Assembly: GCA_900018345.1 (NCBI GenBank)
Contig: FCNA01000058.1
Location: 1 to 38,062, forward strand
DNA from: Clostridiales bacterium CHKCI006
GTDB lineage: Bacteria > Bacillota_I > Bacilli_A > Erysipelotrichales > Coprobacillaceae
Reading direction: 5' to 3'
DNA: 38,062 nucleotides
The notes under the pieces were generated by a model. It did no database searches. It was not told where the DNA came from and was given only the letters and a program-made list of their open reading frames with translations. The position numbers and the translations under genes are program-made. Below are positions 1 through 38,062 of this stretch, piece by piece; within the stretch, counting starts at the first letter, position 1; the number at the start of each line of letters is the position of its first letter.

Positions 1-2
1 GG

Positions 3-119
3 GCTGGGTTGGGTCTTGCGATTGCTAAAACCATTGTTGAGTGGCATCACGGGACCATTACAGTCGAAAGCCATGATGAGCGGATCATTTTTACGGTTAC
101 ACTGCCGCAATTGTCATGA
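3..119 (+). CDS. Sensor histidine kinase, C-terminal end only (VanS-like by position)
   Basis: The first 117 bases read as an open frame that begins before the window and ends in TGA. The peptide begins AGLGLAIAKTIVEWHHG and continues to a typical kinase tail ending TLPQLS. GLGLAIAK matches the G2 box of the HATPase_c domain, so this is the end of the ATP-binding domain of a two-component sensor kinase. It lies directly upstream of vanG, where vanS lies in vanG-type clusters (with vanY and vanW between them in some), so a VanS role is an inference from position. The sensor domain and the response regulator lie outside the window. Confidence 0.8.
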   Translation, partial: AGLGLAIAKTIVEWHHGTITVESHDERIIFTVTLPQLS

Positions 120-170
120 ATTTGTCAGAATTAGGCAAGAAAGCTTTCATAAAATGAGGATGATTCCTTT

Positions 171-230
171 AAAATACACACTTTTCTTTTTGATACCATG
201 GAGGTGTCAAAGAAAAGTGTGTTTTATTTT
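171..230 (+). terminator. Long hairpin with U-rich tail between the kinase gene and vanG
   Basis: The arms at 176-197 and 203-222 pair over about 20 bp (ACACACTTTTCTTT against AAAGAAAAGTGTGT, then GATACC with GGTGTC through one G-U pair and a 2-nt bulge). The loop is 5 nt. TTTTATTTT follows at 222-230, and the vanG ribosome site GGAGGGAG begins at once. It could end the regulator transcript, attenuate vanG, or do both. Confidence 0.6.
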
Positions 231-243
231 GGAGGGAGTAAAG

Positions 244-1275
244 ATGAAAAAAAGAATTGTGATCTTATTTGGTGGACAGTCCAGTGAATATGCGGTCTCT
301 TTAGAAAGTGCCGCTTCGGTGATCGAACATTTAGATAAGCAGCGTTATGAACCTTACTTGATCGGAATCACGACCAAAGGAGAATGGTTCAAATATGAAG
401 GAACAACCAAGCGGATTGCTGATGATGCCTGGCAGCAGGGAAAACTGACACCCGTCGTATTGAGTCCGGCAGGTCTGTGGGAGAATGGCAAGAAGGTTCA
501 TGTCGATGCGATCCTGCCGATCATGCACGGCAAGAATGGCGAGGATGGCAGTATTCAAGGACTGATTCAGCTCAGTCATCTGCCGTTGATCGGTTGTGAT
601 GTGACCGGTTCGGCCATCTGCATGGATAAACATCGCGCCCATCAGATTGTCAGAGCGGATGGCATCCGAGTGCCTAACCACATTGCTTTATTTGCCGGTG
701 ATCCGCTGCCCGAGAACCTGAACTACCCACTCTTTGTTAAGCCCAATCGCGGGGGATCGTCACTGGGCATGAGCTATTTATTAGATGCCTCCGGTCTAGC
801 CCTGGCGGTGGACAAAGCTTTTCAATATGATGAGATGGTCCTTTTAGAAGAGGAAGTCAAGGGCTTTGAAGTGGGCTGTGCAGTGATGGGCTGCCGACAG
901 CTTGTGGCCGGTGAGGTGGATGAGATCGAAGTGGGCAGCGGGTTCTTTGATTATGTCGAAAAATATCAGCTGAAGACCGCTTCGATCCATGTGCCGGCGC
1001 GTCTGGCTCAAAATGAGCGCCAAAAGATCCAGCAGCTTGCCAAACGCATCTATCGCTTGCTTGGATGTCGTGGTTTTGCCAGGGTCGATCTCTTTGTTTT
1101 AGAAAATGGAGAGCTGGTCTTTAATGAAGTGAATACGATCCCAGGCTTTACGAGCCATAGTCGCTTTCCGTCCATGATGAAGGCAATCGGATATGATATG
1201 ACAGAATTATTGACGATCTTGATAGAGGAGGGAATCAAAGATGCAAACAGTATACTTACAGCCGTCCCAAATTAA
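244..1275 (+). CDS. vanG: D-alanine--D-serine ligase, VanG type
   Basis: ATP-grasp ligase of 343 aa that makes a D-Ala-D-X dipeptide for peptidoglycan precursors; D-Ser is the predicted second residue. The N-terminal domain starts KKRIVILFGGQSSEYAVSLE. The ATP-grasp loop VKPNRGGSSLG is at 165-175 and the metal/ligand segment NEVNTIPGFT at 294-303. The omega-loop contains EKYQLKTASIHVPA (239-252). The EKY motif is typical of VanC/VanE/VanG ligases and differs from the usual D-Ala-D-Ala ligases. The ATG at 244 is chosen because GGAGGGAG precedes it by 5 nt; the open frame continues upstream through the hairpin but is not convincing there. The end overlaps vanXY by 35 nt. With vanXY and vanT it forms the standard D-Ser resistance gene order. 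Confidence 0.9.
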   Translation: MKKRIVILFGGQSSEYAVSLESAASVIEHLDKQRYEPYLIGITTKGEWFKYEGTTKRIADDAWQQGKLTPVVLSPAGLWENGKKVHVDAILPIMHGKNGEDGSIQGLIQLSHLPLIGCDVTGSAICMDKHRAHQIVRADGIRVPNHIALFAGDPLPENLNYPLFVKPNRGGSSLGMSYLLDASGLALAVDKAFQYDEMVLLEEEVKGFEVGCAVMGCRQLVAGEVDEIEVGSGFFDYVEKYQLKTASIHVPARLAQNERQKIQQLAKRIYRLLGCRGFARVDLFVLENGELVFNEVNTIPGFTSHSRFPSMMKAIGYDMTELLTILIEEGIKDANSILTAVPN

Positions 1276-1969
1276 TCAGGGACCTCTTGTCCTGGTCAAT
1301 GCCGCACATCCTTACCAGGCTTCTCAAATCCCGGATCTAAAAAAGATCCAAAATGAACAGATGCAGACCCGTGCGGCGATGGCCCTCCAGCAGATACTGA
1401 AGCAAACCGATCGCATCTTTTGTGTCAGCGGTTACCGCAGTCATGCGACCCAGCAGGCACTCTATGAAGACTGTATCAAAGAGCGCGGCATCCAGACGGC
1501 AGCGAACTATGTGGCACTGCCCGGATGCAGCGAACATGAGACCGGCTTGGCCATGGATCTAGCGCTTAAAGGAAGCGACATTGATCTGATCTGCCCGCAT
1601 TTTCAGGATGATCCGCTTTGTGACTGGTTTAGCCGCGAAGCGGTACGACATGGCTTTATTCGCCGCTATCAAGCCAAGGATCAGGAAGTGACAGGGATTG
1701 CGGCAGAACCATGGCATTTTCGTTACGTTGGTCATCCGCATGCGGCTCTGATGGAGCGCTACGGCTGGTGTCTGGAGAATTATCATCGTATCCTGGCGCA
1801 GCATGATCTTTATGACCCATTGATCTATGTGGAAGAGGGCTGGGTCTATGAGATCTTTCTAGTCAGGTTGACACGACCCACTAGCCTCTCTTTGAGAGCC
1901 GCGGCAGCCTATATGCTTTCTGGCAATAATATAGACGGTGTAGTTATCACTGTCCGGAGAAGGGCATGA
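1241..1969 (+). CDS. vanXY: D,D-peptidase VanXY (VanY family)
   Basis: Zinc D,D-dipeptidase/D,D-carboxypeptidase of 242 aa that removes D-Ala-ending precursors so that D-Ser-ending ones dominate. The VanY signature is complete: SGYRS (63-67), SEHETGLAMD (97-106) giving zinc ligands H99 and D106, and EPWHFRYVGHP (156-166) giving catalytic E156 and zinc ligand H159. There is no signal peptide, which fits a cytoplasmic VanXY rather than a membrane-anchored VanY. The start is inside the end of vanG, preceded by GAGGAGGG. The stop overlaps the next start (ATGA), so the operon is tightly coupled. About 50 residues follow the catalytic domain. Whether it acts on dipeptide, pentapeptide or both cannot be told from sequence. 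Confidence 0.85.
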   Translation: MQTVYLQPSQINQGPLVLVNAAHPYQASQIPDLKKIQNEQMQTRAAMALQQILKQTDRIFCVSGYRSHATQQALYEDCIKERGIQTAANYVALPGCSEHETGLAMDLALKGSDIDLICPHFQDDPLCDWFSREAVRHGFIRRYQAKDQEVTGIAAEPWHFRYVGHPHAALMERYGWCLENYHRILAQHDLYDPLIYVEEGWVYEIFLVRLTRPTSLSLRAAAAYMLSGNNIDGVVITVRRRA

Positions 1970-2925
1970 TTTGGCACTATTTTGGGATCGATACGGCGCG
2001 CTTTATTGCCAGTCTATTCGTTGTGATGATCCATATCGATCCTTTTATAGAACCTTTGAATTTTGTCATGACCCGTATCTTTGGCCGTTTGGCCGTCCCA
2101 TTCTTTATGATGACCACCGGTTATTTCCTTTATCGTCGTGAACCAGAAGGCAGATGGCTGAAGACCGTCCTTCATTTGCTGAAGCTCTACGCTTTTGCCA
2201 CCCTGCTCTATTTCCCTTTAATGATCTATAGTGGTCAGCTATCTAGTCCGGGCATGTTTCTACAGGATCTGTTTTGGAATGGCACCTTCTATCATCTTTG
2301 GTATTTTCCTGCCATGATCATCGGCTTAGTCATTGTTGAAGGATTGCGTCGCTATGCTCCTGAAAAGCTCGCCTGGTTTGTTGTCATCCTGCTCTATCTG
2401 ATTGGCTTAGGTGGGGATAGCTATGGGCAATGGTTTATCTCAACGTCATTTTATGCAGGGCTAGGCAGTTGGATGGCCTATACACGAAACGGTCTTTTCT
2501 TTGCACCACTGATGATCATGTTAGGAGCCCATGCCTCCAAGTGCTGCTTAAAACCGCTGGGGATGCTGCTCTTGTTTGGGCTTTACAGCGGCGAAATGAC
2601 GCTGATTCATCAAAATGGCTGGGCTGTTCACGATGCCATGACGCTCTTTTTACCACTGATGTCATTGGCTTTATTTCAGTGGCTATTAAAACAATCATCC
2701 AAGCGTCATCTTTTACTGGCGAATCTGTCGATGTGGATCTATCTGCTTCATCCATGGTTGATTGTTATTGTCCGAGGGATGGCCAGCTTGAGCGGATTAC
2801 TGATCCTTAAAGAAAATGCGCTGATCTTGTATTTACTGACTGTCGTCGGTTCCTTAGGAGCCGGTTGGCTGATCGAAAGGGGGAGAAGAATCGATGGACA
2901 AAAGCAGAAGCTGGATAGAAATTGA
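1966..2925 (+). CDS. vanT: VanT membrane domain, acyltransferase-3 family, as a separate protein
   Basis: Polytopic membrane protein of 319 aa resembling the N-terminal half of VanT. It starts WHYFGIDTARFIASLFVVMIHID, the usual opening of acyltransferase-3 proteins, and has about ten hydrophobic segments up to residue 300. In described VanT proteins this domain, proposed to bring L-Ser to the enzyme, is fused to a racemase domain. Here the frame ends at a TAA 32 nt after the start of the racemase ORF, which is in another frame. The ATG overlaps the vanXY stop. The last residues (ERGRRIDGQKQKLDRN) lie where the linker of a fused VanT would be. Confidence 0.8.
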   Translation: MIWHYFGIDTARFIASLFVVMIHIDPFIEPLNFVMTRIFGRLAVPFFMMTTGYFLYRREPEGRWLKTVLHLLKLYAFATLLYFPLMIYSGQLSSPGMFLQDLFWNGTFYHLWYFPAMIIGLVIVEGLRRYAPEKLAWFVVILLYLIGLGGDSYGQWFISTSFYAGLGSWMAYTRNGLFFAPLMIMLGAHASKCCLKPLGMLLLFGLYSGEMTLIHQNGWAVHDAMTLFLPLMSLALFQWLLKQSSKRHLLLANLSMWIYLLHPWLIVIVRGMASLSGLLILKENALILYLLTVVGSLGAGWLIERGRRIDGQKQKLDRN

Positions 2926-3985
2926 TGAAATGGCTTTGTATCATAATGTGCAGCTGATCTCCCGCCAATTACCTCAGGAAGTTTCTATCATTGCGGTGGT
3001 CAAGGCCAATGCTTATGGACATGGCGCAGTGCCGGTTAGCCGACTTTTAAATACCTGGGGGATCACTCATTTTGCGGTAGCCACCCTGCCAGAAGCGATT
3101 GCCCTAAGAAAGGGCGGCATTCAGGGGGAGATCTTGATTTTAGGTTATACCGATCCCAGCCAGGCCGCACAACTGGTAAGCTATGATCTGACACAGACCT
3201 TGCTGGATCGAAGCTATGCCCAAAGCCTGTCTGCTGCGCGACTTCCTGTGTCATGTCATCTCGCGATGGATACAGGGATGCATCGTTTAGGGGAACAAAG
3301 TGTTTCGAAACTGCAGGCCATATGTCAGCTGCCTTACCTAAAGATGACCGGGATCTTTTCACATCTGGCCGTTCCCGATCAACTGGATCGGACCTCCAGA
3401 GCCTATACGTTAGAGCAGATTGCCTGCTTTGAACGAACGCTTCAGCAGCTTGCGAAAGCCGGTTTCCATCCTTCGATGCGCCATTTAGCCAGCAGTTATG
3501 GTTTTCTGAATTATCCGCAGGCCTGGTATGACGGGGTACGTTTGGGGCTCTGTTTATTTGGTATAGACAGTGATACCCATTCTCATCAGGCCAGCGATTA
3601 CGGGCTTTTACCAGTGCTGTCTTTAAAGAGTCGTCTGGTACTGATGCGTGATCTTGAGGCTGGTGAGAGCGTTGGTTATGGCTGCACTTATATGACCAGT
3701 CATCCTTTGCGCATGGGGGTTTTGCCCATTGGCTACGCTGATGGGATCGATCGCCGTCTTTCCAATAATGGTGAGGTCCTCATACGCGGTAAATATGCTC
3801 CAATTATCGGGCGGATCTGTATGGATCAGATGATGATCGATCTGAGTGGGATACCCGAAGCGTGTCTGGGGGATGAAGTGACACTGATTGGGCCTGGCGT
3901 ACCGGTAGAAAAGATGGCAGCCAACTGTCAGACGATCTCCAATGAGATTTTAAGTCGTCTAGGCCGTCGATTATATACGGACTAG
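2894..3985 (+). CDS. vanT: VanT racemase domain (serine racemase type), as a separate protein
   Basis: Fold-III PLP racemase of 363 aa, predicted to convert L-Ser to D-Ser for VanG. PLP lysine K37 lies in VVKANAYGHG, and the second catalytic residue is Y262 in SVGYGCTY. Aligned by eye, Asn350 (TISNEIL) takes the place of the active-site Tyr of alanine racemases (Bacillus Tyr354, in NYEV). The Tyr-to-Asn change is the known mark of VanT serine racemase activity. The ORF has its own ribosome site (GGGGGAGAAG, about 6 nt before the ATG) inside the end of the upstream membrane ORF, so two separate proteins are plausible. A +1 frameshift in a once-fused gene is the alternative. A terminator follows. 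Confidence 0.82.
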   Translation: MDKSRSWIEIDEMALYHNVQLISRQLPQEVSIIAVVKANAYGHGAVPVSRLLNTWGITHFAVATLPEAIALRKGGIQGEILILGYTDPSQAAQLVSYDLTQTLLDRSYAQSLSAARLPVSCHLAMDTGMHRLGEQSVSKLQAICQLPYLKMTGIFSHLAVPDQLDRTSRAYTLEQIACFERTLQQLAKAGFHPSMRHLASSYGFLNYPQAWYDGVRLGLCLFGIDSDTHSHQASDYGLLPVLSLKSRLVLMRDLEAGESVGYGCTYMTSHPLRMGVLPIGYADGIDRRLSNNGEVLIRGKYAPIIGRICMDQMMIDLSGIPEACLGDEVTLIGPGVPVEKMAANCQTISNEILSRLGRRLYTD

Positions 3986-4003
3986 AAGGACCATCTAAAT
4001 GAA

Positions 4004-4031
4004 AAAAACAAACCAATCAAGGTTTGTTTTT
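4004..4031. terminator. Bidirectional terminator between vanT and bioY
   Basis: Perfect 11-bp stem (AAAAACAAACC, loop AATCAA, GGTTTGTTTTT), with A-runs on one side and T-runs on the other so it can act on both strands. It overlaps the bioY stop codon. Confidence 0.8.
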
Positions 4032-4605
4032 ACTTTAAGATATTTTTCCTGACAATGGGTACCAGCTTATAAGCCGTCAAGGCCCCGAATATGCAAAGAA
4101 GGTAATCCGGAACGGCGGTGATGACAAAGCAGTTGATAAACACCAGTCCCCAACCTACAGGAACATCGATCACATAATTGCTGATGACATAGAAATAGAT
4201 CATTCCGCAAAGATAATAGAGGGCGTACCCAACGGTAGCGATAATGAGATATTGCCAGCCTTTTTTAGGAAGCCAGCGCTCGCAAAGATAGCCGATAGCG
4301 CCGGAGTTAAAGGCAAAACCTAACAGAAAGCCAAAAGTTGGACGGATCAGGTAGGCTGGTCCACCACCTGAGGCAAAAACAGGAATACCGACCAAGCCGA
4401 TCAGAAGATAGATCAGGACACTCAAAAGTCCTCTTTTTCCTCCTAATAGGAATCCTGCCAGTATGGAAAAATAATACTGTAAGGTAAAATGCATGGGCAT
4501 TGGCTGTACAGGAATGGTAATTTGTAAAAATGCACCGATAGCAATCAGCGCCGAAAACAGAGCGCAGATGACAAGATCTTGAACTCGCGATTGTTTTTTA
4601 TTCAT
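4030..4605 (-). CDS. bioY: Biotin transporter substrate-binding protein BioY
   Basis: S component of an energy-coupling-factor biotin transporter, 191 aa, about six membrane segments. Family signs are ITIPVQPMPMHFTLQ near the N-terminus, then LAGFLLGGKRG, and FASGGGPAYLIRPTFGFLLGF. The ATG at 4605 is preferred because GGAGGTG stands 6 nt before it; a longer frame upstream has no such site. No EcfA or EcfT gene is adjacent, so it would use a shared ECF module elsewhere or act alone, as some BioY proteins do. It is unrelated in role to the neighbouring van and ABC exporter genes. Confidence 0.9.
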   Translation of the reverse strand: MNKKQSRVQDLVICALFSALIAIGAFLQITIPVQPMPMHFTLQYYFSILAGFLLGGKRGLLSVLIYLLIGLVGIPVFASGGGPAYLIRPTFGFLLGFAFNSGAIGYLCERWLPKKGWQYLIIATVGYALYYLCGMIYFYVISNYVIDVPVGWGLVFINCFVITAVPDYLLCIFGALTAYKLVPIVRKNILK

Positions 4606-4649
4606 ATAAGCACCTCCGTGTATGCGTTCAATAGACATAATATGTAACC

Positions 4650-4655
4650 ATTATA
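4650..4655 (-). promoter_or_regulatory. Candidate -10 of bioY
   Basis: TATAAT on the minus strand, 45 nt before the bioY start. The -35 17 bp upstream (TTTTCA) is weak. A GGTTACA stretch next to it resembles one half of a BirA operator, but no second half was found. Confidence 0.4.
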
Positions 4656-4732
4656 CACAAAAGCGGCTTAAATGAAAAGAAATAGCTTTGTTCCGGTCGA
4701 TGACAAAATGATATCATTTTGTGAAAAGGCTC

Positions 4733-4780
4733 TTTACAATTGACAGACTATCCCTTATAATATGGTTCGTAGCCGAACAA
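4733..4780 (+). promoter_or_regulatory. marR promoter with candidate MarR operator
   Basis: TTTACA (4733-4738), a 17-bp spacer and TATAAT (4756-4761) form a good promoter. Starting 5 nt after the -10 is TTCGTAGCCGAACAA (4766-4780), which contains TTCG-N4-CGAA. The same 15-bp motif occurs twice more between marR and the ABC genes, which suggests autorepression. Confidence 0.7.
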
Positions 4781-4793
4781 TGGAGGTGGTCAA

Positions 4794-5231
4794 ATGTTTC
4801 GTGATCCTATCGGATATCGAATCAAAACGCTAAGTAATATGATGAAGCGAAACATGGAATGCCAGTTTGGACCCAGAAACGATCGGACAACCCTGATGCA
4901 GGGGTGGATCATCGGCTTCTTAAGCGATCGTGAAGAGAAAGGGCTGGAGACATTTCAGAAGGACATTGAAGAGGAGTTTTCCATCAACCGTTCGACAACT
5001 TCAGAAATGCTTAAATTGATGACAAAACGTGGTATGATCCAACGTCTGCCAGTGGCAAAGGATGCCAGGCTCAAGAAGATCGTCTTGACCGATGAGAGCC
5101 GGGCCATCAATCAACACATTGATAGGACACTGCGCGAGATGCATGCTCGTTTGACCGAAGGTTTGACAGAAACAGAGATTGAATCATTTATCGTTGTTTT
5201 GGATAAATTGATAGCCAATGCCGAAAAGTAG
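4794..5231 (+). CDS. MarR-family transcriptional regulator
   Basis: Winged-helix regulator of 145 aa. The recognition-helix region is FSINRSTTSEMLKLMTKRG (about residues 62-80), followed by the wing AKDARLKKIVLTDES and a C-terminal dimerisation helix. GGAGGTGG precedes the ATG. It lies 76 nt upstream of two ABC exporter genes on the same strand, and candidate operators sit both before it and before the transporter. It is most likely a ligand-released repressor of itself and the exporter; the ligand is unknown. Confidence 0.88.
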   Translation: MFRDPIGYRIKTLSNMMKRNMECQFGPRNDRTTLMQGWIIGFLSDREEKGLETFQKDIEEEFSINRSTTSEMLKLMTKRGMIQRLPVAKDARLKKIVLTDESRAINQHIDRTLREMHARLTEGLTETEIESFIVVLDKLIANAEK

Positions 5232-5251
5232 TGATTTATTTTTTGGCTGTA

Positions 5252-5281
5252 TTGTTCGGTAGCGAATCGTTCGGTTACGAT
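5252..5281. promoter_or_regulatory. Two tandem candidate MarR operators before the ABC genes
   Basis: TTGTTCGGTAGCGAA (5252-5266) and TCGTTCGGTTACGAT (5267-5281) lie head to tail with a 15-bp period and match at 11 of 15 positions. The reverse complement of the first (TTCGCTACCGAACAA) matches the marR promoter site at 12 of 15. They are 27-56 nt before the transporter start. Confidence 0.65.
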
Positions 5282-5307
5282 TAATTTTTAGATGGAAGGG
5301 TGGTTTA

Positions 5308-7038
5308 ATGCTAAAAACTTTGATAAGTCAGGTCAAAGAATATAAAAAAGACGCATTCTTGACAATGTTCTTTGTTATTGTCGAAGTTATTTTAGAAATT
5401 CTGATCCCATTGATGATGGCCGGTATCATTGATGAAGGAATCGAAGCCCAGAATATGAATGCTGTTTATAAATACGGGGCCATCATGTTTGTGATTGTCA
5501 TTGGTACTTTATCAACAGGCTTTCTGGCTGGTAAATATGCGGCAAGCGCTTCGACAGGGTTTGCAGCGAACTTAAGAGATGCGATGTACACCAATATTCA
5601 GACCTTCTCTTTTTCTAATATTGATAAATACAGTACGGCCGGGCTTGTCACACGTCTAACAACCGATGTGACCAATGTGCAGATGGCCTTTCAGATGATC
5701 ATTCGTATGTGTATCCGTGCACCGATGAACCTGGTGTGTGCATTGGTCATGGCGTTTATGATCCATGCTGAATTAAGCATGATCTTTGTGATTGCTATGG
5801 GATTTCTGATCATCGTCTTAGGTACGATCATGTTCTTTGCTACGCGTTATTTTAATCAGGTTTTCCCTAAATATGATGCGTTAAACGAAAGTGTTCAGGA
5901 AAATGTTGTGGCTATTCGTACTGTTAAATCTTTCGTACGTGAAAAATACGAGAACGAGAAATTTGAAAGAGCAGCCCAGAATATCTATAAGCTTTTCGTT
6001 AAAGCAGAATCTGTACTGGCTTTCAACAACCCATCCATGATGGTGGCTGTCTATGGTTGTATTTTATTACTGTCCTGGTTAGGTGCGCAAAGTGTGGTTG
6101 GGGGAACCTTATCCACCGGTGAGCTGACCACTTTATTCAGCTATATCATGAATATCCTGATGTCTTTGATGATGCTTTCGATGGCTTTTGTCATGATTAC
6201 GATGTCGCTTGCTTCTGCCCGACGTATTGCGGAAGTCATCAATGAAAAATCTGATCTGGTCAGCCCGGAAGATGCCTTAACAACGGTTCCTAACGGTGCG
6301 GTTGATTTTAATCATGTGACATTCTCATACAAGCACGGAACCGGTGAACCGGTTTTACGGGATATTGAATTACACATTCACTCCGGAGAGACCATTGGTA
6401 TTATCGGTGGTACGGGGAGTGCCAAGAGTAGTTTGGTCAATTTGATCAGCCGTCTGTATGATGTCGATCGTGGTAGTGTTGAAGTAGGCGGTCATGATGT
6501 ACGCGAGTATGATCTGGAAGTCCTGCGTAATGAAGTTGCCGTTGTTTTACAAAATAATGTCTTATTCAGCGGAACGATCCTGCAGAACTTAAGATGGGGA
6601 AATGAAAATGCCACGCTTGAAGAGTGTCAGGAAGCGTGTCGTCTGGCATGTGCGGATGAATTTATTCAGAATTTCCCTGATAAATATGACACATATATTG
6701 AACAGGGCGGAACGAATGTTTCCGGTGGGCAGAAACAGCGACTCTGTATTGCCCGTGCCCTACTGAAAAAACCAAAGATCCTGATCCTGGATGACTCCAC
6801 CAGTGCTGTCGATACAGCGACGGATGCCAGCATCCAGCAGTCCTTTGAAGAACGGATCCCCGATACGACAAAGATCATCATTTCACAGCGTGTTTCCAGC
6901 GTTCAGAATGCTGACCGCATTATTGTGCTCAATGATGGGGTTGTCGATGGATTTGATACACACGATCAGCTGGTTAAAAATAATGAGATCTATCGTACGA
7001 TCTATGAAACACAGACAAAAGGAAAGGAGGAAGCATAA
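5308..7038 (+). CDS. ABC exporter half-transporter with degenerate nucleotide site
   Basis: Type IV exporter subunit of 576 aa: six membrane segments (about 15-305), then a nucleotide-binding domain. Walker A is GGTGSAKS (367-374), the signature VSGGQ (471-475), Walker B ILILDD (491-496). The catalytic Glu after Walker B is replaced by D496 and the switch His by Q527 (IISQRV). This D/Q pair is what the degenerate member of heterodimeric exporters (TM287, LmrC, BmrC types) carries. The next gene supplies the intact partner, starting on the last base of this stop (TAATG). The likely role is efflux of hydrophobic drugs or amphiphiles under control of the MarR protein upstream. Confidence 0.92.
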   Translation: MLKTLISQVKEYKKDAFLTMFFVIVEVILEILIPLMMAGIIDEGIEAQNMNAVYKYGAIMFVIVIGTLSTGFLAGKYAASASTGFAANLRDAMYTNIQTFSFSNIDKYSTAGLVTRLTTDVTNVQMAFQMIIRMCIRAPMNLVCALVMAFMIHAELSMIFVIAMGFLIIVLGTIMFFATRYFNQVFPKYDALNESVQENVVAIRTVKSFVREKYENEKFERAAQNIYKLFVKAESVLAFNNPSMMVAVYGCILLLSWLGAQSVVGGTLSTGELTTLFSYIMNILMSLMMLSMAFVMITMSLASARRIAEVINEKSDLVSPEDALTTVPNGAVDFNHVTFSYKHGTGEPVLRDIELHIHSGETIGIIGGTGSAKSSLVNLISRLYDVDRGSVEVGGHDVREYDLEVLRNEVAVVLQNNVLFSGTILQNLRWGNENATLEECQEACRLACADEFIQNFPDKYDTYIEQGGTNVSGGQKQRLCIARALLKKPKILILDDSTSAVDTATDASIQQSFEERIPDTTKIIISQRVSSVQNADRIIVLNDGVVDGFDTHDQLVKNNEIYRTIYETQTKGKEEA

Positions 7039-8897
7039 TGCCAAAGAAAAAGGGTGTTTTGGGACGCTTATTGAAAGAAGTGTTTAAGCGTTATCCGGTG
7101 CATATTCTGATTGTACTTGTCTGTATTGTGGGTCAGTCTATCTGTACCGTTCAGGGTACTTTATTTACACAGACCCTGATCGATGATTATATTAACCCAT
7201 TGCTGGGAACAACGAATCCTGATTTTACGCCTTTACTGCATGCCCTTATGCGTGTCGCTTGTTTCTTTGCCGCCGGTGTCATTTTCTCCTATACTTATCA
7301 GCGTATCATGGTGTCGGTTACACAAGGATTTTTAAGAGATATGCGAACTCAAATGTTTAAACATATGGAGTCTTTGCCTATCCGTTACTTTGATTCACGG
7401 ACGCATGGTGACATCATGTCTGTTTATACAAACGATATTGATACTTTACGTCAGCTGATCAGTCAGTCTATTCCACAGTTTACGAATAGTGTTATCACGA
7501 TCGTCACAGTCTTTATTTCCATGCTGACACTCAGCATTCCGCTTACCGGAATCAGTGTGGCGATGCTTTGCGTGATCATGTTTATCTCAAGAAGTGTCGG
7601 CAGTCAGTCCGGTCGTTACTTTGTGAAGCAGCAGATTACTTTAGGTAAGATGAATGGTTTTATTGAAGAGATGATCTCCGGTCAGAAAGTCGTGAAGGTC
7701 TTCAACCATGAGGAAGAGGCCATCAAAGATTTCCGTGCTGTTAATGAAGAATTGCGTCAGAGCGCCAATCTTGCCAACAAGTTTGCCAATGTTCTGATGC
7801 CGGTAACGATCCAGTCCGGAAATATGTCATACATTCTTTGTGCGGTCATTGGTTCCATTCTGGCACTCAACGGCAGTCTTGACTTATCAGTCGGTACGCT
7901 GGTTGCCTTTATGACCTTGAACCGTAACTTCAATAACCCAGTCGGACAGATCTCTATGCAGATCAACTCCATTGCCATGGCACAGGCTGGTGCCAGTCGT
8001 ATTTACGACCTGCTCGATCAGGAAAGTGAACCAGACGAAGGAATCGTGACGCTTTGCCGCGTAGAAGTTGACGATGCAGGCAATATGCAGGAAACAGAAA
8101 AACGTACTGGTCGCTGGGCTTGGCGCCATCCTCGCCCTGATGGCAGCGTTGAATTAGTACCGATGAAAGGGGACATTCGTTTAGAGAACGTCAACTTCGG
8201 TTATAATGATGATCATATGGTCTTGCATGATGTCAGCGTCTATGCAAACCCTGGTGAAAAGATTGCCTTCGTTGGAGCGACCGGTGCCGGTAAGACAACG
8301 ATTACCAATCTGATCAATCGTTTCTATGATATTCAAAGCGGAACGATTACCTATGATGGTATTGACATCAAGTTGATCAAAAAGGATGATCTGCGCCGTT
8401 CTTTAGGTGTCGTTCTTCAGGATACGCACCTGTTTACCGGAACAGTGATGGATAACATTCGTTACGGCCGTCTGGATGCCACTGATGAAGAATGTATCGA
8501 GGCTGCAAAATTAACGAGTGCAGATCAGTTTATTCGTCACTTGCCGGATGGCTATCAGACCATGCTGACAGGTGATGGGGCCAACTTGTCTCAGGGGCAG
8601 CGTCAGCTGTTGGCAATTGCCCGTGCTGCGGTTGCGAATCCACCAGCGTTGATTTTGGATGAAGCTACTTCTTCTATTGATACGCGTACAGAAATTTTAG
8701 TCCAGCAAGGCATGGATGGGCTCATGCGCGGTCGTACGACCTTAGTTATCGCCCACCGTCTGTCGACGATCAAGAACAGTGACTGCATCATGGTTCTGGA
8801 TCATGGTGTGATCATCGAGCGTGGTAACCATGAGACATTGATGAAACAAAAAGGTAAATATTATCAGTTATACACCGGTATGATCGATCTTGATTAG
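7038..8897 (+). CDS. ABC exporter half-transporter with intact nucleotide site
   Basis: Second exporter subunit, 619 aa, six membrane segments followed by an ATPase domain. Walker A GATGAGKTT, signature LSQGQRQ, Walker B ALILDEATSSID with the catalytic Glu, and switch His in IAHRLS are all canonical. A segment of about 35 residues between membrane and ATPase domains (GRWAWRHPRPDGSVELVP) is typical of the TM288/LmrD/BmrD side of such pairs. The start overlaps the upstream stop by one base, with AAAGGAGG before it, so the two are made together, as expected for an obligate heterodimer. Confidence 0.92.
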   Translation: MPKKKGVLGRLLKEVFKRYPVHILIVLVCIVGQSICTVQGTLFTQTLIDDYINPLLGTTNPDFTPLLHALMRVACFFAAGVIFSYTYQRIMVSVTQGFLRDMRTQMFKHMESLPIRYFDSRTHGDIMSVYTNDIDTLRQLISQSIPQFTNSVITIVTVFISMLTLSIPLTGISVAMLCVIMFISRSVGSQSGRYFVKQQITLGKMNGFIEEMISGQKVVKVFNHEEEAIKDFRAVNEELRQSANLANKFANVLMPVTIQSGNMSYILCAVIGSILALNGSLDLSVGTLVAFMTLNRNFNNPVGQISMQINSIAMAQAGASRIYDLLDQESEPDEGIVTLCRVEVDDAGNMQETEKRTGRWAWRHPRPDGSVELVPMKGDIRLENVNFGYNDDHMVLHDVSVYANPGEKIAFVGATGAGKTTITNLINRFYDIQSGTITYDGIDIKLIKKDDLRRSLGVVLQDTHLFTGTVMDNIRYGRLDATDEECIEAAKLTSADQFIRHLPDGYQTMLTGDGANLSQGQRQLLAIARAAVANPPALILDEATSSIDTRTEILVQQGMDGLMRGRTTLVIAHRLSTIKNSDCIMVLDHGVIIERGNHETLMKQKGKYYQLYTGMIDLD

Positions 8898-8903
8898 ACC
8901 CAG

Positions 8904-8933
8904 AGGAGAGGCGTAAGGCTTCTCCTTTTTGTT
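8904..8933 (+). terminator. Terminator of the marR-ABC operon
   Basis: Stem AGGAGAGGC / GCTTCTCCT with one G-U pair and a short loop (GTAAG region), followed by TTTTTGTT, 6 nt after the transporter stop. Confidence 0.8.
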
Positions 8934-8998
8934 ATGGAATCAGGTGATGGTCGTTTTTATTCAAACAAGAAAGAATAGATATGGAAAACCGTTACATA

Positions 8999-9015
8999 AT
9001 TTGATAGAATCAAAT
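8999..9015. promoter_or_regulatory. Inverted repeat over the likely -10 before the first GNAT gene
   Basis: ATTTGAT-AGA-ATCAAAT is a perfect 7-bp inverted repeat with a 3-nt centre. It contains TAGAAT, a plausible -10; the matching -35 (TGGAAA) is weak. This is the form of a repressor operator, but no partner gene is indicated. Confidence 0.45.
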
Positions 9016-9034
9016 AAGAAAGCTGGTGAAGAAA

Positions 9035-9487
9035 ATGCAGTTCATGCCCGTACAGGAAGATCCTAAGCAATACCTGGATCTATTATTGTTGGCAGATGAA
9101 AGTGAAACGATGATCGAGTCTTATCTGGAACGCGGTACCCTGTTCGTACTTCAAGAACCCGAAGGCGTGATAGGTGTCTGTGTTGTCACCGATGAAGGGG
9201 GCGGCGTGCTGGAAATCAAGAATCTGGCCATCGATCCTCAATATCAGGGTCATGGTTATGGCAGGCTGATGATTGAAAAGGTAGCGAAGCATTTTGCTTC
9301 TTCTTATGCGATCCTTCAGGTGGGAACAGGAGATAGTCCGTTGACTGTTCCTTTCTATGAAAAATGTGGTTTTTCTTATTATACAACGCTTCCTCATTTC
9401 TTTATTGATCATTATGATCATCCTATAGTTGAAGCGGGGAAACAGTTGGTCGATATGATCGTGCTACGCAGGCACATCAGTGTCTAA
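9035..9487 (+). CDS. GNAT acetyltransferase, YvbK-like
   Basis: N-acetyltransferase of 150 aa using acetyl-CoA. The acetyl-CoA loop is in LAIDPQYQGHGYGRLMIEKV, and the C-terminal PFYEKCGFSYY is the usual strand-helix end of the fold. The spread of motifs (LLADESE, YLERGTLFV, LQVGTGDS, FFIDHYDHPI, DMIVLRR) is like Bacillus YvbK. The ATG at 9035 with GGTGAAG before it is preferred over the in-frame GTG at 9026. First gene of the one-way cluster to 13638; the substrate is unknown. Confidence 0.82.
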   Translation: MQFMPVQEDPKQYLDLLLLADESETMIESYLERGTLFVLQEPEGVIGVCVVTDEGGGVLEIKNLAIDPQYQGHGYGRLMIEKVAKHFASSYAILQVGTGDSPLTVPFYEKCGFSYYTTLPHFFIDHYDHPIVEAGKQLVDMIVLRRHISV

Positions 9488-9502
9488 AAAGGGAGTTGTT
9501 CA

Positions 9503-10309
9503 ATGAGACGCGTGGTTTTATATCTGGCAATGAGTTTGGACGGATTTGTAGCCGATCAGAATGGGAAAGTGGATTGGTTAACGCCTTTCGAAGGTGAGGA
9601 TACTTATACAGACTTTGAACGAACCGTTGACACGATCGTGATGGGACGCCGAACCTATGCGCAGATTGTGACAGAACTTTCACCCAATCAATGGGTTTAT
9701 CCTAATCAGACCTCTTATGTCATTACGCATGAAGTGTGCCCTGGCACAGAGGCGGTTCGTTTTGTGGATCAGGATCCGGTCACTTTGGTGGATACATTAA
9801 AAAAACAAGAAGGAAAAGATATCTGGATCAATGGTGGACCGACGATCATCCAGCCTCTCATTCAGGCCAATTTGATCGATCAGTATCGCCTGACGATCGT
9901 ACCGGTGCTTTTAGGTGCTGGGACGAGATTGTTTCAGTCAGCTGACAGGATTCATTTAAAGTCGGTCGGTCTTATACAGCATGGTCAGTTGTTCGAACTC
10001 ATTTATGAAAAAGAGGACGATGCGCCGTTGTCTTTTGTGGATGAAAGAGAGGTGCTGCTTGACCATATAGACAAGCTGCATAGTACGCCAATGGGACTGG
10101 AACGGGTGTCACGCAATTTGGGGTGTCAAATACAGGAAGTCACTGCCTATTGTCAAAAACTGATTCAAGATCCTACCTGCCAGGTTTGGCGCAAAGGCAA
10201 AAATGTGTACTGTCGGGTCAAAGAGGTAGAGATTACCATCAATGCACATGGTTACACCATTATTACGGCACATCGCATTCGTACCAAATCAATGAAAGAA
10301 GGGAAATAA
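9503..10309 (+). CDS. Dihydrofolate reductase-like (RibD C-domain) protein fused to a DUF3781-like domain
   Basis: 268-aa protein in two parts. Residues 1-175 are a RibD_C/DHFR-like NADPH reductase of the YyaP/YwjB kind: VVLYLAMSLDGFVADQNGKVDW at the start, IVMGRRTY, IWINGGPTIIQPLI and IVPVLLGAGTRLF. Residues about 180-268 are a separate small domain with LDHIDKLHSTPMGLERVSRNL, WRKGKNVYCRV and ITINAHGYTIITAH. From memory this second part looks like DUF3781, usually a stand-alone protein of about 80-100 aa. The frame is unbroken across the joint. A start with GGGAG before it and a 2-nt gap to the next gene place it inside the operon. The true substrate is not known. Confidence 0.8.
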   Translation: MRRVVLYLAMSLDGFVADQNGKVDWLTPFEGEDTYTDFERTVDTIVMGRRTYAQIVTELSPNQWVYPNQTSYVITHEVCPGTEAVRFVDQDPVTLVDTLKKQEGKDIWINGGPTIIQPLIQANLIDQYRLTIVPVLLGAGTRLFQSADRIHLKSVGLIQHGQLFELIYEKEDDAPLSFVDEREVLLDHIDKLHSTPMGLERVSRNLGCQIQEVTAYCQKLIQDPTCQVWRKGKNVYCRVKEVEITINAHGYTIITAHRIRTKSMKEGK

Positions 10310-10311
10310 AT

Positions 10312-10686
10312 ATGCTCATTCGCTTCATGAAAGAAGACTTTACCGTCTGTCAAATCGGTGATCTTCAGCAAGTGGATCTAGATATGCCGTATTGTTTTTT
10401 GGCTAAGACAGCCCATGAGCTCTCTTTAGTCTGTCGCAGCGAAGATGTGCCTGAGAAGGTCCTGAGGCGTGAGGATGACTGGCAGGCGTTCTATATTGAG
10501 GGGAGCCTGGATTTTGCTTTGACGGGAATTCTGGCCGGGATTGCCGACGTATTGACTAAAAAAGGAATCAGCCTTTTGGCCCTCTCTACTTATGATACGG
10601 ATTATATCCTGGTCAAAAAAGAAAAGATGGCACAAGCCCTGCAAACATTAGCGGAAGCGGGCTATACCATCATGAGTGACAAATAA
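10312..10686 (+). CDS. ACT-domain protein
   Basis: 124-aa protein made of one or two ACT-like ligand-binding folds. The pattern SLDFALTGILAGIADVLTKKG followed by SLLALSTYDTDYILVKKEKM is typical of the ACT_7 group, seen in small stand-alone proteins and at the end of amino-acid-regulated enzymes. ATG at 10312 with GAAGGG upstream; it follows the reductase fusion after 2 nt. It probably binds an amino acid, but nothing shows which one. Confidence 0.75.
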   Translation: MLIRFMKEDFTVCQIGDLQQVDLDMPYCFLAKTAHELSLVCRSEDVPEKVLRREDDWQAFYIEGSLDFALTGILAGIADVLTKKGISLLALSTYDTDYILVKKEKMAQALQTLAEAGYTIMSDK

Positions 10687-10717
10687 TCGCTTACTTTAAA
10701 AAAGGAGGAGATGAAAA

Positions 10718-11308
10718 ATGCTTGCGACCATAGAAACAGAGCGGTTGGTTCTGCGAAATTATAAGAGAGAAGATGCACAAAGCATGTATATGCATTACTG
10801 TGGGGATGCGGAAGTGACGCGCTATATGTCCTGGTATCCACATCCTGATGTTCATTATACGCAGCGCTTTTTAGAGGAAGGAATCTTACCGAAAAATGAG
10901 TGTCCTGATCGTCTGGAACTGGCGATGACGCTTAAGGGAGCCTGCCAGCATGTAATTGATAACGTAGTGGCCTGGAAAGTCGCATCTGACACCCTGGAGC
11001 TTGCCTATGTCATGGGTCGTAAACATCAGGGGCAGGGCTATATGCGTGAGGCAGTTCAAGCAGTGCTTACCTATCTTTTCACGCACCCCTCTTTTCAGGA
11101 GGTCATCGCTTATGATGAATTAGACAATGCTGCCAGTGGGGCTGTGATGCGAAAATGTGGATTGACTTATCAGAAAAATATTTTAGATAGACGCAAGATC
11201 GATTCGCCCGAAGATGATGTGGTTGTTTGCGCACTTTATTCGATGCAAAAAAATGATTGGATGCAAGATCATGAATGTGAAGCTGATTTACTTAAGGGAT
11301 CATCCTGA
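10718..11308 (+). CDS. GNAT acetyltransferase, RimJ/RimL-like
   Basis: 196-aa acetyltransferase. It opens with IETERLVLRNYKREDAQSMY, characteristic of the RimJ/RimL branch (Acetyltransf_3). The acetyl-CoA loop is GRKHQGQGYMREAV, and NAASGAVMRKCGL follows. AAAGGAGGAG gives a strong ribosome site. The end overlaps the next GNAT gene by 38 nt. RimJ/RimL relatives acetylate protein N-termini or antibiotics; no specific target can be named. Confidence 0.85.
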   Translation: MLATIETERLVLRNYKREDAQSMYMHYCGDAEVTRYMSWYPHPDVHYTQRFLEEGILPKNECPDRLELAMTLKGACQHVIDNVVAWKVASDTLELAYVMGRKHQGQGYMREAVQAVLTYLFTHPSFQEVIAYDELDNAASGAVMRKCGLTYQKNILDRRKIDSPEDDVVVCALYSMQKNDWMQDHECEADLLKGSS

Positions 11309-11744
11309 AATGAAGGAGACGGCTGCCCGCTGGTTTCATGCGAAATGGCAGGTGCCATTAGCGGCTTATAGGCAGAGCATGGAGGATTGTCTGATTGGAC
11401 AGACACCGATCCCACAGTGGTATCTGGCTCTTAAAAATGGACATATCGTTGGTGGACTGGGGGTCATTGAAAATGATTTCCATGAGCGCAAAGACTTGAC
11501 ACCGAATGTTTGTGCTGTTTATACCGAACCTGAGGAACGGGGACAGGGTATCGCCGGGGCCTTATTGAAGATGGCCTGTCAGGATATGTGTGCAAAAGGC
11601 ATCCATACTTTATATTTACTGACTGATCATACGTCCTTTTATGAACGTTATGGTTGGACTTTTGTGGGTTTGATACAACAAGCTGGTGAGAAGAGACTTT
11701 CACGCGTGTACCGGTATCAAAGTGAAGAAGATGAGGAGGCATAG
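11271..11744 (+). CDS. GNAT acetyltransferase
   Basis: 157-aa acetyltransferase with VCAVYTEPEERGQGIAGALLKMA (acetyl-CoA loop RGQGIAG) and TSFYERYGWTFVG near the end. The ATG at 11271 starts the conserved part (NVKLIYLRDHPEMKETAARWFHAKW); no clear ribosome site precedes it, so translation may depend on coupling to the overlapping upstream gene. The N-terminal AARWFHAKWQVPLAAYRQSM segment is common in a GNAT group of unknown substrate. Confidence 0.8.
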   Translation: MNVKLIYLRDHPEMKETAARWFHAKWQVPLAAYRQSMEDCLIGQTPIPQWYLALKNGHIVGGLGVIENDFHERKDLTPNVCAVYTEPEERGQGIAGALLKMACQDMCAKGIHTLYLLTDHTSFYERYGWTFVGLIQQAGEKRLSRVYRYQSEEDEEA

Positions 11745-11746
11745 TG

Positions 11747-12394
11747 ATGAAAATAGAAATGGGAACCGATTTTCCAGCGTATTTTGAGGCAGCTTATCCA
11801 GAGGAATTTGATCTGTTTTCTCATTTTGAAGTGGGGGCTGGCATTCCGAGTGTGTTATTTGCCATCACGACCTGGAAAGAAAATGGTCAACCGAATGTCT
11901 GTCTGCATGCCTGGAGCAGTTTTCATGGCGATCCCCAAGGTTTTTTTGCGGTGATGGGCAATTTGTATATGCATACGCATACGTTTGCGAATATCAAGCG
12001 TGCTCAGGTCTTCGGAATGAATTTTCTGCCCCTTTGTTACTATGATGCACTCGTGAAGACCATTCATCATAACGAGATGGAAACGGATGAATTGATGGTC
12101 GCCGGTCTGCATTTTGAGAAGGCGCGCACGGTCCATGCGCCTATGATCGAAGAAGCCTTCTTACAGATGGAATGTACATTAAAAGATATTCAGGACCTTA
12201 GCGGGGCTGGACAGGCTGCCATGGTAATTGGAGAGGTCGTTCATCTTGCTGTTAGTGATGAATATGCTACAGGCTATGCGCCACGCTACGGTAAAGATGG
12301 GTTCATGCTTTTAGTACCGGCCCCACAGGATCTTGTGACCGGAAAGCCGCAGCAGTCGGCGATTGCTACGGTTCACATTGAAAAATATGATTAA
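11747..12394 (+). CDS. Flavin reductase-like FMN-binding protein
   Basis: About 215 aa, with the split-barrel flavin reductase/flavoredoxin pattern: SVLFAITTWKENGQPNVCLH, FFAVMGNLYMHTHTFANIK, FGMNFLP, then VIGEVVHLAV near the end. It probably binds FMN and moves electrons from NAD(P)H or another donor. The ATG at 11747 has AGGAGG 7 nt upstream; the in-frame GTG at 11744 shares its G with the upstream stop and is too close to that site. Part of the same one-way run. Confidence 0.75.
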   Translation: MKIEMGTDFPAYFEAAYPEEFDLFSHFEVGAGIPSVLFAITTWKENGQPNVCLHAWSSFHGDPQGFFAVMGNLYMHTHTFANIKRAQVFGMNFLPLCYYDALVKTIHHNEMETDELMVAGLHFEKARTVHAPMIEEAFLQMECTLKDIQDLSGAGQAAMVIGEVVHLAVSDEYATGYAPRYGKDGFMLLVPAPQDLVTGKPQQSAIATVHIEKYD

Positions 12395-12433
12395 TGGCAT
12401 TGAGGATATGCAGCCTGAGAGGAGAAAAGACAA

Positions 12434-12997
12434 ATGGAGATAACGATTGAACGTGCACGACCTGGCGATGCAGAGGTTCTCGCTTCGATACAGATCAGTA
12501 GCTGGTTAGCGGCTTTTGCGGATATCTTAGATCAGGATGATCTAAAAAAGTGTACTGATCGTCTAAGCGTAACGCAAATGTATGAAAAGCTGCTTGAACG
12601 CTCCATCGGTTATGGTTATCTATTACGCATCGATCAGAAGCCTCATGCGATCGCTTGGTGGGACAGGGGATCTAGCCCCAACCAGTTTGCATGTGCTGAG
12701 CTGTTGTGCATCCATTCTTTGCCGGATCGTTGGCACCAGGGATATGGCAGTGTCTTGATGGAACGTGTGCTAGCTGATATGCAAGCTGCAGGTTATCGTC
12801 AGGTCAGACTATGGGTGTTTGAAAAAAATCAACGTGCCAGAGCATTTTATGAGAAATGGGGATTCGTGACTGATGGCAGGACAAAGCCCGGCATCAGGCC
12901 GATTGAAATTGGTTATGAAAGATGTTTACATAGAACCACTAGTCATTCTACACCTACTTATGAAGATCCCATACAGAAAAAATGTGAAGAAGACTAG
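12434..12997 (+). CDS. GNAT acetyltransferase
   Basis: 187-aa acetyltransferase. It starts ITIERARPGDAEVLASIQISSWLAAF, which matches the common Acetyltransf_1 opening. The acetyl-CoA loop is RWHQGYGSVLMERV, and VRLWVFEKNQRARAFYEKWGF is the standard end of the fold. GAGAGGAG precedes the start. The last 25 residues after YERCL are not part of the fold and look disordered. Fourth GNAT gene within 4 kb. Confidence 0.84.
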   Translation: MEITIERARPGDAEVLASIQISSWLAAFADILDQDDLKKCTDRLSVTQMYEKLLERSIGYGYLLRIDQKPHAIAWWDRGSSPNQFACAELLCIHSLPDRWHQGYGSVLMERVLADMQAAGYRQVRLWVFEKNQRARAFYEKWGFVTDGRTKPGIRPIEIGYERCLHRTTSHSTPTYEDPIQKKCEED

Positions 12998-13035
12998 CCT
13001 GTTCTACAAAAGTAAGAGACAAGGAGAATATAAAG

Positions 13036-13638
13036 ATGAACTTGAAAGAAATGCGATGGATCAGAGAACCTAAAGATTATAAGATGACAGAAGATCACAT
13101 TTGGATCCAGACAGAACCTCATACAGATCTCTGGCAACGAACTTATTATCATTTTCGTAACGATAATGCACCATTATTGCAGATGGAAACGCAGGACTTA
13201 TTTTTTAGTTTTGTCGTAAAAACTGATTTTACCGATAGTCATCATCGTTTTGATCAGTGCGGCATCATTCTCTATCTCGATAGTGAGAACTGGTTGAAGG
13301 CTTCTGTCGAATACGAAAATGATTGCTTTGGTCATTTAGGCAGTGTGGTGACGAATCAAGGGTATTCGGATTGGGCAACGGTAGAGATTGACGCATCCAT
13401 CAAGACGATGTGGTATCGACTGAGCCGTCGGGAGGATGATTTTCGTATTGACTATGCCATGGATGGGATCCACTATCATCAGATGCGGATTTGTCATCTA
13501 GCCAAAGCAGTTGACAGTGTTCGCTTTGGGGTGTATGCCTGTTCACCTGAGGACTCATCCTTTTGGGCTTGTTTTTCGAATTTGCAGTTAATGGCATGTC
13601 AATGGCAGGCGCATGATGGGCAGCAACCCGATCAGTAG
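13036..13638 (+). CDS. DUF1349 family protein
   Basis: 200-aa protein with the concanavalin-like beta-sandwich pattern of DUF1349: DLFFSFVVKTDFTDSHHRFDQCGIILYLDSENWLKASVEYEN, followed by HLGSVVTNQGYSDWA, YRLSRREDDFRIDYAMDGIHYHQMR, and SVRFGVYACSPEDSSF. No signal peptide, so it is cytoplasmic. Relatives are described only as possible sugar-binding proteins. Last gene of the one-way run, followed by a strong bidirectional terminator. Confidence 0.8.
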   Translation: MNLKEMRWIREPKDYKMTEDHIWIQTEPHTDLWQRTYYHFRNDNAPLLQMETQDLFFSFVVKTDFTDSHHRFDQCGIILYLDSENWLKASVEYENDCFGHLGSVVTNQGYSDWATVEIDASIKTMWYRLSRREDDFRIDYAMDGIHYHQMRICHLAKAVDSVRFGVYACSPEDSSFWACFSNLQLMACQWQAHDGQQPDQ

Positions 13639-13773
13639 ATCGCGTCATTTGTAACCTATAAAAGCAAACGAAATGGAAGAAAGCATCATGACAAAGAGCT
13701 GTATGATCATAGATGAATCATGATTCTGGATTAACGTCATTCAGAAAGGCCTCTCTTCTAGAGACAATGGATA

Positions 13774-13820
13774 CCAAAAAAGCAAGGAAGCATGATCACA
13801 TGTTTTCCTTGCTTTTTTGG
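13774..13820. terminator. Bidirectional terminator between converging genes
   Basis: Perfect 16-bp stem (CCAAAAAAGCAAGGAA with its complement at 13805-13820) and a 15-nt loop that holds the stop codon of the converging Nim-like gene. A- and T-runs in the arms suit termination from both sides. Confidence 0.8.
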
Positions 13821-14299
13821 CGTACGAGCTCAATGGCTTCTTTTCCGCTTAAATGTTCGATATCCATGACGAGCATGCAGAGCGGCTGCCATTCTCTTTG
13901 GATTTCGTTGCAGCGATTTTCAATCGTATCATTTGGGGCATATTTACGCGCTAATTTGTCAATAGCAGCATATTTTTCTAGTTCGTCCTCGATGATCGAG
14001 AGCTTGCCAAAGGCAATGACACTACGAAAATAGGTCGTGTATTTTTCAGGGACGATCGTATCCTGATCGATGATACAGAAGGACGCTTTTGGTTCTTTTT
14101 TGATGGCATCGATCTTGTGCCCGCTTTTGGCTGAATGAAAATACAGTTTGCCTTCATCATAGACGAAACTGATAGGCAAGGCATAGGGATAACCCTCATC
14201 CCCTGACAGCGCGAGCACTCCGGATGTGGCTTTGTTTAAAAGGGGCTCACATTCCTTTTGGCTCAATGCCTGACGGGATCTTCGCATAGATCTAAACAT
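13796..14299 (-). CDS. Pyridoxamine-phosphate-oxidase-like flavoprotein (Nim-like)
   Basis: 167-aa split-barrel flavin-binding protein. The segment GVLALSGDEGYPYALPISFVYDEGKLYFHSAKSGHKIDAI is the hallmark of the NimA/pyridox_ox_2 group, followed by KASFCIIDQD and FRSVIAFGKL. Some relatives reduce 5-nitroimidazoles, but most have unknown substrates, so resistance should not be assumed. GGAGGTGAAG precedes the ATG. The end lies inside the terminator hairpin shared with the DUF1349 gene. Confidence 0.82.
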   Translation of the reverse strand: MFRSMRRSRQALSQKECEPLLNKATSGVLALSGDEGYPYALPISFVYDEGKLYFHSAKSGHKIDAIKKEPKASFCIIDQDTIVPEKYTTYFRSVIAFGKLSIIEDELEKYAAIDKLARKYAPNDTIENRCNEIQREWQPLCMLVMDIEHLSGKEAIELVRQKSKENM

Positions 14300-14322
14300 C
14301 GTACTTCACCTCCGTTGTCTTC

Positions 14323-14351
14323 ATTTTAAGCGAAAGCAGATGGATGTGCAA
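14323..14351 (-). promoter_or_regulatory. Promoter of the Nim-like gene
   Basis: Minus strand: TTGCAC (14351-14346), 17-bp spacer, TAAAAT (14328-14323), 24 nt before the start codon. It begins right after the upstream terminator. Confidence 0.6.
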
Positions 14352-14380
14352 GTAAAAAAGGCTGCCTCAGCGGTAGCCTT
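14352..14380 (-). terminator. Terminator of the cupin gene
   Basis: Minus strand stem AAGGCTACC / GGCAGCCTT with one mismatch, 5-nt loop, then TTTTTTA, 8 nt after the cupin stop. Confidence 0.75.
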
Positions 14381-14387
14381 GATATCA

Positions 14388-14819
14388 TTATAATTGATCG
14401 TACTGTTCATCAGTGACTGGCTCGCACCATTCATTGGATGTCTCTTCACCAGGACATTCGATGGCTAAATGAGAGAACCAGGAATCTTTCTTTGCGCCAT
14501 GCCAGTGTTTGACTTCAGCAGGAATTTCAACGACATCTCCTGGTTGTAAACTTTGGGCAGGTTTTCCTTCCTCCTGATACCAGCCTTCACCAGCCGTACA
14601 GATCAAGATCTGTCCACCACCTTGTTTTGCGTGATGAATATGCCAGTTATTGCGGCAGCCAGGTTCAAAAGTCACATTCGCAACACCAACGGAAGTTTTA
14701 CCGCCTGTCAGTGGTTTGAGAAATGACTGGTTGATGAAGTATTGCGCATAAGCATCATTAGGTGCACCGATGCCAAAAGCATCAATTTTTTCAAATTCTT
14801 GACGATTCATGTATTTCAT
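14388..14819 (-). CDS. Cupin-domain protein
   Basis: 143-aa single-domain cupin. Cupin motif 1 is in NNWHIHHAKQGGGQILICTAGEGWYQEEGK (His ligands in HIHH) and motif 2 in QPGDVVEIPAEVKHWHGA. The opening (FGIGAPNDAYAQYFINQSFLKPL) is like the cupin half of proteins related to carboxymuconolactone decarboxylases. AAAGGAGGATC precedes the start. It follows the MerR-like gene after 20 nt on the same strand and probably shares its transcript. The reaction is unknown. Confidence 0.82.
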   Translation of the reverse strand: MKYMNRQEFEKIDAFGIGAPNDAYAQYFINQSFLKPLTGGKTSVGVANVTFEPGCRNNWHIHHAKQGGGQILICTAGEGWYQEEGKPAQSLQPGDVVEIPAEVKHWHGAKKDSWFSHLAIECPGEETSNEWCEPVTDEQYDQL

Positions 14820-14839
14820 AATGATCCTCCTTTTGTTAT

Positions 14840-15148
14840 TCAGGATCTCGGCAAATGGAGCAGATAGTCGATTGTATCGAGCTTGGTCTGGTTTTGATGA
14901 ATATCCTCCAAAATAAGCACGCGTTTCTCTTTCAATTTTTGCTTGAAATAGGCCGGGTGTTGAGCAATCAATGGTAAGAGATCCTTGATCTCAGTGTCAC
15001 TGAAGCCTAGGCTCTCCAAGGTCAGGATCCGGCTGATCATTTGAATATCCTGCTCAGTCAGTTCACCTTCAGATATCCAACCGGCTTGTTGATAGCATTT
15101 TCTTTTTTGGGGATCAAGCATAATGCTTTTTTCCAGACTGTCCTTCAT
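14840..15148 (-). CDS. Short MerR-like protein lacking the first DNA-binding helices
   Basis: 102 aa from the ATG at 15148, which has AGGAGGAACAG before it. RKCYQQAGWISEGELTEQDIQMISRILTLESLGFSDTEIKDLL aligns by eye with the middle and end of a MerR winged helix (RYYEKAGLIS...DL..L..I..LR.LGFSL.EIKELL). The part that should come before, the first two helices with the recognition helix, is missing; only MKDSLEKSIMLDPQK stands there. The C-terminal coiled coil is present. It may bind a partner or inducer without binding DNA normally. It lies just upstream of the cupin gene. Confidence 0.65.
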   Translation of the reverse strand: MKDSLEKSIMLDPQKRKCYQQAGWISEGELTEQDIQMISRILTLESLGFSDTEIKDLLPLIAQHPAYFKQKLKEKRVLILEDIHQNQTKLDTIDYLLHLPRS

Positions 15149-15183
15149 ACTGTTCCTCCTGCTGCGATTCCTTTGACAATATG

Positions 15184-15212
15184 ATTGTAACACTGGATCC
15201 TTTTCTTGTCTA
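15184..15212 (-). promoter_or_regulatory. Promoter of the MerR-like/cupin pair
   Basis: Minus strand TAGACA (15212-15207), 17-bp spacer, TACAAT (15189-15184), 36 nt before the start codon. Confidence 0.55.
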
Positions 15213-15244
15213 ATGCCTCTTTTTCATGTTTATTAATGCCTAAA

Positions 15245-16126
15245 TCAAATAGTTTGCTTGACTGCTTCGATAAAAGTATCCACGAGCTGAGACTGGATAC
15301 TGTTTTTCTTCCAGATCATGACCGTTCCGGTCATCAGCTCAGGCGCCAAAGGAATGAAGCGCAGTTCCTGTTTATCATGGGTATAAAAGGCGCCTTCAAT
15401 GGAAATGATGCTGGCAATCTGCTGCTTGGCTAAAGAGAGCGCATTGGAGAGAAATGTATATTGACCTAGATAGGTAGGGGCACCCTGCAATTTGCCAAAC
15501 CAGTTCGCAATTTCATGCTGAACAAGCGAACGATGGGGATGCAGCAACGGCATGGAGATAAGATCCTGCGGACTGACGGTTTCGTGATCAGCCAGGGGAT
15601 GATGTATCGAGGTAATGATGCCCCATCTTTCTTTTTGCGGAAGTCTGAGGTACTGGTATTTTTGAATATCGACCGGTTCAAGCACGATCCCCACATCAAT
15701 CAATCCTTGATCGAGCCGTTCTTTGATCAGATCAGCGTTGCCGCTGTAGAAGTTATAGGTCACTTCGGGATGTTGCTGGGAAAAGGATTCAATGACTTTA
15801 GGCAGCATCTGGTGTGAGGCAAGACATTCGGCCAGTCCCAGCATCAATTCGCCGCTCAAAGTGGTTTCAAGCTGTAACTCTTCTTCTGTTTTAGCGACCA
15901 GATTTAAGATTTCTTCAGCACGTCTTCTGAGCAGCATGCCCGCTTTGGTAAGCTGGATCTTACGTTTGCCGCGAGTAAACAGGGGTACACCAATTTCATC
16001 TTCGAGCTGCATGAGCTGACGGCTCAAAGCAGGTTGCCCGATGTGAATGGTCTTTGCTGCGCGCGTAATATTTTCCTCCCTGGCAACCGTTAGAAAATAA
16101 TATAAGGTTCTTAGTTCCATGTTCAT
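15245..16126 (-). CDS. LysR-family transcriptional regulator
   Basis: 293 aa. The N-terminal helix-turn-helix is textbook: MELRTLYYFLTVAREENITRAAKTIHIGQPALSRQLMQLEDEIG then FTRGKRKIQLTKAG. The rest is the substrate-binding domain with the dimer-forming helix after it. A start at 16126 or 16120 is possible; GGGGGATC precedes the first and the frame upstream of it adds nothing conserved. It reads toward the MerR-like and cupin genes, 96 nt away. It carries no close metabolic neighbour that would name its ligand. The effector region is like regulators of the CidR/CynR branch only in a broad sense. Confidence 0.88.
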   Translation of the reverse strand: MNMELRTLYYFLTVAREENITRAAKTIHIGQPALSRQLMQLEDEIGVPLFTRGKRKIQLTKAGMLLRRRAEEILNLVAKTEEELQLETTLSGELMLGLAECLASHQMLPKVIESFSQQHPEVTYNFYSGNADLIKERLDQGLIDVGIVLEPVDIQKYQYLRLPQKERWGIITSIHHPLADHETVSPQDLISMPLLHPHRSLVQHEIANWFGKLQGAPTYLGQYTFLSNALSLAKQQIASIISIEGAFYTHDKQELRFIPLAPELMTGTVMIWKKNSIQSQLVDTFIEAVKQTI

Positions 16127-16189
16127 GATCCCCCTTTTTATCATCATAGCATGTTGTATTTGTTTTTCAAAATAAGTATAACAGCGTTG

Positions 16190-16507
16190 CTAAAGAATTT
16201 CAATATGACTGATATCCGCTAGCTTGATCCATTGCTCGCCGATCTTCAGGCGCGGCCGGATCTCTGTCTCCATCCGGGTAAGAGGTCCGGTGACCATCGT
16301 ATAATGGTCGATGTGATAATAAGTCACTTTGAGAAACATTCCAGTGGACAGGTTTTGCCAGATGTGATTCAAATGGGCATAATCATCCTCGGAAAGGAGC
16401 TTGCGCGGGACCTTTGTTCGCTGGGTTTCTTCAATCATTTCGCTGAAGCCTTTGAGGGCATCATAGGATAAAAAAAGTTTAGCGCGTTCTAATTTACTAC
16501 TGTGCAT
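16190..16507 (-). CDS. YolD-like protein
   Basis: 105 aa, matching the YolD family: AKLFLSYDALKGFSEMIEE, then ISHIEIL at the end with GPLTRMETEIRPRLKIGEQWIKLADI before it, the short beta-rich segment typical of the family. YolD-like proteins regularly sit next to Y-family polymerases of the UvrX type and are thought to assist them. Its ATG overlaps the polymerase stop by 11 nt and has AGGAGG before it, so the pair is coupled. Confidence 0.85.
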   Translation of the reverse strand: MHSSKLERAKLFLSYDALKGFSEMIEETQRTKVPRKLLSEDDYAHLNHIWQNLSTGMFLKVTYYHIDHYTMVTGPLTRMETEIRPRLKIGEQWIKLADISHIEIL

Positions 16508-17753
16508 TGTGTCCTCCTATCAGGGTATTTCGTTTTTCGGTCGTTGCTTTATCCAGTTTATTCATGCCTTTGAGTACAGCATTTTTGCCAAACTTGTGCT
16601 TGATATCGATGAGTGCGCACTGCAGGCGCTTTTCTTCATCAAGCGCTTGTAGATCAGAGAAAAGATCATAGCTTTCATAATATTCATCCATGATATGATT
16701 GAAAGAAATCCCAATCTGACGAATAGAATGATCGGGGCGGGTATGCTGGCGGTAAAGGTCGATGAATTCAGCCATCAGGATTTTAGCGGAATTGGTGCGC
16801 ACAGTGAGCTTACGCTGGCCGCCGGTTCCGCGAATCACATTTTTCGAATAACCGATGTAAAGAGAGATCTCATCGGTGACAACCTGCTTTTCCACTAATT
16901 TGAGCACATTGAGATCCACCATCTCTTTGAGGACAAGCAATGCCTGATCATAGGTATAATCCTCAAATAAGACTTGTGAATTTGAGATAGAATGACTTTT
17001 AGGACGATAATTTTTAATCTCGGCCAGGGTGGTTTCTTCTCTGCCCCAGGCATGATCGATGAGATATTGAGCGTTGATACCAAATTCCTGATAAAGCACA
17101 TCCTGACGATAAAAGGCAAGGTCTTGCATATCACGAATGCCTAAGCGCTGCAGCCTTCTTTCAATACCTTTACCAATATGCCAGAAATCTGTGAGCGGCT
17201 GATGATGCCAAAGCTGTTTTTGATAACGTTTTTCAGATAATGTACCGATATTATCCGGAGCATGTTTCGCTAAAATATCCAAGGCCACTTTGGCAAGATA
17301 GAGGTTGGTGCCAATTCCGGCCGTGGCAGTAATGCCGGTCTTTTGGAAAACGGCATCCATCAGCATTTTAGCGAATTGTTTAGGTCGCAGATGGTAATAG
17401 TTCAGATAAGTCGTGGCATCGATAAAACATTCATCGATCGAGTAGACATGAATATCTTTGGGCGCAACGTATTGGAGATAGATCTGGTAGATATAAGCAG
17501 AATAGGTCATGTATAGTTTCATTCGGGGCACAGCAATGATATACTGGACCGATTTTGGAATTTCAAAGAGACGGCAGCGATTGCGGATCCCCATGGCCTT
17601 CATTTGGGGGGTGATGGCCAGGCAAAGTGCTCCCTGTCCACGACTGGGATCGGCAACCACTAAGTTGGTCTTAAAAGGGTCTAGACCGCGCATCGCACAC
17701 TCTACGGAAGCAAAAAATGTTTTTAAGTCAATGCAGAAATAGAATTGATTCAT
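16497..17753 (-). CDS. Y-family DNA polymerase (UvrX/ImpB-like)
   Basis: Translesion polymerase of 418 aa. Palm motifs are present: CIDLKTFFASVEC with D9, and YSIDECFID with D107 and E108, the catalytic metal ligands. A helix-hairpin-helix segment (LTDFWHIGKGIERRLQRLGI) and a little-finger domain follow. Fits the UvrX/ImpB-type polymerases of Firmicutes rather than DinB, in lineage and because of the YolD partner. GGAGGAGAG precedes the start. The 157-nt divergent region shared with a LexA-like gene suggests induction by DNA damage. Confidence 0.92.
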   Translation of the reverse strand: MNQFYFCIDLKTFFASVECAMRGLDPFKTNLVVADPSRGQGALCLAITPQMKAMGIRNRCRLFEIPKSVQYIIAVPRMKLYMTYSAYIYQIYLQYVAPKDIHVYSIDECFIDATTYLNYYHLRPKQFAKMLMDAVFQKTGITATAGIGTNLYLAKVALDILAKHAPDNIGTLSEKRYQKQLWHHQPLTDFWHIGKGIERRLQRLGIRDMQDLAFYRQDVLYQEFGINAQYLIDHAWGREETTLAEIKNYRPKSHSISNSQVLFEDYTYDQALLVLKEMVDLNVLKLVEKQVVTDEISLYIGYSKNVIRGTGGQRKLTVRTNSAKILMAEFIDLYRQHTRPDHSIRQIGISFNHIMDEYYESYDLFSDLQALDEEKRLQCALIDIKHKFGKNAVLKGMNKLDKATTEKRNTLIGGHNAQ

Positions 17754-17789
17754 AAAGCTCTCCTCCTTGTCTCAAGGATAGCACCGAAA

Positions 17790-17816
17790 GTTGCATTTTT
17801 CAATACAGAATGCAAC
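17790..17816. promoter_or_regulatory. Candidate operator: inverted repeat between polymerase and LexA-like gene
   Basis: GTTGCATT (17790-17797) and AATGCAAC (17809-17816) are perfect 8-bp arms 11 nt apart. A third half-site, TTGCAAC, is at 17862-17868. The arms do not match the Bacillus SOS box, so this is probably the site of the neighbouring repressor. Confidence 0.65.
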
Positions 17817-17861
17817 AAAAGAATCAAAAAAACGTTTGTACTCCGTAAAATTACCTTATAC

Positions 17862-17890
17862 TTGCAACTTTTACCATTTTTTCGTATAAT
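17862..17890 (+). promoter_or_regulatory. Promoter of the LexA-like gene
   Basis: TTGCAA (17862-17867), 17-bp spacer, TATAAT (17885-17890), 20 nt before the ATG. The -35 contains a TGCAAC half-site, so repressor binding there would block transcription. Confidence 0.75.
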
Positions 17891-17910
17891 AATCAAAAGG
17901 GGATGAGCAG

Positions 17911-18528
17911 ATGCAATTCAAAGATTATTTACGTGAATATAAGCAGCGCAACGGTCTGACCAACGACCAGATTGCGCTGCAGCTAGGAGTCAATAAATCA
18001 ACTGTTTCCCGTTGGTTAAAGGGGGAAAGTAAGGCGGTCAATGCCAATCTGATCGATAAGCTCTCCTACATGCTGCAAACAGATGTTGAACAGCTGCTCA
18101 AAGAAAAAGAAACCTACCGTAAGCCCATCCTGGGTCTGGTTAAAGCGGGTTATGATCTATGGGCAGATGAGAACTGGGAGGGCTATGAAGAAGTCACGGC
18201 CAGCGACTATTATCTGGGAGATTTCTTTTTGCGCGTCACCGGTGATTCGATGGATGGGGCGCATATTCATGATCAGGATCTGATCTATGTCAAACAGTGT
18301 CAGGATGTGGCTTCCGGGACGATTGCGGTGGTGTTGATTGAAAATAACGAGGTGACGGTGAAACGGATCATCAAAAAAGAAGATTTGTTGATTTTGGAAG
18401 CAGCTAACCCTGCGGTCCCTTCACGCTACTATACGGCTGAAGAGGTCGAACAGCTGCCGGTACGCATTTTAGGTAAGGTGCTTTATAGTAAATCGATGAT
18501 CAATCAGAATAGGTCTTCTTTTGACTGA
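17911..18528 (+). CDS. LexA-like self-cleaving repressor (XRE-S24)
   Basis: 205-aa repressor. Residues 1-65 form an XRE helix-turn-helix (LTNDQIALQLGVNKSTVSRWLKG). The rest is an S24/LexA peptidase domain: cleavage site A79-G80 in GLVKAGYD, catalytic S113 in VTGDSMDGAHI and K151 in VTVKRI. On DNA damage RecA filaments would trigger self-cleavage and lift repression. It lies head to head with the YolD/polymerase pair and its promoter carries copies of the shared half-site. The gene has no phage neighbours, so it is a chromosomal mutasome control gene or a phage-derived relic. A hairpin terminator lies 80 nt downstream. Confidence 0.88.
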   Translation: MQFKDYLREYKQRNGLTNDQIALQLGVNKSTVSRWLKGESKAVNANLIDKLSYMLQTDVEQLLKEKETYRKPILGLVKAGYDLWADENWEGYEEVTASDYYLGDFFLRVTGDSMDGAHIHDQDLIYVKQCQDVASGTIAVVLIENNEVTVKRIIKKEDLLILEAANPAVPSRYYTAEEVEQLPVRILGKVLYSKSMINQNRSSFD

Positions 18529-18609
18529 TGTGACAGCCGGCCATATCCTGATGATGGCATAGGTGATTGACACATTTGGCGCTCTCATATCCGAACAATA
18601 TGAAGTATA

Positions 18610-18650
18610 AAAACAAACAGGCAGTCATTGGCTGCCTGGTGTTTTGTTTG
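18610..18650. terminator. Terminator after the LexA-like gene
   Basis: CAGGCAG (18618-18624) pairs with CTGCCTG (18632-18638) around a 7-nt loop, extended by AAAACAAA against TGTTTTGTTT. T-runs stand on the plus side and A-runs on the other. Confidence 0.7.
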
Positions 18651-18728
18651 ATGATGGTATTGTAAGATGAAGGAAAACAGAATCACTGATCTGGCAAGCG
18701 GGTGACTTTGGCAGACAAGCCGCATGGA

Positions 18729-19715
18729 CTAGTTCTTACTGTCAAGCTGATTTAACTTATCCACAGCATCGTCAATCATCGGTAAAGCAGAGGCTTCAAT
18801 CAGAATATCACAGTCTTCACAAAGAGAGGCCAGCGCACCATAGACCATGGGGTTGCGCAGCAGAACGCGTGCAGGTTTACCGTAATCTTTCATGATGAGA
18901 CTGAACGTCTCTAGACATATCTGGCGTTCATTGCACTCAGGTTCTAATAAATTCATATATAGGATCTGATCCTGACTGATGTCCATGATAATGAGGACTA
19001 ACCCGGTAATGGGTCGGTCATACTCTTCTTTATAAAAGCCGCCGTAGAGATAGCATAGATCAACAGCCAGCGTCTCTGAACTGGCGGGCAGATTGGCCAG
19101 TGTATGGACCAGGTTCGAATCGGTAAATTCGATGGCAAAAAACTTTTCAATAAAGGCTGGTCGTGGCCGGGCTTCGTAGATCCAATGGTGGTCATAATAA
19201 GCATAGATCATTTCTTCTTTGGCGAAGTCAACCTGAATCTTGTTTTGACGATACTGTTCCACGATGATGAGCAGCTGCCTGAATACAGAAGCCATGATGC
19301 CAGCCTGGGTGTCATTGATCTCATAGGGATAAAAATGAGGTTGTAAAGAAATAAAATAAGGCCAATACGTAGAAAAGGAAAGTCCCAGCTCCTGCATGAT
19401 CTCCAGTTGGCTTTGAGGTACGTCCTCACGTTTTCCAACATAAAAGGTCAGACAGCGCTGTTCTAAAAAAATGTAATTCATGACAGTTTCATCCGCATAG
19501 TCTATCCCGATGCTGCAAAGATCGGCATAACCATTGTCTCCTTCATAGATGGAGACACCGATACAGTCGCCGCCACGTCCTAAGATCATACAATAGTAAT
19601 CTTTTTTCTTGAGGTGGACACAGATCTGATCACCACTCCAAAAATCATTCCAGGGCTGAAGTTCGAGCCATTTCGAAACATAAAGATATAAATTTTTCCA
19701 GACATCATTACGCAT
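18729..19715 (-). CDS. Uncharacterised protein, DUF7309/DUF6930-like
   Basis: 328 aa, no membrane segments or signal peptide. The N-terminal half has WLELQPWNDFWSGDQICVHL followed by YYCMILGRGGDCIGVSIYEG, similar to the widespread small-genome pattern now called DUF7309. The C-terminal half, with VLLIRNPMVYGAL-type text (RVLLRNPMVYGALASLCEDC), is like DUF6930. Families assigned from memory. Both are of unknown function. It carries no enzyme motif I can point to. Single gene facing away from the cupin gene, with TTGAAC-N18-TACAAT upstream as a weak promoter candidate. Confidence 0.6.
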   Translation of the reverse strand: MRNDVWKNLYLYVSKWLELQPWNDFWSGDQICVHLKKKDYYCMILGRGGDCIGVSIYEGDNGYADLCSIGIDYADETVMNYIFLEQRCLTFYVGKREDVPQSQLEIMQELGLSFSTYWPYFISLQPHFYPYEINDTQAGIMASVFRQLLIIVEQYRQNKIQVDFAKEEMIYAYYDHHWIYEARPRPAFIEKFFAIEFTDSNLVHTLANLPASSETLAVDLCYLYGGFYKEEYDRPITGLVLIIMDISQDQILYMNLLEPECNERQICLETFSLIMKDYGKPARVLLRNPMVYGALASLCEDCDILIEASALPMIDDAVDKLNQLDSKN

Positions 19716-19922
19716 CTGACTGCCTCCTCTTTTTAAAAAGATATAAAGTAGAATTGTATCTGAACCATTCTCTATTTCTATTGTACTAAACCGCTTGAGG
19801 GTAGTTCAAGTTTTTATACCATTATTTTGATTGAGGCATACGGTTCATTTTTTAGATAAAGCCTTGTTTTCTAAAGACGTTTTGTAACAATCGGTGTACA
19901 ATAGAAGCAGGAGGTGGGACGA

Positions 19923-20282
19923 ATGATTCGAAAACATAGTGAGCAGACGATTGTTCAAGTTGAAAATCCGCAAAATGGGCAGGGACAGCTGGAGATTCAT
20001 CGCATATTGAATTCAGAAGCTGAACTGGATGGCAAGGGCAATGCCTTCAACCATTGTTTTTTGGCACCGGGAAGTTCGCTTGGTTATCATCGACATGTAG
20101 GAACGACCGAAACCGTCTATGTCTTGAGCGGGCAAGGAGATTATACAGATGAAAACGGGGAACACACGTTGATTGGGCCGGGAGATGTGACTTTTACTGA
20201 TGATGGACAAAGCCATGGTATCTTAGCTTTAGGTCCGGAACCTTTAGAGGTCATTACGCTTGTTCTTTATAAAAAGATCTAA
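19923..20282 (+). CDS. Small cupin protein
   Basis: 119-aa single cupin. Motif 1 is PGSSLGYHRHVGTTETVYVLSGQGDY (metal ligands H-R-H and E), motif 2 IGPGDVTFTDDGQSHGILALG. GGAGGTGGG stands before the ATG at 19923, which is preferred over the upstream in-frame GTG at 19914. It is followed after 12 nt by a broken SDR gene that was probably in the same operon. The ligand is unknown. Confidence 0.82.
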   Translation: MIRKHSEQTIVQVENPQNGQGQLEIHRILNSEAELDGKGNAFNHCFLAPGSSLGYHRHVGTTETVYVLSGQGDYTDENGEHTLIGPGDVTFTDDGQSHGILALGPEPLEVITLVLYKKI

Positions 20283-20294
20283 AAGATGATTAGC

Positions 20295-21122
20295 ATGAAG
20301 ACCTGATTGATTACAGGGTGTTCAAGTGGTATTGGTCACGCAATTGCAAGAAAGGTGTTGGCCCAAGGGAATCAGGCAGTCATCACTGCTCGCCAGAAAG
20401 AAAAACTCGCAGATCTTGCCAAGTAGTATCCGCAAACTTGTCTGCCCCTCAGTTTGGAAGTGACCGATCCGATGCGTATCGATCAAGCGTTGCAAGAGGT
20501 GAAAAAACGATTTGGAACGATCGATGTTTTAGTCAATAATGCAGGACGAGGTTACAGCGGAGCAGTGGAAGAAGGGGACGAGGCAGCTGTCGAAGAATGA
20601 TTTCAGACCAATTTCTTTGGTCCGGTCTGCCTGATCAAAAAGGTCCTGCCGGACATGCGTCAACAGCATGCCGGCGCTATCATCAATATTTCTTCATTAG
20701 GTGCCTTAACTTGCGGGATGGGAGCCGGTTATTATTCCGCCAGTAAAGGCGCTTTGGAAAAACTGAGCGAGTCACTGCGTAAAGAAGTCGAACCGCTCGG
20801 CATCAAGGTCATGGTTGTTGAACCGGGCGCTTTTCGGACCCGTTTTCGAGTTGCCCATGTCAAAGGCAAGGAGACATTGATCGATGATTATGCAGCGGTG
20901 GCAGAGGCACGCGCTGCATGAGCTAATGATCCCTTTGGACAAAATGGAGATCCGGATAAGGCGGCTGAAGTCATTGTCAGGACGATTGCAGCGAAGGATT
21001 ATCCTCACTTGATCTTACTTGGCAAGGGATCGAGCGACACTGGCATTCAGATTTTACAGGATCAGATAACGGAGATTGCCAAATGGAAAGAAATAGCGGA
21101 TCAAACTTATTTTGAGAAATAG
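20295..21122 (+). pseudogene. Short-chain dehydrogenase gene with four in-frame stops and no frameshift
   Basis: Read in one frame, 20295-21122 gives an almost complete 275-aa SDR of normal length. The NAD(P) motif TGCSSGIG, NNAGRG, ISSLGAL with catalytic Ser and YYSASKGAL with Tyr and Lys are all intact, and the tail is PGDPAKAA-like (NGDPDKAAEVI). The frame is broken by TGA 20304, TAG 20424, TGA 20598 and TGA 20919. The first stop stands where SDRs have Trp (KTWLITG), and the second where Gln is common. All four can come from single transitions (TGG to TGA, CAG to TAG, CGA to TGA). No insertion or deletion is seen, and the ribosome site is weak. Most likely a young pseudogene; recoding is not excluded. 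Confidence 0.85.
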
Positions 21123-21147
21123 GCACAACAGCGGTTGTGTCTTTTTT
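21122..21147 (+). terminator. Terminator after the SDR pseudogene
   Basis: GGCACAAC (21122-21129) pairs with GTTGTGTC (21134-21141) with one G-U pair, then TTTTTT. It begins at the last base of the stop codon. Confidence 0.8.
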
Positions 21148-21153
21148 CGCAAC

Positions 21154-21177
21154 TAAAAAAGGAAGTCAAACTTCCTT
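21154..21177 (-). terminator. Terminator of the MarR-DUF1538-PII operon
   Basis: Minus strand AAGGAAG, loop TTTGA, CTTCCTT, then TTTTAG. It overlaps the stop of the PII-like gene. Confidence 0.7.
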
Positions 21178-21886
21178 ATCCTTCAATCCCCATGACTTCA
21201 TCAACAGGCATGGAAATAATGATACCATGTGCGGGTGTCCCCAGTCCACAGGCTTTGCAAAGACGCGTCATGACTTCTTTTTTCTTTTCGCGCGGAGTCA
21301 CGATCATGACGATCTCCTGTTCGTCCTGAAGCGGGATCCCAAAATGCTGATTGACCTGTTTCGAATGATGACGCAGGCTTTTGATGACAGTTCCGCCCTT
21401 TGTGCCGGCCGCATGGGCGACTTCGACAACTTCATCGCTATAACCATTGTTGACGGCAACCCAAATGACAGTATATTGTGATCTTTCTTTTGTTTCGGTC
21501 ATATCCTTTTGTATCCTTTCTTTGATCTTCTTTTCGGCTATTTCTTTGGCATCCTCATTCAACATCTGCAATAGACCGCCCTGAATCCCTGTTAATGGAA
21601 TGGTAAATGCGATGCCATGCCCTTTTTTACGCAAGGAGTCCTGCATCATCGCAAAAATATCCTGAACGATAAATTTAGGGAAGAAGCCCACTGTAATCAG
21701 ACGGGTCGTGCCACTTAAACCAAAATAATCTAACATTTCTGAAGTGGCAGTTCCTTTTCCGCGGCATTGATACCACAGATGGACATGTAATGATTGAAAG
21801 AGATCCTCGATGCGCTTCTGATCTTTGGTTTGGGTGATGATCACAAGCATCCGTGGATTGGCATTCTGATCTTGTAAAGTCGTCAT
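21176..21886 (-). CDS. Tandem PII-like regulatory protein
   Basis: 236 aa made of two PII-like (GlnB-fold) domains. First: MLVIITQTKDQKRIEDLF, the T-loop-like stretch GKGTATSEMLDYFGLSG and HGIAFTIPLTGIQGG. Second: YTVIWVAVNNGYSDEVVEVA, AGTKGGTVIKSL and HGIIISMPVDEVMGIEG. The order strand-helix-loop-strand is the same in both. The ATG at 21886 with GAGGAGG before it is chosen over an upstream frame. The gene starts 1 nt after the DUF1538 membrane gene ends, so the two are made together. PII proteins commonly bind a transporter to control it, so the most likely partner is that membrane protein. The effector nucleotide or metabolite is not known. Confidence 0.8.
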   Translation of the reverse strand: MTTLQDQNANPRMLVIITQTKDQKRIEDLFQSLHVHLWYQCRGKGTATSEMLDYFGLSGTTRLITVGFFPKFIVQDIFAMMQDSLRKKGHGIAFTIPLTGIQGGLLQMLNEDAKEIAEKKIKERIQKDMTETKERSQYTVIWVAVNNGYSDEVVEVAHAAGTKGGTVIKSLRHHSKQVNQHFGIPLQDEQEIVMIVTPREKKKEVMTRLCKACGLGTPAHGIIISMPVDEVMGIEG

Positions 21887-21887
21887 A

Positions 21888-23402
21888 TTAATCCTCCTCA
21901 ATATCAATGACTGTATCATCCGCAACAAGAACATCGGTTTCCTGAATATTCTTTGATTTATGATTATAGATCATTCCCATGATTTGAATGGTCAACAAAG
22001 GGGCCAGGGCAACTAAGGCAACGATTCCAAAGGCATCTGTCACCACATTTCCGCCTACGGCACTGCAGGCACCCATCGCCAATGGCAATAGGAAGGTTGA
22101 AGTCATCGGACCGCTGGCAACCCCACCGGAGTCAAAGGCAATCCCGACAAAAACAGAAGGAACGAGATGTGTCAGCAGTAAGGCTGCCGCATAGCCAGGG
22201 ATAATGATCCAAAAAATATTGATTCCGGTGAGAACACGCAGCATGGCTAAAGCCACAGCACAGGCGACACCGATGGATAAAGCTGTATTCATCATTTTAC
22301 GGGAAACCATCCCACCTGTCAATTCTTCAACCTGAACATTCAGGACTTGAACGGCAGGTTCGGCTTTGACAGTATAATAACCGATGATGATGCCGATAGG
22401 AATCAGGATCCACTTCATTGTATTTCCGCTGCCTAGACCATTTCCAATCAGATTGCCGACAGGGGCAAAGCCGACATTGACACCGGTCAAAAAGAGGATC
22501 AGTCCAACGATGGTATAGATAAGACCGATGCCCATACGAATCAGCTGACGACTGCGGTAGGTTCGAGTGGCCAGCTGGAAAACAATGAGTACAGCGACGA
22601 TAGGAAGCATACAGGTGAGTACTTCCTGGGTATATTCGGGGAGCGCATGTGTAAATTCTCTTGCCACATCATGGGTGGTGACGATGGTTGGTACTTCCAC
22701 AGCCGCGTAGCTGGCATCGGTTGGATGATAGAAGATGCTAAGCAGCAATACCATCAAAATAGGACCGATACTGCACAGTGCAACCAGGCCGAAACTGTCA
22801 TTAGCACTCTCTTTATCGCTGCGGGCAGAGGATAGACCAACACCGAGTGCCATGATGAATGGGACAGTCATCGGTCCAGTGGTGACCCCGCCGGAATCAA
22901 AGGCTACGGCAGTGAACTCGGAAGGGGCAATGAAAGCTAAAACAAATAAGCAGATATAGAAGAAAATGAGAAGCTTCGCTAAGTGGACATGAAATAGTAT
23001 CCTTAAAAAAGCAATGACCAGGAAGATGCCGACACCGATGGCAACCGTCCAGATCAATACCTGATTAGGAATCGAAGCGACCTGGTTAGCCAAAACCTGT
23101 AAGTCAGGTTCTGCGATAGTAATGAGGATCCCCATCACTAAACAAACGATGATAATGACGGGCAATCGACTTTTCTTCACTAAATAACCACCGATTCCCT
23201 GCCCGATAGGAGTCATCGACATTTCGGCGCCGAGTTGGAAAAAGCCCATTCCTACAATTAATAAAAAAGCTCCGGTCAGAAATAACGTCAATGTTCCGAC
23301 TTCCAGAGGGACGATGGTCATACTGATCAGTAGAACGATGACAGTTATCGGTAAAACGCTGGCCAGAGATTCCATGATTTTTTCTTTTAACTTTTCATTC
23401 AT
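21888..23402 (-). CDS. DUF1538 membrane protein, internally duplicated
   Basis: 504-aa polytopic membrane protein. It is two homologous halves: AEPDLQV (97-103) and AEPAVQV (348-354); FDSGGVTTGPMT (168-179) and FDSGGVASGPMT (423-434); DSFGLVAL and DAFGIVAL after each. Conserved acidic, glycine-rich loops within membrane segments are the layout of a transporter with inverted or parallel repeats. A cytoplasmic acidic tail ends the protein. GGAGGAATTGAATG-type overlap: its start overlaps the MarR stop by 8 nt. The substrate is unknown; with a PII-like partner, a regulated ion or nutrient carrier is plausible. Confidence 0.85.
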   Translation of the reverse strand: MNEKLKEKIMESLASVLPITVIVLLISMTIVPLEVGTLTLFLTGAFLLIVGMGFFQLGAEMSMTPIGQGIGGYLVKKSRLPVIIIVCLVMGILITIAEPDLQVLANQVASIPNQVLIWTVAIGVGIFLVIAFLRILFHVHLAKLLIFFYICLFVLAFIAPSEFTAVAFDSGGVTTGPMTVPFIMALGVGLSSARSDKESANDSFGLVALCSIGPILMVLLLSIFYHPTDASYAAVEVPTIVTTHDVAREFTHALPEYTQEVLTCMLPIVAVLIVFQLATRTYRSRQLIRMGIGLIYTIVGLILFLTGVNVGFAPVGNLIGNGLGSGNTMKWILIPIGIIIGYYTVKAEPAVQVLNVQVEELTGGMVSRKMMNTALSIGVACAVALAMLRVLTGINIFWIIIPGYAAALLLTHLVPSVFVGIAFDSGGVASGPMTSTFLLPLAMGACSAVGGNVVTDAFGIVALVALAPLLTIQIMGMIYNHKSKNIQETDVLVADDTVIDIEED

Positions 23403-23847
23403 TCAATTCCTCCTTTTCTTTTTGGTCGTTTGTAAGAATGATTTGAATCATTTTTCGAGAGATACGCAAATACTCGCGAGTATCCTCTTCGCCTAGCTGA
23501 CTAAAGAGTTGTGCCAATAAACGAGCAGCCTGGGCGCGCTTTTTGGAAATAAAAGCGTATCCTTCGTCTGTCATCTCTACAATGACCTGCCGGTTGTCAT
23601 GCGGATCATGATGTCGCTGGATCCAACCCTGTTTTTCAAGATGATTGAGCAAGGTTGCAACGCGCGCTGTACTGACGGCCATCTGGTGGCTTATCTCTTT
23701 TGAATAAGCTCTGCGCTGATGGACCAATAGGTAATGGAGCGCAAAAAAAGTCCCTTTGTCTAATTCGGACATCGCCTGGTTTATGGTAGAAGCATGCAGG
23801 CTCAGCTGCAGATCGATCAAACGTTCAGCTAATAAATCATAATTCAT
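23395..23847 (-). CDS. MarR-family regulator of the DUF1538 operon
   Basis: 150-aa winged-helix regulator: SKEISHQMAVSTARVATLLNHLEKQGW is the recognition region and RHHDPHDNRQVIVEMTDEG the wing. The ATG at 23847 is chosen for AAGGTGA before it; the frame can be extended 7 residues upstream. It is the first gene of the unit, its end overlaps the DUF1538 start by 8 nt, and the operator-like repeat ACTAACATCGTTAGT lies just upstream. It probably represses its own operon. Confidence 0.85.
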   Translation of the reverse strand: MNYDLLAERLIDLQLSLHASTINQAMSELDKGTFFALHYLLVHQRRAYSKEISHQMAVSTARVATLLNHLEKQGWIQRHHDPHDNRQVIVEMTDEGYAFISKKRAQAARLLAQLFSQLGEEDTREYLRISRKMIQIILTNDQKEKEELNE

Positions 23848-23860
23848 AAAAATCACCTTC

Positions 23861-23905
23861 ACTAACATCGTTAGTAATTATAACATAAAAAGTTAAATTT
23901 GTAAA
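23861..23905 (-). promoter_or_regulatory. Promoter and candidate operator of the MarR-DUF1538-PII operon
   Basis: Minus strand TTTACA (23905-23900), 17-bp spacer, TATAAT (23882-23877). Right after it lies ACTAAC-ATC-GTTAGT (23861-23875), a perfect 6-bp inverted repeat across the likely transcript start. This is the usual place for an autorepressing MarR protein. Confidence 0.75.
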
Positions 23906-23912
23906 AGTATAT

Positions 23913-23939
23913 GCAAAGTATTCTTGTTGAATGCTTTGC
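23913..23939. repeat. Inverted repeat in the MarR/WYL divergent region
   Basis: GCAAAGTATTC and GAATGCTTTGC pair at 10 of 11 positions with a 5-nt loop. It lies between the two divergent promoters and has no T-run, so an operator is more likely than a terminator. Confidence 0.45.
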
Positions 23940-23964
23940 TTTAGCTGACGTTTTCAGACAAAGA

Positions 23965-23993
23965 TTGAAGGTGAATCAAGCAGATGCTATAAT
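23965..23993 (+). promoter_or_regulatory. Promoter of the WYL regulator gene
   Basis: TTGAAG (23965-23970), 17-bp spacer, TATAAT (23988-23993). The sequence from the -35 to the start codon closely resembles the brnQ leader at 26827-26889. Confidence 0.7.
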
Positions 23994-24022
23994 GAGAGCA
24001 AGCAAAGGTAGTGAGGCATGAT

Positions 24023-24916
24023 ATGAAAACAAATCGTTTATTTGGAATTCTTTATTTGTTACTTTCCCAGGGGATGATGACGGCAGGCGAACTGGCTGAT
24101 TATTTTGAAGTTTCGGTGCGGACGATCTATCGTGATATCGATGCCTTGAGTGAATTAAATATTCCTGTTTATATGTCCAAAGGGAAAAATGGCGGGATTG
24201 GTCTGCTTGCGCATTACCGTTTGGATAAGACACTGTTAAATGAGCAGGAACAGGACCTGATCTTATTTTCTTTACAGCAGACCAGCGGATTGACATCGGA
24301 AAAAAGTGAACTGCATGAGAAATTGCAGCATTTCTTTGCTCGCTATGAGCCTAGCTGGTTCGAAGCTGATTTTTCTATTTGGGGACATTCCTCCAGCCAT
24401 CAGGCATATTTTACAATGATCAAAGAGGCCATCCTCTCTCATCGGATCCTGCGTTTCTTATATGTGAATGCCAAAGGAGAGCAGACATGGCGTCAGGTAG
24501 AACCTTTGAAACTCTATTTCCGGCATAATGCCTGGTATTTGTTTGCCTATGATCAGGATAAAGCAGATTATCGCTTGTTCAAGATTATGCGCATGCAGCA
24601 AATGGAAATTACCGCGCAGTCTTTTATTCGTCAGATGCCTTCAAACTGGCAGTTCGATCAGAAAACCATCAACTCCATTTCACTCGTTTTTAAAATCGAT
24701 CCTATTATGGCTTACCGGGTCTATGATGAGTTTGATCCATCACAGATTACGATTTTGGAAGATGGGACTTTCCTGGTCCATGCCACTTATCCTGAAGGGG
24801 AATGGGTTTACGGCAATATCCTGTCATATGGGGAGCATCTCGAGGTGCTCGAACCTGTTGCGGTACGGCAGGAAATAGGGCATCGCCTTGAAAAAAGTTT
24901 AAAAAAATATCTTTAA
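24023..24916 (+). CDS. WYL-domain transcriptional regulator (YafY-like)
   Basis: 297 aa. The N-terminal DeoR-type winged helix is RLFGILYLLLSQGMMTAGELADYFEVSVRTIYRDIDALSELNIP, followed by GKNGGIGLL. The middle and end are the WYL ligand-sensing region: LRFLYVNAKGE, VEPLKLYFRHNAWYLFAYDQDKADYRLFKIMRMQ. ATG at 24023 with GTGAGG before it. Genes of this kind usually control an adjacent operon in response to a small ligand or nucleic acid. The inverted repeat ATATGACA-N6-TGTCATAT begins on its last base and lies before the next gene, which makes it the likely target. Confidence 0.85.
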   Translation: MKTNRLFGILYLLLSQGMMTAGELADYFEVSVRTIYRDIDALSELNIPVYMSKGKNGGIGLLAHYRLDKTLLNEQEQDLILFSLQQTSGLTSEKSELHEKLQHFFARYEPSWFEADFSIWGHSSSHQAYFTMIKEAILSHRILRFLYVNAKGEQTWRQVEPLKLYFRHNAWYLFAYDQDKADYRLFKIMRMQQMEITAQSFIRQMPSNWQFDQKTINSISLVFKIDPIMAYRVYDEFDPSQITILEDGTFLVHATYPEGEWVYGNILSYGEHLEVLEPVAVRQEIGHRLEKSLKKYL

Positions 24917-24937
24917 TATGACACGACGCTGTCATAT
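24916..24937. promoter_or_regulatory. Candidate operator before the GyrI-like gene
   Basis: ATATGACA-CGACGC-TGTCATAT: perfect 8-bp arms 6 nt apart. A possible -10, TATACT, is at 24947-24952. The core TGACA-N6-TGTCA recurs at 26724-26739. Confidence 0.65.
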
Positions 24938-24976
24938 GCGCCATGGTATACTGAATGTAAAGACAGGAGGGATAAC

Positions 24977-25612
24977 ATGGCTTTTGATTTTAAAAAAGCA
25001 TATAAGGAAATTTATTTGCCATCCAAAAAACCGACCATCATTGAGGTGCCGGCAATGTCCTTTTTGGCCATCGAGGGAAAAGGTGATCCAAATGAAGTCG
25101 GTGGTGCCTATCAGCAAGGCATCGGCTTGCTTTATGGGCTCGCTTATACATTGAAGATGAGCGCTAGAAACAAACATGTCATTGACGGGTTCTTCGATTA
25201 TGTAGTGCCGCCATTAGAAGGCTTTTGGTGGCAGGAAGGCATCAAAGGAATTGACCGTACACGCAAAGATGAATTGTCTTTTATTTCAGTTATTCGTGTG
25301 CCTGATTTTGTGACTGAACAGGATTTCCTCTGGGCTAAACAGGAAGCGACGCAAAAAAAGCAGCAAGATTACAGTAAAGTGCATTTCTGGCAATTTGAAG
25401 AAGGCTTGTGTGTGCAGTGTATGCATATTGGGCCTTATGATGATGAAGACCGAACGGTTGAAAAGATGGATCAATGGATGGCCGAACAGGGGTATGTATC
25501 AGATTTTAGTGAAACGCGTTATCATCATGAGATCTATCTTAGCGATCCGCGTCGTTCACAACCGGAGAAATGGCGAACAGTCATTCGTCATCCGATCAAA
25601 AAGAAGGGGTAA
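24977..25612 (+). CDS. GyrI-like small-molecule-binding protein
   Basis: 211 aa, cytoplasmic. Pattern of the stand-alone GyrI-like family: YKEIYLPSKKPTIIEVPAMSFLAIEGKGDPNEVGGAYQQGIGLLYGLAYTLKM, then FDYVVPPLEGFWWQ, FWQFEEGLCVQCMHIGPYDDEDRTVEKM, and YHHEIYLSDPRRSQPEKWRTVIRHPI. These fold as the SHV/BmrR-type effector domain and bind or in some cases hydrolyse small hydrophobic molecules. AGGAGGGAT precedes the ATG. First gene of a tight three-gene unit with an AlkD-like and a VOC gene. Confidence 0.85.
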   Translation: MAFDFKKAYKEIYLPSKKPTIIEVPAMSFLAIEGKGDPNEVGGAYQQGIGLLYGLAYTLKMSARNKHVIDGFFDYVVPPLEGFWWQEGIKGIDRTRKDELSFISVIRVPDFVTEQDFLWAKQEATQKKQQDYSKVHFWQFEEGLCVQCMHIGPYDDEDRTVEKMDQWMAEQGYVSDFSETRYHHEIYLSDPRRSQPEKWRTVIRHPIKKKG

Positions 25613-25614
25613 GA

Positions 25615-26274
25615 ATGGATAAATATCAGCAGATCAAGAGGATTTTTGAAGCACATCAGGATCCTTGTCAGGCAGTCAGGATGGCGCACTATATGCGTGA
25701 TCAGTTTATCTTCTATGGGATTCCGTCCCAGTCACGAAAAGTCCTGACACGTCCGCTTATTAAAGAAGAGAAGCAACAGGGAATGATCGATTGGGCCTTT
25801 TTAGATCAATGCTATCAGGATGAGCATCGTGAATTTCAATATTTGGTGTGTGACTATTTAGAGGCATTGAAAAAATCTTTATGTTATGAAGATCTTTCGC
25901 ATATCCGCACCTATCTGGTCACCCGTTCCTGGTGGGATACTACCGATGCCCTTGACCTGGTCGTAGGCAGTCTGGGCTTACGAGACAAACGTGTCAATGA
26001 TTTGATGCTGGCATGGTCGACCGATGAGAATATTTGGTTAAGACGGGTGGCCATCGATCATCAGCTGTTAAGAAAAGAGAAGACGGATACGGAATTATTA
26101 GAAAAGATCCTGGTCAATCAATGGGGCAGTCAGGAATTTTTCATCAATAAAGCAGTAGGCTGGATCTTAAGAGACTATTCGAAAACTGATCCAGACTGGG
26201 TGCGCGCTTTTATCTCGCGTCATGAAACGAAGATGCACCCACTCAGTATCAGAGAAGGGAGCAAGTATTTATGA
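25615..26274 (+). CDS. AlkD-like DNA alkylation repair protein
   Basis: HEAT-repeat DNA glycosylase family, 219 aa. Marks are YMRDQFIFYGIPSQSRKVLTRPLIKE, SWWDTTDALDLVV with the Trp and Asp of the active cleft, WLRRVAIDHQL and FFINKAVGWILRDYSKTDPDWV. It would excise bulky or positively charged alkylated bases. The ATG at 25615 lies 3 nt after the GyrI-like stop, with AAGGGG in that gene's end. It overlaps the next start by 4 nt (ATGA). Confidence 0.85.
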   Translation: MDKYQQIKRIFEAHQDPCQAVRMAHYMRDQFIFYGIPSQSRKVLTRPLIKEEKQQGMIDWAFLDQCYQDEHREFQYLVCDYLEALKKSLCYEDLSHIRTYLVTRSWWDTTDALDLVVGSLGLRDKRVNDLMLAWSTDENIWLRRVAIDHQLLRKEKTDTELLEKILVNQWGSQEFFINKAVGWILRDYSKTDPDWVRAFISRHETKMHPLSIREGSKYL

Positions 26275-26708
26275 GATTAGGAACGGTTTACATTTGTGTA
26301 CAAGATATGGGCGCCTCGCTTGCTTTTTACCGGGCTTTATTACAGGCTGAACCAGTTATTCAAAATGACGATCGTTGGGTGAGTTTTGAACAGGGTCTTT
26401 CGCTGTATGCCAGAGACTATGACCTGCGCCTTGTCTTGCAGGGAAGAACAGATTGTTTCAATCAAGCCTATCTGGATGAATTGCGCAATGAGCCGGTTTC
26501 ATTGACTAATAACCATTCTGTTATCTTCAATTTTGAAGTCGACGATCTTCAAGAAGAATATGAACGACTGCAGCGGCTAAACATAGGTCAATTATCTGAA
26601 GTTTATATGGTGAATGTCCATCATCCTTACTATTATTTTAATCTCTTTGATCCTGATGGCAATCCCTTGGAAATCACCGGACCTTATCAGACTACTGAAA
26701 TGGAATAA
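26271..26708 (+). CDS. VOC-family (glyoxalase-like) protein
   Basis: 145 aa. Two beta-alpha-beta modules of the vicinal oxygen chelate fold: GTVYICVQDMGASLAFYRALLQAEP at the start and FNFEVDDLQEEYERL, then FNLFDPDGNPLEITGPY at the end. The final Glu (EITGP) is where a metal ligand of the family stands. The start overlaps the AlkD-like stop. Together with the GyrI-like and AlkD-like genes it suggests handling of a reactive or toxic compound, but its substrate is unknown. Confidence 0.82.
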   Translation: MRLGTVYICVQDMGASLAFYRALLQAEPVIQNDDRWVSFEQGLSLYARDYDLRLVLQGRTDCFNQAYLDELRNEPVSLTNNHSVIFNFEVDDLQEEYERLQRLNIGQLSEVYMVNVHHPYYYFNLFDPDGNPLEITGPYQTTEME

Positions 26709-26723
26709 AAACAAGTCAGTGAG

Positions 26724-26739
26724 TGACATGTCTCTGTCA
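26724..26739. promoter_or_regulatory. Second copy of the TGACA-N6-TGTCA repeat, before brnQ
   Basis: TGACA-TGTCTC-TGTCA, same arms and spacing as the site at 24916-24937, 88 nt before the brnQ -35. It is downstream of the VOC gene stop. Confidence 0.5.
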
Positions 26740-26827
26740 TTTGTCAAACGCATCACATGCCTTCTTTTCACTATCTTATCTAGTCGATGATGCAAGATCT
26801 GCCTCTATTCGATTTTTGAGGTGATGA

Positions 26828-26856
26828 TTGAACCTGCGATAGGCTAATGATATAAT
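26828..26856 (+). promoter_or_regulatory. Promoter of brnQ
   Basis: TTGAAC (26828-26833), 17-bp spacer, TATAAT (26851-26856), 32 nt before the start codon. Confidence 0.75.
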
Positions 26857-26888
26857 GAGGATAAAGAAAAGGTAGTGAAAAAACGGGT

Positions 26889-28208
26889 ATGAAAACAAAA
26901 TTAACTTTTTTTGAAATCTTGAGCGTAGCAAGTATGCTCTTTGGTTTGTTTTTTGGAGCTGGAAATCTGATATTTCCAGTTTTAATGGGACAAATGGCGG
27001 GACATCAGGTCATAGCGGCAACAGCCGGTTTTTTGGTTACTGGCGTGGGATTGCCTCTGTTAGGGGTTGCGGCGTTGGGAATCGGAAAAGCCGAAGGATT
27101 GCAGGATCTAAGCAGCCGGGTATCTCAACGGTTTGGCTTGTTTTTTACTTGCCTGCTGTATTTGACCATCGGTCCTTTTTTTGCTATTCCGCGTTGTGCC
27201 AGTGTCTCATTTACAGTAGGGATTGAAGCGCTCGTTCCACAATGGGATCCACGGTTGTCTTTAGCCATTTTTTCAATCTTATTTTTTGCAATCGTTCTTT
27301 TTTTTTCATTGCGTCCTGGAAAGATATTGGTATGGGTCGGAAAGCTGTTGAATCCGCTCTTTTTAATGGTGCTGTTTATCTTTATTGTCAGTGCTCTTTT
27401 ATTTCCACTGGGGGATATTCAAAGCGTTCAGCCTGAAGGCAGCTATGTTAATGCTGCTGTTACAACAGGGTTATTAGAAGGATATAACACCATGGATGCT
27501 TTAGCGGGTCTGGCTTTTGGAATCATTGTGGTCCAAGCGATTCGTTCTTTAGGTATCACTGAACCCGTTAAAATTGCGCAAAACACGATCTTATCGGGGA
27601 GCTTGAGTGCATTATCGATGGGTCTTATTTATACCTTATTAGCTTTGATTGGTACGCTGAGCCGGGGTGCTTTTCCGATTGCCAATAATGGTGGCGAAAC
27701 ATTATCCTGGTTAGCAGCATATTATTTTGGACCGCTTGGTGCTATCTTGCTGGCATTGATGGTCACCTTGGCCTGTTTAAAGACAGCAGTGGGCTTGATT
27801 ACCAGCTGTTCTGAAACGTTTAGGGGAATGTTTAGTCATGGGCCTTCCTATAAACAGTATGCGATTGGATTTTGTCTCATCTCGCTTTTGATTGCGAATT
27901 TAGGTTTGGACGTCATCTTATCCTGGACAACACCGGTACTGATGTTTTTGTATCCGCTGGCTATTGTACTGATTGTCCTGACATTAGTAGAGCGCTGGTT
28001 ACCTTCATTTCGTATCGTTTCACGCTGGACCTTAGGTTTCGCTGGGGTATCTGCCGCGCTGGATTTCTTAGTGGCCATGCCTGCCATCGGATCTTTTCAG
28101 TTTTCAGATTTATTAACTTGGCATAGTGGATTTGCCTGGATCATTTTTGCTTTGATCGGCTTTGTGATTGGTTATCTTCAATCCGTTCGGTCATTGAAGA
28201 AAGAGTAG
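26889..28208 (+). CDS. brnQ: Branched-chain amino acid carrier BrnQ
   Basis: 439-aa membrane protein of the LIVCS family, a Na+ or H+ symporter for Leu, Ile and Val. The opening FGLFFGAGNLIFPVLMGQMAGHQ is diagnostic, followed by about 12 membrane segments, GPFFAIPRCASVSFTVGIE and EGYNTMDALAGLAFGIIVV. The start has AAAGGTAGTG upstream. It is a single gene ending in a terminator. Its promoter and leader resemble those of the WYL regulator gene, and a candidate WYL operator lies upstream. Confidence 0.92.
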   Translation: MKTKLTFFEILSVASMLFGLFFGAGNLIFPVLMGQMAGHQVIAATAGFLVTGVGLPLLGVAALGIGKAEGLQDLSSRVSQRFGLFFTCLLYLTIGPFFAIPRCASVSFTVGIEALVPQWDPRLSLAIFSILFFAIVLFFSLRPGKILVWVGKLLNPLFLMVLFIFIVSALLFPLGDIQSVQPEGSYVNAAVTTGLLEGYNTMDALAGLAFGIIVVQAIRSLGITEPVKIAQNTILSGSLSALSMGLIYTLLALIGTLSRGAFPIANNGGETLSWLAAYYFGPLGAILLALMVTLACLKTAVGLITSCSETFRGMFSHGPSYKQYAIGFCLISLLIANLGLDVILSWTTPVLMFLYPLAIVLIVLTLVERWLPSFRIVSRWTLGFAGVSAALDFLVAMPAIGSFQFSDLLTWHSGFAWIIFALIGFVIGYLQSVRSLKKE

Positions 28209-28250
28209 GCTGTTCGTTTTTATATAAAAGTTTATTCATGCATTGAATAT

Positions 28251-28285
28251 GAAACAAGGCCCGATGTGCGGGCCTTTTAGTTTCT
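28251..28285. terminator. Bidirectional terminator after brnQ
   Basis: AAGGCCCG (28256-28263), loop ATGTG, CGGGCCTT (28269-28276), then TT; GAAAC and GTTTC extend the stem outside. It also lies just beyond the stop of the converging zinc-ribbon gene. Confidence 0.85.
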
Positions 28286-28288
28286 GTT

Positions 28289-29422
28289 TCAAGATGGGGA
28301 CATGGAGCTGGATGTTTCGAGTAATTTCTGAGTCACACGGTTTTGAACTTCCAGATAATAAGTTAATTCTTTGTCATTCATTTCACCATTATCCCAGGCT
28401 TCAAAAGCTTCCATCGCATCTGCGTATTTTTGCAAATAATCGGCGTAATCACTTAAGAGACTAGCATCAGTTCCATCAGAATGAGCATATTTTTCCATAA
28501 ATTCACAGTACTCGTTCATAAAGCTCTCATAGTTGTCCATGGCGGTTTTAAATTCTGGACGCATTCCATCTACTAAGGTTTGACTTTCAGATGTTTCTGG
28601 GTTAGAAGGGACGGTTGTCGATTGATTGTTGCTGGTGGATTCGTTGTCCTCAGACGAAGTCGTTTCAGTAGGTTGTCTGAGTTGAATGGACATGACGTTG
28701 TTTCCTTCGTATGACAAGGAGAGATGGTTGCCATTGATATCATCTGCATAATAGTAATCATCTCCTTTGTTATAGTCAACTGTAAAGCCCTTTGTCTGGC
28801 AAGCTTCAACATAAGCATTGAAATCATCACGTGAAGTATCCCCAACATAGACATAGCAGCCAGACGAACTGTCAGATGTCACTTTTCCAATAGTTGATGC
28901 AGGCAATGGGAGTAGACTAGCCAGGTCACTTTGTGGCCAGTTCAATGTTCCCATTTCCATAGGTGTCTCTAAGTCAATGTGCATGGAATCACTGTAATAA
29001 TCGATTTGTAATTGATAGCCCTCATCATCAAATGCGACATAACTGCTACCATCTTCTTGGCTATCGATAGTGTATCCCATCTCCTGACAGGCTTCCACAT
29101 AATCGTTATACTGTTGAGTGGATGTTTTTTCTACCCATAAGCTTAAAGCTTCTTTATCATTTGTATAGATATGACCGGTATTAGATTGAGGTTTAGGCAG
29201 TCTGTCTTTCAGTACAATTTCATCCCAATCATATTTTTGAGCCTGGTTTTGGCTAATGGTGGAAATGACACCGATAACAAAGACAACCACAATGGCGATG
29301 AACCACCATCTTAGATAAAATGGCTTTTTGAGTTTGGTGCCACATTCAGGACATGATTTGACATGACTGTATACAGGCGTGTGGCATTTAGGACAGATCC
29401 TGGTCTTGTTTCTTTTTAACAT
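28289..29422 (-). CDS. Zinc-ribbon membrane protein with two repeated domains and a DUF6591-like end
   Basis: 377 aa. Residues 1-30 form a zinc ribbon with ligands C10, C13, C24 and C27. One membrane segment follows at 38-56. Two related domains come next: KDRLPKPQSNTGHIYT...VEACQEMGYTID (about 70-155) and WPQSDLASLLPLP...YVEACQTKGFTVD (about 160-250). After a Ser/Thr-rich linker, LVDGMRPEFKTAMDNYESFMNEYCEFMEKY begins a helical domain of DUF6591 type, ending ELTYYLEVQNRVTQKLLE. The ribbon faces the cytoplasm and the repeats lie outside. A terminator separates it from the lipoprotein upstream, which carries the same repeat once. Confidence 0.78.
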   Translation of the reverse strand: MLKRNKTRICPKCHTPVYSHVKSCPECGTKLKKPFYLRWWFIAIVVVFVIGVISTISQNQAQKYDWDEIVLKDRLPKPQSNTGHIYTNDKEALSLWVEKTSTQQYNDYVEACQEMGYTIDSQEDGSSYVAFDDEGYQLQIDYYSDSMHIDLETPMEMGTLNWPQSDLASLLPLPASTIGKVTSDSSSGCYVYVGDTSRDDFNAYVEACQTKGFTVDYNKGDDYYYADDINGNHLSLSYEGNNVMSIQLRQPTETTSSEDNESTSNNQSTTVPSNPETSESQTLVDGMRPEFKTAMDNYESFMNEYCEFMEKYAHSDGTDASLLSDYADYLQKYADAMEAFEAWDNGEMNDKELTYYLEVQNRVTQKLLETSSSMSPS

Positions 29423-29494
29423 TTTTCTTTCCTCTCTTTCTTATTCTGACTTTAGTTTAACATGCTCTGTCAGAAGACTGGTTTTCCAGGTGCT

Positions 29495-29525
29495 AAAAAG
29501 CGATCTCAATATATAGATCGCTTTT
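29495..29525. terminator. Terminator between the lipoprotein gene and the zinc-ribbon gene
   Basis: AAAAGCGATCT and AGATCGCTTTT pair perfectly over 11 bp around an 8-nt loop, with T-rich sequence beyond on the minus side. Confidence 0.8.
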
Positions 29526-29540
29526 AGATGAAAGGTATGA

Positions 29541-30416
29541 TTAAGAAGCGTCACTGGTGCCATCAGGTGCATCAAAGGAAGCATAGATGGAGTGACTGTT
29601 TTCACGATAGGAAAGATAGACACTGTAGCCTTCCGCGTTTTCAGCAGAATAGAATCCTTCAAATTCACCGGGATCACTTGTGAATCCCTGCGTTTTGCAA
29701 GTTTCTACATAAGTATTAAATTGTTCTAAACTGATGCTGTAAACGTATACTGAAAAACTATTGTCATTTTCGATGCTCAATGAAATGATTTTCGTCTCTG
29801 GTTTAGGAAAATGGGTAGCTAAATCAGATGTTGGCCATTGATCAGCCACTTCCGTTTCAGGCTCGTTAGAATATTTTTGAGAATGAAAATCATAATAGGC
29901 GGTGAGAATCTCACCATTATTTAAATAGCGAATGGTTGCGATATCTGGTTCAACCAGATTGAAATGGTCGCTGTTTTTCAAATAATAGGATCCCTGATAG
30001 TAATAGCAATAAGCATTAGTGACGGATTCACCTGGTTCGGTCACGATTTCGCTTTCGGCATGCATGCCAATTTTTTCTTCTTTGAGTCTTTCGATATCAT
30101 CATCACTCATATCATAAGTTGTTTTGAGATCATCATAGAACTTTGTTTTATCATCTTCTGTGATGCTCTCTTTTTCAGTGAAGGTAATTTCAAGACTGGC
30201 GATGGTATAAGGTGTGTTGTTGGTGTAATCCATCAAAATATAGCGATCTCCATCGATAATTCCTTCGTCAACAGTCCAGGCAATGTCATCTATCTGGATC
30301 GATGCTTGATTGGTTTGATTAGTTGGACTCGTTCCATCACCTGAATTGGTGTGACTGCAGGCAGTTAGGGATAACACCAATGCTGCACTGATTATTGATA
30401 GTAAAATTTTTCTCAT
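29541..30416 (-). CDS. Lipoprotein with the same repeated domain
   Basis: 291 aa. Signal peptide MRKILLSIISAALVLSLTAC with lipobox LTAC and lipidated C20, so it is anchored outside the membrane. Residues 45-190 hold a beta-rich region (IDDIAWTVDEG, RYILMDYTNNTPYTIASLEI, VTNAYCYYYQGSYYL). The end, WPTSDLATHFPKPETKII...YVETCKTQGFTSD (about 200-290), is the domain that occurs twice in the zinc-ribbon protein next door. The ATG at 30416 has AAGGAG before it. Its start overlaps the stop of the upstream membrane gene, so they are coupled. Function unknown. Confidence 0.82.
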   Translation of the reverse strand: MRKILLSIISAALVLSLTACSHTNSGDGTSPTNQTNQASIQIDDIAWTVDEGIIDGDRYILMDYTNNTPYTIASLEITFTEKESITEDDKTKFYDDLKTTYDMSDDDIERLKEEKIGMHAESEIVTEPGESVTNAYCYYYQGSYYLKNSDHFNLVEPDIATIRYLNNGEILTAYYDFHSQKYSNEPETEVADQWPTSDLATHFPKPETKIISLSIENDNSFSVYVYSISLEQFNTYVETCKTQGFTSDPGEFEGFYSAENAEGYSVYLSYRENSHSIYASFDAPDGTSDAS

Positions 30417-30967
30417 AATGATTCTCCTTGTTTTGTTTTTCTTTTTTGTTTTCTTTTCTCTAAAAAGATCATCACTGCGCCAATAAAAAGCAATAAGATG
30501 CCTAAATAACATGCATGTTGCGCAAATCCCCAGTGATATTGACTAGAAGGAATGACGCCACGATCACTGAAATCCCATTTCAGCAGGCTGAAGGCACCCA
30601 TGGCAAGGAGGTTGGTAAGCAAGAGCAGAATAGGCTTATTCAATAATCCCCATAAGACGCTTAACAGGGCACATGAGGCATAGACAAGGATGATCACCAG
30701 GCAGATCATGCTTAGTGTCTCATAACCCTCAAGGCTGGTACCATATGCGTAGATACGACCAAAATCAACGAGTGAAAGATCGATGGCATCTTGGTTGGTC
30801 ATATTGATCTCCGCATCCGCCATGCGGTCAGGGTGAGCTTCCAGGTAGTCTTTGTAATCATCAGTCGCTGAAGCAAAAGGGAGAAATAGGCTGATGATCA
30901 GTAAAATGGATCCAAGCAAAGCCAAGGCTTTAGATAGATGGACCTTGTTTTTTAAGGTTGTCAACAT
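30413..30967 (-). CDS. Uncharacterised four-helix membrane protein
   Basis: 184 aa with hydrophobic segments at about 12-32, 85-107, 110-130 and 148-168 and a basic tail (EKRKQKRKTKQ). The outside loop between the first two segments is acidic (DDYKDYLEAHPDRM). No family recognised. First gene of a unit with the lipoprotein, whose start overlaps its stop. AAAGGAGAC precedes the ATG on the minus strand. Confidence 0.75.
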   Translation of the reverse strand: MLTTLKNKVHLSKALALLGSILLIISLFLPFASATDDYKDYLEAHPDRMADAEINMTNQDAIDLSLVDFGRIYAYGTSLEGYETLSMICLVIILVYASCALLSVLWGLLNKPILLLLTNLLAMGAFSLLKWDFSDRGVIPSSQYHWGFAQHACYLGILLLFIGAVMIFLEKRKQKRKTKQGESL

Positions 30968-31092
30968 TTGTTTTGTCTCCTTTCAGTTAGACGATTTGAA
31001 TATGAACCGATCCTCCTTTCGCTGTTCAAATAGCCTTTGATTGACTGTCTATAGTGTAGCATGGCGTTTTTCAGTTCTGGTTTTGCAGGTGT

Positions 31093-31122
31093 AAAAAAAC
31101 AGCCTATCGTGTGATAAGCTGT
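31093..31122 (-). terminator. Terminator of the kinase-STAND operon
   Basis: Minus strand ACAGCTTATC, loop ACAC, GATAGGCTGT (one T-G pair), then seven T. It lies 4 nt past the stop of the kinase gene and separates it from the membrane genes. Confidence 0.88.
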
Positions 31123-31125
31123 CAA

Positions 31126-34100
31126 TTAAATAGACTGGAATGGTTCTTTAAGACCAAGATCCTTATATTTTTCATAGATGGTTAGGATAGTTTGCAGCGT
31201 TCTACTGAACAATTCATCGTTCTGCATGATGTCATAAACATCCAGCAGATAAGTATAAAGCTCTATTTCTTTACGGACATAGGGGAGGATCTCTTCGTTA
31301 TTGGCGCAAAGCTGAATAGCGTCCAGGAGTAGCTTTTCAGCTAGATCATCCTGATGACATTCCAAAAGAATATTGGCGCTGGGCCGGTAGATGTCATCGA
31401 TGAGATCAAGATCATTTTCACAGATTGAAAAGCCGGTATCAAAGGCCGAATGAATATAATGGTCAACTTTGTCAATATCTGCTTCGACATAAGTATAATA
31501 CCAGGCTTCAGTTAGCGCATAGGAATAGCCTAAGATGGTGTGCTGCTGATGAGACTGTGCAATGATCTTTTTGACTTTATCCAGTAAATAGCGGATGTAG
31601 CGCTTATGTTTAGGTCGGGAACGAATGAATATGTTGGCTTTGCAACGCAGGTATTCTGCCAGGACAAGCTTTCCATCGGAATGCGTTGATTTTTTCATGT
31701 GTCTGATGGCTCTATCTAAATGTTTGTCCATAAGTGCACGCCGTTTTTTCTCTTCGGCTGTGTAAGCATCATAGGCGCCATCTAATAGGTTATCATAATA
31801 GCTGACCCAAAGGTATTCATAAAGTCCCTTGATATGTTCGTCGTTTGTTTTCTGGATCATTGGTTCGGCCTTTTTGATCCATGTATAGGCCAGATCTAGT
31901 TGTTGCTTTTCTTCATAGGTTTCTGAAATCATGTCGTAGAGCTTAACCATTGCTTGAGCACTTAAATGACCTGGCTGATTGACCAGCCAGATGGCATTCG
32001 TTAATAGATCGTCTTCCCGATGGCGCGGCAAAGCAAGCGTGACTTCATAAAGCAATGCATGAAATGGTTCTTTGTCGGTGAGAGATGGTTCCTGGCGGGC
32101 ACTCTGCAGAAAGGCTTCGCACAAGTTGAATAGAGATTGTGGGTCCTGTCTTAAATGTTCTTTTAATGCAAGCAGGATATTCATCGTTTTTTTCTCAAAA
32201 GAATCAGTCAGTGGCCAACTGCAAATGGCTGCAATGATGACGGGATGCATCCGGATGTGGTAGTTATGAATAGTGATCCAACCTTCCATGACTAAGTCAT
32301 TGAAGCAATCTTTTGTTCTTAAGCCGTAAAGGTCACTAAAAAGGTGGACATCGATTCCCAATGTCCCAAAATAGGCAATGCTTTTGAGGAGGTCCTGTTG
32401 ATTGAAATGTTCTTTGGAGAGAAAAAAGAGTCGATTGATGATATTTTGAATTGAATCATTATGGGCAATCCAATCCTTTGTATAAGTGATTTTTTCAGGC
32501 GCCATCTGCATTAGGCCGTTTTCTTTGAGCAGTTTGGAAGCTTCTTCAATCGTGAGATAACTATGTGCGATTTGTTTGGCAATTAATTCTAAAACGAGAG
32601 TATGCCCCTGGACATGATCGATCATGTTGTCTACATAAGTGTATTCATTAATGTCAATGGTTCTTCTCAGATTGTTTTCAAATAAGGCATACAGCGCCTC
32701 TTGACTGGCGATGGCCTCAATATGTAACACAGGAAAATGATCTTTCTCAAAAGCGTTACGAGTAATAAGCAGGATCTTCCAGTTTAAAGCAAGCAGCTCT
32801 TTCAGGCCGGTTTGTCCTTTGATTGCTTCATAGTTATCAATCACAAGGACCACACGCTGATTGTGGGTCAATTCACGTGCAATCGCTAATTTACGCAAAA
32901 AATAATCATCTGGATCTTCATTCCGGTTTTGACTGATGGCATTGATATGAAATTGCTGGTCATCTGTTAAGGTGACCTTAAGCGAATGATGAAACTGAAG
33001 GCATAGGATCGTATCGAACTGGCTGGCATGTTCAGCCAGATAACTCTGCACGAGTGCTGTTTTGCCTATGCCACCCATGCCTGTCACGACCAGCAGAGGA
33101 TCTGCAGGCTTTTGCATCCAATGATCCAAAGCGGCGAGTTCCTGTTCTCTGCCCACCATATAAGGGTAGTAAAAAGAGTGCGTTGTGTGGATATAGGGAA
33201 TGGTTGTATCTGCCAGTTTTTCAATTGTTTCCAGTTTCAGGATGACTTGGGTCATATCCTGATAACGATCCAAATGATAGCTGGCAAGGGTATGATGAAA
33301 GAAATCTGTCAGTTCATCATACATCTTATCCTGAAATGTTTTGGAGGCATACTTGGTGTTCTGGTAGGCGTATTGCGCATCCATCGCGGCATCCATTGCC
33401 GTAGGGGCTCTACCAAAAAGAAGATAGAATAGAATTGCTCCGATCGAATAGACATCGGTCTTCTTACTGATCCTTTTCAGATTCCCCATCTGCAGTTCTA
33501 ATGCAGAAAATCCACGCGTATAGGCTATTTTATACTGATTGATCGTATCGTTCTGAAAAGCCGACAGGGGAATCAGGGAGTCAAAATCGAAAAGCTGCAC
33601 GATTTCAGTGGTGCCTGTTAAGGTAAAGATATTTTCGGGTTTTAAATCCAAGTATAAATAGCCTTCCTCATGGATCCTGGCGATGACTTTGGCAGTGCTT
33701 TTGACAATGCTGACACAGTCCTTTAAAGAGGCAAATTGCTGGTAGGAGAGGGTCTCTCCTTCCTGATAGGTGGTCACTACATAGAGCGTATTGTTTAATT
33801 CATGGATATCGACCGTATTCGAGGTATAATTGGTCAGACCGCTGACACTGAATAGATGATTTCCTAAATCAAAAGCCTGCGCCATTTGTTGTTTATATGC
33901 TTCAAATTGGGCACGATCGGATGTGCTGGGAACCAAGGTGTTATCACTTCTACGTAGAATGGTCAAGGCAAAAGGATAACATTCCTTGATGCGCACCAGC
34001 TTTTGATTGCCCGAATTATTTTGGTAGGAAGCGTCATAGACAATACAGGTCGCCCCACGGGATAATTCCTTCTGGATCGTGTATTCACAGATTCCCTGGG

Positions 34101-34155
34101 AGGCATTGTAAAAAGGGAGTATTGTCTTATTTTTTAAAGCTTTCCTTGTATCCAT
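31126..34155 (-). CDS. Ser/Thr protein kinase fused to a STAND NTPase and helical repeats
   Basis: 1009 aa, cytoplasmic. Residues 20-310 are a eukaryotic-type kinase: glycine-rich LSRGATCIVYDA, Lys57 in RIKE, catalytic loop LDLKPENIF with D170, and DFD (190-192) where most have DFG, then TRGFSALELQ and DVYSIGAILFYLLFG. Residues 334-600 are a STAND NTPase: VGREQEL, P-loop GMGGIGKT (359-366), Walker B VVLVIDN (435-441), sensor LLITRN. The remaining 400 residues are helical, with TPR-like periodicity, a usual ligand-binding end. In other STAND proteins, a ligand sensed by the end drives ATP-dependent assembly that switches on the N-terminal effector; here the effector would be the kinase. AAGGAAG precedes the ATG. 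It follows the 413-aa gene after 43 nt. The kinase target is not known. Confidence 0.85.
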   Translation of the reverse strand: MDTRKALKNKTILPFYNASQGICEYTIQKELSRGATCIVYDASYQNNSGNQKLVRIKECYPFALTILRRSDNTLVPSTSDRAQFEAYKQQMAQAFDLGNHLFSVSGLTNYTSNTVDIHELNNTLYVVTTYQEGETLSYQQFASLKDCVSIVKSTAKVIARIHEEGYLYLDLKPENIFTLTGTTEIVQLFDFDSLIPLSAFQNDTINQYKIAYTRGFSALELQMGNLKRISKKTDVYSIGAILFYLLFGRAPTAMDAAMDAQYAYQNTKYASKTFQDKMYDELTDFFHHTLASYHLDRYQDMTQVILKLETIEKLADTTIPYIHTTHSFYYPYMVGREQELAALDHWMQKPADPLLVVTGMGGIGKTALVQSYLAEHASQFDTILCLQFHHSLKVTLTDDQQFHINAISQNRNEDPDDYFLRKLAIARELTHNQRVVLVIDNYEAIKGQTGLKELLALNWKILLITRNAFEKDHFPVLHIEAIASQEALYALFENNLRRTIDINEYTYVDNMIDHVQGHTLVLELIAKQIAHSYLTIEEASKLLKENGLMQMAPEKITYTKDWIAHNDSIQNIINRLFFLSKEHFNQQDLLKSIAYFGTLGIDVHLFSDLYGLRTKDCFNDLVMEGWITIHNYHIRMHPVIIAAICSWPLTDSFEKKTMNILLALKEHLRQDPQSLFNLCEAFLQSARQEPSLTDKEPFHALLYEVTLALPRHREDDLLTNAIWLVNQPGHLSAQAMVKLYDMISETYEEKQQLDLAYTWIKKAEPMIQKTNDEHIKGLYEYLWVSYYDNLLDGAYDAYTAEEKKRRALMDKHLDRAIRHMKKSTHSDGKLVLAEYLRCKANIFIRSRPKHKRYIRYLLDKVKKIIAQSHQQHTILGYSYALTEAWYYTYVEADIDKVDHYIHSAFDTGFSICENDLDLIDDIYRPSANILLECHQDDLAEKLLLDAIQLCANNEEILPYVRKEIELYTYLLDVYDIMQNDELFSRTLQTILTIYEKYKDLGLKEPFQSI

Positions 34156-34198
34156 TGCATCACTTCCTTATCTTTTGAGACCATTGTACACGACTTGT

Positions 34199-35440
34199 TT
34201 ACGCTTCTGGTTTTTCAGATGCATCAGCCAAAGGATAAAGCAAGTTTTGGTTGTGTACATAAAGTTCCTTCATAAAATAGCGGAATGTATCTAAAGGATA
34301 ATCATCCTGCATGGCATAAAGGAAGATCCAATCATAGGGATTTCCTGCATAGAGGGCAGGGTAGCCGGCCTCAACAAGATAATGATTCATTTCATAATAA
34401 CATCTTTGACAATCTTCAGCGTTGGTGATGATCGTCGCATCTCGATTCTTTAAACACCATTTTGTCCAGTAAACATAAAAAGCAAGCAGGATCATTGTTT
34501 TGCGGACAAGTTCATTGGATTTATGCGCTCCTCGTAAGATATGTTCCAGACCCTGGCGGTCCGGAAAGCAGTCTTCCGCCAGTGGATGAAGCAGGGCATT
34601 GTTTTTCAAAATTGGTTTGAGTGAACGATCCTGAAAAGCAAATAAAGGGGAATGATCATCATCAAATTCATAGAATCCCAATATCTGCATGTAAATGTCC
34701 CAGGTGGAAAGCTTCTTTGCCTCTTTGGGTTTATCCTGTGCAAACAGAATTTCTCTTTCTTTGTTGGCTAAGCCCTGTGGACCTTGGATCGTATCCCAAA
34801 GATGGTGGATGGTACGGTAAGCCGTTGCGTTATTATAGCCAAACTGATCCAGGTTATCGATAAAGAAAGCAATCAGCTCTTCACTGGACTGAAAACGATC
34901 AATTTCCTTTGTGATCGTTTGGGTAAACAAGACATCCCCCTTGAGATTCAGGGGCTGTTGATCAGGCTTAGGCACTTGGTGGATGATATCCATCGCCTCG
35001 TTATAACTTAGATGATGCTTGATAGCATAGTAGAAGACGGCTTCTTCGATCATGTGGCAATCAAAGCCTCTTTGCAGGCAGACTTTCTGGCAGAATGCTT
35101 CACTTTCCTGTACATCTAGTTCAAAAGCAAAACAGAGCTGAAAAATGGTTCTGCGATCCTTTTGACGATCCTTGATCCGAACCTGGTCTGTAAACCACTT
35201 TTTCATATTCCGCGGATACTCCTGGATGCCTGCCTGATCAAATTTGGATTTGATGAAGGCTACTTTGGCTTTAACGTCCGTAATATCGCCTTTGTAGCCT
35301 TTGTCAACGATAAAAGCATCCAATGCTTCACCAAATTCACGAAAAGAGGCCATTACTGCCATTAACTCTTCAGTATAGTTGTCATCTTCCGGTGATATTG
35401 TCTCGATGATGTGATCTAATTGTTCTGTGTATGTTCCCAT
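34199..35440 (-). CDS. Uncharacterised 413-aa partner of the kinase-STAND protein
   Basis: No recognised family and no membrane segments or signal peptide. Residues 1-75 are acidic and helical. PRNMKKWF (76-83) and RRTIFQLCFAFELDVQESEAFC (96-117) look like helix-turn-helix-like helices, followed by LQRGFDCH (122-129) and AVFYYAIKHHLSYNEAMDII. The second half is helical, with EAGYPALYAGNPYDWIFLYAMQDDYPLDTFRYFM near the end. Pattern memory suggests that proteins with this RxxIFxLCF...RGFDCH signature accompany kinases of the same kind in gut Firmicutes, but I could not search. It starts the two-gene unit and may be its sensor, adaptor or kinase target. Probable ribosome site AGGAG 10 nt before the ATG. 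Confidence 0.75.
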   Translation of the reverse strand: MGTYTEQLDHIIETISPEDDNYTEELMAVMASFREFGEALDAFIVDKGYKGDITDVKAKVAFIKSKFDQAGIQEYPRNMKKWFTDQVRIKDRQKDRRTIFQLCFAFELDVQESEAFCQKVCLQRGFDCHMIEEAVFYYAIKHHLSYNEAMDIIHQVPKPDQQPLNLKGDVLFTQTITKEIDRFQSSEELIAFFIDNLDQFGYNNATAYRTIHHLWDTIQGPQGLANKEREILFAQDKPKEAKKLSTWDIYMQILGFYEFDDDHSPLFAFQDRSLKPILKNNALLHPLAEDCFPDRQGLEHILRGAHKSNELVRKTMILLAFYVYWTKWCLKNRDATIITNAEDCQRCYYEMNHYLVEAGYPALYAGNPYDWIFLYAMQDDYPLDTFRYFMKELYVHNQNLLYPLADASEKPEA

Positions 35441-35833
35441 TGTGTCATGCTCCTATCGTTCATTCAATTTGGATAATTATTTTGATTCATTAAATAGCTG
35501 ATCCTGTCTGGTTGAAATCATTTTTCAAATAGTGAATAATGGTATTCTCTAAATAAAAATGTAACATTTATTTTGATAAATTTCAATTTAATCATCGCTT
35601 TAACTTGTTGATTTTTGTATATAGCGTATTATCGAACAAAATCCGAGAAGCGTAATAGATGAAAACCCCCTTTAGTTAATTTAGAAGAGGGTCTTTGATC
35701 ATTGTTTACCTTTTATTTTCTATTTTTTTATTTAGAGCTGCGGATTCATTATAGAATGATAACTTAAAATGAAAATTGTATTTTTAATGCTATCTGATAC
35801 TGTACTGAAATAGAAAAGCTAAGCAGGAATCAT
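35441..35833. other. AT-rich intergenic region before the kinase operon
   Basis: No gene seen in 393 nt. It holds TTGAAA-TCATT-TTTCAA (35512-35528), a 6-bp inverted repeat upstream of the 413-aa gene, and the likely hydrolase terminator. No clean -35/-10 pair could be fixed for the kinase operon. Confidence 0.6.
35661..35692 (-). terminator. Possible terminator of the hydrolase gene
   Basis: Minus strand ACCCTCTT and AAGGGGGT pair with one mismatch around a 12-nt loop, then TTTTC. It is weak and about 140 nt past the stop codon. Confidence 0.4.
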
Positions 35834-36460
35834 TTAAACTTTTTGATATGCGTGGAAGTGATTTTGAATGATATCAGCGAGTTTTGGTGGATTGTCAGTA
35901 TTAACGGTATGGCCAGCATCAGGAACAAGAATTGTTTTGCTGTTAGAGATTGCGTTGCTTAAAGGAATTAGTGATTTGCGATTCGATTTATCCTTTTCAC
36001 CGCATAGGAGTAGGGTTTCACATTGAATAGCTTGTGTATGGGCTAATATATCGAGATTTTGCATTGATTTCATTAGGGTAATGAAGCTGTTTTTGTCTGT
36101 CCCAATCTCAGTGAAGGACTTTTCAGGCATCAAAAGGAAAAGAATACCCTGTAGCCGGAATAAGAACTGAGGAACACGGTGGGGGATTCCAATCAAGATC
36201 AATGATTGGACTTTGTCAGGGTGACTTTTCGCATAATCTAGGGCAAGCAAACCACCCAGGGATAGACCGCATAGTTCCAGTGGATCTTCAAATTGATCGA
36301 GATACGTACTAAATGCCTCTAACAGGTTCGTATAATCACAAGTCTTGTCTTTTAGTAACTGAAAAAGGTCCGGTGTTTCAACATCTCTGCCAAGCAATGT
36401 TTTAACATTGTCCCAAGATGAAGCATCCTGGCCTAAACCGTGAATGAGAATACATGTCAT
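35834..36460 (-). CDS. Alpha/beta hydrolase
   Basis: 208 aa. The oxyanion strand is LIHGLGQDASSWD, the nucleophile elbow CGLSLGG with the active Ser, and the active His is in VPDAGHTVNTDNP. TLLLCGEKDKS contains the region of the acid residue. It belongs to the broad ABH/MenH-like group and the substrate is unknown. The ATG at 36460 is preferred, as it begins the conserved strand (MTCILIHG) and AAGGAG lies 9 nt before it; two ATGs upstream are also possible. Confidence 0.84.
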   Translation of the reverse strand: MTCILIHGLGQDASSWDNVKTLLGRDVETPDLFQLLKDKTCDYTNLLEAFSTYLDQFEDPLELCGLSLGGLLALDYAKSHPDKVQSLILIGIPHRVPQFLFRLQGILFLLMPEKSFTEIGTDKNSFITLMKSMQNLDILAHTQAIQCETLLLCGEKDKSNRKSLIPLSNAISNSKTILVPDAGHTVNTDNPPKLADIIQNHFHAYQKV

Positions 36461-36569
36461 GAAAATCATCTCCTTTAGCACAATTATACTTTAATTCATC
36501 TTTGCATTCAATCAATGCGTATAGAACAGGAACCGATTCCTATCAGTTAGCGCCAGGGATTTCATGTAT

Positions 36570-36750
36570 TCATTGCGAAGTATTATCTGATTCGTTTACG
36601 TTGACACTATTTATAGTTTCTCTATTTTTGAATCTGTATTTTCCCTTTCCATAACCAGATACAGGCTCAATCTTATCCGCTTGCATGAATTTTGAAATCA
36701 ATTGAGATGCACTAGATTGTTTTAAATCAGAGGCTACTGAATACGGCGGA
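36570..36750 (-). pseudogene. 3' end of a broken gene with a winged-helix end
   Basis: Minus-strand frame ending in TGA at 36570. It reads YSVASDLKQSSASQLISKFM, continues with an EPVSGYGKGKYRFK-type stretch and ends NTSQ. This is a typical C-terminal winged helix (…SASQLISKF…) such as ends many ATPases and regulators. Nothing of the same frame is convincing beyond the IS-like repeats at 36752, so the gene was probably cut by the IS insertion or a deletion. The parent family was not recognised. Confidence 0.5.
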
Positions 36751-36751
36751 G

Positions 36752-36833
36752 TTTTTGAGCCACTTTCGTCGGACTTTTTTGCGCCAGTAATTTACGTCAA
36801 AATCAACTGGTCAAGTCGCTCAAAATTGCGCCA
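36752..36833. repeat. Terminal-type repeats of the IS21-like element
   Basis: The motif TTGMGCCA occurs three times: TTGAGCCA ending at 36762, TTGCGCCA ending at 36786 and TTGCGCCA ending at 36833, that is 24 and 47 nt apart. IS21-family ends carry several such direct repeats for transposase binding. The outer edge is probably near 36745-36750. Confidence 0.6.
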
Positions 36834-36854
36834 CTATGTTTATTTAATTTTGAA

Positions 36855-36892
36855 GGTGTTACCTTTAAAAAATCCTGTTTAAAGATAACACC
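36855..36892. terminator. Hairpin after the istB remnant
   Basis: GGTGTTACCTTTAAA pairs with TTTAAAGATAACACC at 14 of 15 positions around an 8-nt loop. It lies just past the istB stop inside the element and may serve as its terminator. Confidence 0.55.
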
Positions 36893-36900
36893 TATGTTTA

Positions 36901-37137
36901 TTAGAGTCCTCTTCTAGATGGTCCGGATATTTTTAGTTTATAAGCTGAGGGTAGGATTCGATCCAGTATGGAATCTGCCAGAATATTACCTCCTAATTGT
37001 ACGTGCCACTCTTTTGGCTCTAGTTGAGTGGAAATGATAGTCGTCTTGATTCCATTTCTTAATTCCATGATCTTAAAGATATCATTAGCCTCATTCGTAC
37101 TTAGTTTCCGGTTTAAAAAGTCATCAATTACTAACAC
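36901..37137 (-). pseudogene. istB: istB remnant, C-terminal half
   Basis: 78 codons that begin LVIDDFLNRKLSTNEANDI, the Walker B region of the IstB ATPase, and continue through RNGIKTTIISTQLEPKEWH and LADSILDRILPSAYKLKISG, typical of the IstB end. It is in a different frame from the upstream istA-istB fusion. A missing single T near 37151 (RNYAKPEV expected, RNMQSLKC seen) explains the break. Confidence 0.85.
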
Positions 37138-37928
37138 TTCAGGCTTTGCATATTTCTAATTGCCTGATTTGAATCATTAAGTTCTAAACGTTCCAAGTTG
37201 CATTCTTCAAGTAATTCAAACATACGAACATAAAGCGTTTTATGTAAATGCTCACATGCCTTAGCAGCTAAGGCATTAGCTACAAAGGATTTACCGACTC
37301 CACAAGCGCCCATCAGAACGATATTTCGATGATTGAGAATATATTGATCATCACTGATCTGTTCTAGCACAGTTTTCATATCTTTAGTGACATAAGCAAA
37401 ACTATAGCCACTAAAGCTCAAGGAAGCTACAAATAGATAACCGTAAACAGTCGCTCCCGTATCTGGATCGTTCCAATGTAGGCGCTGACCAGCCCAATCC
37501 ACTTCTATGGATTCGCCGGCTTTTCGTTTCAGGATATCCTTGAATTGATGAACATTAAGATGGTCATTGAAGTGTTTTTTAAATTGCGTCAACTGGTAAC
37601 CTTTTTTCTTTTGCATACGACATTCAGTCATATATTCCTCCCATAGCAATTGCCTAGTGACACCTGGTTTAGCTAATTCCTTTGTCAGCAGCTCAAAATT
37701 GGGCAGGAAGAAATCTTGATTACGTCTACTGGAAACAGGGTCATTAAAGTGTTTGCTTAATATTTGGTCACTCAAATTTCTGACTTCGTCATAAGTCAAT
37801 CCTGCTTCATTAATCTGCTTGACGATCTTATTGACCGTGTTTCGTGCATATCCGGTTTTCTCTGCAACACCTCTATTGCTCACCCCCTTTGCTTTTAATT
37901 CTGCTATCTCTCTCATCTTCTTGTGCAT
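37131..37928 (-). pseudogene. istA: istA-istB fusion by internal deletion
   Basis: 265 codons. Residues 1-175 are the start of an IS21 transposase: REIAELKAKGVSNRGVAEKTGYARNTVNKIV (helix-turn-helix), then GESIEVDWAGQRLHW with the first Asp of the DDE site. At about residue 185 (AYVTKDMKT) the frame passes directly into IstB: NHRNIVLMGACGVGKSFVANALAAKAC, a Walker A P-loop. The rest of istA (other catalytic residues) and the start of istB are missing, so a deletion of about 1 kb joined them in frame. A frameshift follows near 37151. Confidence 0.85.
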
Positions 37929-38062
37929 ATAAAAGTGGTGCTAGTATAAAAATAGGGCCAGGTAAAATGGGAAAAGACATCTTGAACAAAACAGGAAAGA
38001 GAGGTATTCTTGATATAGTAACAGGATGTCCGGGATAAGATTGAACAAGAGAAGAGGTTATT

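Follow-up and report, generated by a model that had tools for sequence, protein, structure and literature searches.

A VanG-type resistance operon of gut Bacilli in which VanT is very probably made as two proteins from coupled genes

The window analyzed here, i.e. the whole 38,062-nucleotide contig G000:C117 of Clostridiales bacterium CHKCI006, very probably carries a vancomycin-resistance operon of the VanG (D-Ala-D-Ser) type whose VanT is produced as two proteins, a membrane half (VanTm) and a racemase half (VanTr), from two translationally coupled genes. Given that most relatives having VanTm show the same arrangement, which is also known from the vanL cluster, the two-gene VanT is, as judged from sequence, predicted to be the normal working form rather than a broken gene. 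A pseudogene label for two-ORF VanT genes in gut Bacilli is accordingly unwarranted.

Gene context of the split VanT

The contig starts inside a histidine kinase gene, which is followed by four overlapping genes in the order vanG–vanXY–vanTm–vanTr (244–3985); vanR and most of vanS lie beyond the contig. The features are:

3–119, + strand: C-terminal end of vanS (histidine kinase), truncated by the contig start; the frame-3 translation, AGLGLAIAKTIVEWHHGTITVESHDERIIFTVTLPQLS followed by the stop, resembles the vanS end in locus L116.
163–231, + strand: strong leader hairpin resembling a terminator, in the vanS–vanG interval, pairing with the vanG ribosome site (z-score -5.5).
244–1275, + strand: vanG-type D-Ala-D-Ser ligase gene.
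1241–1969, + strand: vanXY, D,D-dipeptidase/carboxypeptidase (Pfam VanY, E 1e-29; NCBIfam vanXY, 185 bits).
1966–2925, + strand: vanTm, VanT membrane half with Acyl_transf_3/TmAT fold (Pfam PF01757, E 4e-25; NCBIfam vanT-CELN, profile positions 3-318; structural model; R12-X10-H23).
2879–2888, + strand: vanTr ribosome-binding site, GGGGGAGAAG.
2894–2925, + strand: vanTm/vanTr overlap, 32 nt.
2894–3985, + strand: vanTr, PLP-dependent serine/alanine racemase half (Lys37, Tyr262, Asn350).

Among all NCBIfam ligase models the ligase scores best with D_ala_D_ser_VanG (454 bits as against 338 for the D-Ala-D-Lac ligase), yet this lies below the curated VanG cut-off of 495 bits and we therefore call it VanG-type, not VanG; the racemase half likewise falls slightly below the curated cut-off for vanT-G-Cterm. 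The split VanT thus shares its operon with vanXY and a ligase of the D-Ala-D-Ser type. Since the same genome carries a separate ddl (on contig C8) and alr (on C83), the van operon is an added pathway. By homology VanXY would remove D-Ala-D-Ala precursors, while VanTr would act as a soluble PLP serine racemase converting L-serine to D-serine for the ligase. VanTm would aid the pathway from the membrane, either as a supplier of L-serine or as an acyl-transfer enzyme, and the two proteins, their translation coupled, would act together. In two other loci (L008:2-759 and L038:126-1137) vanG itself lies in two pieces in different frames, possibly representing a broken or mis-sequenced ligase.

The leader hairpin upstream of vanG may be an attenuator of this gene. 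A similar hairpin with a conserved TTTTGATA/TATCAAAA core occupies the same place in L031, L129, L130 and L133, and across the window and these four relatives both sides have changed at 9 of 26 pairs; L128, L131, L132 and L134 have a weak hairpin or none.

The membrane half and its layout across relatives

VanTm covers positions 3-325 of the 326 in the Pfam Acyl_transf_3 profile, matches the NCBIfam VanT membrane region at 192 bits and is collinear with fused VanT. While Foldseek searches against the PDB alone returned nothing significant for the membrane half, and sequence profile searches likewise, VIA-align matched residues 3-308 of its AlphaFold model (pLDDT 81.6, pTM 0.83), in effect the full length, to human HGSNAT (Z 15.3, 281 residues, rmsd 5.0) as well as to GWT1 (Z 10.4), the next, unrelated chain having a Z of 5.7. 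VanTG has been assigned to the TmAT superfamily (PMC12423673), and the R-X10-H motif described for AT3 proteins (PMC9833829) is present in VanTm as R12/H23, which is invariant in 12 sequences of relatives; the second AT3 motif, RXXR, was not recognized by eye in the VanTm alignment. The profile match, the model match and R12/H23 all point to a ten-helix AT3/TmAT membrane domain, and VanTm is predicted to be a complete TmAT/AT3 membrane protein, modelled as the full transmembrane acyltransferase fold. For the VanT membrane domain a role in L-serine transport has been proposed (PMC9558356), and this domain is reported to be where C. difficile vanT mutations conferring vancomycin resistance fall (PMC12423673).

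Close VanTm proteins were recovered from 11 of 43 genomes of the organism's family, across 8 genera. In 10 of the 11 (the window's own included) the membrane ORF is separate and lies directly upstream of the racemase ORF; in one, L012, the two are fused. The two-gene layout is also seen in four loci of more distant Bacilli (L038, L043, L111 and L112), giving 14 separate-gene loci for comparison; by the patterns used, viral contigs held no relative. L031 and L032 are named Massilimicrobiota records with the same match values as two of the family loci, which places the organism's family near Massilimicrobiota. In a pair from this sister genus dN/dS (NG86) is about 0.17 for vanTm and about 0.18 for vanTr, indicating similar purifying selection on both halves.

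Other layouts also occur: 1) D-Ala-D-Ser-type clusters from relatives of the same taxonomic order, with the gene order reversed to ligase–racemase–membrane gene (L015, L016, L017, L117, L118 and L123), which form one clade and in which, among those read, the membrane gene is preceded by its own ribosome site; 2) racemases without an adjacent membrane gene (L033, L036, L048, L039, L040, L069, L088 and L089), of which L033, L036, L048, L069, L088 and L089 belong to VanG-like clusters; 3) VanTm-like genes with no racemase within 1.5 kb (L113 and L114); and 4) a VanTm-like gene that immediately follows a vanR/vanS-like pair and has neither ligase nor racemase within the 1.4 kb downstream (L116:281-2502), where the membrane half is apparently used by itself. 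Lineages in which the VanT membrane domain is its own gene, follows the racemase or is missing from the cluster offer natural tests of whether it serves as an anchor, transporter or acyltransferase.

In a tree of the racemase domain the VanT racemases stand apart from most alanine racemases, and the window groups with the split loci of its family. In a concatenated tree the ten family split loci group together, moderately supported (90/89), and the four other split loci make up a second group (100/99), with fused forms between the two; the split label has to change 4 times on the racemase tree and 2 times on the concatenated tree. These trees exclude L113 and L114 and are drawn from a sample biased toward the window's kin, so that such counts are compatible with fused-to-split as well as split-to-fused change. 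It is conceivable, although we lean against it, that VanTm acts on its own as an acyl-transfer enzyme in D-Ala-D-Ser cell-wall remodelling and needs no physical link to the racemase, that separate genes in either order are the common and perhaps the more ancient condition, and that the textbook fused VanT is derived.

The racemase half and its specificity

VanTr contains the Pfam Ala_racemase_N and Ala_racemase_C domains (E 2e-58 and 1e-43), and its best solved relative is the VanT serine racemase 4ecl (E 7e-91, end-to-end alignment). It retains the PLP lysine Lys37 and the catalytic Tyr262, and has Asn350 where Tyr354 stands in alanine racemases; all catalytic residues that we checked are invariant. 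The first-pass annotation took Asn350 as the mark of serine specificity. The residue does align with the Asn of 4ecl and with the Tyr of a Geobacillus-type alanine racemase, and an Asn at the Tyr354 position is shared by every one of the 14 split, 9 fused and 6 reversed loci while missing from 8 of the 11 alanine racemases used; however, it is not unique to VanT, as unlinked racemases of Peptostreptococcaceae/Clostridium (L037, L042 and L044) have it too. Meziane-Cherif and colleagues are said to have found in 2015 that the Asn marks serine specificity. On this sequence evidence, Asn at the Tyr354 position supports serine use by favouring it, without proving it. In L069, L088 and L089 the racemase has His or Ser at this position.

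The occurrence of this Asn in unlinked racemases, and the abundance of Acyl_transf_3 proteins in general, would fit a second alanine racemase lying by chance beside an unrelated acyltransferase. We hold this to be very unlikely: VanTr sits within an operon with a VanG-type ligase and VanXY, its best family is vanT-G-Cterm (449 bits against 338 for alr in NCBIfam), it clusters on the tree with VanT racemases and apart from the alr of its own genome, and its neighbor VanTm has the VanT-type match and collinearity described above.

The junction between the two genes

As first annotated, VanT consists of two overlapping ORFs, 1966-2925 (319 aa) and 2894-3985 (363 aa), whose frames differ by +1 and which share 32 nt. 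The strong ribosome site claimed for the racemase ORF is likewise borne out: GGGGGAGAAG, before the ATG at 2894, has an anti-SD pairing energy of -10.7 kcal/mol, and none of 46 control ATGs within 900 nt pairs as well. In the separate-gene loci as a whole, racemase starts have a median of -10.55 kcal/mol and other ATGs one of -0.9 (p = 9e-9), weak sites being seen in L008 and L014. Every gene of the operon overlaps the preceding one (vanG and vanXY at 1241-1275, vanXY and vanTm at 1966-1969 in an ATGA), so that the vanTm/vanTr overlap by itself reflects the operon's style and is not a scar. In fused relatives 10-32 residues separate the aligned membrane and racemase domains, and the split in the window falls in this linker. 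The junctions of the 14 separate loci lie at the same place, with overlaps of 1-41 nt (depending on the starts chosen), but stop with TGA, TAA or TAG and differ in sequence. Because the sets searched hold no near relative of the window species (the nearest DNA matches are short stretches of about 66-72%), the junction is not comparable base by base.

It is very unlikely that a programmed +1 slip within the overlap yields some fused VanT beside the two separate proteins. In 13 of the 14 separate-gene loci the racemase occupies the +1 frame, a pattern that common descent also predicts, and the overlap region of the window has tandem AGA AGA codons, though at 6.8 per 1000 AGA is no rare codon here. 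The junctions share no slip sequence, no RNA structure was found at the vanTm/vanTr junction of the window (z -0.27), and L005, with a TAATG junction, has its racemase in the +2 frame while its close relative L006 is in the +1. Rfam gave no match in window positions 1-5400.

It is also very unlikely that one true reading frame was split by a recent frameshift or by a fault in the assembly. L012 and several further relatives do have a fused VanT, and the two halves occupy neighboring frames. Against this, the layout recurs in 9 other family genomes and the four more distant loci, the second gene has a start codon and a strong ribosome site, and both genes are under purifying selection in the sister genus. 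For the lineage the explanation is already refuted.

Of the three readings offered at first, a gene broken by frameshift is contradicted, as is an assembly error at the join, and a natural slip finds no support; the outcome that was to overturn the split, close relatives with one continuous frame, was found in a single family member, L012. Two proteins from coupled genes is the reading that holds, on the evidence of intact halves, a ribosome site for the racemase, the conserved two-gene layout and purifying selection in relatives, and the two proteins probably act together.

Comparison with known Van systems

VanT was initially taken to be a single protein as a rule, which is correct for the VanC and VanN types and for VanG of C. 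difficile, though not in general. In the vanL cluster of E. faecalis N06-0364 (Boyd et al. 2008), according to the review PMC9404765, VanT comes from two genes, vanTmL and vanTrL, so that this cluster and the window both have the membrane protein and the racemase as separate genes in a D-Ala-D-Ser cluster. The vanL halves have NCBIfam models of their own, with which the window scores far below the cut-offs (vanT-L-mem, 134 against 675 bits; vanT-L-cat, 282 against 750 bits); its halves score higher with vanT-CELN and vanT-G-Cterm than with the vanL models, and its ligase is VanG-type. Accordingly, the layout is as in vanL but the window is no vanL member, and, the sets searched containing no vanL sequence, the likeness described is one of layout.

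The vanG clusters of E. faecalis BM4518 and Clostridioides difficile resemble the window in having a VanG ligase, VanXY and the VanT domains in the same order, but in their VanTG an AT3 domain and the racemase make up a single protein (PMC12423673, PMC6182600). VanT-C of Enterococcus gallinarum (L126) and VanT-N of E. faecium (L125) also share the domain order and the Asn at the Tyr354 position, yet are fused proteins of about 700 aa; identity of the window halves is 31% (Tm) and 41% (Tr) to VanT-C, and 34% and 41% to VanT-N. The two-gene VanT described here is therefore a known kind of arrangement, with a vanL-like layout, in a vanG-type cluster of gut Bacilli.
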